Below are positions 1 to 49,179 of a stretch of DNA of 49,179 nt, piece after piece. The notes under the pieces were generated by a model that saw only the letters and a list, made by a program, of their open reading frames with translations, was not told the origin of the DNA and made no database searches. Source of the stretch: Candidatus Brocadia sapporoensis (lineage in GTDB: Bacteria; Planctomycetota; Brocadiia; Brocadiales; Brocadiaceae); the NCBI RefSeq assembly GCF_001753675.2, contig NZ_MJUW02000098.1, positions 1 through 49,179 on the forward strand, given 5' to 3'. Each line of letters begins with the position of its first letter. Position 1 is the first letter of the stretch. Both the position numbers and the translations under genes were made by a program.

Positions 1-39
1 TCCCTTCGGGATTACAGAATCAATATTTTGTTCACTCAT
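1..39 (-). CDS. Partial N-terminus of an unidentified protein
   Basis: An ATG on the minus strand at 39-37 opens a frame that stays open to the window edge and begins MSEQNIDSVIPKG. Only 13 codons are visible, so no family can be assigned. The frame would be transcribed divergently from the nifS-like gene at 215, and the interval 40-214 would hold both promoters. The N-terminus is only loosely reminiscent of acetyl-CoA synthetases; I do not claim that identity. The ribosome binding site upstream is not convincing. Confidence 0.3.
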   Translation of the reverse strand, partial: MSEQNIDSVIPKG

Positions 40-127
40 AGGGTTTGTGAGCGAAAGTACGCTGAATAGTTACGAAAATACTATCTTCGTCCTTGTCAGA
101 ATTGTGCACAACGACACTATTAAATTG

Positions 128-155
128 TTGGATTAAAAGTGAAAGATGGTATAAT
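128..155 (+). promoter_or_regulatory. Extended -10 promoter for the nifS-like gene
   Basis: A perfect TATAAT lies at 150-155 and is preceded by TGG, giving the extended -10 form TGnTATAAT. A weak -35 (TTGGAT, 128-133) stands 16 bases upstream. Transcription would begin near 162, which places the ATG at 215 in a leader of about 50 bases. It also argues against the upstream TTG at 167 as the true start. Confidence 0.5.
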
Positions 156-214
156 AATGAAAATTTTTGATTTTTTCAGAATTATCTTTTTTTACTCTCT
201 GCAGGAAAAATCCT

Positions 215-1381
215 ATGACAAAAATCTATATGGATAATATCTCGGGCACACCCATCCACCCGAAAGTTATAGAGGCTATGACGCCATTTTTAAAGGATGG
301 GTTTGGCAATCCCTCGAATCTCCATCAATTCGGAAGAGCTACGAGTGAAGCCATCCAGGCAGCACGCGGGCAGGTCGCCCATCTTATTAACGCGAAACCA
401 AATGAAATCATATTCACGTCAAGTGGCACAGAGGCCAATAATCTTGCCCTGAAAGGCATGCTGGCAGCGCACAAAAAGAAGGGAAACCATGTTATAACCA
501 CGCAAATCGAACATTTTTCCGTGCTTAATCCCTTAAAGTCATTGGAAAAATCAGGATACGAAGTTACTTATTTACCTGTTGATAAATATGGAATGGTGAA
601 TCCTGACGATGTTAAAAAGGCAATTAAAGCCACCACAACAATGGTGTCCATTATGTATGCCAATGGAGAGATTGGGACGATCGAGCCAATAAAAGAGATT
701 GTAACCATTACAAAAGAGAGGGGAGTTCTGTTTCACACAGACGCAGTTGCTGCAACAGGAAATATCCCTATTGACGTCAAAGATGTACCGGTCGATGCTC
801 TGAGCATGTCTGCCAACCAATTCAGCGGGCCCTCAGGGATTGGGGCGTTATATGTCCGCGAAGGCGTGAGGGTACTTCCTTCCATGGAGGGCGGGGTACA
901 GGAGGGTGGCCGCAGGGCAGGAACAGAAAATGTCATCGGCATTGTGGGTATGGGGAAAGCGGCAGAACTGGCAAAATCTGAAATGGCCTCGCGCATGGAT
1001 AAGGTTCAGGGCTTGAGAAATCAGCTAAGAGACGGCATATTAAAAAATATTCATCATGTATATATCAATGGGCATCCGACACATCGTCTGCCAGGAAATC
1101 TCAGTATGTGTCTGGAATATATTGAAGGCGAATCGGTTTTATTATTTCTTGATATGCAGGGTATTGCAATTTCCAGCGGTTCTGCATGTACCTCGCGGTC
1201 GCTTAAGGCATCTCACGTCATCATGGCCACAGGTGTTGATGCGGCGCTTGCTCAGGGGACTGTGCTTTTCAGCTTGGGCATTAACAATTCCGAGGAGGAT
1301 GTCAAATCTATTCTGGAAAAATTACCGCCTACCGTAGAACGGTTACGGCAGATGTCGCCTTTATATAACCAGAAAAAATAA
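215..1381 (+). CDS. NifS/IscS-like class V aminotransferase-fold protein lacking the PLP lysine
   Basis: A 388-residue protein that aligns along its whole length with NifS/IscS cysteine desulfurases, which take sulfur from cysteine using PLP and an active-site Cys. Retained features are the DNISGTP N-terminus, SSGTEANN, IEH (PLP-stacking His), HTDA (PLP Asp) and the mobile Cys loop SSGSACTS. The family's PLP-binding lysine, normally in SGHK or SAHK followed by GPKG, is absent: this protein reads SANQFSGPSG, with Asn201-Gln202 at 815-820. The PLP-contacting Gln after HTDAV is Ala. The ATG at 215 is chosen because AGG stands 9 bases upstream; a TTG at 167 is an alternative. It stands ahead of an IscU-type scaffold and TusA. 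It may be a non-PLP sulfur carrier or a partner subunit, or it may bind PLP differently. The family is certain; activity is doubtful. Confidence 0.85.
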   Translation: MTKIYMDNISGTPIHPKVIEAMTPFLKDGFGNPSNLHQFGRATSEAIQAARGQVAHLINAKPNEIIFTSSGTEANNLALKGMLAAHKKKGNHVITTQIEHFSVLNPLKSLEKSGYEVTYLPVDKYGMVNPDDVKKAIKATTTMVSIMYANGEIGTIEPIKEIVTITKERGVLFHTDAVAATGNIPIDVKDVPVDALSMSANQFSGPSGIGALYVREGVRVLPSMEGGVQEGGRRAGTENVIGIVGMGKAAELAKSEMASRMDKVQGLRNQLRDGILKNIHHVYINGHPTHRLPGNLSMCLEYIEGESVLLFLDMQGIAISSGSACTSRSLKASHVIMATGVDAALAQGTVLFSLGINNSEEDVKSILEKLPPTVERLRQMSPLYNQKK

Positions 1382-1419
1382 TTTTTAGAAATGCTGCAAG
1401 ACATCCGCTCTTGTCTTAG

Positions 1420-1596
1420 AAAAAAAGGTATACATACGAGGACTATTTAAAAATATCTGATGACAAGTGGTATGAACTCATAAATGGAGAGCTGTTCATG
1501 GCACCACCTCCGGTTCCAAAATATCAATTAGTCTCATCAGAACTGTATGGTCGATTAGGAGATTTTGTTTTAAAAAAGGAAATGTTTTCAGAATAG
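1420..1596 (+). pseudogene. Remnant of a Uma2-family (DUF820) endonuclease
   Basis: Between the NifS-like gene and the IscU gene, a frame without a start codon (in-frame TAG at 1417-1419, TAG at 1594-1596) encodes YTYEDYLKISDDKWYELING followed by ELFMAPPPVPKYQLVSSELY. This matches, from recall, the N-terminal signature of Uma2 proteins (E/D-Y-L, YELIDGELxMxxxPxxxHQ). These are PD-(D/E)XK-fold nucleases often found in many copies in planctomycetes and cyanobacteria. Only the first ~55 residues remain and the catalytic core is missing, so this is a decayed fragment, not a working gene. Confidence 0.65.
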
Positions 1597-1605
1597 GAGT
1601 TATCT

Positions 1606-2034
1606 ATGCAATACAGCACAAAGGTTATGGATCATTTTGCTAATCCCCGGAATGTCGGGGAGTTCGCTGATGCCGATGGTGTAGGGGAGGTAGGAAATCC
1701 TGCCTGTGGCGACATCATGAGGATGTCCATCAAGGTCAAGGACAACGTCATTGTTGACGTAAAATTCAAAACCTTCGGGTGTGGTGCGGCCATTGCCACG
1801 AGCAGCATTTCTACGGAAATGATCAAAGGAAAGACCCTGGATGAGGCACTACAGCTTACTAACAAGGCTGTTGCAGAGGCATTGGATGGATTGCCTCCAG
1901 CCAAGATGCACTGTTCCGTGCTCGCCGAGGAGGCCATCGAGGCGGCCATTGATGACTATCTTAAGAAAACCACAGGCAAGGGGCTTGAAAAAAAGAAGCA
2001 TCATGCGCACGACGAACATCACGAACACGGATAG
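1606..2034 (+). CDS. iscU: IscU/NifU-N type Fe-S cluster scaffold with His-rich tail
   Basis: A 142-residue U-type scaffold on which [2Fe-2S] clusters are assembled in the cytoplasm. The three cluster Cys residues are in their usual contexts: GNPACGD, FGCGAA and MHCSVLAEEAI. The conserved Asp after the first Cys and the His before the last Cys are present, and LPPAK resembles the LPPVK chaperone-binding motif. Unlike the second copy at 36125 it has no Bfd-like or NifU C-terminal domain. It ends instead in a Lys- and His-rich tail (KKKHHAHDEHHEHG) that could bind metal. AGGAG precedes the ATG by about 6 bases. It follows the NifS-like gene and precedes tusA, so it is likely part of one sulfur/Fe-S transfer operon. 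Confidence 0.9.
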   Translation: MQYSTKVMDHFANPRNVGEFADADGVGEVGNPACGDIMRMSIKVKDNVIVDVKFKTFGCGAAIATSSISTEMIKGKTLDEALQLTNKAVAEALDGLPPAKMHCSVLAEEAIEAAIDDYLKKTTGKGLEKKKHHAHDEHHEHG

Positions 2035-2057
2035 AAGGAATTCCAAAGCTGCGGTTA

Positions 2058-2082
2058 TAAAGCGATGGGCCTCGTCGCTTTA
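2058..2082 (+). other. Perfect 8-bp hairpin downstream of iscU
   Basis: TAAAGCGA (2058-2065) pairs perfectly with TCGCTTTA (2075-2082) around a 9-base loop, 24 bases after the iscU stop. No T-tract follows, so it is not a standard intrinsic terminator. It could be an mRNA 3'-end stabiliser between iscU and tusA. Confidence 0.3.
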
Positions 2083-2206
2083 CACCGTGAAAAGTGACCG
2101 TAATACCCCCCCGGCTCATCTTTTTTAGAGGGGAGATTAAAAGTAGTTGTCAAAGGCCGTGTAATTAAAATAGATTCGAATTAGAACTAAAGTTGAGAGT
2201 TTTCTT

Positions 2207-2437
2207 ATGAAGGCGGATGAAACCCTGGATTGTTATGGCCTCATGTGTCCTATGCCCATTTTTAAAACATCCGTTAAAATAAAGGATGTAGAAATAGGCA
2301 AGATCCTTGAAGTTGTTGCCACAGACGAGGGAATTAAAAAGGATATTGCCTCATGGTGCAACACCACAGGCAATGAACTTCTGGAAATATGCGAGGAGGA
2401 CGGGGAAATACACGTTTTCATCAGAAGATTAAAATAA
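2207..2437 (+). CDS. tusA: TusA/SirA-family sulfur carrier protein
   Basis: A 76-residue protein of normal TusA length. TusA proteins carry a persulfide on a single Cys and pass it from cysteine desulfurases to acceptors for tRNA thiolation, molybdenum cofactor or sulfur metabolism. The signature Cys-Pro-Met-Pro is present near residues 14-17 (GLMCPMP), followed by the usual beta-alpha-beta pattern (GKILEVVATDEG) and a C-terminal strand. It lies 172 bases after iscU on the same strand and ends 41 bases before the convergent mlaD. The pairing with a NifS-like protein and a scaffold suggests a dedicated sulfur relay. Confidence 0.88.
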   Translation: MKADETLDCYGLMCPMPIFKTSVKIKDVEIGKILEVVATDEGIKKDIASWCNTTGNELLEICEEDGEIHVFIRRLK

Positions 2438-2478
2438 GAACCGGCATCCGCTCTCTGAACCGAAGGCGCGGCTACCGC

Positions 2479-3294
2479 TTATCGCTCTTCCTTTCCCTTC
2501 TCAATGCTTCTGCGAATCAAATTGCGCAGTACAAAACTGCGTTCTGCACCGCCCAAGAGCCGCTTGAGATTTTCGTACAGGGTTGGGTCTGATATCATGG
2601 CGCCAAGAGTGCCTTCTCCATTAGCAATTTTGCCCGTAATCTCATTCAGTGTTTCCGTAGTCTTAACCAAATTCTCCAGGAGTTGTTTGCCCTTCGGATC
2701 GTAAATAAGAGCAGACAATAATCCATCTCCTTTTTGCAGTGCTTTAACACTTTCATCCAATGACGCTGAAATGCTGTTGAATGACTCAATAAAACGGCCT
2801 TCCTCTAGCTTTTTCACGATCCCTGAAAAGGATTTGACCATACTTATGCCCCCTTCAATGGCTGTTGTATAGCTGATTGGCTCGGAACTTTTTATTGAAT
2901 CCCCATCTTCCACTGCGGGTTCATTCGATTCACCGGAGGTGATCTCCACGTAGGAATCCCCCGTTACATAGCTCAGCCACTTAATCGTGGCAACAGAGTC
3001 GTGGTTGATGTTCTTCTGCGCCGATTTGTCTACCTTTAATATTACCTCAATACCCGCACAAGGCAATTCTTTTGGCAAAAGGACATCCTTCACCTGCCCG
3101 ATCGCTACCCCCATAAATCGGACCGGAGCCCCCGCCTTCAGCCCGTAAACATTCACAAACCTTGTCTTAAGGATAATCTGAGGTTCAAAATACCCCTTCT
3201 GCGTACCAAGAATAAATACCATGGCGCCGAATCCTGCCAGGGTTACCAGCGTAAAGAATCCAGCCCGTAATTCAGCAAATTGTTCCTTAGTCAC
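2479..3294 (-). CDS. mlaD: MlaD/Mce-family lipid-transport substrate-binding protein
   Basis: A 271-residue protein with one N-terminal membrane anchor (about residues 10-30) and an MCE domain (about 40-120, containing VNVYGLKAGAPVRFMGVAIG). A helical C-terminal extension follows. MlaD binds phospholipids in the periplasm for the MlaFE ABC transporter, which moves lipid between inner and outer membranes. The start is GTG with GGGGG 5 bases upstream. It is the last gene of mlaE-mlaF-mlaD on the minus strand and sits 12 bases after mlaF. It is longer than E. coli MlaD (about 180 residues), as in many non-enteric homologues. Confidence 0.9.
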   Translation of the reverse strand: MTKEQFAELRAGFFTLVTLAGFGAMVFILGTQKGYFEPQIILKTRFVNVYGLKAGAPVRFMGVAIGQVKDVLLPKELPCAGIEVILKVDKSAQKNINHDSVATIKWLSYVTGDSYVEITSGESNEPAVEDGDSIKSSEPISYTTAIEGGISMVKSFSGIVKKLEEGRFIESFNSISASLDESVKALQKGDGLLSALIYDPKGKQLLENLVKTTETLNEITGKIANGEGTLGAMISDPTLYENLKRLLGGAERSFVLRNLIRRSIEKGKEER

Positions 3295-3306
3295 AAAAAC
3301 CCCCTT

Positions 3307-4050
3307 TTAATCACAGATCGTGCCACGGAAAAAATCTTTCACCATTTGTATTCCGGAAGCTATCAGCTCTTCCCAGGTACCGACCGTAAGGATCTTCCCT
3401 TCGTGAAGCATGGCAATTCTGTCAGAAACTGTTCTCACGCAATGCAAGTCGTGGGTCACGACAACGGTGGTAACCCCCAGTTTTCTTTGTAATTCCAGAA
3501 TCAACTCATTTATCCGCTGGGCGGTTATTGGGTCTAAGCCGGTTGTAGGCTCGTCATATAAGATAATATCGGGTTCCGTGGCAATTGCCCTTGCCAGCCC
3601 TACCCGCTTCTTCATCCCACCGCTCAATTCAGCCGGCATCTTGGCTTCGATGCCTTCTAGCCCTACGAGCTGTAGTTTCTCCGCTACCCGTTTCCGGATT
3701 TCATTTTCGGTAAGCTGAAGATGCTCCCGGAGCGGATAGGCAATATTCTCGGACACGGTAAGCGAATCAAACAGCGCTGCTCCCTGAAACAGCAATCCCA
3801 CATGTTCGCGCAACCGGATCAGTTCGCCTTCTTTCATCTGAGTTACGTTTCTGCCAAAGACCATAATGTCGCCCTTGTCAGGGCGTATAAGCCCGATCAG
3901 TTCCTTGAGAAGGACGCTCTTCCCGGAACCACTGCCACCCAGGAGCGACATAATTTCGCCTTCGACGATAGACAAGTTAATACCGCTATGAACCGGAAGG
4001 CCATTAAAAGATTTATAGACATCTTTAAACTCAATGATTATTTTAGACAT
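3307..4050 (-). CDS. mlaF: MlaF-type ABC transporter ATPase
   Basis: A 247-residue ATP-binding subunit of the Mla/Mce lipid transporter. It carries Walker A GGSGSGKS, ABC signature LSGGMKKR, Walker B IILYDEP and the H-loop THD. The ATG at 4050 (MSKIII) is preferred to a TTG three codons upstream, although neither has a strong ribosome binding site. It lies between the permease and the MCE protein in transcription order, with short spacers that indicate one operon. Confidence 0.93.
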   Translation of the reverse strand: MSKIIIEFKDVYKSFNGLPVHSGINLSIVEGEIMSLLGGSGSGKSVLLKELIGLIRPDKGDIMVFGRNVTQMKEGELIRLREHVGLLFQGAALFDSLTVSENIAYPLREHLQLTENEIRKRVAEKLQLVGLEGIEAKMPAELSGGMKKRVGLARAIATEPDIILYDEPTTGLDPITAQRINELILELQRKLGVTTVVVTHDLHCVRTVSDRIAMLHEGKILTVGTWEELIASGIQMVKDFFRGTICD

Positions 4051-4102
4051 GAGTTGCAACCACAGACTTCAAACTCTTTTCATTGATCGTATAATTACAC
4101 CA

Positions 4103-4879
4103 CTAAAACACAACCAGAAATAATTTCGTCAGAAAAAAATCTGAGATCAGGATCAAAATCGATGTCGTTACGACGGTAATGGTCGTAGAACGCCCCACAC
4201 CTGTTGTGCCACCGGTGGTTCGCAACCCAAAATAACAACCGATCACTGAAACGAGCACTCCAAAAATTACCGTCTTCCCAATGCCGCTCAATAAATCTGA
4301 AATGGTAATCGTCGTTAATACGGAATCGATATAAAATGTGCGGTCTATCTCAAGTTCAAAGAGGGCAATAACCATCCCCCCAAAAATCCCGACGATATCT
4401 GCCGTAACGGTGAGCAGGGGAAGAGTAATCATTCCAGCAAGGATCTTTGGACTCACCAGTTTTTTGATAGGATTCGCCCCCAGGGCACGCATTGCATCAA
4501 TCTGTTCTGTTACCTGCATAGCGCCAATTTCTGCCGCAATACCAGACCCTACCCTTGCTCCCACCATAATGGAGGCCATGACCGGCCCTAATTCCCTGAC
4601 AAGGGACAGGGAAACCACACTGCCGACGTATATCTCCGCACCGTACATACGGAGCCCGTAAATCGTCTGAAGGGACATCACCATCCCGGTAAAGAGTGCA
4701 ATAAGATCGACCAAAAAAAGTGATCCCGCTCCAAAATTGTCTATTTCCCGGAGGACAAGTTTCAGGTTGAACGGCGGTATAAAAATTCCCACAAATCCCT
4801 TGACCGCCAGTACGGATATCTGGCCCACCAGGAGAATCCCTTTTTTAACAGCGGCGTCCATGGACAATAAAATACTCAT
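4103..4879 (-). CDS. mlaE: MlaE-type ABC transporter permease
   Basis: A 258-residue inner-membrane permease with about five hydrophobic segments. It has the conserved core of the MlaE family (VREIGPVMASIMVGAR-like, seen here as VRELGPVMASIMVGARVGSG, then EIGAMQVTEQIDAMRALG). It forms the membrane channel of the Mla phospholipid transporter with MlaF and the anchored MCE protein MlaD. AGGGA stands 6 bases before the ATG. It is the first gene of the minus-strand mla operon. Confidence 0.93.
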   Translation of the reverse strand: MSILLSMDAAVKKGILLVGQISVLAVKGFVGIFIPPFNLKLVLREIDNFGAGSLFLVDLIALFTGMVMSLQTIYGLRMYGAEIYVGSVVSLSLVRELGPVMASIMVGARVGSGIAAEIGAMQVTEQIDAMRALGANPIKKLVSPKILAGMITLPLLTVTADIVGIFGGMVIALFELEIDRTFYIDSVLTTITISDLLSGIGKTVIFGVLVSVIGCYFGLRTTGGTTGVGRSTTITVVTTSILILISDFFLTKLFLVVF

Positions 4880-5070
4880 ACAGAATCCCTAACCCAAATG
4901 AGCCGGAAAAAATGAAATCCGAAGCATAAAATTCGTGAGCCAATCCAGCCATGGTTTTAAATCCTGACGGGGTTAATGTTATCTGAATACGTACCCTTTC
5001 CTTGCTTATCATTCGAATACCAATTCAGAAATTACTTTCACCTCACCAGAAAGCGGATGACTATAAAATC

Positions 5071-5601
5071 TTATTCTTTCATATAACGAAAAGACCGTAC
5101 CATATTCTCAAAATCACCCTGAATATAATCAAATGAACCGGATGGCGCCCAGCATACCAGGTCGTAAACTTTATCGCCCGCCTTAATAACATAGGAGCTG
5201 ATCTTTAATGTGCTATTATCCATTCTGCCTTCTAAAATGGTATGCAGTGCACTTTGATCATCCACAAGCACAGGTTCTTTTGAAATAATCTTTTTACCGG
5301 CTAGCCCAAGAAAAAGTTCCCTGCTGAGCATCTCCGGCGAGAGTGTTTTATTTTCTATATTGCTGGAAATGATGGCAATCATGGCTTTATATTGTTTCTG
5401 CCATAGTGCAATATCCTCTTTATCTATCCGAATAGACTCCCATCCTTTGCCGGTTTCCGGTATATTTATTATATAATTTTTATCTCGCGGCGAAAAGGTG
5501 CCCTTTTCGATTCTTATGGCAGCACAACCAACGATACAGAAAAAATTTGCGATGCTTAACCAGAAAATTGCTTTTTTTAATTGAGTAAAAAACATTGCCA
5601 T
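5071..5601 (-). CDS. Predicted lipoprotein of unknown function
   Basis: A 176-residue protein with a basic N-terminus, a hydrophobic stretch and a lipobox-like site (IVGC, Cys near residue 27). It is therefore probably a lipoprotein matured by Lgt/LspA and possibly acylated by the Lnt encoded in this window. I do not recognise the family; the body is alpha/beta-like, with no obvious metal or catalytic motif. It precedes the mla operon on the same strand by about 190 bases and could be an envelope accessory protein. Starts at 5601 or 5595 are both possible. Confidence 0.65.
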   Translation of the reverse strand: MAMFFTQLKKAIFWLSIANFFCIVGCAAIRIEKGTFSPRDKNYIINIPETGKGWESIRIDKEDIALWQKQYKAMIAIISSNIENKTLSPEMLSRELFLGLAGKKIISKEPVLVDDQSALHTILEGRMDNSTLKISSYVIKAGDKVYDLVCWAPSGSFDYIQGDFENMVRSFRYMKE

Positions 5602-5822
5602 CTATCAAAATTTATTAATTCTCGTACCGTAGAGTCTCCATCCAATTCATCCTCTCTTCGCCTTCCTTGCGGTGGTGGGGAGGGTAATAAAGAAAGCGCA
5701 TTTCATCCGCTTTGTGAGAGAATACTATAAAGGCTTATATACACAATATTTCATTCTGTCAAGCTTTTTTCAAAAGAAGGCCGATGTCCTTTGAGTACTA
5801 TTCCTGTTTTGATTAACAATCC

Positions 5823-5851
5823 TTGACATATTGCCGTCGTTTTTTTAATAT
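5823..5851 (+). promoter_or_regulatory. Sigma70-like promoter close to moeA
   Basis: TTGACA (5823-5828) is followed after 17 bases by TAATAT (5846-5851). The moeA ATG is at 5861, so a transcript from this site would have almost no leader, yet an AGGA ribosome binding site overlaps the same bases. Either the mRNA is nearly leaderless, or this is a chance match and the real promoter is upstream in the empty interval 5602-5822. Confidence 0.35.
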
Positions 5852-5860
5852 AGGAAATCT

Positions 5861-7060
5861 ATGATTTCTGTCGATACCGCCATAAAAATTGTTGAGGATA
5901 CCATCAGGCCCCTACCGGTCATAACAATCCCTTTTGAAAATGCCCTGGGATTCTGTTTAGCCCAGGATGTATACTCCGATATTGATATGCCGCCCTTTGA
6001 CCGCTCGGCAATGGATGGATACGCCGTCATAGCTGAAGATACTACTCCTGCTCCTGTTGAGTTGACAGTTATTGAAGACATTGCAGCCGGCCACATGCCA
6101 GCAAAAACCATTTCTCGCGGACAAGCATCCAAGATTATGACAGGCGCCGCGGTACCCAAAGGGGCTGACGCCGTAGTTAAGTTTGAAGAGACAGAGGACC
6201 TTTCCGCAAATAGTCGGGTAAAAATTCTCCGGTCCATTGACAGGGGAAGGAATATCTCAAGCCGCGGCGAGGATATGCAGGTCGGGCAAACGGTTCTTCG
6301 CAAAAACATGCTTATCAGACCCCAGGAAATTGGCATCCTTGCTACAGTGGGAAAGTCCCATGTCGAGGTATTTGCTGCACCCACGATAGGCATCATCTCC
6401 ACCGGTGACGAACTCGTGAACGTTGGAATGAAACCCTCCGCTGCACAGATCAGGAATAGTAACGGCTATTCCCTTGCTGCGCAGTCAAGAAGCATGCGCA
6501 CAGACGTTGAACTCTTGGGCATCGTAAAAGATACGAAAGAAGAAATTTCGAACATGATGTGCAGGGGTTTCCGGAAAGACATTCTCATCCTTTCCGGTGG
6601 CGTCTCTATGGGGGAATACGACCTCGTGGGAGACGTAATGAAGGATTTAAACACGCAGATCTATTTTGAGAAGGTGGCATTAAGACCGGGAAAACCTGTC
6701 ATCTTCGGTAAAAAGGATAAGACATTTATCTTTGCATTGCCGGGAAATCCTGTGGCATCCTTTGTCACCTTTGAATTATTCATTTATCCTGCCATCCGGA
6801 AAATGATGGGATTTCCCAATATTCACCGGACTACGGTAAAGGCGTCTCTGGAGATGGAGATCCTTGTCAAGAGAAAGCGTCGTGAATACCGCCCAGCATT
6901 ACTCCGGATGCACAATAACGCCTGGCTGGTTTCTCCGGTGGAATGGCATGGCTCGGCTGACCTGCTGGCTACCACCATGGCCAATTGTTTGCTTATTGTC
7001 CGTGAAGACGCAGAAAAACTTATGGCGGGAGACCTGGTCGATGTCATCTCTCTGGATTAG
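5861..7060 (+). CDS. moeA: Molybdopterin molybdenumtransferase MoeA
   Basis: A 399-residue cytoplasmic enzyme that inserts molybdate into adenylated molybdopterin, the last step of molybdenum cofactor synthesis. Family marks are PPFDRSAMDGYA near residues 45-57, the MTGAAVPKGADAVV loop, STGDEL, the MPT-binding-fold SGGVSMGEYD and LPGNPVAS. Length is typical for a single-domain-set MoeA. AGGA lies 5 bases before the ATG. It is a single gene between the divergent lipoprotein gene and lnt. Confidence 0.95.
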   Translation: MISVDTAIKIVEDTIRPLPVITIPFENALGFCLAQDVYSDIDMPPFDRSAMDGYAVIAEDTTPAPVELTVIEDIAAGHMPAKTISRGQASKIMTGAAVPKGADAVVKFEETEDLSANSRVKILRSIDRGRNISSRGEDMQVGQTVLRKNMLIRPQEIGILATVGKSHVEVFAAPTIGIISTGDELVNVGMKPSAAQIRNSNGYSLAAQSRSMRTDVELLGIVKDTKEEISNMMCRGFRKDILILSGGVSMGEYDLVGDVMKDLNTQIYFEKVALRPGKPVIFGKKDKTFIFALPGNPVASFVTFELFIYPAIRKMMGFPNIHRTTVKASLEMEILVKRKRREYRPALLRMHNNAWLVSPVEWHGSADLLATTMANCLLIVREDAEKLMAGDLVDVISLD

Positions 7061-7234
7061 ATGGGTTAGGTTTTAAAAGCCAGAATCCTAATGACTTTTC
7101 ATTTTTATCCCCCCGTAATCTTCTCCGGAAGGGAACTTCTAAAATTCCTCTCTTGGGAAAGGTCTGGGTGTGTTTGTTTTTTGCTTAACTAAAAAGTTTG
7201 ACATTCCTAAAAACGCTTATTTATTTCCAAAACA

Positions 7235-8818
7235 TTGAACAAGCCGCATTTTAGAAAGCCCCTCATCCTCACTTTTTTGACCATACTCCTTTTATGCCTT
7301 TCCTTTCCGCCGGCAGACCTCGGTTATCTTGCATGGGTCGCTTGTATTCCGTGGTTCATACTTATGGTAACTGAAGAAAAATATATCTGCCTTTATTCGC
7401 TGGGTATCGGCGCAATATTCTTTATTATTCAACTATCGTGGCTTCGCCATATCGCCTTTATTGCCTGGGTATTGCTGAGTTTATATTGCTCCGCATATTT
7501 CCTCGCTTTCGCGTTCTGCACACGGTATATTACAACAAAACTGAAACTTCCCTTTGTCATCGTTGTACCTTGTATATGGACGGCGATGGAATTTGTCCGG
7601 TCATTTCTTTTGTCGGGTTTTCCATGGTTTTTCATCGGACACACGCAGTATCAGTATCTGCCGGTAATACAGATCGCCGATATCACCGGTGTTTACGGCA
7701 TTTCCCTCATTATCATCATGAGTAACGCAGCGATAGCCGATCTGCTCTCCCTTAGTTTCATACGCCAAAGGCGCACCTTTTTCAAACTGACGTGCATTCT
7801 GCCATCCGTGTTTCTGGCAATCAGCATCCTTTACGGGTTCTCCTGGCTCAGGCATTATCACCCCAAAGAGGGGCCCGTCGTATGTATGGTACAGGGGAAT
7901 ATCCCCCAGGATTTAAAATTTGAGTCTACCGAAGATGACCAGCTACAGATTCTTAAAAAATATACCGATCTGTCAGAAAGCATGCAAAGCACACCAATCG
8001 ACCTCCTTGTATGGCCGGAGACCATGATGCCAGGAATCCTCAATATCGATTCTGCACTTACGGGCAGGAAGATCGACCTGCTATCGCAGCTTACCGCCAC
8101 CAGCCTCGCACAGAAGTTAAACACAAATTTACTTTTGGGAGGCATTGCACTGACTTTTGAGGGGGAAGAACAGGTCTATTTTAACAGTGCCTACTACTAC
8201 AATAGGGCAGGAGCATTCATCGACCGCTACGACAAGATCCACCTGGTACCGTTTGGAGAGTTTACTCCCCTGAGAAACTATTTCCCCTTTCTGGGCAATC
8301 TCGTACCATATGAAATTGGGTTAACCCATGGCCACAGCCGGATAGTATTCCCGCTAGAGACCCTCGAAAACGAATATTTTATTTTTGGCGCATCTATCTG
8401 CTACGAGGATACCGTCCCATCTCTCATCAGAAAATTCAAGAGGGACGGGGTGGATTTCATGCTCAACATAACGAATGATGGCTGGTTCCGTGACAGCGCG
8501 GAGCTTGACCAGCACCTTGCTATTATGGTATTCCGTGCGGTAGAAAACCGCATCCCGATGGCACGCGCCGCTAATACCGGCATATCTTCTTTCGTTTCAC
8601 CCGATGGCACCATATACGACAAATTAACAGACTCTGCAGGAAAATACCGGGAGATCAGCGGAACCCTTACCAATCGCATAAAATTCGTTAAAAAATATAC
8701 CCCCTTCTATACCCTGTACGGTGATTGGCTTGCAATCCTTTGCGTAGCGACAACAGGTATCACGCTCATGATAGCTATAATTAAACCCCGATCTGTTGCC
8801 ACCAGGGAACCAGCATAA
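7235..8818 (+). CDS. lnt: Apolipoprotein N-acyltransferase
   Basis: A 527-residue inner-membrane enzyme that adds the third acyl chain to outer-membrane lipoproteins. Its N-terminal half has about six hydrophobic segments. The C-terminal half is a nitrilase domain with the catalytic Glu (WPETMMPG), Lys (YDKIHLVPFGEFTP) and Cys (ASICYEDT). No ATG is available near the N-terminus: the frame has a TAA at 7208-7210, so the TTG at 7235 is the likely start, just before the first membrane segment. A TTGACA stands at 7198-7203 but no good -10 follows. A full Lnt supports a diderm envelope. Confidence 0.93.
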   Translation: MNKPHFRKPLILTFLTILLLCLSFPPADLGYLAWVACIPWFILMVTEEKYICLYSLGIGAIFFIIQLSWLRHIAFIAWVLLSLYCSAYFLAFAFCTRYITTKLKLPFVIVVPCIWTAMEFVRSFLLSGFPWFFIGHTQYQYLPVIQIADITGVYGISLIIIMSNAAIADLLSLSFIRQRRTFFKLTCILPSVFLAISILYGFSWLRHYHPKEGPVVCMVQGNIPQDLKFESTEDDQLQILKKYTDLSESMQSTPIDLLVWPETMMPGILNIDSALTGRKIDLLSQLTATSLAQKLNTNLLLGGIALTFEGEEQVYFNSAYYYNRAGAFIDRYDKIHLVPFGEFTPLRNYFPFLGNLVPYEIGLTHGHSRIVFPLETLENEYFIFGASICYEDTVPSLIRKFKRDGVDFMLNITNDGWFRDSAELDQHLAIMVFRAVENRIPMARAANTGISSFVSPDGTIYDKLTDSAGKYREISGTLTNRIKFVKKYTPFYTLYGDWLAILCVATTGITLMIAIIKPRSVATREPA

Positions 8819-8898
8819 AAGATGCGGAGGTGCATTATCGTAAGAGATATTTGTATTTGACTTCTTTGCAATCATATTGTGCAAAAGGGACTTTCCCC

Positions 8899-8928
8899 TT
8901 GACATTTCATAAAGGTTAACCGTATAAT
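8899..8928 (+). promoter_or_regulatory. Strong sigma70-type promoter for the mre operon
   Basis: TTGACA (8899-8904) and TATAAT (8923-8928), both perfect consensus, are separated by 18 bases. The start would be near 8935, giving a leader of about 190 bases before mreB. The rest of the gap 8819-9123 shows no open frame or clear hairpin. This is one of the best promoters in the window and marks the start of mreB-mreC. Confidence 0.7.
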
Positions 8929-9123
8929 TCTGCCGTAATCGTATTATCAAGTAAAATCTGCCTTTTTAAGCAACTGTTTTATGCCCCCTTAACTCCTTAC
9001 TAGGCGGGATTTGGTTGCGGCTTCGCTACTACATGGTATACAATTACTCACAATAAAAAACTACAATGCTTGTGAAGCGCTGAACATTAACAAAAACGTC
9101 CTCAAAAGAAAAAATATACCTGA

Positions 9124-10179
9124 ATGCATCCACTAGATTTTATATTAGGTTTTGTTTCCACAGATATGGGAATCGATCTTGGTACGGCAAACACCCTTGT
9201 TTGCATACCGGAACAAGGAATCGTGCTTTCAGAACCATCGGTTGTTGCTGTGAAACCAGGGACAAATAAAGTTCTTTTAAATGGAAATGCGGTAGGAAAC
9301 GTTGCAAAGGCCATGCTCGAAAAGGCACCGAGTAGTATCTCGGTTATACGCCCGCTCAAAAATGGCGTCATAGCCGATTTTGATATCACGGAGGCCATGC
9401 TTAAGTATTTTATTACAAAGGTGCATAAACGCAAATGGGGCGTACGCCCCAGGGTCTTGATTGCGATTCCCTCTGGCATCACCACGGTAGAAAAACGGGC
9501 AGTCGTTAATTCTGCCGAACGTGCCGGCGCCAGGGAGGTGTACCTGGTTTCCGAACCAAAGGCAGCAGCGATTGGTGTGGGTCTTCCGGTAGGCGAACCG
9601 ATAGCCAGCATGATCGTTGATATCGGTGGTGGAACCACAGAAGTCGCCGTTATATCGCTCGGCGATATTTTTACTCATGAGAGTCTCAGGGTTGCAGGAG
9701 ACGAAATTGACGAAGCAATCCTTCAATATATACGAAAAAGATATAACCTGGATATCGGACACCGTACATCAGAGCAAATAAAAATAGAAATCGGTTCTGC
9801 TTATCCTTTAGAAGAAGAACTCACCATGGAGATACGCGGGCGCGATGCTATCGCTGGTTTACCCAGGGCAATGACCATTACTTCCGAAGAAATCAGAGAG
9901 GCGTTAAAAGAGCCAATCGATAAAATTTTGTGTGCTGTAAAATCAACTCTTGAAAAAACGGCGCCGGAGTTAGCGTCGGATCTGATCACGAACGGACTGG
10001 TTGTAGTAGGCGGCGGTGCATTGATCAGAGGAATAGACAAATTACTGGTAGCTGAGACGGGTCTTCCGGTGCAAATAGGCAATGATCCTTTAACAGCCGT
10101 TGCAAGAGGAACGGGTTATCTCCTCGAAAATCTTGATTTATTTAAATCTGTTCTGCAGGATGAGGACATCCACCCCTAG
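9124..10179 (+). CDS. mreB: Rod-shape-determining actin homologue MreB
   Basis: A 351-residue actin-fold ATPase that forms membrane-associated filaments and positions the elongasome. It has the phosphate-1 loop DMGIDLGTANTLV, the phosphate-2 motif IVDIGGGTTEVAVIS and the adenosine motif VVVGGGALIRG, at the usual spacing and length. No strong ribosome binding site precedes the ATG. It is first in the order mreB, mreC, mreD, mrdA, the standard elongasome cluster, and it overlaps mreC by 20 bases. Confidence 0.96.
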   Translation: MHPLDFILGFVSTDMGIDLGTANTLVCIPEQGIVLSEPSVVAVKPGTNKVLLNGNAVGNVAKAMLEKAPSSISVIRPLKNGVIADFDITEAMLKYFITKVHKRKWGVRPRVLIAIPSGITTVEKRAVVNSAERAGAREVYLVSEPKAAAIGVGLPVGEPIASMIVDIGGGTTEVAVISLGDIFTHESLRVAGDEIDEAILQYIRKRYNLDIGHRTSEQIKIEIGSAYPLEEELTMEIRGRDAIAGLPRAMTITSEEIREALKEPIDKILCAVKSTLEKTAPELASDLITNGLVVVGGGALIRGIDKLLVAETGLPVQIGNDPLTAVARGTGYLLENLDLFKSVLQDEDIHP

Positions 10180-10990
10180 TTTCAGTAATCTTATTAAACA
10201 CCCCCTTGCAACAATAATTACCCTTTTAGTAATATCTTTGGTTCTGTTATCTTTACCGCCGAACATTTCAGGCTGTATCAAGATGACTTGTTCCGCCCCT
10301 ATGAGGCCATTCCAGTGGGCAACTTGTTTTTGCAGCAATAAAGCCAGCGCTTTTTTTGATAACGTTATCTCTGCGTTACACGACGCACAAGAGAAAAGAC
10401 ATCTGGAGAAGCAAGTCTTACAGATCAAGAACAAGCTCGTTGAACAACAGGACACCATTTACAAACTCCAGAACAAATTACGTACCCTCTCAAAATTCCA
10501 GACAGAAAATACCGCCGTGAAAAAAAGCCCCATACTGGCGGATGTTATTGGATACGATTCATCAAATTTCAGGAAAAGCATAACGATTAACGCAGGCTCA
10601 AAACAGGGGGTGAAACCCAACGATATTGTCGTATCGGACAATGCACTCGTTGGAAAAATTACAACCGTAAGCAAAAGGCATAGCATTGTCCAGCTTGTCA
10701 CAGACCCAGCTGCACGTATACCAGGAAGGATTGTCCGAACGCGTGAACAGGTAATTGTTGAGGGAAATGCAACTGCCTTTTGTAAATTAAAATATACGCC
10801 GCGCTGGGCAAAGCTGAAAAAAGGAGACGATATTGTTACGTCTGACATAGGAGGACTCTATCCGCCTTCTTTACCGATTGCTACGGTCGTGGAAAATGAA
10901 ACAAAAAGTGGTGCGCTCTTTCAATCCGTAAAGGTATTACCACGGGTAAATATTTCGAAAGTTGAGAGCGTGCTCGTTATTACACAGTAG
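10160..10990 (+). CDS. mreC: Rod-shape-determining protein MreC
   Basis: A 276-residue bitopic protein with one membrane segment (about residues 15-35), a coiled-coil (about 65-110) and two beta-barrel domains. The barrels contain VIGYDSSNFRKSITINAGSK and GDDIVTSDIGGLYPPSLPI, typical of MreC. It scaffolds PBP2 and MreB in the periplasm. I choose the ATG at 10160, which overlaps mreB by 20 bases; a TTG at 10100 would extend the overlap to 80 bases. Four Cys residues lie just after the membrane segment, which is unusual for MreC. Confidence 0.9.
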   Translation: MRTSTPSFSNLIKHPLATIITLLVISLVLLSLPPNISGCIKMTCSAPMRPFQWATCFCSNKASAFFDNVISALHDAQEKRHLEKQVLQIKNKLVEQQDTIYKLQNKLRTLSKFQTENTAVKKSPILADVIGYDSSNFRKSITINAGSKQGVKPNDIVVSDNALVGKITTVSKRHSIVQLVTDPAARIPGRIVRTREQVIVEGNATAFCKLKYTPRWAKLKKGDDIVTSDIGGLYPPSLPIATVVENETKSGALFQSVKVLPRVNISKVESVLVITQ

Positions 10991-11278
10991 TCCCGGGTAC
11001 TCTACCCCGTACAAACCGAAAAAAAACAAAATCCGAATCACGAAAATGGTAAATCAGTCCCGTCAGGATTTTAAGCTCTGGCCGAGTTAATTTTGTTTTT
11101 TGAAAATACTCTGTTATAATATTACCACGTAAAATCTTTCTTTACTTTACAAGGTTTTTACATCCCCTTTCGTCCCTCTCGATGGGAGGGGTCTAATTGC
11201 GGTTTTACTGCATTGTAAATAAAAGCGTCTCGCAGGGGCATGCTTCATGTCTGCACCTGTACCGCGAGGAGTAACTGT

Positions 11279-11779
11279 ATGCGTTGGTTCCCCTTTTTTT
11301 GTATCCTGTTCAGTATCTCCCTCTTTCAGTCCACCCTGATGTATTGGATTACTCTTGGTTCAGCAGCACCCGATTTGTACTTTCCCTTCGTAGTATTTTA
11401 TTCCTTCCTTACGGATATAAAACGAAATACCCTTGCGAATTGGCTAACGGGTATGTCAAAAGACGTATTTTCGGAAGGGAGTTTTGGAATAAATTCCGTA
11501 TTTTTCGTTGCGATAGGTTTTTTTGTCTGGTCCTTTCGGGAGATACTTTTCAGAGGACATTTGGTTACTCAAATCCTTATTACATTTATCTTCTCAGTCA
11601 TTTACAATATCGCATACACCATTCACCAGGAGATTTTCTTTTATTCACTCTCCCTTTCAGCAACACTCTGGATGATCTTTTGCTGTTCTTTGTATACCGC
11701 GATGATTGTACCGGTTCTGTTTTGGATATTAAAAAAATTTCAACCTACCCAGAAGCTTTTTTTCATTAAGGATAATTAG
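11279..11779 (+). CDS. mreD: Rod-shape-determining protein MreD
   Basis: A 167-residue, very hydrophobic protein with about five membrane segments, identified by its place between mreC and the PBP2 gene and by the MreD-type stretch GMSKDVFSEGSFGINSVFF. The ATG at 11279 is chosen because GAGGAG ends 8 bases upstream; a longer frame from 11240 lacks such a site. The 288-base gap after mreC contains a TATAAT (11115-11120) without a good -35, so an internal promoter is possible but weakly supported. Confidence 0.85.
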   Translation: MRWFPFFCILFSISLFQSTLMYWITLGSAAPDLYFPFVVFYSFLTDIKRNTLANWLTGMSKDVFSEGSFGINSVFFVAIGFFVWSFREILFRGHLVTQILITFIFSVIYNIAYTIHQEIFFYSLSLSATLWMIFCCSLYTAMIVPVLFWILKKFQPTQKLFFIKDN

Positions 11780-11782
11780 TTT

Positions 11783-13711
11783 ATGTATCCTTTTCGTTTC
11801 AAAATAATATTCGTTTTTTTTGTTTTGTTTTTTATCTGCATTGTTGTGCGTCTCTTTCAGCTCCAAATCATTGAGAGTGATAAATACAAAGGCATCTCAA
11901 AAACCCGCCGGATCGCTACCTATCCCTTAGATTCAACACGGGGGTCGATTTTCGATAGAAACGGAAAAACTCTGGCTATCGATCAGCACGCCTTTGACAT
12001 ATCTGTTCACTATAAGAACCTGCTCTATTGCTCTATAACGCGCACGAAAAAAACCATTCCGCGAATTACCGAACTGGAAGTGCATAAAAAAACAAAAAAA
12101 TTGTGCCGGGATTGCCATGAAAATCAGGAGATTTGGCTGAAAAAACTCTCCCAGTTGCTGGATATTCCGCAAACCAAGTTATTAGAATACACTGACGAGG
12201 CAATCGAAAAAGTGGAAAAACTGAAGCAGAATATGGAACGAAAATACGGGAGGGCAATCCGGATAAAAGAAGAGACAGACTTTTATCCCGTTGTTTCTGA
12301 TGTTGCATGGGAAAAGATTATACAGATAGAGACAAAACAGGATGATTTTCCTGGCATACGAATTACCCCCCGGCCAGAAAGAATATATCCGGAACAGACG
12401 CTTGCCTCACATATCTTAGGGTATCTGGGAAAACTCACCGAGGATGAATGGAAATTTCAGAGCAATAACTGGAGTAATTTTATCCTGGCTTCCAGCGCCG
12501 CCGATAATGAAACCCCTTCACTACTCTATGACGGCTATGCAGAAAACGATACGATCGGCAGAACCGGGATCGAGGCATATTACGAAGATGAATTGCATGG
12601 ATTGCGAGGCAAGAAGTTTGAGGAAATTACCTGCAAAAATACCCAGATTGAAAAAACGGTACTGGAAAGACCTCCCATTCCCGGGAATAACCTCTATCTC
12701 ACCCTTGACAGCCAAATTCAGACCTACGCAGAAAAATCACTCGGCACAAATTTAGGCGCTATTATTGTTATGAACCCCTGGACAGGTGAAATACTTGCCA
12801 TGGCCAGCAACCCGCGCTTTAATCCCAATACGATTCAAAAGGATTTTCGCAAACTTATCGAGCACCCTTCAAAGCCATTCCTCAACCGAGCCATACAGGG
12901 GGCATTGCCACCAGGATCCATTTTCAAAGTGATTACAGCAGCTGCAGCCCTGAGTTCAAATGCGATAACAACTCAAACAACTTTTGAGTGTCCGGGTTAT
13001 TTAAAATATAAAAATATCCTTTTCAAATGCTGGTCGGAGTATGGCCACGGATTCGTTACCATAGAAGATGCCATTCCACATTCCTGCAACGTATTCTTCT
13101 TTGAAACGGCAAAGAACCTTGGTGGCGATACTTTATATGCATGGGCTAAAAAGTTTGGCATTGGTGAGATGACAGGCATTGATCTCCCTCACGAGAAAGC
13201 CGGCAATATGCCAAAATTAGCCACCATTGCGTCTACCATGAATGTTTCCATCGGGCAAGGGGCATTACTCACCACCCCACTTCAGCTGGTAAGGGCCTAC
13301 GCTGCAATTGCAAATGGCGGTACGTTAGTTCATCCCCACATTTTATTAAAAATTACCGATCCTCAGGGCGAAACGGTTCAGACATTTCAACCAAAGAATA
13401 AACAGAAGCTCTCCCTGTCGCCTGATGTTATAAATATTCTGCGCACGTCTTTGCAGGACGTGGTTACCCGTGGCACTGCCAAAGACAAGGGTTTGGATAT
13501 CTATAAGGTCGCCGGTAAAACAGGCACTGCGGAGACAGGACGTCACAAGGACAACCATGCCTGGTTTATTGGTTATGCTCCCTATGACAAACCGGAATAC
13601 TGTTTTGTTATCCTTGTGGAACACACACCGGGACATGGTGGTGACATTGCAGGGCCTATTGCCAGAGAGCTTATGTCATATTTGTTTCCTGAAATCAATC
13701 ATGCTTCGTGA
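11783..13711 (+). CDS. mrdA: Penicillin-binding protein 2, elongation transpeptidase, with a CxxCH motif
   Basis: A 642-residue class B PBP that cross-links peptidoglycan during elongation. It has an N-terminal membrane anchor (about residues 7-28), a pedestal domain (STRGSIFDRNG onward) and a transpeptidase domain. The transpeptidase motifs are SxxK (PPGSIFK), SxN (HSCN) and KTG (AGKTGTAE). The pedestal contains the c-type haem-binding motif Cys108-Arg-Asp-Cys111-His112 (bases 12104-12118) in a Lys-rich insert, which is not a PBP2 feature I know. The domain is periplasmic, where cytochrome c maturation acts. It follows mreD by 3 bases, completing the elongasome operon. Confidence 0.94.
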   Translation: MYPFRFKIIFVFFVLFFICIVVRLFQLQIIESDKYKGISKTRRIATYPLDSTRGSIFDRNGKTLAIDQHAFDISVHYKNLLYCSITRTKKTIPRITELEVHKKTKKLCRDCHENQEIWLKKLSQLLDIPQTKLLEYTDEAIEKVEKLKQNMERKYGRAIRIKEETDFYPVVSDVAWEKIIQIETKQDDFPGIRITPRPERIYPEQTLASHILGYLGKLTEDEWKFQSNNWSNFILASSAADNETPSLLYDGYAENDTIGRTGIEAYYEDELHGLRGKKFEEITCKNTQIEKTVLERPPIPGNNLYLTLDSQIQTYAEKSLGTNLGAIIVMNPWTGEILAMASNPRFNPNTIQKDFRKLIEHPSKPFLNRAIQGALPPGSIFKVITAAAALSSNAITTQTTFECPGYLKYKNILFKCWSEYGHGFVTIEDAIPHSCNVFFFETAKNLGGDTLYAWAKKFGIGEMTGIDLPHEKAGNMPKLATIASTMNVSIGQGALLTTPLQLVRAYAAIANGGTLVHPHILLKITDPQGETVQTFQPKNKQKLSLSPDVINILRTSLQDVVTRGTAKDKGLDIYKVAGKTGTAETGRHKDNHAWFIGYAPYDKPEYCFVILVEHTPGHGGDIAGPIARELMSYLFPEINHAS

Positions 13712-13828
13712 GGATACCGGTAAAATGAAACTTTTCTGGACGCACATTGGCACTTTTTCCTTTTTTAATTTGAAAAGTATCTTTAATCTTTCTCCAGGTA
13801 ATTTTGGTGTCCGGAAAGGGGATAAGCC

Positions 13829-14716
13829 ATGAAAGGTATTATCTTGGCCGGCGGCAGGGCAACACGCTTGTATCCCATAACAAAGGCTATTTGCAAACAA
13901 CTGCTTCCTGTTTACGACAAGCCCATGATCTATTATCCTCTGTCTGTCTTAATGTTGGCAGGAATACGGGATATCCTTATTATCTCTACCCCTGAAGCGC
14001 TACCCAGATTTAAGGATTTATTGGGTAATGGAACTGATTACGGAATACATCTCTGGTATGCAGAACAATGCGAACCACGGGGATTGGCAGACGCCTTTCT
14101 CGTTGGCAGGCATTTTATCGGCGACAACAAGGTCTGCCTCGTTCTGGGCGACAATATCTTTTTCGGACACGGTCTTCCGGATATGTTAAAGGCTGCTTCC
14201 TCAGCAAAAGAAGGGGCTACCGTCTTTGGATATTATGTGAAAGATCCCCAGAGATACGGGGTCGTTGAATTTGATAAGGCTTGCCAGGTAATCTCCATCA
14301 AGGAAAAACCGGCCAAGCCAAAATCAAATTGGGCTGTAACGGGGCTTTATTTTTATGATAACACCGTGATCGAGCTCGCAAAAAACGTTAAGCCGTCAAA
14401 AAGAGGCGAGCTGGAAATTACGGATATTAACAATGCGTATCTCCAAAAAAAGCAGTTAAAAGTACAACTTATGGGACGTGGCTATGCCTGGCTTGACACA
14501 GGAACGTATGATTCGTTAATTGATGCATCACTTTTTATCAAAACCATAGAGGAAAGACAGGGGCTTAAAATCGGCTGTATTGAAGAGGTTGCTTACCGGA
14601 TGGGGTTTATTAATGCCGGACAGGTGAAAAAATTAGCAAACCAGATCAATACCAGTTATGGAGAATATTTAAAAAAGATCGTACACGAGGAACCACAGCA
14701 TGCCCTTCTCATTTAA
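13829..14716 (+). CDS. rfbA: Glucose-1-phosphate thymidylyltransferase
   Basis: A 295-residue nucleotidyltransferase that makes dTDP-glucose, the first step of dTDP-L-rhamnose synthesis. Key motifs are [10 protein letters not shown] (nucleotide binding), [26 protein letters not shown] (metal-binding Asp) and [26 protein letters not shown] stands about 7 bases before the ATG. It overlaps the downstream rfbC by 17 bases, so translation of the two is probably coupled. Confidence 0.95.
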
Positions 14717-15260
14717 AAAACTAGCCATACCGGATGTGCTTCTTATTGAACCGAAGATATTTCCTGATGACAGGGGGGTCTTTGCAGAACTGTATAAATA
14801 CCCTGATTTTCTTCATGGTGGTATAATAAAACACATCGTTCAGATCAACTACTCAAAATCTGAAAAGAATGTACTGCGCGGGCTTCATTATCAGAAAAAT
14901 CCCATGGCACAGGGCAAGATTATGAGGGTATTGTCAGGCGAGATCTTTGATGTTGCCGTGGATATACGGCAAGGATCGCCCTCGTACCGAAAATGGGTTG
15001 GAGAAACCTTATCATCGGAAAATATGAAAATGCTCTATATTCCCGAAGGCTTTGCACACGGATTCTGCGTACTCTCGGAAAATGCCGAAATCACCTATCA
15101 ATGTACCAATACCTATTCTCCGGAACATGAGCGGGGTATTTTTTGGAATGATCCGGATTTGGCGATACCATGGCCATTAAAAAACCCGATTTTATCCAGG
15201 AAAGATGCCCTATTTCCTCTGTTAAAAAATACGGATAATAATTTTGTTTACGGTGATTAG
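14700..15260 (+). CDS. rfbC: dTDP-4-dehydrorhamnose 3,5-epimerase
   Basis: A 186-residue cupin-fold epimerase that acts third in dTDP-rhamnose synthesis. It has [31 protein letters not shown] (catalytic His) and [20 protein letters not shown], as in RmlC. The gene begins within the end of rfbA and ends 14 bases before the convergent comM. The rfbB step is not in the window. An RmlD-like gene at 19065 is nearby but lacks its catalytic Lys. Confidence 0.95.
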
Positions 15261-15274
15261 TCGCACAAGGATGG

Positions 15275-16810
15275 TCATTTCCACAGGCCCCTATCCAGGT
15301 TTCTGTACTGTATCGCTTCTGATACATGCTCTGTCTTTATCAGCTTACTTTCATCCAGATCGGCAATAGTGCGTGCAACCTTGAGAATCTTACTATAGCC
15401 ACGTGCGGAAAGCCCCAATTCCGTCATTGCCTGATGGAGCAGCGTTTCTGCTGCTTTTTCCACCACACAATACTTCTTGATCTGCTTTGAAGACATATGT
15501 GAATTCACCGTTATCGCCTGATCCCGAAACCGGTCTTTCTGCATGGCACGGGCTACGGCGATTTTTTCCCGTATATCTTTTGATGATTGTGAATCCTTTT
15601 CTGAAACAAGCTCACTATATCGGACAGACGGCACTTCTATCTGAATGTCAATCCTATCCAATAATGGCCCAGAAACCTTTGACATATAATTTTGGATTTG
15701 ATGGGGTGTGCAGCGGCAGACTTTCTGGCCATCCGTAAAAAAGCCACACGGACAGGGATTGAGCGCCAAACAAACAAAAAATTTAGCCGGATAAGTGACA
15801 GAATTCATAGCACGTGAAATTGTCACAGAACCTGTTTCAAGCGGTTGCCGGAGCACTTCTATCGTCTTTCTGTCAAATTCCGGAAGCTCATCTAAAAACA
15901 AGACCCCGTTGTGTGAAAGACTAATCTCCCCAGGTCTTGGAAAAGAACCACCCCCAATTAACCCGGCTGTACTGATCGTATGATGAGGCGCACGGAATGG
16001 CCGTGTTATAATCAATGACTGTCCCGGATTAAGAAGCCCTACAACGCTATAAATCTTTGTTGTTTCTAAAGCCTCTTCTAAGGTAAGAGACGGCATGATG
16101 GTAGGAATACGCTGTGCAAGCATGGTCTTACCCGCGCCCGGCGGTCCCACCATAATTACATTGTGATTGCCCGCAACGGCAACCATTAACGACCTTTTGG
16201 CGTGCTCCTGGCCTTTTACGTCTGCATAATCCATGTCATACCCAGAAGATTCCCTGAACACTTCACTCAACTCGACCTTACAGGGTACGGAAGGAATGGC
16301 AGAGGTCAAAACTCCTACTGTATCTGCAAGGGTTTTGACAGGAATTGCATCAATTCCCTCAATAATAGCCGCCTCGGATGCATTTTCAAAGGGTACGAGA
16401 AATTTTTTTATCCCCAGCTCTTTGCACTTAAATGCCATGGATAAACAACCTTTGACCGGACGCACCTTGCCATCCAACGATAATTCTCCGACAATAGCGT
16501 ATTCCTGGATATCGGGAACCTCAATTTGGTTTGTTGCGATAAGTATACCAATTGCTATCGGCAATTCAAAGACCGGGCCTTCTTTCCTGCGGCCTGCAGG
16601 CGCAAGATTTATTGTCATGGGTTTGTACGGAAACTGGTAACCGCTATTATGAATCGCCGCCTTTACCCGATCACGGCTCTCTTTGACCGCTGCATCCGGT
16701 AACCCAACAATGGCAATATACGGTATATCACCCGTGGCAATGTAAACCTCGATATCCAATATATACGCATCAATACCAAAAACAGCTACGCTTTTGACTT
16801 TTGCCAGCAT
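15275..16810 (-). CDS. comM: ComM/YifB-family AAA+ ATPase (Mg-chelatase-like)
   Basis: A 511-residue protein with the N-terminal ChlI/Lon-like domain (about 1-170), an AAA+ domain with Walker A GPPGAGKT near 215-222, and a C-terminal Mg-chelatase-like domain. The C-terminal part contains CPCGFFTDGQKVCRC, a Cys cluster, then LSARGYSKILKVARTIADL. ComM is a hexameric helicase that drives branch migration in natural transformation; many non-competent bacteria also keep it. The ATG at 16810 is the natural start. It is an isolated gene, convergent with rfbC. Confidence 0.93.
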   Translation of the reverse strand: MLAKVKSVAVFGIDAYILDIEVYIATGDIPYIAIVGLPDAAVKESRDRVKAAIHNSGYQFPYKPMTINLAPAGRRKEGPVFELPIAIGILIATNQIEVPDIQEYAIVGELSLDGKVRPVKGCLSMAFKCKELGIKKFLVPFENASEAAIIEGIDAIPVKTLADTVGVLTSAIPSVPCKVELSEVFRESSGYDMDYADVKGQEHAKRSLMVAVAGNHNVIMVGPPGAGKTMLAQRIPTIMPSLTLEEALETTKIYSVVGLLNPGQSLIITRPFRAPHHTISTAGLIGGGSFPRPGEISLSHNGVLFLDELPEFDRKTIEVLRQPLETGSVTISRAMNSVTYPAKFFVCLALNPCPCGFFTDGQKVCRCTPHQIQNYMSKVSGPLLDRIDIQIEVPSVRYSELVSEKDSQSSKDIREKIAVARAMQKDRFRDQAITVNSHMSSKQIKKYCVVEKAAETLLHQAMTELGLSARGYSKILKVARTIADLDESKLIKTEHVSEAIQYRNLDRGLWK

Positions 16811-16920
16811 AAATTATGATACTAAAGGCCGCTCTAGTAAAAACTCATTCCCCTTGTACAAAGAACATTATTTTTCCTTTTCCCGGAAACATGTGACAAT
16901 AGAAAAAGATGGCTTTCCTC

Positions 16921-17115
16921 TTATTTATTGTTTGTTTGAACAACCTTATTTAATGCCGCAAGCAAAGCGCTCAGATCTATCCCGCTAGCACTAACGGTTT
17001 TTTCAATACTGAAACCGCCGCCGCAACATGCGTCCACCTTATAATTGCTGAAAACCGTAATGGTTTTCGGATACTTCTTTATAACGTCATTAATAACCAT
17101 GTCCTTGGTAATCAT
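16921..17115 (-). CDS. Stand-alone ScdA_N (DUF542) domain protein
   Basis: A 64-residue protein consisting only of the domain found at the N-terminus of the di-iron repair proteins ScdA/YtfE/RIC. Its core is KKYPKTITVFSNYKVDACCGGG, quoted here in pieces: FSNYKVDA then the CCGGG motif. The hemerythrin part that carries the di-iron site in RIC is missing. GGAGG lies 9 bases before the ATG at 17115; a TTG five codons upstream is less likely. It may act as a small thiol or Fe-S-related protein, or be a partner of a separate hemerythrin; this is inference. Confidence 0.7.
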   Translation of the reverse strand: MITKDMVINDVIKKYPKTITVFSNYKVDACCGGGFSIEKTVSASGIDLSALLAALNKVVQTNNK

Positions 17116-17308
17116 TTTCTTTTCCTCCAAAATACTTTTTCTAAGCCCAACGATGCTTTAATTATCAAACAAAACATGTTCTTAATAAAACAAAATCTCG
17201 TCAAAAAGCAATGTATTTTTCTCGATTTTCAAATTTGGCAAAACTATCTTTTTTCAAAATGATTTTCCCCGGTGTTTAGTTTTCCTCAGCAAGAAAATAA
17301 TTAGCTTG

Positions 17309-17361
17309 AAAAAATCCCGGTATAGAATAAACTACGTTCTTCAAGTACTGGGATTTTTTTT
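17309..17361 (+). terminator. Terminator-like hairpin with T-tract and no gene before it
   Basis: AATCCCGGTA (17313-17322) pairs with TACTGGGATT (17346-17355) with one G-T wobble. The stem is extended by A-T pairs on both sides, and a run of eight Ts ends at 17361. The loop is 23 bases. It looks like an intrinsic terminator reading rightwards. The previous plus-strand gene ends at 15260, so it may act as an attenuator or leader structure for the gene at 17409, or end an unannotated transcript. Nothing else is evident in 17116-17408 apart from a TTGACA at 17360-17365. Confidence 0.45.
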
Positions 17362-17408
17362 GACATTAAGATACATGATTATCCATTCGAATACGGGTAG
17401 GTGGTAAG

Positions 17409-17756
17409 GTGTCGCCTTGCATATTGCTCATGGTAACGTTTGTAGCTTTATTCGCCTCTGCGGGAAGTTATTTTTTTGCTAAAACGAGAATGTTGTTCTT
17501 TTTCCTCATCCTATTTTATACAGGAAGCACCTTTCTCTCTTCTTCATTATTTTCACATTCCCCCGTTTTTCTTTGCATAATAATCACTGTCTTTGTTGCC
17601 CTGCCTGTCGTGTGTCTTATCCTCTTTGCCCTTGATGTTCAGTATGGATTCTTTTGTACAGACACTTCTTTTATATTCGTTCTGGTCTGGTTGCTGATCC
17701 CTGCGCTTTTCTTTATAAACCTCATCAAGTATCTTTTCAAGATTATCTATGCCTGA
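17409..17756 (+). CDS. Small integral membrane protein
   Basis: A 115-residue protein made almost entirely of hydrophobic segments (about four: residues 4-20, 27-48, 55-75 and 85-112). I recognise no family. It starts with GTG and AGGTGGTAAG lies just upstream. Its end overlaps the lpxB start by 8 bases, the usual sign of translational coupling, so it is probably expressed with lpxB. It could assist lipid A synthesis at the membrane; this rests only on position. Confidence 0.55.
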   Translation: MSPCILLMVTFVALFASAGSYFFAKTRMLFFFLILFYTGSTFLSSSLFSHSPVFLCIIITVFVALPVVCLILFALDVQYGFFCTDTSFIFVLVWLLIPALFFINLIKYLFKIIYA

Positions 17757-18882
17757 CCATTACAAAATATTTATCAGCGCGGGCGACTCGTCTGGGGATA
17801 TTCATGGTGCAAATCTTATGTCCCGCATGGCGAACAAGAATCCACGAATACAATTTTACGGACTGGGAAAAAACCGTATGAAACAGGCTGGTCTGCATTG
17901 TCTCCATGATATGTCTACCAAATCATTAATGTGGCTCCACGTCCTGACAGAGCTCACCACTTTTTTTAAAATGAAAAAAGATTGTATCCGCTTCTTTCAA
18001 CAAGAGCGGCCCGGTCTTGTTATTCTCATCGATTATTGCGGCTTTAATTTTCACCTGGCCAGGGCTGCAAAGAAACTGAAAATTCCTGTTATTTATTATG
18101 TTTGTCCGCAGCTCTGGGCTCATGCGCCATGGCGGGTAAAAAAAATGAAGAAGCTCGTGGATAAAGTAATCGTAATTTACCCCTTCGAAAAGGTCTTTTA
18201 TGATGCAGCAGCAATTCCTGCCACTTACGTGGGACACCCGCTATTCGATGAAATGAAAACCAAGGGCACAGATGATGGAATAGTCTCGGAGCTCAAGAAA
18301 ACCGGAGACCCTGTTGTCGCCTTCCTTCCGGGAAGCCGCAGGCAGGAAATTGCCCGACTATTGCCATTGATACTCCGGGCTGCCAAACTCATATATCAAT
18401 CCTTCCCTACCGCACAGTTTCTTATCTCCTGTAGTGATAAACAATATCTCCCGCTTATCCAGGATCTTGCGAAGGAGGCAACCATCCCTTATAAAATTAT
18501 TCAGGGAAAATCCCATGAAATAATCAAAGCATCCAGCCTTTGCATAGCTGGCGCAGGAACGATTACCTTACAGATTGCCTACTACTTTAAACCCATGGTT
18601 ATTCTTTATAAAATATCCCCTTTCGCTTACTTCATTGCCAGACCGTTCCTTACAATCCCTTACATAGGGCTGGTGAATGTCCTTGCACAAAAGACCATTG
18701 TACCCGAACTCCTGATGCTCAGGAAAAATCACCGCTGGCTGGCTCGCGAGGCCATATCATTACTTAGCAATGATCAAAAAAGACAAACCTGCGCAAATGA
18801 ATTGACCTTTTTAATCCATACTGTTGGAAAGTCCGGGGCATCTGAACACGCGGCGCAGGAGATATTAGAGTTTATAGGGTAA
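17749..18882 (+). CDS. lpxB: Lipid-A-disaccharide synthase
   Basis: A 377-residue GT19 glycosyltransferase that joins UDP-diacylglucosamine to lipid X in lipid A synthesis, at the inner face of the cytoplasmic membrane. Signatures are FISAGDSSGDIHGANLM at the N-terminus, VYYVCPQLWAHAPWR-like (here VIYYVCPQLWAHAPWR), TYVGHPLFDE and LPGSRRQEI. Length matches the family. It implies that this organism makes lipid A or a related lipid. It overlaps the preceding membrane-protein gene by 8 bases. Confidence 0.95.
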   Translation: MPDHYKIFISAGDSSGDIHGANLMSRMANKNPRIQFYGLGKNRMKQAGLHCLHDMSTKSLMWLHVLTELTTFFKMKKDCIRFFQQERPGLVILIDYCGFNFHLARAAKKLKIPVIYYVCPQLWAHAPWRVKKMKKLVDKVIVIYPFEKVFYDAAAIPATYVGHPLFDEMKTKGTDDGIVSELKKTGDPVVAFLPGSRRQEIARLLPLILRAAKLIYQSFPTAQFLISCSDKQYLPLIQDLAKEATIPYKIIQGKSHEIIKASSLCIAGAGTITLQIAYYFKPMVILYKISPFAYFIARPFLTIPYIGLVNVLAQKTIVPELLMLRKNHRWLAREAISLLSNDQKRQTCANELTFLIHTVGKSGASEHAAQEILEFIG

Positions 18883-19064
18883 TCTTTCATCACGGAGATC
18901 ATCATGATATTTGAACAAGGTTATTTACGACATATGCGAATGCTTAACCTGTTCGGTCCATAGATCCATACCGTTGTTTATTCTGGCAATTATCGTAAGA
19001 CACAGAGATGCTTTCAAGAATTTTCTGAGAAGTGTTATTTTTTTATAACGAAAGCAATCCCATT

Positions 19065-20057
19065 TCAACAAGCGATAGGGATCCGGTAAAGACATTTGTG
19101 AATCTGCTCGGGATGGAAGGACATATGAGGAGGGCGATCATGATGCCAGTCACTATCGTCTGGGACGTGGTGTTCCAGGTACGGCCACTTGCGGAATGGA
19201 TCTACCCTTAGAGCCTGGATGAGTTTCCGGTTACTCATCGTTACATTTCCCGCCCTCGGGGGTATTGGTCCTGCCTCCTTACGCATGCATCCTTTCAGAA
19301 GATGCGGGGCATAACCGCCAACCTTATTTACAATTTGTCCGATCTGATAGAGGCTGAGATGCCGGTGCGAACCGAGATGATAAATGCCATTGATACTATG
19401 TTCCAGGGACAGTTCAATAACTTTGTTAAAATCTTCACAATAAAAAGGAGACCTTAATTCATCAAAATATAACGTAGCCGGATTATTTTTTTTAAAACGT
19501 GATAGTATCCAATCAATGGCCCCTGCATGTCCATTGACACTAATTCCCATGGGCAGTGATATACGAAAAATTGCTGCAGACGGATACCTGAGCATAACAA
19601 TCTCTTCGGCTATGGCCATAGTCTTACCATACATCGTAACAGGGGATATCGGGTCCTCTTCGGTATATAACCCTTCTGTTTTTCCAGGAAATACCAGATC
19701 TGTGGAGAGATGAATCAACCGAAGGTCGCGATCCCCTATCATTTCCAGTACATTCAAGACCGCCTGCACATTCACGCGATAGGCCAGCACGGCATTCATC
19801 TCACAGGATTTTAATGCACAGGAACCCGCTCCGTTCAAAACAGACCTGAACTGTTTCCGTTTCATTAACTCTGCAAGACCTTTTCGATCTTCTATATCCA
19901 GAGGAATAATTCCTTCCCCACTCAGTGGCCAATATCGAACGGGACGGATCGCAGTAACGTGGTTTGGGTATTTTGAGTGGAAATGCTGAAAGACACTGTA
20001 TCCCGGCACACCCGTTACACCGGTAATTAAAAGTGGTAAAAAAGAGGGCAACGACAT
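19065..20057 (-). CDS. RmlD-like SDR (dTDP-4-dehydrorhamnose reductase family) with altered active site
   Basis: A 330-residue Rossmann-fold protein of the RmlD_sub_bind family. It has the NAD(P)-binding GVTGVPG (residues 13-19), NGAGSCALKSCE, HLSTDLVFPG (catalytic Thr) and the expected Tyr143. The YxxxK active site reads YGKTM: the Lys is replaced by Met147 (bases 19617-19619). The long C-terminal part, rich in His, Pro and Trp, is unusual. ATG at 20057 is preferred; a GTG at 20096 would add 13 residues. It may not be a reductase, although a rhamnose role is tempting given rfbA and rfbC in the window. Confidence 0.75.
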   Translation of the reverse strand: MSLPSFLPLLITGVTGVPGYSVFQHFHSKYPNHVTAIRPVRYWPLSGEGIIPLDIEDRKGLAELMKRKQFRSVLNGAGSCALKSCEMNAVLAYRVNVQAVLNVLEMIGDRDLRLIHLSTDLVFPGKTEGLYTEEDPISPVTMYGKTMAIAEEIVMLRYPSAAIFRISLPMGISVNGHAGAIDWILSRFKKNNPATLYFDELRSPFYCEDFNKVIELSLEHSINGIYHLGSHRHLSLYQIGQIVNKVGGYAPHLLKGCMRKEAGPIPPRAGNVTMSNRKLIQALRVDPFRKWPYLEHHVPDDSDWHHDRPPHMSFHPEQIHKCLYRIPIAC

Positions 20058-20201
20058 ATTATCGCTCGCTCTGGTGTAGGCGGTTAAAATAAGCACTATA
20101 AACGGATACGAAGGAAGAAAGAAGGTTGTGTGGCGAGTATACGCTGGTTGTGACAGAGTTGTTTACAAGCATAGCGAAGATTATGAAGAAGCGTACGACA
20201 A

Positions 20202-21647
20202 CTATTTTAATGCCCTTTTTAAAATTTTACCGGTGGGACCGTGCGGCAATTCCCTGCGGAATTCAAAATATTTAGGGACCTTATAGTGGGGTAACTGTTG
20301 CATGCAATAGTTCTTGATTTCATCCTCGCTGCATGTAACGTGTTCATGTAATGCTATAAATGCTTTGGGCACCTCACCGCGAAGCTTGTCAGGCGCACCG
20401 ACAACGGCCACTTCAAAGACCTTCTCATATCTGCTGATGACCTGCTCAATCTCCATAGGGGATACATTTTCTCCGCTGATAATAATCAGTTCTTTTTTTC
20501 TCCCTGTAATCCACAAAAATCCTTCATTGTCAAGTCTGCCGTAGTCGCCTGTCTTTAACCATCTGTCGGGTGCAATAGTCTCAGCGGTCTCCTTGGGTAG
20601 CTTATGATATCCCTTCATTATATTTGGCCCTTTTACCCATATTTCGCCATCGTTGTTTTTTGGTTTTTCCTGCCCATTATCATTTACAATCTTTATCTCA
20701 ATGTTATCCAGGGGCGGACCAACGCTTCCCGGTTTGCTTTTCTCAGGGAGATTCACCGAAACTATCGCTGTTGCTTCCGTTAATCCGTAGCCTTCTGTCA
20801 GAGGAATCGGGAATGCCTTACGAAAAGCCTCTAAAATATCGCCGGGCAAAGGTTCGCCTCCCGATGTGCAAAGTCTTAGCGTACGCAGATCATATTTAGT
20901 CGATTCTGCAGTTCGCAGGAGCACGCGGTACATGGATGGAATGGCGAATAAGGACGTGACTTTATATTTTTCGATCATTTCCAATACCTTCGGCCCTGAA
21001 AACCGAGGCAGATAGATAATGGCTGCACCGACACAGATTGGCAATACGAGGGTTGTAGTTAATGCGTAAGTATGGAAAAGCGGTAGTATACCAAGCAATA
21101 TATCCTTTTCTGCAAAGTGAAAAGCTTGCATACATCCATCGAGATTGGCCAGAAAATTGTTATGAGTTAATACCACTCCTTTCGGGTTAGCGTTCGTGCC
21201 CGATGTGTATAACACGGCGGCCCGTTCTCCTTCACTGCCATAATGAATGCTATCTTCATTCAACAATACACCTGAATCGTTCTCTTCCATCAGGAAAATA
21301 TACTTTATCTGATTTCCCAGTAAGGGTACGAAATGGTTGCAGGTAAATACCGTGTCTATCTCAGCGTCGCGGATTACATAAAGGAGCTGTTCTGGTGAGA
21401 GTAAGAAATTCAAAGGAACCGGCGTTTTCCCGGCAATGAGAATTCCATAAAATGCCGCTACAAATTCTTTTCCATTAGGAAGAAGTATTCCAATATTTTC
21501 TCCAACGCTACCCGATAATAACCTGCCTGCACACCTTAAGGCTTCACGGCGGAGGTCTTCATAACAAAGGGCACCGTTTGGATCTGTAATTGCCGTTTTC
21601 TGCGCGTATTTCTTGCATGTATTTAAAAACGTGTGAACGAGTGTCAT
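20202..21647 (-). CDS. Acyl-CoA synthetase / AMP-dependent ligase
   Basis: A 481-residue ANL-superfamily adenylating enzyme that activates a carboxylic acid as acyl-AMP and probably transfers it to CoA or a carrier. Motifs in order are LYTSGTNANPKGV (P-loop; TN-A-N where TTG-x is common), GYGLTEAT, WLKTGDYGRLD, GRKKELIIISGENV and the C-terminal catalytic Lys in PTGKILKR. Long-chain fatty acids are the most likely substrates by overall likeness, but specificity cannot be read from the sequence. It lies next to the SDR on the same strand with a ~105-base spacer. Confidence 0.85.
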   Translation of the reverse strand: MTLVHTFLNTCKKYAQKTAITDPNGALCYEDLRREALRCAGRLLSGSVGENIGILLPNGKEFVAAFYGILIAGKTPVPLNFLLSPEQLLYVIRDAEIDTVFTCNHFVPLLGNQIKYIFLMEENDSGVLLNEDSIHYGSEGERAAVLYTSGTNANPKGVVLTHNNFLANLDGCMQAFHFAEKDILLGILPLFHTYALTTTLVLPICVGAAIIYLPRFSGPKVLEMIEKYKVTSLFAIPSMYRVLLRTAESTKYDLRTLRLCTSGGEPLPGDILEAFRKAFPIPLTEGYGLTEATAIVSVNLPEKSKPGSVGPPLDNIEIKIVNDNGQEKPKNNDGEIWVKGPNIMKGYHKLPKETAETIAPDRWLKTGDYGRLDNEGFLWITGRKKELIIISGENVSPMEIEQVISRYEKVFEVAVVGAPDKLRGEVPKAFIALHEHVTCSEDEIKNYCMQQLPHYKVPKYFEFRRELPHGPTGKILKRALK

Positions 21648-21726
21648 TCGTCTGAAATTCTTTTCAAAGGTTTGTTTCTGTTATTATCGTACTTGGGTTC
21701 ATTGATTCTTTTCCAAGCACCTCAAA

Positions 21727-24511
<2,785 letters not shown>

Positions 24512-24538
24512 TACACACATCTCCCCGACATAAAAACC

Positions 24539-25639
24539 CTATTTCATTTCAATTGGCATAATGACATCCATTTGCTCATAACCTGTCCTGAACAAGGCTG
24601 CACCACCGCCATCACCAAGTTCTATAGTAACAGTATCACTATCTGAAACCTTCAGCGCGTCGATAACATACTCAGGATCAAAACTTATTTCTAAATCCGG
24701 TCCATCATATCCAGCAGCCATTTCCAATTCCGCTTCTCCAACATCTGAAGTCTTGGATGAAAGCAACAATTTTCCCTGCTTAAACACAAATTTTACCACA
24801 CGGTATTCTTCATTTGTCATGAATGACGCCATCCTCACCCTTGATAATAACTCATTTCTACCAACTTCTATTCTCTTATCATTCTTTTTCGGTATAAGCT
24901 CATCGTATTTCGGGTACTTTCCCTCTATCAACTGCGAAACAATTTCACCCCTCTCACCCACAAAATACACTTGTTGCTCTCCCATCCCTAGCTTTAAAAC
25001 CCCTTTACATTCAGATACAAAACGTTGCATGAATGTTAAACACTTCACTGCAACTATCCCTTCCATCGAAACCCCTTCCGGATTATTCACCTTGCGTTTT
25101 ATGGTAGACATCCTATTTCCATCTGCAGCAACCATAACCATGTCATCGCCTATGATCCTTACAAAGACACCGCATAACATACTCCTCACTTTAACTGTTG
25201 ACACAGAATGAACAACCTTTTCAACCATATCGCTGATAATTTCACCATCCACCTCAACAAAACCTCCGGTCCTTATCTTACCTATTTCCGGAAATTGAAG
25301 AAAATCTTCTCCTGCTATCTTAAAATACCCACCAGCCGATCTCAAAGTACAATTACATCCTTCAATCAATACCGATATCTCTTCATTTCCAGCCCACTCT
25401 CTTAAAACATTGTTTACCCTAATCGCAGGCAGGACAATTCCACCCTCTTCTTCACAACTTCCTGCCGATAGGATATATTTAACCAAAACCTCTAGATCCG
25501 TAGCAACAAATTCTACCTGCTTTTTTTTTACCTCGACCTTAACACCCTTCAACACGCTTTTCAGCGCCGAGGAGGGAACAATACCAGTTACCAGGTTAAA
25601 ACCACTGTACAAATCTTTTCCGGAAAAACTTAATTTCAT
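24539..25639 (-). CDS. dnaN: DNA polymerase III beta subunit (sliding clamp)
   Basis: A 366-residue clamp with three consecutive topologically similar domains. It forms the dimeric ring that tethers polymerases to DNA. Diagnostic segments are VVHSVSTVKVRSMLCGVFVR, VAADGNRMS, LLSRVRMASFM and the C-terminal VIMPIEMK that ends the family. GGAAG lies 4 bases before the ATG. It is separated from dnaA by a 256-base AT-rich gap and from dciA by 27 bases. Confidence 0.96.
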   Translation of the reverse strand: MKLSFSGKDLYSGFNLVTGIVPSSALKSVLKGVKVEVKKKQVEFVATDLEVLVKYILSAGSCEEEGGIVLPAIRVNNVLREWAGNEEISVLIEGCNCTLRSAGGYFKIAGEDFLQFPEIGKIRTGGFVEVDGEIISDMVEKVVHSVSTVKVRSMLCGVFVRIIGDDMVMVAADGNRMSTIKRKVNNPEGVSMEGIVAVKCLTFMQRFVSECKGVLKLGMGEQQVYFVGERGEIVSQLIEGKYPKYDELIPKKNDKRIEVGRNELLSRVRMASFMTNEEYRVVKFVFKQGKLLLSSKTSDVGEAELEMAAGYDGPDLEISFDPEYVIDALKVSDSDTVTIELGDGGGAALFRTGYEQMDVIMPIEMK

Positions 25640-25895
25640 ATATTCTTCCTATCTCTTTTATTATATTTTAAAAGAATTTATAAATCGTAAAATTATTATT
25701 ATGGAATGATCATTCTTCTGTTAAAAAGCATAACTGTTTAAAAAATAAAAACATACACCATTTATTACTTGTAGAAAAGTTGTAGATGCTTTGTATTTTA
25801 TAGTATCCTCCATTGGAGATTAAAAATTAGTGGTGGCCTATATCTAATATTGTTCTTCACTAAATGCTGGGAACATTCTACATGTTATAAACATG
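25640..25895. other. AT-rich dnaN-dnaA spacer with inverted repeat
   Basis: This 256-base interval has no supported gene. TGTAGAAAA (25770-25778), a 7-of-9 match to the DnaA box read on the other strand, is followed by the related TTGTAGAT. A perfect 7-base inverted repeat ACATGTT-ATA-AACATGT (25880-25896) overlaps the dnaA stop codon and lacks a T-tract. It may be part of the origin or a dnaA mRNA end. Confidence 0.35.
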
Positions 25896-27260
25896 TTATT
25901 TCTGTAAGTCACTTTCTAATTTTTGAAGTATAATATTGAGATGCTTATCCTTCTTAGACATTCTAGTTATTTTTTCGTCTGCATGAATTACCGTAGAATG
26001 ATCTCTTCCACCTAAGTATCCACCGATTTCCATGAGCGACATCTTGGTTAGTTTCCTTGATAAGTGCATTACTATTTGTCTGGGAAGTGCAAGATTTCTT
26101 GTCCTGCATCGTGATTGAAGTTGAGACACACGGACATTAAATCTCTCGGATACTGCTTTAATAACTGATTCTATGTTGACGTGCTTTCTATTTTCTGAAA
26201 GCTCCCAAACTATTTTTCTCACGCGGTCCATTGTTATACTGTTCTTGGTTGTTTTCCCATCCCGACTTAGACGTGCTATAGCACCTTCAATCTCACGGAT
26301 ACTACCGGTTATATTTTTTGATAGGTAAGATGCGGTTTCATGCGACAGGTTAATACCCCACAGTGACGCCTTTTTCTCCGTGATTGCAATGCGTGTTTCC
26401 AGCGTTGTGTTTTCAATACCACAGAGGAGTCCCCACTTAAAGCGGGAAATAAGTCTATCTTCAAGAGTAGCGATAGATTCTGGGGGGCGATCGCTGGTAA
26501 TAATAATTTGTTTTTTGGCATTGTAGAGTGCATTGAATGTGTGAAAAAACTCTTCTCTGCTTCCATGTGAATTTTCAAACGATTGTATGTCGTCAATGAG
26601 GAGCGCATCGATATTTCTGTAGAAATTTCTAAAAGAATCCCAGCTATTTGATTGTATCGTTGAAATATAATGATTCACAAAACGTTCACAGGGTAAATAG
26701 ATAGTTTTCATCCTGTGCTCTGATAAAAGTATGTTGTTGATTGCATGTAGAAGATGGGTTTTTCCCGATCCAGAAGCACCGTGAATAAATAAAGGATTGT
26801 ATGCAAGTCCTGGTGATTTAGAAACGGCAATAGCTGCTGCATGTGCTAATCTGTTACATGGACCCACAACGAAATTCTCAAAACTATAGTATTTATACAA
26901 TTGAGTCGTATAGTTTTCCTCAGGAGATTTTTTTCCTAAGGAGATATCTTCGTTGGAAAAAGACGTGGTAGATAACCGCCTAAATACCTCTTCCTCTGTG
27001 GAAAAAATGACTTCTTTTGAGGAGTTTAATACCTTGTATACAGCACCCGAGAAAAGGTCATTATAGTGACTGTTAAGCCACTCACAAATAAAGTAGTTTG
27101 GTGCAACAAAAGTGATACTATTACCAGTTATGGAAGATATTCTGAGACACGAAAACCATATATCGAATTGTTGCTCAGTGACTACCTCTCTTATTGTGGA
27201 CAACACACCCTTTAAAATAAAATCTTTTTCGTCATTCGAAGCAGGGTGTATTCTTAACAT
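25896..27260 (-). CDS. dnaA: Chromosomal replication initiator DnaA
   Basis: A 454-residue initiator. It has domain I (about 10-85), a short linker, the AAA+ domain with Walker A GASGSGKTH at 161-169 and Walker B ALLIDDIQ, and the DNA-binding domain with the signature GGRDHSTVIHADEKI near the C-terminus. It binds DnaA boxes at the origin and opens the duplex. The ATG at 27260 has no clear ribosome binding site. Two near-consensus DnaA boxes lie inside its coding sequence (26997-27005 and 27195-27203), which could serve autoregulation or origin function. Confidence 0.97.
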   Translation of the reverse strand: MLRIHPASNDEKDFILKGVLSTIREVVTEQQFDIWFSCLRISSITGNSITFVAPNYFICEWLNSHYNDLFSGAVYKVLNSSKEVIFSTEEEVFRRLSTTSFSNEDISLGKKSPEENYTTQLYKYYSFENFVVGPCNRLAHAAAIAVSKSPGLAYNPLFIHGASGSGKTHLLHAINNILLSEHRMKTIYLPCERFVNHYISTIQSNSWDSFRNFYRNIDALLIDDIQSFENSHGSREEFFHTFNALYNAKKQIIITSDRPPESIATLEDRLISRFKWGLLCGIENTTLETRIAITEKKASLWGINLSHETASYLSKNITGSIREIEGAIARLSRDGKTTKNSITMDRVRKIVWELSENRKHVNIESVIKAVSERFNVRVSQLQSRCRTRNLALPRQIVMHLSRKLTKMSLMEIGGYLGGRDHSTVIHADEKITRMSKKDKHLNIILQKLESDLQK

Positions 27261-27608
27261 TGTCGGATATTGTGTTAACGTTAAATTTTAATTGGCAGGT
27301 GAAAACACGCAGAAAATTTTCAAAAATTTTAAAAGTATGAAACGAAAAAGAACGTTGAAGAGTAAGGCAAATTCTGTAGAAAAACAAATATACTTTACAA
27401 AAAATCGGCAGAAATAGTACCAAGAAACAGACAACAAGTCAAACAATAATATATCACGGCTGACATATTAATATGGACAAAGATGATAGTAATGCAACAG
27501 TTACGGAAGAAAGTGCTGGTCAAGTACATTTATTATTACCGCCACAAGAAAGACGGGTGCCGCGATAGCCAAACACAGGTATGAAAAACTGATGAACCTT
27601 TCCGTTTT
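27261..27608. other. Candidate replication origin region upstream of dnaA
   Basis: A gap between dnaA (minus) and the pseudopilin gene (plus), AT-rich, with stretches such as AAAATTTT repeated around 27315-27335 that could unwind. TGTAGAAAA at 27375-27383 repeats exactly the 9-mer in the dnaN-dnaA spacer. Gene direction diverges here, and the + strand changes by eye from C-rich on the left to G-rich on the right. A 31-codon frame at 27473-27568 has no ribosome binding site and is not counted as a gene. Confidence 0.5.
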
Positions 27609-27689
27609 ATGGTTGTGGAAATTCTAAGGGTATTTTTGTTATTATTTGAGAACTTAGATATTGCTGGAAAATTAAAGTATGATTGGTTA

Positions 27690-28397
27690 ATGAATATAGA
27701 AACAACAGAGAAAGTTGTTAAAACAAGAGAGGATCTTTTTATAAATAAGAATCGCGGTTTTACTCTCATAGAATTAATAATTGTATTGTTGATTATCGGT
27801 ATTATTGCTGGTGTGGCAGTGCCCAGGTTCTCAAGCTCTTTTGACACTATCAGGTTCAAAAAGACGATGTCAGACCTGGTATTTTTTCTCAGAGAGGCCC
27901 GTATCAGGGCTATGGGGATTGCAGAGGTATATTATGTTACCATAGACCTCCAAAAAGGTTTCTGCTGGAACAGTGATAAAAAGATTTTTATTCTGCCCAA
28001 AAATGTTGAGATATTTGCTGACAAGATTGAGGCCCAGTATGACCATACGAAGACATTTGCTTTTTTTCCGAATGGGACGGCATTGGAAGAAAAAATAGGA
28101 TTTGTTTGCGATAAGATGGTCGCTGTGTTACATGTGGAGCCTTTAGGTGGATTGGCGTATTATCGAATGGATGAGATGATGGAGCAGGTCGTTCGTTATG
28201 CAAGGGATAAATCAGAACTCAGCGAGGATGAACTGAAAAAAAATATTGATATATCGAATGATTCTGATACAGTAAGAAACGGTGTCACAACCGAATACTA
28301 TGATATGGGCAATATTAACTTAGAAAATGAAGAACTCGGAACAAATAATGGATTCGAGATGTCTTATGAGAATAGCAAAGAGACGGGGGATGAGTAA
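27690..28397 (+). CDS. GspH-like type II secretion pseudopilin with acidic tail
   Basis: A 235-residue prepilin-like protein. The cleavage site is in KNRGFTLIE near residue 20, with Glu at +5, followed by a hydrophobic helix (IIVLLIIGIIAGVAVP). GspD-processed pseudopilins of the H/minor type have this form; the site is cut and N-methylated by a GspO/PilD peptidase not seen here. After the globular part, the last ~70 residues are acidic and Asn-rich with no Cys, which is unusual. The ATG at 27690 is preferred to 27609, which would give an overlong leader. It precedes gspG and gspE. Confidence 0.7.
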   Translation: MNIETTEKVVKTREDLFINKNRGFTLIELIIVLLIIGIIAGVAVPRFSSSFDTIRFKKTMSDLVFFLREARIRAMGIAEVYYVTIDLQKGFCWNSDKKIFILPKNVEIFADKIEAQYDHTKTFAFFPNGTALEEKIGFVCDKMVAVLHVEPLGGLAYYRMDEMMEQVVRYARDKSELSEDELKKNIDISNDSDTVRNGVTTEYYDMGNINLENEELGTNNGFEMSYENSKETGDE

Positions 28398-28476
28398 GTA
28401 TGGAGTCGCAAAGTGCTTTTCTGTCTAATAAAATCTGCGTGCTGTTTGAATATACACACGGATTTGGAATATATCA

Positions 28477-28501
28477 CACGGACAAACAACGTTTGTCCGT
28501 G
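28477..28501 (+). repeat. Perfect 11-bp inverted repeat between the pseudopilin genes
   Basis: CACGGACAAAC (28477-28487) and GTTTGTCCGTG (28491-28501) form a perfect 11-base stem with a 3-base AAC loop. No T-tract follows. It lies midway in the 206-base gap between the GspH-like gene and gspG and could be an operator, an mRNA processing or stability element, or a REP-like palindrome. A 41-codon frame (28400-28525) crosses it but has no ribosome binding site. Confidence 0.6.
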
Positions 28502-28603
28502 CCATCCGGTAACCCGCTTAAATAATATGAAAAATCCCATACAATTAAATTGTAAAAATTTGCTAAATTTATTTAATAATGACTTTTGAACGGAGCGATT
28601 TAC

Positions 28604-29041
28604 ATGAGAAACAAGTTAACGTTAGGATTATTGAGACACAACGGTTTTACCTTATTGGAATTACTTATCGTTATGATTATAATTGGATTGCTTGCGGCAT
28701 TGATAGGCCCCAAGATGATCGGTCGCGTTGGTGAATCGCGCCAAACGGTTGCGAAACAGCAAATAGAAGGGTTTTCAAGCGCCCTGGAAATGTATAAGCT
28801 CGATACGACAAAATATCCCGCTCAGGAGCAGGGATTAGAGGCGCTAATAACAGAGCCTCAAGGAGTTTCCAACTGGAAAGGTCCGTATCTAAAGAAAAAG
28901 TTTGTCCCAAAAGACCCCTGGGGGAATAATTATATTTATATTTACCCTGGCGAACACGGAGATTATGACCTTGTCTCGTATGGATCGGACAGCAATGCCG
29001 GAGGAGAAGGCGAAGCTAAAGATGTGGTAAGTTGGGAATAA
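28604..29041 (+). CDS. gspG: Major type II secretion pseudopilin GspG
   Basis: A 145-residue major pseudopilin. The leader is short and basic, the cleavage site is NGFTLLE, and the N-terminal helix is followed by the GspG signature: KYPAQEQGLEAL, WKGPYLKK, DPWGNNYIY and YDLVSYGSDSNAGGEGEAKD (calcium-binding loop). GGAG lies 8 bases before the ATG at 28604. It polymerises into the periplasmic pseudopilus. gspE follows after 43 bases; the rest of the secretion system is not in the window. Confidence 0.93.
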   Translation: MRNKLTLGLLRHNGFTLLELLIVMIIIGLLAALIGPKMIGRVGESRQTVAKQQIEGFSSALEMYKLDTTKYPAQEQGLEALITEPQGVSNWKGPYLKKKFVPKDPWGNNYIYIYPGEHGDYDLVSYGSDSNAGGEGEAKDVVSWE

Positions 29042-29084
29042 AGTTGAAGTACAGACGTTTTGAGGGTCTTACAGATTTTCCATC

Positions 29085-30782
29085 ATGAATCAAACCTTAA
29101 TAAAAAATATCGGGGAAGCGCTACTTGAAATTGGCAAAGTGAATCGGGCTGATTTAGACCGTGCGCTGGAAGTTCAAAGACAAACGAAGCAAAAGCTCGG
29201 ACGCATTTTTATTGATTTAGGAACGGTTTCGGAAGAAGACCTTCGTCTTGCCTATAGCAGATTATTGCAGATACCGGTTTGGGAAAAAAAGAAAGACGAT
29301 CGTTATCCGCTGATTGAAAACGTTCCTAAAGTCTTTCTGCTGGCAAATCGTGTACTTCCCCTGTGTTTGAATAACGGGGTACTGGAGATTGCCCTTGCTG
29401 ATCCTCAGGATTCATTGTTGGCGGAGACGATCGCATTGGCAACAAATAAAGAAATACGGATTTTTGCAGGTTGTGAAAAGGATATTTTAGCCTCTCTTGA
29501 AACGATGTATGAGGGTGAGGTTAAAGAAGAAGAAGACGGGATGACTTCCAGTATCGAAGTCAAAGATGATGTAGAGCATCTACGGGATATGGCTTCAGAA
29601 GCACCCGTGATACGACTTGTAAACAGCATATTAACAAAGGCTATTGAAATAGGGGCGAGCGATATACACCTGGAGCTTTTTGAGAAAAACACACGTTTGC
29701 GTTATCGTACGGACGGTGTTTTGCAAGAAATGGTTCCTCCCCCGCGCGAGCTCTACAATGCGATTATTTCACGTATTAAGATTATGTCGAAGCTGAACAT
29801 TGCTGAAAAACGGCTGCCTCAGGATGGCCGGATCAAGATGAAAGTAGCGGGCAAGGAGGTAGACTTAAGGGTTTCAATCATCCCCATGAGTTATGGCGAG
29901 GGAGTGGTGATGAGGATTTTAGACCGGACGGCAGTTACACTCAATTTGGAAAAATTGGGTTTTAATCAGGAATTTTTAATGAAATTTCGGAAAATGGTAA
30001 GTAAGCCAGAAGGGATGTTGCTTGTGACAGGCCCTACGGGAAGTGGAAAAACAACGACTTTGTATGCCGTACTTAAAGAACTTGTCTCTCCTGAAATCAA
30101 GATTATAACCGTGGAAGACCCTGTAGAATACAGTATGGAGGGGGTGAACCAGATACAGGTAAATCCTCAGATTAATTTAACCTTTGCCTCCGGACTACGA
30201 TCCATTTTGAGACACGATCCCGATGTCGTTCTTATTGGAGAAATCAGAGATCGGGAAACGGCATCGATTGCTATACAGGCTTCTTTAACCGGGCACCTTG
30301 TTTTATCGACGCTTCACACAAACGATTCGGCATCCGCATTTACCCGCTTGATGGATATGGGGATGGAGGACTATTTAATCTCTTCATGTATTATTGGTGT
30401 TCTTGCACAGCGTTTGGTAAGGAAAATTTGCGGGAAGTGCCGCGAAGCGTTTGTGCCAGGCGATGATTTACGCCAGACGCTGAAGATGCCGGCAGGGGAA
30501 TATTTATACAGGCCCAAGGGCTGTGACGAGTGTAGCAATACCGGATTTAAAGGCCGAAAGTGTATTGCAGAGTTTCTCTGTGTGGATGACACCATACGCC
30601 GGCTCATTCTTGCTCATAAGGATTCCAGTGAGATTATGAAAGAAGCTGTCAGGGGTGGGACAAAAAGCTTGTGGGTGGACGGGCTGGAATCGGTTCGCAG
30701 GGGAGAAACAACGCTGGAAGAGTTATTGCGGGTATCGTCTGATACACAAGAAGAACAGACATTGTTTGTGCCATTACGCTAA
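29085..30782 (+). CDS. gspE: Type II secretion ATPase GspE
   Basis: A 565-residue secretion ATPase that drives pseudopilus assembly from the cytoplasmic side. It has an N-terminal MshEN-type domain (about 1-150), a linker, and an ATPase core. The core carries Walker A GPTGSGKTT, the Asp box, Walker B DPDVVLIGEIRD and the His box. A tetra-Cys zinc motif (CGKC ... CDEC) lies near residues 450-490. The neighbouring gspG favours GspE over a type IV pilus PilB. Only E, G and H-like genes of the system are present here. Confidence 0.93.
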   Translation: MNQTLIKNIGEALLEIGKVNRADLDRALEVQRQTKQKLGRIFIDLGTVSEEDLRLAYSRLLQIPVWEKKKDDRYPLIENVPKVFLLANRVLPLCLNNGVLEIALADPQDSLLAETIALATNKEIRIFAGCEKDILASLETMYEGEVKEEEDGMTSSIEVKDDVEHLRDMASEAPVIRLVNSILTKAIEIGASDIHLELFEKNTRLRYRTDGVLQEMVPPPRELYNAIISRIKIMSKLNIAEKRLPQDGRIKMKVAGKEVDLRVSIIPMSYGEGVVMRILDRTAVTLNLEKLGFNQEFLMKFRKMVSKPEGMLLVTGPTGSGKTTTLYAVLKELVSPEIKIITVEDPVEYSMEGVNQIQVNPQINLTFASGLRSILRHDPDVVLIGEIRDRETASIAIQASLTGHLVLSTLHTNDSASAFTRLMDMGMEDYLISSCIIGVLAQRLVRKICGKCREAFVPGDDLRQTLKMPAGEYLYRPKGCDECSNTGFKGRKCIAEFLCVDDTIRRLILAHKDSSEIMKEAVRGGTKSLWVDGLESVRRGETTLEELLRVSSDTQEEQTLFVPLR

Positions 30783-30943
30783 AAAAGGCACAATTATGAG
30801 GAAAAGACAGACCCGTTTTTTTGTTAATATAATTGGTAGTTATGCCGATAATTTCCAGTACAAAACGATGGTTGTTAGTAGTGCAGCAATAATTTCTTAT
30901 CGCTATGACTGATGATAATTATAATGTGGGAGGAAGTATAAAC

Positions 30944-31171
30944 ATGCATAATAAATTTCTGGAAGCTATCGGTGTAAATGGAATAGATCTAAAAAAATAT
31001 CCCGTGGAACATCTCCCGCGCATACTTCATCTCAGCATGATTATTAAAAATACCTGTTTTTGGATGAAAGACTCAATTATTCCATACCGTTTGTTATCAA
31101 CACAAGAACAAACGAAGATTATAGAGGAATTTGTACAATCTATCATTGCCTTTCAACTGAAGGAAGTTTAG
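30944..31171 (+). CDS. Small hypothetical protein
   Basis: A 75-residue protein with no family I recognise. It is predicted mainly helical, with no signal peptide or membrane segment. GGAGG about 10 bases upstream supports the ATG at 30944 over the ATG at 30905. It follows gspE by about 160 bases on the same strand; any link to secretion is unproven. Confidence 0.5.
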   Translation: MHNKFLEAIGVNGIDLKKYPVEHLPRILHLSMIIKNTCFWMKDSIIPYRLLSTQEQTKIIEEFVQSIIAFQLKEV

Positions 31172-31512
31172 AATAACGCATTTATAAAAGACTTCCTACA
31201 CGCACCTGCCACGTCATCTCTCAGATTGTATACCACGCATTAAGATTTACCTGTCCATTAATCTCATCCTTTGCTCATCATTAAATCTGTGTTTGTATCT
31301 CCCTGCGATTAATCTGTATCCATTCAAAAAGACGGATTCATAGAACAATGCATACCTAAATATTACATTGACATATATAACCGCTTAATGCTAAATTTGC
31401 AGTTACACAGCTTGCACTTCCTCTCTGGGGAGCGAAAAGAAACGTAGAGGATTGTGGACAAGGCGCACTTTATTGAAGATGAACTGCAGAAGCAAATTCG
31501 GGAAGGGTTTAT
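31172..31512 (+). promoter_or_regulatory. Gene-free gap with promoter candidate before pepA
   Basis: No gene is supported in this 341-base gap. TTGACA at 31368-31373 is followed after 18 bases by TAAATT (31392-31397), a plausible sigma70 promoter for pepA. Upstream, four ATTAA(A/G)-type short repeats occur at about 31239, 31257, 31280 and 31308. A 20-codon GTG frame at 31454-31516, preceded by AGAGGA, overlaps the pepA ATG as ATGA and might couple translation. Confidence 0.35.
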
Positions 31513-33033
31513 ATGAAAATTAATGTAAAAATTGGAACCGTTGAAAAAGAAGCTGCAGAGATACTGGTTTTTTACTTGTATGAGGATATGAGAATCATGA
31601 GCGAAGCACTCGCCCATTGTAATAAGGCATTACACAATAGTATCTCTGAATTAATAAAGAAAAAAGAGTTTAGTGCCAAACTCAACAAGACGATGGTGTT
31701 GCCTACGTATGGAAAAATTCCTGCAAAACGCGTTCTGTTGGTGGGTTTGGGTAAGAAAAAAGAGGTAACACTAGACAAAATAAGACAGGCAGCAGGCATT
31801 ACAACCAGCACTGTGCGCGACATGGGTATCAGTGAGGGCACCACGGTGACAGACTCACTGGATATTTTTATCCCGCCAAGCGAGTGGTGTCAGGCTTACG
31901 TAGAAGGCGCACTGCTTTCTCTTTACAAATACCAAAGATATAAATATATTTCACCGGAAGAACGACACGAACTTAAGATGCTAACTCTTCTCGTATCTCG
32001 GAAAGATACATTAACGACAATTCACGATGCTGTTAAATATGGGAAAATAGTTGCTGATGCTGTCTGTTTCACACGCGATCTCATTAACACACCTTCACGG
32101 GATAAAACCCCCGCTATTTTAGCGGATCATGCTGTAAAAATGGCCAAGGAACTTGATATTCATTATAAAGTGATGTCTTCGCCAGAGTTGAAAAAACTCG
32201 GGATGGGTGGTTTATTAGGCGTTGCTCAAGGAAGTGCCCAGTCGCCTAAGTTTATTATACTCGAATATAATGCCCGCACTAAGGGTCAGGACACCATTGT
32301 GTTTGTCGGAAAAGGGATTACCTTTGACTCAGGGGGAATTTGTTTAAAACAGGCCAAAGATATGGATCAGATGAAAAGTGATATGTCTGGCGCTGCTGCT
32401 GTTATGGGGGCTATGATGGCGGTGTCGAAAATGAAGGTTCCACAGCACATTATTGGTCTGATTCCATGCACTGAAAATATGCCCGGTGGTTCGGCAATGA
32501 AACCGGGCGATGTTATTACCTTCCATTCAGGCAAGACCGCAGAGGTTACAAATACGGACGCGGAGGGGCGCTTGATTTTGGCGGATGCATTGGCATACGC
32601 GGGAAGCTATCATCCCCAAGCGGTGATTGACCTTGCAACTCTAACCGGGTCTTGTGTGGTTGCTTTGGGCACGGTTGTTACTGGTATGATGGGAAATAAC
32701 GAAGAGTTAAAAAAAAGAGTCCGGATTGCTGGTGAAAGATCATGGGAAAGAGTGTGGGAACTTCCCCTCTGGGAGGAATATCAGGAACAAATCAAGAGCG
32801 ATATTGCAGATATTAAAAATGTGGGAGGTCCTTATGGAGGAGCCATCACTGCAGCCTGTTTTTTAAGTAAATTTGCAGAAAAATATCCTTGGGTGCACCT
32901 TGATATTGCCGGTACCGCATGGTGTGAGAAAAACGGCGCATATACTCAAAAAGGAGCCTCTGGCGTTGGCGTTCGATTGCTGGTGCAATTAGTCAGAAAC
33001 TGGACCAGATTCCCCAGGAAGACATCTTTGTAA
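31513..33033 (+). CDS. pepA: Leucyl aminopeptidase (M17)
   Basis: A 506-residue cytosolic di-zinc aminopeptidase that removes N-terminal residues from peptides. The catalytic domain has the metal and active-site segments VGKGITFDSGGICLK and KSDMSGAAAVMGAM, and the M17 signature NTDAEGRL, followed by ATLTG. In E. coli PepA also binds DNA; this cannot be judged here. GGGAAGGG lies 5 bases before the ATG. It is followed by uvrA after 17 bases, so the two are probably co-transcribed. Confidence 0.95.
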   Translation: MKINVKIGTVEKEAAEILVFYLYEDMRIMSEALAHCNKALHNSISELIKKKEFSAKLNKTMVLPTYGKIPAKRVLLVGLGKKKEVTLDKIRQAAGITTSTVRDMGISEGTTVTDSLDIFIPPSEWCQAYVEGALLSLYKYQRYKYISPEERHELKMLTLLVSRKDTLTTIHDAVKYGKIVADAVCFTRDLINTPSRDKTPAILADHAVKMAKELDIHYKVMSSPELKKLGMGGLLGVAQGSAQSPKFIILEYNARTKGQDTIVFVGKGITFDSGGICLKQAKDMDQMKSDMSGAAAVMGAMMAVSKMKVPQHIIGLIPCTENMPGGSAMKPGDVITFHSGKTAEVTNTDAEGRLILADALAYAGSYHPQAVIDLATLTGSCVVALGTVVTGMMGNNEELKKRVRIAGERSWERVWELPLWEEYQEQIKSDIADIKNVGGPYGGAITAACFLSKFAEKYPWVHLDIAGTAWCEKNGAYTQKGASGVGVRLLVQLVRNWTRFPRKTSL

Positions 33034-33050
33034 GTAAATGTGACAGGAGT

Positions 33051-35876
33051 ATGATTGAAGGAATGATGAGTACAAAACAGAGCAATTGCAACAATGCCAT
33101 TGTTATCAGAGGTGCCAGAGAGCACAATCTGAAAGGGATCCATGTTAATATTCCACGCGATCGGATAACTGTTATTACGGGCATTAGTGGCTCAGGGAAA
33201 TCTTCCCTTGCATTTGATACCATTTATGCGGAAGGACAGCGACGCTATATAGAAAGCCTTTCTACGTATGCACGACAGTTTTTAGATCAAATCCAAAAAC
33301 CGGATGTAGAATTCATCGAAGGGCTTCCCCCCACCATTGCTATTGAACAGCGCATCAGTCCGCCCAGCTCACGTTCTACGGTGGCAACCGTTACGGAGAT
33401 CTATGACTATTTACGGTTATTATACGCGAGGATCGGCACTCCTTATTGTTATCAGTGTAAGTGTATTATTTCCCGACAAACGATTGACCAGATGATACAA
33501 AAAATCATGGAAATTCCTCAAGGGACCAGGATTATGCTCCTTGCCCCTCTTGTTAAAGGGAAAAAAGGAGAGCACCGGGAGATATTTAAATCGATACTAC
33601 AAAAAGGTTTTGTGCGCGCACGTGTCGATGGTGACATTATAGAACTTACAGCAATTCCAAAATTGGCGCGGTATAAAGCTCATGAAATTGATGTAGTCGT
33701 TGATCGTCTGGTTATGAAAAATGATATCCAGGCACGTCTGCACAATTCTGTGGAAATATGCCTTAAAATAGGCGAAGGGGTAATGCTGGTAAACCAGGAA
33801 CGCGAAAAATCACGGGCAGATATTCTCCTCAGTGAACGATATGCCTGTCCCACATGCGGTAGTGGTTACGAAGAGCTGACGCCACGCATGTTTTCTTTTA
33901 ACAGTCCTTACGGTGCATGCCCATCCTGTAATGGAATGGGAAATTGCCTTGATTTTGACCCGGAGTTAATTGTTCCTGATAAAGGTAAGAGCATAAAAGA
34001 AGGTGCCATTGATGCCTGGAAACAATGGGGGGCACTTACCCAGAATCATTATGATAACCAAATCAAGGAATTTGCAAAAAGCTTCTCTGTTCCTTTGCAT
34101 AAGCCTTTTACGAAACTGCCAAAAGAGGCACGGGATGCCTTGCTCTTTGGCAGGAAAGATTTTGAAGGGGTGATTCCCAACCTCAGACGCATCTATGAAA
34201 AAACAGCGAGCGAACACATTTTGAAACGACTTTCCAGCTATATGAGTTACCGGGCGTGTACTGCCTGTAACGGAGCACGACTGAGAATAGAATCTCTTTC
34301 GGTAAAAATAGATCATAAGTCAATTCAAGAGATAATGAACCTCACGACAGAAGAAGCCCTGAAGTTTTTTACCAAGTTAAGATTGGAAGGACAACAGGCA
34401 ATAATTGCCAGACCGATCCTGAAAGAAATACAAAACAAGCTTCGCTTTATGATAGAGGTGGGATTACACTATATAACCCTGGGACGCAGCAGTGACTCCC
34501 TATCCGGAGGCGAAGCCCAGAGAACAAGGCTTGCCGCGCAAGTTGGCTCAGGTCTTGTTGGTGTATGTTACGTATTGGATGAGCCAACGATAGGGCTTCA
34601 TTCACGGGATAGTGAACGGCTTCTTCGGGCGCTAAAAAGTCTTCGTGATTATGGGAATACGGTCATCCTTGTAGAACATGACGAACACACCATTCGCCAT
34701 GCGGATTATATCATAGACCTTGGCCCAGGAGCGGGCGAACGCGGCGGCAGTATTGTTGCTTGCGGTACCTTACATGAAATTGTCGATAACCCTGATTCAT
34801 TAACCGGCCAATATCTCAACCAAACATTAAAAATTGAACTTCCGGCAAAGAGGCGTAAAATCAATATGGGCCATTCTCTTGAGATAAGAGGCGCTTGTGC
34901 TCATAACTTAAAGTCTATTACCGTGAAATTCCCGCTGAAAACTTTTTGTTGTGTTACCGGAGTATCCGGTTCTGGCAAGAGCACCCTCGTTAACGATATC
35001 CTGTATCGGGCTCTTACGAGGTTGTTGTACGATAGTTATGAGGTGCCGGGAGAGCATAATGCCGTTCTTGGTACGGAACATATTGATAAAGTTATAGAAA
35101 TTGATCAGTCGCCTATTGGACGCACACCACGCTCGAATCCTGCAACGTATACAAAGGCATTTGATATGATTCGTTCTCTTTTTGCACGGACACAGGAAGC
35201 AAAAGTTCGTGGTTATACCGCCGGGAGATACAGTTTTAATATTAGCGGTGGACGATGTGAGGGTTGTAAGGGACAAGGAATAAAAAAAGTAGAGATGAAT
35301 TTTCTGCCTGATATGTATGTTCTGTGTGAAGAATGTAAAGGGAAGCGATATAACAAAGTAACCCTGGAAGTTACTTACAAAGATAAAAGCATTTCTGATG
35401 TCCTTGACATGCGTATCGAAGAGGCCCACCAGTTTTTTAAGAATGTTTCAAAAATAGAACGGATCTTACACACGCTCAACGATGTTGGGCTGGGCTATAT
35501 TAAATTGGGACAGTCAAGCACGACTCTGTCTGGCGGAGAATCGCAGAGGATAAAGCTCGCAACAGAACTTTCCCGTCACGAAACAGGGAAAACCCTTTAT
35601 ATTCTTGACGAGCCTACGACAGGTCTCCATTTTGCTGATATTCAGCAGCTTTTGAAAATTTTACACAGACTAGTCGATTTGGGAAACACGGTGCTGGTGA
35701 TAGAACACAACCTGGAGGTCGTTAAGACAGCAGATTACATCATTGATTTAGGGCCAGAAGGAGGAGCAAAGGGGGGCGAAGTTGTAGCGGCAGGCACCCC
35801 AGAACAGGTTGCGAAAAATGAACGATCTTATACAGGGAAATTTTTAAGAAAAGTCCTTCAGCGAAATGAAAGATAA
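33051..35876 (+). CDS. uvrA: Excinuclease ABC subunit A
   Basis: A 941-residue damage-recognition ATPase of nucleotide excision repair. It contains two ABC ATPase modules with Walker A GISGSGKSSL and GVSGSGKSTL, and two signature motifs (LSGGEAQRTRL, LSGGESQRIKL). Zinc modules are CPTCGSGYEEL ... CPSCNG and CEGCKGQG ... CEECKGKRY. AGGAG ends one base before the ATG at 33051; the ATG at 33063, four codons later, is spaced better and may be the true start. Length is typical. Confidence 0.97.
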   Translation: MIEGMMSTKQSNCNNAIVIRGAREHNLKGIHVNIPRDRITVITGISGSGKSSLAFDTIYAEGQRRYIESLSTYARQFLDQIQKPDVEFIEGLPPTIAIEQRISPPSSRSTVATVTEIYDYLRLLYARIGTPYCYQCKCIISRQTIDQMIQKIMEIPQGTRIMLLAPLVKGKKGEHREIFKSILQKGFVRARVDGDIIELTAIPKLARYKAHEIDVVVDRLVMKNDIQARLHNSVEICLKIGEGVMLVNQEREKSRADILLSERYACPTCGSGYEELTPRMFSFNSPYGACPSCNGMGNCLDFDPELIVPDKGKSIKEGAIDAWKQWGALTQNHYDNQIKEFAKSFSVPLHKPFTKLPKEARDALLFGRKDFEGVIPNLRRIYEKTASEHILKRLSSYMSYRACTACNGARLRIESLSVKIDHKSIQEIMNLTTEEALKFFTKLRLEGQQAIIARPILKEIQNKLRFMIEVGLHYITLGRSSDSLSGGEAQRTRLAAQVGSGLVGVCYVLDEPTIGLHSRDSERLLRALKSLRDYGNTVILVEHDEHTIRHADYIIDLGPGAGERGGSIVACGTLHEIVDNPDSLTGQYLNQTLKIELPAKRRKINMGHSLEIRGACAHNLKSITVKFPLKTFCCVTGVSGSGKSTLVNDILYRALTRLLYDSYEVPGEHNAVLGTEHIDKVIEIDQSPIGRTPRSNPATYTKAFDMIRSLFARTQEAKVRGYTAGRYSFNISGGRCEGCKGQGIKKVEMNFLPDMYVLCEECKGKRYNKVTLEVTYKDKSISDVLDMRIEEAHQFFKNVSKIERILHTLNDVGLGYIKLGQSSTTLSGGESQRIKLATELSRHETGKTLYILDEPTTGLHFADIQQLLKILHRLVDLGNTVLVIEHNLEVVKTADYIIDLGPEGGAKGGEVVAAGTPEQVAKNERSYTGKFLRKVLQRNER

Positions 35877-35969
35877 TGAGGGAGTTATCTGTATGTTCCT
35901 GAAAAATGGTTTTTGGTGCATACGGGATATGTTTGTTGCGCGATACCACCTTTTATACGGCGAGCATCC

Positions 35970-35998
35970 TTGACATTCAAGGTGTGAAAGAATATAGT
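35970..35998 (+). promoter_or_regulatory. Sigma70-type promoter for nifU-nifS
   Basis: TTGACA (35970-35975) and TATAGT (35993-35998) are separated by 17 bases. Transcription would begin near 36005 and give a leader of about 120 bases before nifU. The leader has no clear hairpin. This suggests that nifUS is expressed independently of uvrA. Confidence 0.6.
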
Positions 35999-36124
35999 TA
36001 CTTTTAAAATATAAAAATAGGAAAGTAAGTAGTTTCTGTTACAAAGGCCATTTTGAAAATGAGAATTGCCGAAAAGAAACAAGTAGCGGAGATTCTCTGT
36101 GATTAGTTTAGAAAGGAATGCCGC

Positions 36125-36979
36125 GTGTGGGATTATTCTGAAAAAGTGAAGGATCATTTTTTTCATCCAAGAAATGTAGGCGAAATTGAAAATCCGGATG
36201 CCGTGGGTGAAGTGGGCAGTTTAGCTTGCGGAGATGCGCTAAAATTGATGCTAAAACTGGATACTTCAGGCCGCATTGTGGATGTAAAATTTAAAACGTT
36301 TGGATGTGGAAGTGCCATTGCCTCTGCGAGCGCCTTGACAGAGATAATTAAAGGAAAGACCTTGGATGAGGCAGGGAAAATTACGGACAACGACATCGCA
36401 AAATATCTTGATGGGTTGCCGGAGCAGAAAATGCATTGTTCTGTGATGGGCCGGGAGGCCCTGGAAGCAGCTATTGCAAGTTACCACGGATTAAAGATAG
36501 AAAAACCGGTTGATGAAGGTGTGATTGTCTGCAAATGTTTTGGAGTAACAGATAATAAGATCATGCATGAGGTGAGAGAGCATAAATTAACAACCATCGA
36601 GCAGGTAACAAATTACTGTAAGGCAGGTGGTGGCTGTGGCTCATGTCATCCGAAGATCCAGGCTATCATAAATGAGGTATGGCAGAAAGAAAAAGAGAAA
36701 GCAATGATTGAAATGGTTAGGAGTCCCGTTAAAAAGCTGACAAATATACAAAAGATGAAGTTAATACAGGAAACCATAGAAAGAGATATTCGGCCTACCC
36801 TTCAATCAGATGGAGGCGATGTTGAATTAATTGATATTGATGGAGACCGTGTTATGGTCTCATTTCGGGGAAGTTGTGCAGAATGTCCCAGTTCAAAAGT
36901 TACTTTAAAATCGACGGTGGAAGCGAAGTTAAGAGAGTTTGTGACAGATACGGTTATCGTTGAGGAGGTGGCTTCATGA
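36125..36979 (+). CDS. nifU: Full-length NifU Fe-S cluster assembly scaffold
   Basis: A 284-residue three-domain NifU. The U-type scaffold domain (about 1-125) carries Cys in LACGD, FGCGSA and MHCSV. The Bfd-like [2Fe-2S] domain (about 133-185) has CKC ... C ... CGSC. The NifU C-terminal domain (about 205-284) has CAEC (SCAECPSSKVTL). It assembles clusters from sulfur delivered by NifS. The start is GTG at 36125 with AAAGGAA upstream. Its stop overlaps the nifS start by 4 bases. It differs from the short scaffold at 1606. Confidence 0.95.
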   Translation: MWDYSEKVKDHFFHPRNVGEIENPDAVGEVGSLACGDALKLMLKLDTSGRIVDVKFKTFGCGSAIASASALTEIIKGKTLDEAGKITDNDIAKYLDGLPEQKMHCSVMGREALEAAIASYHGLKIEKPVDEGVIVCKCFGVTDNKIMHEVREHKLTTIEQVTNYCKAGGGCGSCHPKIQAIINEVWQKEKEKAMIEMVRSPVKKLTNIQKMKLIQETIERDIRPTLQSDGGDVELIDIDGDRVMVSFRGSCAECPSSKVTLKSTVEAKLREFVTDTVIVEEVAS

Positions 36980-38178
36980 AGGTTGTATACGCAGATAATA
37001 ATGCTACAACAAAGGTTGCTCCTGAGGTTGTAGAGGCTATGTTGCCGTATTTTACCGAGTATTATGGGAATCCTTCGAGTATGCACTCCTTTGGAGGCCA
37101 GGTAGCGAAAAAAATAGATGTTGCAAGACAGCAGGTGGCAGAGCTTGTTGGTGCAGACCCTGCGGAAGTGGTGTTTAGTAGTTGTGGTACGGAAAGCGAT
37201 AATGCAGCTATTTGGGGTATACTTCGGGCAAATCCGCGGAAAAGACATATCGTGACGACAAGGGTAGAGCACCCTGCAGTTTATAATTTGGGTAAATATT
37301 TGGTTCAGTGCGGTTATCATGTGACGGAATTGGGTGTAGATAGCAATGGGATGCTTAATTTGGATGAATTATCTGATGCAATACGTGAAGATACCGCGAT
37401 TGTGTCAATTATGTATGCAAATAATGAGACAGGAGTGATTTTTCCTATCGAGGAGATTGGTCAGATTGTAAAGGGTAAGGGTTCAATCCTCCATACGGAT
37501 GCGGTTCAAGCCGTAGGTAAAATACCACTGAATCTTTCAAAAAGTACGATAGACCTGTTAACCCTATCGGGCCATAAATTACACGCTCCAAAGGGGGTTG
37601 GCGCCCTCTTTGTTAGGAAGGGAATTACGTTTGCTCCTTTTATTATTGGGGGGCATCAGGAAAAGAATCGACGGGGAGGCACAGAAAATGTTCCTTCGAT
37701 TATTGGTCTTGGTAGGGCATGTGAATTGGCGAGGAATTATATAAATGAGGAATCGACCAAGATGAAACAATTAAGAGATAGGCTGGAAGAAGAGATTCTG
37801 AAAAAAGCACCGGATGCCAGGTTAAATGGACACAAAATGCAGCGTCTTCCGAATACGACGAACCTGAGTTTTGAATTTGTGGAGGGTGAGGCTATTTTAT
37901 TATTGCTGAACGAAAAAGGAATCTGTGCCTCGTCAGGTTCTGCCTGCACCTCTGGTTCGCTGGAACCATCACATGTGTTGAGAGCTATGGGTGTTCCCTT
38001 TACTGCAGTGCATGGTTCTGTAAGGCTTAGTTTAAGTCGATATAACACCATAGAAGATGTTCATTATATTATTGAACAACTTCCTCCAATTATCAGAAGG
38101 TTAAGGGAAATATCTCCTTACGGCAGCAGGGAAATGAAAATGAAGGAACAAGCCGCTAGGGTAGTGGCGGGGATGTAG
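36976..38178 (+). CDS. nifS: Cysteine desulfurase NifS
   Basis: A 400-residue PLP enzyme that converts cysteine to alanine and enzyme-bound persulfide. Unlike the paralogue at 215 it has every expected residue: HTDAVQAVGK, the PLP-binding Lys in LSGHKLHAPKGVGALFV, and the catalytic Cys loop SSGSACTSGSLEPSHVL. It overlaps nifU by 4 bases (ATGA), so the two are translationally coupled. It therefore serves as the intact reference copy in this window. Confidence 0.96.
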   Translation: MKVVYADNNATTKVAPEVVEAMLPYFTEYYGNPSSMHSFGGQVAKKIDVARQQVAELVGADPAEVVFSSCGTESDNAAIWGILRANPRKRHIVTTRVEHPAVYNLGKYLVQCGYHVTELGVDSNGMLNLDELSDAIREDTAIVSIMYANNETGVIFPIEEIGQIVKGKGSILHTDAVQAVGKIPLNLSKSTIDLLTLSGHKLHAPKGVGALFVRKGITFAPFIIGGHQEKNRRGGTENVPSIIGLGRACELARNYINEESTKMKQLRDRLEEEILKKAPDARLNGHKMQRLPNTTNLSFEFVEGEAILLLLNEKGICASSGSACTSGSLEPSHVLRAMGVPFTAVHGSVRLSLSRYNTIEDVHYIIEQLPPIIRRLREISPYGSREMKMKEQAARVVAGM

Positions 38179-38234
38179 TACCATGTTCTGATGATGAACA
38201 TGCCATTTTAATTGTGTTTGACAAAATCACAAAA

Positions 38235-38263
38235 AAAAGGGCGATCTCCAGGATCGCCCTTTT
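38235..38263. terminator. Bidirectional intrinsic terminator between nifS and degP
   Basis: AAAAGGGCGATC (38235-38246) and GATCGCCCTTTT (38252-38263) form a perfect 12-base stem with a 5-base loop. A-runs on one side and Ts on the other give a U-tract in both directions. It separates the convergent nifS and degP genes, 57 bases after nifS. Confidence 0.85.
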
Positions 38264-38296
38264 GAAATATTTTATTACGAGTTAAGTCGAAAAAAA

Positions 38297-39854
38297 TTAC
38301 TTTTCCTTTGTCTTAATAATAACATATCGTGAAAACTCACCCCGTTTTATCAGCATCAGGACACCTTTTTCTTTGTCCGCCTCATTCAATGCCTTTTTAA
38401 ATTCTGTAACATTATTAATTTTTTTTTCGGTTTACTTCCTTGATGAAATCGCCTTCTCGTATCTCTGACATAGCTGCCGGACTGCCAGGTTGAACCTCGG
38501 TAACGATTACTCCGCTCTCTTCTTCGATACCGAGACTTTTGGCAAGTTCTTTCGTGAGGTTTTGTACGGTCATTCCAAGGTCTTTTCCGGATGGAGCTGC
38601 ACCAGGCCCGGCGGCGAATAAATCGGCTGGCTGTTCACCAATCTTTACAGTTAAATCCTTTTCTTTTCCATCCCTCAGAACTTTCACCTTTATTTTTTTG
38701 TTAATTTCCGTTTGTGCAACCGTGTTGCGGAGATGATTTACGTCCCGAATAGATTTTCCATCGTAATCAACTACAATGTCGCCTCGTTCAAAGCCTGCTT
38801 CTTTTGCAGGAGAATTGTCTTGAACATCACTTACCAGGACACCTTCTGTAACCGTAACATTAAATGATTTTGCCAAAGCGGGATCGATGTCTTGGATGAC
38901 AACTCCAAGCCACCCACGGGTAACCTTACCCTTTTCTACAAGATCTTTCATAATAATTTTTACCATATTGATGGGGATAGCGAATCCGATTCCTTGATAA
39001 CCACCACTCCTGGTAAATATAGCGGTGTTAATACCAATGATTTCGCCTTTGATATTAACAAGCGGTCCACCGCTGTTGCCCGGGTTGATGGCTGCGTCTG
39101 TCTGAATCATGTCTTCATACGCTGCAACGCCCACATTTGCCCTCCCCGTGGCGCTAATAACACCGATGGAAACAGTCTGCGACAGACCAAAAGGATTTCC
39201 TATGGCAATGGCCCATTGCCCGGCACGAATAGTGTCAGAATCGCCCAATTTTGCGGAAGGCAGGTTCTTTCCATCTATTTTTACAACGGCAATGTCTGTT
39301 TGAGGGTCAGTGCCGACTACTTTTCCATCAAATTCCCGTTTATCTCCTAAATTAATCTTCAACTCATCGGCATCTTCCACGACGTGATTATTTGTTATAA
39401 TGTAACCCTTTTCGCTATCAATAATTATTCCGGAACCAAGTCCTTGTATTTTGTAATCACCTTCAGGAAATCGAGGTTTGAAAAATCTATCATAAAAGTC
39501 GTCACCAAAAAAATCCTTGAATTGTTGGAATTGATCATCTTCCTGTTCTTGTTTTGGACCTGGTCTTGGTTGTGAATGAAATCTGTCATTAGGCATTTGT
39601 CTTTGTTTTTGTTTGCTGTGTTTAAACGTCTTTACAGAAGTAATGGAAACAACGGCAGGTTTAATCTGGTTAACCACATTTTCAAATACATGTTCAAAGT
39701 GGAGGGCGGTACTTAGTTCTTCTGCGCTGGTTTCACTTACTTGTTTATTCGCTGCATAGCTTTTTGTGTTAAGAAAGGAACACATAGTTACTCCAACACA
39801 GAGGCTAAAAATGAAAAAAAGACGAAGATAAAATCTTTTTGAACTGTGGGTCAT
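38297..39854 (-). CDS. degP: DegP/HtrA periplasmic serine protease, frameshifted near the C-terminus
   Basis: A periplasmic protease and chaperone. It has a signal peptide (about residues 1-34), a trypsin-like domain with catalytic His (NNHVVED), Asp (TDIAVVKI) and Ser (NPGNSGGPL), and PDZ1. PDZ2 follows but is cut: the uninterrupted frame stops at 38415 after NRKKN (479 residues). Removing one A from the A9 tract (T9 on +, 38419-38427) continues PDZ2 (NRKKINNVTEFKKAL ... GVLMLIKRGEFSRYVII) to a TAA at 38297, giving 518 residues. AAAGGAG precedes the ATG, and a strong promoter lies upstream. Confidence 0.9.
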
Positions 39855-39903
39855 GAATAAAACTCCTTTAAATAAAAGTTGAAATTTGTAACGAATTAAG
39901 AAA

Positions 39904-39932
39904 ATTCTATGTTAGATATAACTTTTTGTCAA
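39904..39932 (-). promoter_or_regulatory. Strong sigma70-type promoter of degP
   Basis: Read on the minus strand, TTGACA (39932-39927) and TAGAAT (39909-39904) are 17 bases apart. The transcript would start near 39898, about 44 bases before the degP ATG. The rest of the gap up to 40167 holds no supported gene; a weak TTGCGT/TAAAAA pair around 40092-40120 could serve the divergent gene. Confidence 0.65.
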
Positions 39933-40167
39933 ATCAAAAGTTGTGTGAGATTTCCATAAAGCTTGCATTCATCCTTGCGCATTGATAAAATAAAAGAGTT
40001 CAATCAGGTACATTTGTGATCCATTGCGGCCAAAATAGTCCTTTCTTTGATTCACGATTTATGGGGACGATGCAAGGGGCGCATACGTTTGCGTTGGTAT
40101 GTATTTTTTTATAAAAACAGGAATCTAAATGTATTTTGTTCCAAGAAATCTCGCAAAAAGGGGAATT

Positions 40168-41616
40168 ATGAATGTGAAAAAGATGTATTGGACGGTTTTT
40201 GTTGTAATGCTGTGGATTTCGTTTTTTTATATGCAGGAAAAGGTTTATTCTTCAGATGCGTATTTTGCATCCCGGGAGATTAAAAAACAAATTTTAAATG
40301 CTATTGAAGGGTGTCGTGATTCTATAGATATTGCAGTTTCTGATATTACTTCCTATGATTTTCTCCATGCCCTTGTTAAGGCACATGAGCGTGGGGTAAA
40401 GATCAGGCTTGTTATTAGCACAAAACACCTATTCGAGAAAGGGTCTCTGCCTGGTACTGACAAGGATGAGAAATTTGCAATAAAGACCGTGTTTCAAAAA
40501 GGAAGAATGCACCATAATTTTGCTATTTTTGATTCTCAATTACTGACTTTGGGGTCATATCCATGGAGGAAGAATATGGGTAATTATAATCGCTACGATA
40601 TGATTTTTACCGAAGAAACAAAATTAGTTGTTAAGTATCAAAGGGAATTTGACCAGTTATTTCAAGAGGGAAGAACCACAAGCAGAAAAGAAAATCTCGT
40701 TATTGAAGAAAAAAGCCAGGGAAAATCTGTGTGTCTAAGTAAATCAGAAATTGCTCCAAAAGAGTCGGATGCGGGAAATCAGATTGTAGCGTCAAACTAT
40801 GGGATTATTATAAAGGAGACCTCCCGTGGATTTATTGACATGAGTTTTGAAGACTTTGATAAGATCTTCGGAATAGCAAGTGAGTTATCTGATGAGCAGA
40901 AAGAGAGTTTATGGAGTCAGTGTATGGGGAAAAGGGTTAAGTGGAATGGAAGGGTGGCTTATATTGGATGGGGATTCATAACGAGCTGGATGATGAGTAT
41001 AAAATACGGGGATACCAGTGTTGAGGTAAAGCTAAACTCAGCCCATAAGGATCATTTTTCTCTGGTGAAATTTGGCAATACTGTGACTTATACCGGAAAG
41101 CTTGATTCGCGGGTAACAAAAGTGTTTCCGTATAAACTTGAAGATGGTGACGTGCTTGAAGTTGAGAATACCCTTCCTCCGCCGGTAGACAGGAGTAAAT
41201 TGGTTGAGGATCCTTATGTCATGCCAGTTTCGCAAGGGCCAAAAAAAGTATTCCTGATAGAGTCGTTTGAAGATCTGGACAATATCTTTGGCAATGGGAG
41301 CGGGATGACGGAAACGCAAAAGGAAATCGCATGGGAACGATACAAGGGGAAATATGTCAGTTGGATGGGGAAGATTATGTATAAAAACATGGTTGCTACT
41401 GGTTTATGTATGGGAATGATGCAAAAGGAAAAAAGGGATGTCGAGGTAAAGTTCGGATTGGCAAAGAAGGATAAAGCATTAAAGTTTCAAGATGGTGAAA
41501 CAATCCTTTATAGTGGAAAATTGGTGGGAAGATGCGGAGATAAGACTCCGTTTATTTTAGAAGACGGGGACATTATATCGATAAAAGAATCGGGTTTAGG
41601 ATCAGGCGGTCTGTGA
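40168..41616 (+). CDS. Secreted degenerate phospholipase D-like protein with two tandem repeat domains
   Basis: A 482-residue protein with a signal peptide (about 1-28). A single PLD-like nuclease domain spans about 29-170 (AIEGCRDSIDIAVSDITS; HERGVKIRLVIS; LTLGSYPWRKN). The HxKx4D catalytic motif reads His115-His-Asn117-x4-Asp122, so the Lys is Asn (40516-40518). Two copies of a ~107-residue domain follow, at 225-331 and 365-471. They share SFED(F/L)D(K/N)IFG, QKExxW, GKxVxWxGxxxY, VEVKxxxA, YxGKL and LEDGD. The repeats look OB-fold-like (resembling tRNA_anti-like), an inference. AAGGGGA precedes the ATG by 5 bases. Function unknown. Confidence 0.75.
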   Translation: MNVKKMYWTVFVVMLWISFFYMQEKVYSSDAYFASREIKKQILNAIEGCRDSIDIAVSDITSYDFLHALVKAHERGVKIRLVISTKHLFEKGSLPGTDKDEKFAIKTVFQKGRMHHNFAIFDSQLLTLGSYPWRKNMGNYNRYDMIFTEETKLVVKYQREFDQLFQEGRTTSRKENLVIEEKSQGKSVCLSKSEIAPKESDAGNQIVASNYGIIIKETSRGFIDMSFEDFDKIFGIASELSDEQKESLWSQCMGKRVKWNGRVAYIGWGFITSWMMSIKYGDTSVEVKLNSAHKDHFSLVKFGNTVTYTGKLDSRVTKVFPYKLEDGDVLEVENTLPPPVDRSKLVEDPYVMPVSQGPKKVFLIESFEDLDNIFGNGSGMTETQKEIAWERYKGKYVSWMGKIMYKNMVATGLCMGMMQKEKRDVEVKFGLAKKDKALKFQDGETILYSGKLVGRCGDKTPFILEDGDIISIKESGLGSGGL

Positions 41617-41621
41617 TGTCG

Positions 41622-41644
41622 GGCGAGATTTCATATTTCTCGCC
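41622..41644. other. Hairpin between convergent genes
   Basis: GGCGAGA (41622-41628) and TCTCGCC (41638-41644) form a 7-base perfect stem with a 9-base loop, 5 bases after the PLD-like gene and before the convergent tilS end. There is no T-tract, so termination is only possible. Confidence 0.35.
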
Positions 41645-41759
41645 TGTAGCGAAATAGAGTTGCCAGAGTAAAAAAAAGACAATTTTGAATGTGTCCCGAA
41701 TTTGAGAAGCTTGTAGACGAATAGAAATTTCCATGAATAACTTTTGGAAACTACAAATT

Positions 41760-43247
41760 TTATTTTGAAGCAATGAAATTCTTTTCCGTACGGTTGTTTC
41801 CTGCATAACTTCTTTGGAATGTAAGGGTTAAAATTTTTTTTGTTTTAGCAGTAATTTTTACCTTATTGTCAATACAGATTCCTATAGCGCAAACGGGCTG
41901 GTTGTCCATTACAATAACAGGGATGGTATCTCGCTCTTTTAAGGGTATTTTTTTATCAATAAAGAGGTCTTTCAGTTTTTTGTGCCCGTGGGTGCCTAAT
42001 GGTGAAATCGTGTCTCCGTTCTGGCGCATCCTCACAGAAAGTGGCATGGTGATGCTATGTAAATCAAGGGCTTCCCGATCCCTTGTTTTATGCTTTTTGT
42101 GGGTCTCCAGAGAGAAGTCTTGCATGTCTGATATTTCAGCTACCAAGTATCCCAAAGTATGAACAGGCGTTATTCCTGGTATTTGGACAGTGGCTTCTAA
42201 CGCGGGTATGCTTTGTGTAGGAAGGCGGTCTCTTTGAAAATGGAGCATGCCGTGCTCGAGCCACAGGGAAAGTTTTTCGGGTAGTTGGAAATGACGCTTC
42301 TTCCCTTTCTTAACTATTTCGTCCAATATCTTTGTATAATGGTCATAGGTAATCTCGCGTAAAGAGACATGCAGGCTATTCAAAACTTCTTTCAATGTAA
42401 AATACTGTAGTATTTTAGGATATTGCGTTAAACGGCGGGTGTCAATGGTATAGGAATCTTTCTTTTCTTCTACGACGGAGACTTCCAATATTTTTTTTGC
42501 TTCGGTGACAAAAAACGTATTATGGAGATTGAGAATTTGGCATAGTTGCGTCAAGAGATTTTTTATATTGGGATTATACTGATTTTCTAATAATGGGATT
42601 AATTCAAGGCGCAACTTATTGCGGAGGTATACCGGCTCGTAATTGGAGGCGTCTGTCCTGTAGTTCCATTGTTTTTCCCCGAGGTATTTGATAATTTCTT
42701 TTCTCCAGGCAAAGAGGAGGGGACGCACAAGGTGTATTGGAGAACCTGTGGTTAATGGGCGTTTTAAGGGTATTCCTCCAAGTCCTAATGTCCCTGTTCC
42801 CCGGATTACACGATGAAGAAGGGTTTCTGCGTTATCGTCTGCTGTGTGCCCGAGTACTATGGCAGAAGCACGATATTCTTGTGCTGACTCCATAAAGAAT
42901 TTATAACGTTCTCTCCGGGCAGCTTCTTCAATGGAACGTTTTGTTTGAGCTGCGATTTTTTGTATATTTACATTTTTCTGAATGAAGGGCAGGGAAAGGT
43001 TGTTCGATAATTTTTGAACAAATTGTGCATCTTCTTCCGAAGATTTTCCCCGTAGTTGATGATTAAGATGTGCTAAAAACAGGCTGAGATGGAGGTTCTT
43101 CGCCGAGTTAATAGCATGAAGAACCTTAATAAGTGCAACAGAATCAGGTCCTCCGGATACGCCGACAATGATTGAATCATGAGGTTTAATAAGTTGGTGT
43201 CTTGTTATGATATTAAAAATCTTGTAAGAGAAGGCGTCTAAACGCAT
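41760..43247 (-). CDS. tilS: tRNA(Ile)-lysidine synthetase
   Basis: A 495-residue enzyme that converts C34 of the CAU-anticodon tRNA-Ile to lysidine, so that it reads AUA. It has the PP-loop motif VGVSGGPDS, ALHAINSAKNLHLSLFLAHL-like core, HTADDNAETLLHRVIRG and the C-terminal TilS domains (RMRQNGDTISPLG; KKLKDLFIDKKIP). The ATG at 43247 is chosen over a TTG at 43283; neither has a clear ribosome binding site. It is a single gene with convergent and divergent neighbours. Confidence 0.95.
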   Translation of the reverse strand: MRLDAFSYKIFNIITRHQLIKPHDSIIVGVSGGPDSVALIKVLHAINSAKNLHLSLFLAHLNHQLRGKSSEEDAQFVQKLSNNLSLPFIQKNVNIQKIAAQTKRSIEEAARRERYKFFMESAQEYRASAIVLGHTADDNAETLLHRVIRGTGTLGLGGIPLKRPLTTGSPIHLVRPLLFAWRKEIIKYLGEKQWNYRTDASNYEPVYLRNKLRLELIPLLENQYNPNIKNLLTQLCQILNLHNTFFVTEAKKILEVSVVEEKKDSYTIDTRRLTQYPKILQYFTLKEVLNSLHVSLREITYDHYTKILDEIVKKGKKRHFQLPEKLSLWLEHGMLHFQRDRLPTQSIPALEATVQIPGITPVHTLGYLVAEISDMQDFSLETHKKHKTRDREALDLHSITMPLSVRMRQNGDTISPLGTHGHKKLKDLFIDKKIPLKERDTIPVIVMDNQPVCAIGICIDNKVKITAKTKKILTLTFQRSYAGNNRTEKNFIASK

Positions 43248-43296
43248 AATCAGAACTATATCGGGTTGGTTGGAGTAAGTCAAGGTTAGAAATAGG

Positions 43297-43324
43297 TTGA
43301 CTTTGGTTTTGAGGTTCGTAAAAT
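43297..43324 (+). promoter_or_regulatory. Promoter for the DUF192 gene
   Basis: TTGACT (43297-43302) and TAAAAT (43319-43324), each one mismatch from consensus, are separated by 16 bases. They lie about 30 bases before the DUF192 gene and diverge from tilS. Confidence 0.5.
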
Positions 43325-43357
43325 ATCTCAGGGTGTGATTTTTAGAGAATGGTGGTT

Positions 43358-43858
43358 ATGGAAATGAACAGAAGGTATGGCTATTTTTCTTTTGTGATAC
43401 TTTTTATTTGCATGGTGCTAATATACGCAGGTATCAGGGAGATTTGGGGTGATGGGCAAAAAAGAAACAAGGTAATGCCTATTAGTGTGGCCGGAATCGC
43501 GTTGGAAGTAGAATTGGCAACTACTCCTGAAGATCAAATTTTAGGTTTGATGTATCGTGATCATTTAGGCGATAATGAAGGAATGCTCTTTATTTTTCCA
43601 ACCGAGAAAGAGTTGTCTTTCTGGATGAAAGACACGCATATTCCCCTTTCTCTCGCCTTTATTAAGGAAGACGGCCGAATTATACAAATAGAATCTATGA
43701 AACCCTATAGTTTGGATACTCACGTTTCAAGAGAAAAAGTTAAATATGCCCTTGAGATGAAAGAAGGCTGGTTTACAATGCACAAGGTGAAAGAAGGTGA
43801 CAGGGTAAAGATACCACGTATTACGGATGATAAGAATATAAATGTGAATGAAAGATAA
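43358..43858 (+). CDS. DUF192 family exported protein
   Basis: A 166-residue protein with an N-terminal hydrophobic segment (about 8-25), so it is membrane-anchored or exported, followed by a DUF192 domain. The domain shows LATTPEDQILGLMYRDHL, GMLFIFPTEKELSFWMKDTHIPL and KYALEMKEGWF, all characteristic. The family's biochemical role is not known to me. ATGs at 43349, 43358 and 43364 are all possible; GGTGG upstream slightly favours 43358. Confidence 0.85.
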   Translation: MEMNRRYGYFSFVILFICMVLIYAGIREIWGDGQKRNKVMPISVAGIALEVELATTPEDQILGLMYRDHLGDNEGMLFIFPTEKELSFWMKDTHIPLSLAFIKEDGRIIQIESMKPYSLDTHVSREKVKYALEMKEGWFTMHKVKEGDRVKIPRITDDKNINVNER

Positions 43859-44067
43859 AGGCACGTAATTCTTTATGAGTAGGTTGTGTAAACACAAAGA
43901 AAGCGAGAATGCCGGGCATCGTAAGCGATTTAAAAAATGCGAAAACAAAACCTCTTTCGGCAGTTGACTGTGAAAAGAGGGGTGAAAAGCTCTGTGAAAA
44001 GTAAGAAAAAAAGAGAGAAGAAAAAACAAGGAATTTTAACCTTTTCTTTGCTATGGGTGCTACAAAC

Positions 44068-44706
44068 ATGATGAAGTTGGCAAGTATCATTAATGAAAAG
44101 GACGGCTCGGAAATGGTTCTTGTGCCGTCGGGTGAATTTATTATGGGGGAGGAGCGAAGAACTGTTTTTGTTGAAGCTTTTTATATTGATATATTTCCTG
44201 TAACGAATCTACAATATAAAAAATTTATCGAAGAAACAGGGTCGCCGGAACCTCTGTTTTGGAATAATGAGCGATTTAATAAACCAGCTCAGCCAGTGGT
44301 GGGTGTTAGCTGGAAAGACGCTGTTTCTTATACAAAATGGGCAGGGAAACGACTTCCAAGGGAAGTGGAATGGGAAAAAGCGGCGCGCGGAGTCGATGGC
44401 AGAGAGTATCCATGGGGAAATATACAACCGGATAGCATGAAAGCTGCTTATAATCAGGATCCCAATACGGGTTCTCCGGCACTAGTTGGTAATAGAAAAG
44501 AAGGCGTAAGTCCTTTTGGTTGTTTTGACATGGCTGGCAATGTTTGGGAATGGTGTGAGGATTGGTACGAGGAAGGAAAATTTCGGGTCGTGAGAGGAGG
44601 GTCGTGGCTCAACCATCACTATATTCTGAGGAGTGCCTATCGAAGCTGCAGTTATCCCGAAGGGAAAGATAATAATGTTGGATTTCGTTGTGTCAAAGAT
44701 GCCTAG
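44068..44706 (+). CDS. SUMF1/FGE-sulfatase-domain protein
   Basis: A 212-residue protein made of one formylglycine-generating-enzyme-like domain: MVLVPSGEFIMG, FYIDIFPVTNLQYKKFI, VSWKDAVSYTKWAGKRLPRE, WEKAARGVDGREYPWG, GNVWEWCEDWY, RVVRGGSW and NNVGFRCV. The paired Cys that form the FGE copper site are not evident; RSAYRSCSYPEG holds a single Cys where FGE needs two. It may therefore bind ligands instead of modifying sulfatases. No signal peptide is seen. ATG at 44053, 44068 or 44071 could start it. The 200 bases upstream hold only short Lys-rich frames. Confidence 0.8.
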   Translation: MMKLASIINEKDGSEMVLVPSGEFIMGEERRTVFVEAFYIDIFPVTNLQYKKFIEETGSPEPLFWNNERFNKPAQPVVGVSWKDAVSYTKWAGKRLPREVEWEKAARGVDGREYPWGNIQPDSMKAAYNQDPNTGSPALVGNRKEGVSPFGCFDMAGNVWEWCEDWYEEGKFRVVRGGSWLNHHYILRSAYRSCSYPEGKDNNVGFRCVKDA

Positions 44707-44709
44707 CGA

Positions 44710-45156
44710 CTATCTTTTCTTGATACCCAATGCTTTGAGTGATAAATGGATATCGTATTTTCCGTCAAATTTAAATCCTTCGTCGAAGACCTTCTTGAGA
44801 TCATAAATATTTTTAAAGTCATCCGGTGAATCCGTTTCTGTTTTTCCCATGAGACCGCTTTCCACCAGGTTAAAGACGATATTACCAAAATCTAAATCTT
44901 GTTTTATCCCCCAGAGTCCGAATACGGTTAAAGACATAAAACCGAATTGTTTTAAAGCATATTTTCTGATGCCCTCCATAAGTTGTTTCCCCGTAACATG
45001 ACGATCGGCATCGGTTGTTTTCTGTTGATTTTTGCCAAGCATATTTGTGGTATAATCAAGGGCTTCAAATACAAACTGGTAGGCGTGCAAGGCATAACGG
45101 GGGTCTTTTTTCATAATTTCTTTTATCTTGCTCCATGCCTTTGTCATATCTATCAC
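44710..45156 (-). CDS. Minf_1886 family protein (Planctomycetes/Verrucomicrobia)
   Basis: A 148-residue protein of the Minf_1886 family (TIGR04138 as I recall), which is largely confined to Planctomycetes and Verrucomicrobia and has no known function. Diagnostic features are DPRYALHAYQFVFEALDYT near the N-terminus, RHVTGKQLMEGIRKYALKQF and FMSLTVFGLWGI, then NIVFNLVESGLMGKTETDS. A GTG at 45156 with GGAG upstream fits best; an ATG at 45147 is possible. It lies 24 bases downstream of metG and is probably co-transcribed. It is the best taxonomic marker in the window. Confidence 0.85.
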   Translation of the reverse strand: MIDMTKAWSKIKEIMKKDPRYALHAYQFVFEALDYTTNMLGKNQQKTTDADRHVTGKQLMEGIRKYALKQFGFMSLTVFGLWGIKQDLDFGNIVFNLVESGLMGKTETDSPDDFKNIYDLKKVFDEGFKFDGKYDIHLSLKALGIKKR

Positions 45157-45180
45157 TCTAAAACTCCAAATATAAAAAAT

Positions 45181-46701
45181 TTAAACGGGTTCAATTCTTG
45201 GGAATAAGGGTTTCCCCTTTCGTATAATCACCCCTTTTTGAAAACTTTGTTGAAACTCTAAACGAGGAGTTTGATTGTTTTCGATGATGCCAAGTTGTCG
45301 TTGAATTTCTGCAGCAGTTGTTGGCATGAACGGGTAAATGAAAACAGAAATATCTTTAATCGCTTGTGCCAGAGTGCCGATAACGGTGCTGAGTTGCGGC
45401 CTTGTCGCACTTGTTTTAGCCAGCGACCAGGGTTTTTTGTCTTCTATAAATTTGTTGGTACGGCCAATAAATTCCCAAATAATCTCAAGAGATCTGCTAA
45501 ATTGAAGTTTGTCCATCTCCCGTTCCATTGCATCATGGGTAACTCGCGATGCCCCGCTCAGTTCGTCGTCAGCACGGGAAACTTCGGGAATTATTCCCTG
45601 GAAGTATTTTTCAATCATGGTTAATGTGCGTTGTAATAGGTTGCCAAGATCGTTACTGAGATCTGAATTTATTCTGTGAATGAGAGCACTATATGAAAAA
45701 TTTCCATCTAATCCAAAAGGGACTTCTCTCAGTAAAAAGTATCGATAAGCATCCGTGCCATAAGACTGAATAATCTTATGCGGATCTATTGCATTTCCCA
45801 GAGATTTCGATATCTTTTGGCCTTCCACGGTCCACCAACCATGCGCAAAGATTTTAAAAGGCAAATCTATTTTTAACGACATGAGTATCGCCGGCCAGAT
45901 AACTCCATGAAACCATAAGATTTCTTTTCCGATGATATGGACGCTTGCAGGCCAGTATGTTTGAAATAGTTGTAAGTCGTCATCGTAACCCAGCGCGGTA
46001 ATATAGTTCAGAAGCGCATCGATCCAGACATATATCGTATGAGTTGGATCTGAAGGAACCGGAATGCCCCATTCTACGGCGGAACGGCTAATACTGACAT
46101 CTTCTATCTGAGATTTGATTCTCTGCAGTAATTCATTTCTTCTCGACTCGGGCTGGACGAAAGAAGGATGTTTATCATAATATTCCAGAAGACGTTTCTG
46201 ATATTTGGACAACCGGAAAAAATAATTTTTTTCTTTTACTCTTTCAACAGGACGGTTGCATTCAGGGCATTTTTTTTCTTTCAACTGAGATTCGATCCAG
46301 AAACTTTCGCAAGGGATGCAATACCATCCTTCGTATTCTCCCAGATAGATATCACCATTCTCCAGGATCTTTTGAAAGATTTTTTTGACGCGTCGACAAT
46401 GCCGTTCCTCAGTTGTTCGTATGAAATCATTATATGAAATGTTGAGGTCGTCCCATAAGGTTTTGAATTTTTCTACCACATCATTCACAAATTCCAAGGG
46501 AGATTTATTGCAGGCATGAGCCGCCTTTTGAATTTTTTGCCCATGCTCGTCTGTTCCTGTCAGAAAAAATACGTCGAAGTTCCTGGCTCTTTTATATCGA
46601 GCCAGTACGTCGGCTGCGATGGTAGTATAAGAATGTCCGATATGTGGTATGTCATTTACATAATAAATGGGTGTGGTAAGATAAAAGCTCTGTTTACTCA
46701 A
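45181..46701 (-). CDS. metG: Methionyl-tRNA synthetase
   Basis: A 506-residue class I synthetase that charges tRNA-Met. It has the HIGH motif (HIGH in DIPHIGHSYTT), a zinc knuckle region with four Cys (CIPC ... CPEC), YVWIDALLNYITALGY and the KMSKS motif (KISKS). It ends after the anticodon-binding domain with no C-terminal tRNA-binding domain. The TTG at 46701 (LSKQSFYLTTPIYY) is chosen because AGGA lies about 9 bases upstream; a longer reading from 46731 lacks support. It overlaps the psp1 end by 8 bases. Confidence 0.95.
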   Translation of the reverse strand: MSKQSFYLTTPIYYVNDIPHIGHSYTTIAADVLARYKRARNFDVFFLTGTDEHGQKIQKAAHACNKSPLEFVNDVVEKFKTLWDDLNISYNDFIRTTEERHCRRVKKIFQKILENGDIYLGEYEGWYCIPCESFWIESQLKEKKCPECNRPVERVKEKNYFFRLSKYQKRLLEYYDKHPSFVQPESRRNELLQRIKSQIEDVSISRSAVEWGIPVPSDPTHTIYVWIDALLNYITALGYDDDLQLFQTYWPASVHIIGKEILWFHGVIWPAILMSLKIDLPFKIFAHGWWTVEGQKISKSLGNAIDPHKIIQSYGTDAYRYFLLREVPFGLDGNFSYSALIHRINSDLSNDLGNLLQRTLTMIEKYFQGIIPEVSRADDELSGASRVTHDAMEREMDKLQFSRSLEIIWEFIGRTNKFIEDKKPWSLAKTSATRPQLSTVIGTLAQAIKDISVFIYPFMPTTAAEIQRQLGIIENNQTPRLEFQQSFQKGVIIRKGKPLFPRIEPV

Positions 46702-47564
46702 GACCACAATCCTTTTCGCAGGGGTGATCACAAACTGTCTCTTTTTGCCGCGCCGGCTCTCTTACCCTATCAATAATATCAGAAACTAATGTGTTAACCT
46801 TACTTCCGTTTTCTAATTCAATGGTAACTTGTTGTTGTAAAACATCATAATTAACGACTTCGCCAATTCCTTGCGCAGTTTTGACAACAGAACCTTTTCT
46901 TGGCAACGCGTGTTTTAGCTCTTCGTAAACGGTGTCTTCGAAACGCAAACAACACATGAGTCGTCCACATCGACCTGATATTTTAGAAGGGTCTAGCGTG
47001 GCCTTCTGGTTTTTTGCCATTTTCATGGTAACAGGTTCGAGATTTTTAAGGAAGGCTCTGCAACACAGCTCTCGTCCACAGTGTTCGTAATCAGCTAAGA
47101 GCCTGGCTTCGTCACGAACCCCGATTTGTTTCATTTCAATGCGGGACTGATATTCTTTTGCCAAATCTTTTACAAGCTCACGGAAATCTACGCGCCCGTT
47201 TGCAAGGTAGTAGAAGATGATTTTTTTTGTCCCAAAGAGGTGTTCAACACTAGCCAATTTCATAAGAAGTTTGTGGTCTTTTATTTTTTTTTTGACAAAA
47301 CTTGAATTCAATAGGAATTAATTCATCATGTATTTTTCTTTGCTTTTCCTTGTCATCGGGAGTGGCTTTTCGTAAAATCTCTCCGAGATTTTCTGTCGAG
47401 ACATCATCTGGGGACTCCCTAACCTTCGTAACTACCTCACCAAATTCTACACCCCGATAAGAACGGATAATAACGGAATCGCCCTTCTTAAGGGAGTTAA
47501 AGGATGAATAAAAATCGGACGTGTTTTTCAGAACGCCGTATCGAATTGTTAAAATATGTCGCAT
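46694..47564 (-). CDS. PSP1-domain protein (YaaT-like), frameshifted in a poly-A tract
   Basis: The sequence encodes one PSP1 protein in two frames. The N-terminal part (from ATG 47564) contains GVEFGEVVTKVRESP; the C-terminal part contains RDEARLLADYEHCGRELCCRAFL and the Cys-rich SGRCGRLMCCLRFE. These are hallmarks of the family, which in Bacillus (YaaT) helps control RNase Y and sporulation. The frames join in an A10 tract (T10 on +, 47284-47293): one A fewer reads FCQKKIKDHKLLMKLASVEH, giving a 289-residue protein. It overlaps metG by 8 bases, so the pair is probably an operon. Confidence 0.85.
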
Positions 47565-47892
47565 GAAGGTGCATGGCAAAAGAGGTGTATACGGAAATTT
47601 ATTGATTATGATAATAACAACTCTATCGCGCCTTGTCAAGATTCACGGTCTTTAGTGATTGCCTGTGACGGTTGAGACGGATTACACTTGCGCTACCTGC
47701 TTAGAGTGTGATAATATCACCCCGTAATAGAATTAAAAAAAAGAATAATCCACAACCTGTTATTGAATTACAATAATAATTCCCGGTTGAAGCGAAAGAC
47801 AGTGCAAAATCATCCTTTGTATGCTTTAAAGCCCATGGTATGTTTTCGACTTGTTCAGGTCAGATAGAGGCAAGATACTTTATGGTGTGAAA

Positions 47893-48432
47893 ATGAAGAG
47901 AGAGAAGAGAAAGTTTTTCATAGTTCTGGTGGCGTTCATTGTTCCTACTTTTATGATGGATGCGTTAAGTGCACAGGATGTGTCCAATAAATTGAATATG
48001 CTGGAGATCGTTATTTCAAATCTTATAGCAAGGGTGGAGGCCTTGGAAAAACGGGTAAATACATTAGAAAAAAATCTCTCTCCGGGAACCTCAAAAGCAC
48101 CCAAAAAAGAGGTTGTTGGCAAAGAAACGGTGAAACCTTTTCATACGGATGGGTTTGAAGATATTGGAAATGGATTCTTTATAAGAAACGTACGTTTCAG
48201 CCCCTTTGGTGATAACGTGCTCTTTACCGGTGAGATAGCCAACAGGTCCGAAAAAAATTATCGCTTTGCAAAATTTAAATTAGAAATCTATGATGATCGT
48301 GATTTGCTTGTTAAAAAAGAAGAATTTACTATACCGGATATTCCCAGGGATAGTATAAAATCATGTGAAACCATGGTTGTGGGAATAGAAGCGGGTCTGA
48401 TTCATAGATATATTATTAGTGCATTTGAATGA
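47893..48432 (+). CDS. Secreted coiled-coil protein with FxLYD-like C-terminal domain
   Basis: A 179-residue protein with a signal peptide (about 1-28, ending near SAQD) and a leucine-rich coiled-coil (about 30-62, NKLNMLEIVISNLIARVEAL). A beta-rich C-terminal domain follows (about 90-179), with VLFTGEIANRSEKNYRFAKF and EFTIPDIPRDSIKSCE. The latter resembles FxLYD-type extracellular domains, which is a loose likeness. ATG at 47893 is preferred to 47851 because the signal peptide begins there. It is probably periplasmic; function unknown. Confidence 0.6.
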   Translation: MKREKRKFFIVLVAFIVPTFMMDALSAQDVSNKLNMLEIVISNLIARVEALEKRVNTLEKNLSPGTSKAPKKEVVGKETVKPFHTDGFEDIGNGFFIRNVRFSPFGDNVLFTGEIANRSEKNYRFAKFKLEIYDDRDLLVKKEEFTIPDIPRDSIKSCETMVVGIEAGLIHRYIISAFE

Positions 48433-48774
48433 GAAATAGATGTCAGGTTGCTGGGCTTTAGAGATTAAGAATTTTCTCAAGATAAATTTGGAAATTATTA
48501 CGGGATTAAACGCATCTATGACACGGTAGTAACATGTGGGTTCTCTCCACGAGATTAACCTTCGTAGGCTCCATGTCTGCTGTGTTTAAATGATTGCTTT
48601 TCAAAATGACAACAATTCGTCAATGCCTTCTTTGAAAATGACTTGAACACGGCATCGTCTGATTCCGCAATGGAATTCATGGGGGTGGTTGCACAGGCTG
48701 GACTGAATGAAACAAAACTTAACCCTTCAAAATTACCTATACTCCACCTTTGCCTCATGACATAGCGTACACGA
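48433..48774. other. Gene-free interval
   Basis: No frame here has a convincing ribosome binding site or a family signature. A 67-codon minus-strand frame (48555-48758) ends in His-, Lys- and Phe-rich residues and matches nothing I know. The interval adjoins a decayed restriction-enzyme gene, so it may itself be gene debris. Confidence 0.4.
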
Positions 48775-49058
48775 TTATAGATTACACAACCAACGCAATA
48801 GAGACGCTATTTTGTTATCTTCAGTTAAATTTGCAGCATTTGAAAGTACACCCTTTTTGAGCAGACGCCATATTTCAACTGCCATTTTGCTTCAATAGCC
48901 ATCTCAAAAAAATTTGGTTTATACCCAATTCTTAAATGAGTCTGAAATATGATTAAGATGTGTTCTGGCTGTTTTTCAGTGTTCATAAGCAACTGCGGAT
49001 CTATTCCACCCTTTAATTCTCCAAGGGCAATATACGAAGTCCGTGAAATAGGTATATC
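48775..49058 (-). pseudogene. Decayed AvaI/BsoBI-type type II restriction endonuclease (C-terminal part)
   Basis: Read on the minus strand from 49058 the sequence encodes TSYIALGELKGGIDP, matching, from recall, the ELKGGIDPAGADEHWKTA core of the AvaI/BsoBI family. After a frameshift comes AYEH, then a TGA where the family has Trp, then KTARTHLNHISDSFK. Another frame shift leads through [14 protein letters not shown] to [20 protein letters not shown] ... WLCNL and a natural TAA at 48775-48777. At least two frameshifts and one nonsense codon make it inactive. An in-frame stop also lies just upstream of the region (49059-49061). Confidence 0.7.
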
Positions 49059-49179
49059 TCAGGCAATTTTCTTGTTTGAAAAGTCTGTTAGTTCATGGTT
49101 GAACAAACACAAATCGTAACTATTTAGCGAAACGGATGGTGAGAGAGAATATTTTCTCAGAATAGTTAGGAGCCGATAG

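Follow-up and report, generated by a model that had tools for sequence, protein, structure and literature searches.

The lysine-less IscS locus of Candidatus Brocadia sapporoensis

The window, the whole 49,179-nucleotide stretch of Candidatus Brocadia sapporoensis DNA that was analysed, begins with an operon whose first gene encodes an IscS/NifS-like protein (hereafter the Lys-less IscS) and which also encodes an IscU scaffold and a TusA-family sulfur carrier (Table 1). A truncated Uma2-family remnant separates the first two, and intact Uma2 genes hold this position in other Brocadiaceae. Further along the window lies an active-type NifS.

Table 1. Genes of the window discussed here, with the diagnostic residues of the Lys-less IscS.
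Feature	Position	Strand	Basis
Lys-less IscS/NifS-like protein, 388 aa	215..1381	+	Intact ORF, profile match, predicted structure
Ala179 (in HTDAVAA), replaces PLP Gln	749..751	+	
SANQF (residues 199-203), Asn201 for His and Gln202 for PLP-binding Lys	809..823	+	
Cys325 in mobile loop SSGSACTS, invariant	1187..1189	+	
Leu351, replaces substrate-carboxylate Arg	1265..1267	+	Alignment
Truncated Uma2-family remnant	1423..1596	+	Pfam score 21.1, below cut-off of 27
IscU/NifU_N scaffold, 142 aa, three Cys and Asp of canonical IscU	1606..2034	+	Profile match, alignment
TusA-family sulfur carrier, 76 aa, CPMP motif	2207..2437	+	Profile match
Full-length NifU, partner of the active-type copy	36125..36979	+	Profile match
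Active-type NifS with SGHK, Gln and Arg	36976..38178	+	Profile match, alignment

The first-pass annotation had proposed a genuine, probably expressed protein without the PLP-binding lysine, and our analysis supports this. Gln202 (codon 818-820) occupies the lysine site, with Asn201-Gln202 standing where the second copy has SGHK, and HTDAVAA replaces the HTDAVQ of that copy, so that the glutamine which contacts PLP is now an alanine. The catalytic Cys loop, the PLP-stacking His100 and the PLP Asp176 are all present as described, together with Thr237. We also detected a further loss beyond those first reported, that of the substrate-carboxylate arginine, the site of which was assigned to position 351 by alignment and by its distance from the catalytic Cys, 26 residues in each case. 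In SspA, Arg340 binds the cysteine carboxylate, and IscS and DndA are said to share this residue (PMC7188994). The two copies in the window share 45% identity, the same fold and the Cys loop, whereas Lys, Gln and Arg are present only in the active-type NifS, whose partner is a full-length NifU.

The reading frame is intact, and the suggested ribosome binding site could be located (AGGA, 8 nt ahead of the ATG). The good promoter that had been proposed alongside it did not hold up: a promoter scan returned five sites against 5.2 expected from shuffles, no better than chance, and the site of this gene was not called. A perfect TATAAT lies upstream at 150-155, but the TTGTTG that goes with it is poor and the spacer between them is 19 nt. 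Every full-length close homologue in the genus, family and order lacks the lysine, and its shared loss in those of the family and order (at least 59% identity) rules out a sequencing error. A frameshift in one MAG (G008, L051), taken with the missing Lys, Gln and Arg, could also be read as decay of a gene in Brocadia only; however, almost all relatives have an unbroken frame, and members of the clade occur in many phyla. Decay is refuted by this conservation and by a dN/dS of 0.05-0.07 against four Brocadiaceae orthologues, similar to that of the active-type NifS (0.08), and is vanishingly improbable.

An AlphaFold model of the protein (pLDDT 92) matched IscS/NFS1 structures with Z-scores of 53-55 and superimposed on Archaeoglobus fulgidus IscS (4eb5/4hvk) with an rmsd of 1.2-1.4 Å, the human and E. 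coli enzymes being similar. The model therefore predicts an IscS fold, which alone is silent on activity, and the dimer and swinging Cys loop are probably retained as well. Against the NCBIfam NifS equivalog TIGR03402 the protein scored 520.2 bits, under the cut-off of 530.75, as did seven other Lys-less proteins including that of A. fulgidus, whereas the active-type copy scored 625.0. This gene is likely to be annotated as a cysteine desulfurase, but its residue content argues otherwise, and it is almost certainly not one: as judged from the residues present, the protein would have no means to form a PLP internal aldimine or to hold the cysteine carboxylate. Joint loss of Lys, Gln and Arg is what would be expected if cysteine binding were no longer needed. 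The protein may still bind PLP or PMP, given the invariant Asp176 and His100.

A bacterial clade lacking Lys, Gln and Arg

The first-pass annotation predicted that relatives would form a clade with conserved gene neighbours, and such a clade was found across many phyla, with IscU and TusA nearby. Our scan of named genomes detected Lys-less IscS proteins in Brocadiales, Chloroflexota (mostly Dehalococcoidia), Aminicenantes, Nitrospirota, Elusimicrobiota, Margulisiibacteriota, KSB1, Thermodesulfobacteriota and others. Among 56 Lys-less bacterial proteins the lysine site was most often Gln (n = 43), the rest having Pro, Ala, Thr, Met, Leu, Arg or Glu, and the position of Gln183 (E. coli numbering) was Ala in 50. 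None of the 56 had the substrate-carboxylate Arg, whereas Lys, Gln and Arg were all retained in each of 23 Lys-type proteins. When every fetched locus was counted, redundant loci among them, the Arg was present in 45/45 Lys-type and 0/151 Lys-less proteins.

Cys325, His100, Asp176 and Thr237 were invariant in the Lys-less group (56/56), and the last three of these residues would suit a PLP or PMP enzyme which uses another anchor, one of the roles first suggested for this protein, or which catalyses another reaction. However, according to the alignment the pocket motifs of the 56 proteins have gained no conserved Lys, and the Lys most enriched in this group, Lys331, sits just past the Cys loop. 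With the substrate Arg gone and Ser199 missing in 37/56, we consider an enzyme of this kind highly improbable.

The bacterial Lys-less proteins clustered in our tree, apart from one Lys-type row (PDB 9wep), and forcing them into one clade gave a better likelihood than the free search. A. fulgidus IscS fell with the Lys-type proteins in the free tree, though a clade of the bacterial Lys-less proteins plus A. fulgidus was also not rejected by the AU test. Its loss of the lysine may thus be independent of the bacterial loss, in which case any mechanism is transferred from the archaeal protein by analogy.

A second Lys-less subfamily was observed in the same order (L044-L048), with SHTFYGP, SQPFYGP or GHAFYGP at the lysine site. 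Some genomes (G053, G058) carry both Lys-less types.

Gene neighbourhood and other desulfurases

In the Brocadia operon IscU lies 228 bp downstream of the Lys-less gene; the first-pass annotation of this gene had overlooked both IscU and TusA. Neighbours were counted within 3 kb at loci flanked on each side by 1.5 kb or more (59 Lys-less, 15 Lys-type). IscU was found at 46 of the 59 Lys-less loci. TusA was likewise present at 46/59, versus 0/15 Lys-type loci (Fisher p 2e-8, a value which overstates independence as the loci share ancestry), while NifU accompanied six of the 15 Lys-type genes. A DsrE_2 gene joins 13 loci. The IscU proteins near Lys-less genes retain their Cys and Asp ligands, and almost every TusA encoded beside these genes still has its Cys.

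Gene order varies between groups, being Rrf2-TusA-IscS-IscU in Nitrospirota, IscS-IscU-DsrE_2-TusA or IscS-IscU-TusA in Dehalococcoidia, and Nfu-IscS-IscU-TusA in Aminicenantes; TusA is thus upstream in Nitrospirota and downstream in most other groups. This survival of the linkage through rearrangement argues for a joint function. Counting against a partnership with IscU, the two are not always neighbours: in Ca. Brocadia pituitae, Uma2, IscU and TusA stay together with the Lys-less gene about 218 kb away, and in Scalindua the Lys-less gene is apart from IscU, which was found elsewhere in those of these genomes that were searched. We conclude that the Lys-less IscS very probably acts with IscU. 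In Nitrospirota (L085, L100, L101 and others up to L131), the TusA-like proteins between the Rrf2 regulator and the Lys-less IscS were observed to carry CPMH rather than CPxP.

The active-type copy is the only other NifS-type desulfurase found in the B. sapporoensis genome, in which no SufB/D was found. The first-pass annotation had raised the possibility of a regulatory partner of the true NifS, and with an active-type NifU-NifS pair encoded some 36 kb away in the same genome, a regulatory pseudoenzyme might bind or compete with the active NifS or its NifU. However, the Lys-less protein has its own adjoining IscU, and two genomes elsewhere in the clade encode it as their only full-length desulfurase-like protein. 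One is a chromosome-level Dehalococcoidia MAG (L075, bin1158, a single 2.1-Mb record), where besides the Lys-less IscS we found only a 72-residue fragment, no other desulfurase-like match above 100 bits and no SufB/D, hence the Lys-less IscS and IscU are the only assembly pair found there. In the other (L077, a 1.1 Mb MAG) it is the sole desulfurase-like protein, with SufB/D present. As no other full-length desulfurase to regulate was found in either genome, regulation is unlikely as a general role.

A putative role in Fe-S cluster assembly

A desulfurase-dead IscS paired with IscU is already known from archaea, a precedent overlooked in the first-pass annotation. The IscS of A. fulgidus is reported to be devoid of desulfurase activity and to provide its Cys as a ligand of the [2Fe-2S] cluster on IscU (PMC7585200, citing the primary work). 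This protein (PDB 4eb5, 4eb7, 4hvk; D199K variant 4r5f) shares with the Brocadia protein the Gln to Ala, His to Asn and Arg to Leu changes, the absence of the PLP-binding Lys, the retained Cys loop, the IscU partner and the fold. The two differ in that the A. fulgidus protein is archaeal, about 45% identical, and has Asp at the lysine site in place of Gln. A second, probable example, Methanosarcina acetivorans IscS1, is reported without the essential Lys and is encoded beside IscU (IscU1); compared by description, its locus differs in having four reported neighbour genes of unknown function, none named TusA.

On balance, we favour a role for the Lys-less IscS as a desulfurase-dead partner of the adjacent IscU in Fe-S cluster assembly. 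It would bind the IscU encoded beside it, and by homology with the A. fulgidus IscS-IscU pair, Cys325 would swing into IscU to complete or hold a nascent [2Fe-2S] cluster; by analogy, we lean slightly towards this Cys-ligand step as the main role. Where the Lys-less protein is the only copy in a genome, Fe-S clusters must obtain their sulfur by another route. It could arrive as sulfide, which can supply IscU in an anaerobic E. coli iscS mutant (PMC13015791), or as persulfide on the TusA/DsrE proteins of the operon, and in Brocadia the separate active NifS possibly supplies it.

The linkage with TusA is left unexplained by a pure cluster-ligand role. A persulfide carrier, the remaining role raised in the first-pass annotation, is possible, and one form of it is a reverse relay in which TusA, with DsrE-type proteins at loci that have them, gives sulfane sulfur to Cys325 for transfer to IscU, the Lys-less IscS being a docking hub and not the sulfur source. 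The E. coli IscS-TusA and IscS-IscU complexes (3lvj, 3lvl) comprise the same three protein families as the Brocadia operon, and E. coli TusA Cys19 lies within 4 Å of IscS Cys328 (PMC11302665), the two proteins forming a complex of solved structure. The E. coli IscS is itself the sulfur source, however, which by its residue content the Lys-less protein could not be. The frequency of TusA beside Lys-less genes and its absence beside Lys-type genes, the DsrE_2 genes, the persistence of the linkage whether TusA is upstream or downstream, and the near-constant TusA Cys all point to such a relay. Against this, E. coli TusA and IscU are competitors for IscS (PMC11302665), TusA could instead be the recipient or serve another pathway, and three loci (L093, L102, L106) have IscU with no TusA nearby. 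We therefore regard the relay as a less probable alternative and favour the cluster-ligand/assembly role over it. The broader proposal of a reversed-flow module widespread in bacteria, in which TusA/DsrE load the desulfurase-dead IscS, and this in turn IscU, so that clusters are made with sulfane sulfur or sulfide in place of cysteine sulfur, is more tentative still. If true, cells, some of them without a conventional cysteine desulfurase, would make Fe-S clusters from these sources.

The pairing of an IscS-like and an IscU-like protein with the rest of the ISC operon absent also resembles MisS-MisU of the minimal iron-sulfur (MIS) system (Garcia et al. 2022). The MIS system differs, however, in that MisS is described as a cysteine desulfurase (PMC12442378), and the H. 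pylori protein (NifS/MisS) is enzymatically active and has PLP-cysteine structures. In the literature covered, with most subscription journals and the MIS-system paper outside it, we found no paper joining iscU, tusA, dsrE2 and a cysteine desulfurase, nor any account of a large clade in bacteria, of Arg loss as a third signature, of the operon with TusA/DsrE, or of genomes with no other full-length desulfurase. The bacterial breadth of Lys-less IscS and its TusA/DsrE linkage hence look new.

A look-alike of the desulfurase is thus kept under strong selection in an anammox bacterium and many other anaerobes, where it probably aids cluster assembly with another sulfur source. An old question, whether the clusters of anaerobes are made with sulfide rather than cysteine, can now be put to the test in bacteria, where there is a defined operon and where a single genome provides a natural set of active-type and dead paralogues. 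The three-residue signature (Lys, Gln, Arg) would also let annotation pipelines tell the two types apart.

Separately from these loci, a Lys-containing class-V aminotransferase/desulfurase domain was observed fused to a molybdopterin oxidoreductase in a protein of 1131 aa (L200:2763-6158; Pfam, with L200 the one locus scanned), and L200-like open frames of about 1,130-1,180 aa occur in several Brocadiales genomes. This fusion possibly supplies its own sulfur for the molybdenum cofactor.

Follow-up and report, generated by a model that had tools for sequence, protein, structure and literature searches.

A probable PLD pseudoenzyme fused to tandem tRNA_anti-like OB domains in the anammox order

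Phosphodiesterases of the PLD superfamily are recognized by an HxKx4D motif, and the single-motif PLDs mitochondrial cardiolipin hydrolase (PLD6), NucT and Nuc all retain its His-x-Lys. TPR adaptors and proteases can also occur as pairs of the NlpI-Prc type, in which an exported TPR protein is encoded beside an envelope protease gene. A PLD fold put to scaffold use is found in the FAM83 proteins, whose SACK1 (DUF1669) domain has a single degenerate HKD motif with the Asp retained; no PLD activity is reported to have been detected in FAM83, and the motif Asp is needed for binding the partner kinase (PMC6008594). These proteins are described as vertebrate, and they bind CK1.

The locus described here lies in a 49,179-nt contig of Candidatus Brocadia sapporoensis (NZ_MJUW02000098.1, positions 1 to 49,179), which we refer to as the window. 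It encodes a PLD domain followed by two OB domains (OB1 and OB2), with the following features:

40168..41616, + strand: coding sequence of the putatively exported PLD-OB-OB protein (482 aa plus stop), from the open reading frame, the start being backed by a 30-ortholog alignment
40168..40251, + strand: residues 1-28, a probable Sec signal peptide with KK, a hydrophobic stretch as its core and cleavage near VYS/SD, recognized by eye in the sequence and in the alignment of orthologs
40249..40683, + strand: single PLD domain, residues 28-172 (PLDc_2, E 9.6e-17; mitochondrial cardiolipin hydrolase, E 8.6e-13)
40510..40533, + strand: degenerate HKD motif HHNFAIFD (H115, N117 replacing Lys, D122), from the sequence and from conservation across orthologs and OB-linked PLD domains
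40807..41175, + strand: OB1, probable divergent tRNA_anti-like OB domain, residues 214-336, from repeat alignment and profile comparison
41227..41595, + strand: OB2, probable divergent tRNA_anti-like OB domain, residues 354-476, from repeat alignment, profile comparison and predicted fold
38415..39854, - strand: HtrA/Do-type trypsin-PDZ protease, a divergent neighbour kept in the family, from Pfam and synteny
41617..41759, no strand: site where other family members have a TPR gene, which is absent here, from synteny and a TPR search of the window

A second in-frame ATG lies at 40129, 39 bases upstream, and 40168 is the better start because the 30-ortholog alignment begins at the 40168 Met (most rows have M, and L014, L034 and L027 have V or L). 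The N-terminus suggests that the protein is exported. The original prediction was of a secreted PLD-fold protein with two tandem homologous domains; it is borne out by the open reading frame, the PLDc_2 match and the 37% identity of the repeats, its secretion part being a reading of the N-terminus. Against three Brocadia orthologs, PLD, OB1 and OB2 are all under purifying selection (dN 0.11-0.17, dS 0.60-0.88), and the linker is relaxed (amino-acid identity 0.39-0.51). Since dN is well below dS in all three domains, the gene is real and not decaying. It is present in one copy in the 2.93 Mb genome. A search of the named genome collection gave three full-length matches, all from Candidatus Brocadia, and the window protein groups among them in a tree. 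No Pfam or NCBIfam model describes the PLD-OB-OB layout as such, in keeping with the earlier impression that the combination is new. An AlphaFold model of the whole protein, built from four Brocadia rows, has a pLDDT of 34.5, and an Rfam scan of the window returned no match.

The PLD domain is recognized by PLDc_2 (PF13091) over residues 42-164 with 61.5 bits (cut-off 27), and PLD6, NucT and Nuc, which have the same domain and the same single-motif layout, are its best PDB sequence matches. The window protein differs from these in the two C-terminal OB domains that it adds, and in its active site. Where they have His-x-Lys, it has HHNFAIFD, just as had been read earlier (His115-x-Asn117-x4-Asp122), and Pro and Tyr occupy the positions of the GSxN Asn and the downstream Glu, respectively. 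Across the 30 PLD-OB-OB orthologs, Asn117 is present in 29 (Ser in one), His115 in 18, and Asp122 in all 30. We extended the count to all fetched loci, using open reading frames of at least 100 aa between stops and a domain E <1e-3, with identical or contained domains counted once. This gave 88 distinct PLD domains, 85 of which are linked to at least one OB domain. Lys occurs in none of the 85, being replaced by Asn (41), Asp (24), Thr (10), Ser (5), Ala (2), Glu (2) or Gly (1), and the view that the protein is unlikely to be a standard phosphodiesterase is thereby strengthened. The Asp is found in 85/85, the His in 32/85, the GSxN Asn in 41/85 and the Glu in 26/85. For the PLD-OB-OB proteins, which form one clade in the tree (support 100/99, 31 rows), the numbers for His, GSxN Asn and Glu are 19, 3 and 4 out of 31.

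Three PLD domains have no OB domain: L005, L053 (cut by the contig end, with Ser for Lys) and L105. The last is the stand-alone PLD of the window genome, and it provides an internal contrast in that it retains His, Lys, Asp, Asn and Glu. L005 (413-1051) is a stand-alone PLD in an alphaproteobacterial MAG, and reads MHHNFAIFD, with Asn for Lys and with His, Asp, Asn and Glu retained; its Asn is not independent evidence, because it was found via a query peptide containing the motif. Some PLD-OB proteins of family f2 (e.g., L046 and L140) retain His, Asp, Asn and Glu and have Ser in place of Lys; as they lack Lys only, decay seems to have begun with this residue. Read from present-day residues, there appears to be a decay series in which Lys went first, then the other active-site residues, and then the entire domain. 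We infer that the PLD domain has lost its catalytic activity, and the residue pattern makes it very likely that the PLD domain of the PLD-OB-OB protein is a pseudoenzyme. A second PLD-OB paralog of the window's family (L042-L044), which most relatives have and the window genome does not, has VQDFI in the motif region instead of HxK; it lies next to a gene for an NAD(P)H-hydrate dehydratase, and L042 also has a small neighbouring gene that is PII-like by eye.

The likeness to FAM83 extends to sequence profiles. The A4 PLD profile finds FAM83B (E 2.7e-14) and FAM83A (E 1.8e-8), and the SACK1 profile, to which the window protein scores below the cut-off (17.4 bits against 21.4), matches the f2 PLD-OB member L092 above it (39.2 bits, E 7.9e-10). 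The Asp, as the only motif residue that is always retained, parallels the partner-binding Asp of FAM83. The two families nevertheless differ in how the motif has degenerated, for FAM83 mainly loses His and retains Lys, whereas the anammox family loses Lys in every member. In addition, the anammox protein is bacterial, has an N-terminus that suggests export, and is joined to OB domains; CK1 binding would not be expected of such a protein.

The two repeats (OB1 and OB2) align over 117 positions with 37% identity (E 2e-22). Single-sequence searches of Pfam and NCBIfam gave nothing significant for the repeats, and no match to PF12869 (tRNA_anti-like) for the whole protein or for either repeat. PF12869 does match 17 members of a 40-copy repeat alignment at E values up to 1 (best E 2.6e-7), and the three-OB protein of family f4 exceeds its cut-off (46.9 bits against 23.5, E 2.8e-12). 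A profile search against OB-fold and tRNA_anti-like families, which had been proposed as a check, came out positive: hhalign of the repeat profile against five PF12869 domains gave 96.2% and E 2.3e-9, and an eight-copy Brocadia alignment gave 87.2% and E 3.8e-6, compared with 0.5% for the control of repeat profile against PLD profile. The repeats differ from PF12869 in that they add a conserved N-terminal helix pair (FG...LT..QK..W), and are fused to a PLD domain or arranged in tandem. A medium-confidence model of OB2 (eight rows, pLDDT 62.3, pTM 0.56) has two helices followed by six strands. OB folds lead its VIA fold matches, with Z values of at most 4.2, and 3f1z, which we take to be a member of PF12869, is second by Z (Z 4.1, 88 aligned, rmsd 4.0). 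Foldseek with the same model was weak (best E 8.2e-3), the repeat profile had only chance-level matches in the PDB (the best being an antibody chain, E 0.067), and no solved relative was found for a single tRNA_anti-like domain (L091). Taken at the level of sequence and profile, the repeats are in all probability divergent tRNA_anti-like OB domains. The description of them as homologous domains of unknown function thus holds for their homology, but not for the word unknown, as they belong to a known fold family, for which we found no settled function.

We reject a recent duplication of the two repeats, since the OB1 and OB2 domains of nine orthologs form separate clades, from which it follows that the repeats are old. 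OB1 groups with PLD-OB proteins of family f5 in the tree (support 98/93). Another planctomycete protein, L159 (1303-2748, 482 codons), is exported-looking and has three tandem tRNA_anti-like-type domains by eye, one of which is confirmed by profile.

The repeat profile matches 42 of 392 planctomycete genomes, with strong matches in 36 from the window's order and weak ones (E 1.8e-8 to 4.4e-4) in six others. The six comprise five zinc-ribbon proteins with a C-terminal OB (four were scanned against Pfam, and the fifth, L090, was grouped with them because it resembles L089) and a Sel1-repeat protein that has a PF12869 domain. The zinc-ribbon proteins (L086-L090) have a pair of zinc ribbons at the N-terminus and an OB related to the repeats described here at the C-terminus, as well as a hydrophobic stretch. 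In a class-wide search, the OB domain family was found in 60 of the 62 genomes of the anammox order, and in none of the 13 sister-class genomes outside it, among which the PLD profile has one weak match (E 2.2e-4). The order genomes without a repeat match are G047 and G034, and the latter has a PLD cut at a contig end. As a proxy for anammox we used HZS_alpha (PF18582), which matches 40 of the 62 order genomes, in families f1, f2, f4 and f5, with reading frames mostly of 809-845 aa. The proxy is not specific, for it also matches two of the 13 sister-class genomes (11 and 16 copies, mostly longer reading frames), and so it supports, without proving, that all families of the order are anammox bacteria. 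No account of this protein family in anammox bacteria was found in the open-access literature. The component folds are known; what is new is the PLD-OB fusion, with its universal loss of Lys, its confinement to this order in the genomes searched, and its linkage to a TPR gene.

That TPR gene lies downstream on the same strand in all 30 of the other loci of the window's family (L006-L034 and L104), at a median distance of 72 bases (range 30 to 373). It has about 610 codons and its own export-type N-terminus, and is split into two frames in L003 and L012. In the window, a TPR search gave no match at 41617-41759 (best E 1.2 anywhere in the window), and the best TPR match elsewhere in the genome is 44% over 154 residues. 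Because there is none at the site and only a partial match elsewhere, Candidatus Brocadia sapporoensis seems to have lost the gene, which is therefore dispensable there. The three-OB protein of family f4, which lacks a PLD, has a homologous TPR protein encoded downstream in 6/6 fetched loci; as this family drops the PLD and retains OB and TPR, the module does not depend on the PLD. In 4/6 of these loci, the three-OB gene also has a divergent TPR-transglutaminase gene upstream (e.g., L037 3353-5062, exported-looking, Transglut_core2). In family f2, PLD-OB(1) is followed by the TPR gene in 5/6 loci, and the sixth (L165) has a 1.6 kb flank with a different TPR-like reading frame; L046 has TilS downstream, as in f1. 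This TPR was not adjacent in twelve other paralog-group loci (L041-L045, L047-L052 and L054), where L050 has only a 25% TPR match, with a membrane protein of 975 aa, and the match in L049 is 24% over 177 residues. The gene arrangement makes it reasonably probable that the PLD-OB protein works with the TPR protein. In the available part of a predicted anammoxosome sub-proteome, TPR proteins appear in one table, with no mention there of phospholipase or OB-fold (PMC2881027).

On the other side, the HtrA/Do gene is divergent from the PLD-OB-OB gene in 29 of 31 loci (27/29 in the main set, L104, and the window). The two exceptions, L016 and L023, have only 142 and 266 bases of upstream flank, and all 29 loci with enough flank have the gene. 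Most long-flank loci of the window's family have the order NifU, NifS, HtrA/Do (reverse), PLD-OB-OB, TPR, TilS (reverse), and NifU, NifS, TilS and MetRS-like genes are likewise syntenic in many of these loci. HtrA/Do was not adjacent to OB proteins in 20 loci from paralogs and other families (L035-L054), and the window genome has three further Trypsin_2 proteins. The divergent HtrA/Do suggests a role in protein quality control outside the cytoplasm. An exported-looking TPR protein beside a protease gene recalls NlpI-Prc, with the differences that a third gene here encodes the PLD-OB protein and that the complex is proposed from gene adjacency. In a transcriptome paper, HtrA proteases come up only in general terms (PMC12053348).

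Our best explanation, held tentatively and at somewhat short of an even chance, is that the protein is a non-catalytic binding scaffold within an exported complex of OB and TPR proteins. Its PLD fold, which probably dimerizes in the manner of single-motif PLDs, would hold partners together with the OB domains; the co-directional TPR protein would be the usual partner in the complex; and in the window's family the complex would probably serve extracytoplasmic protein handling with the divergently encoded HtrA/Do. A scaffold is likelier than an enzyme because the family spans the examined anammox order and usually adjoins a TPR protein, and the parts argue for binding rather than catalysis because catalytic residues are lost from the PLD, and in f4 the whole domain, without OB and TPR being parted. 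Against this, conserved neighbours can reflect slow rearrangement, the HtrA/Do linkage is limited to a single family, and the window species does without the TPR gene.

Binding might instead be directed at nucleic acids, in which case the OB domains and the dead PLD groove of an exported protein would hold DNA or RNA uncut (extracellular DNA of biofilm granules, for example). Among the closest PLD relatives by sequence are two nucleases, NucT and Nuc; the fold matches of the OB model are mostly nucleic-acid binders (RPA/CST, AspRS/AsnRS), 3f1z is titled a putative nucleic-acid-binding lipoprotein, and PLD and OB2 are mildly basic (pI 8.9 and 8.5). However, a Z of about 4 shows a shared fold only, OB folds also bind proteins and sugars, and no nucleic-acid gene is linked except the housekeeping TilS and tRNA-synthetase genes. 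OB1, with a pI of 5.7 (also the median of the 30 orthologs), is not basic, so polynucleotide binding by this domain is not favoured, and we regard the nucleic-acid reading as rather unlikely. We also doubt, and more strongly, that the dead PLD senses phospholipid (perhaps ladderane) head groups while the OB domains bind an envelope partner. Although the export-type N-terminus would suit such a role, and mitochondrial cardiolipin hydrolase is the best relative of solved structure (E 8.6e-13 alone, 5.9e-26 by profile), no lipid enzyme is linked, and f4 manages with OB and TPR and no PLD.

It is very improbable that the PLD remains active as a phosphodiesterase with Lys replaced by Asn (or Asp, Thr or Ser): the invariant Asp and the retention of His, Asp, Asn and Glu in members such as L046 would allow it, but the sparse His, GSxN Asn and Glu of the PLD-OB-OB group, and the Pro and Tyr of the window protein at the last two positions, speak against it. 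A heme or cytochrome c maturation factor, combining a CcmE-like OB fold with a CcmH-like TPR partner, is the most far-fetched of the readings. CcmE is among the fold matches (Z 3.2) and the TPR partner matches TPR_CcmH_CycH (E 1e-32); yet cross-matches between TPR families are common, with 49 families matched by one protein, and the invariant and near-invariant columns of the 40-copy OB alignment contain no His or Cys.

Returning to the scaffold reading, we suggest a broader and more speculative extension, which is possible though on balance doubtful: the OB family and the TPR protein may form a dedicated, lineage-defining exported module of anammox bacteria that acts as an adaptor in the handling of envelope or organelle proteins, either in the periplasm or in the lumen of the anammoxosome. 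The pseudo-PLD would have been recruited at the base of this module already without Lys, and would later have decayed in one family and vanished in another while the OB domains multiplied. To our knowledge, few proteins outside nitrogen metabolism mark anammox bacteria, and little is understood, in terms of proteins, of their compartmented cell plan. A family that is order-wide (60/62 genomes), exported-looking and TPR-adjacent in three families is a concrete candidate for anammox cell biology, and an apparent bacterial pseudo-PLD family with a visible decay series would offer a natural experiment in the conversion of a PLD fold into a scaffold.
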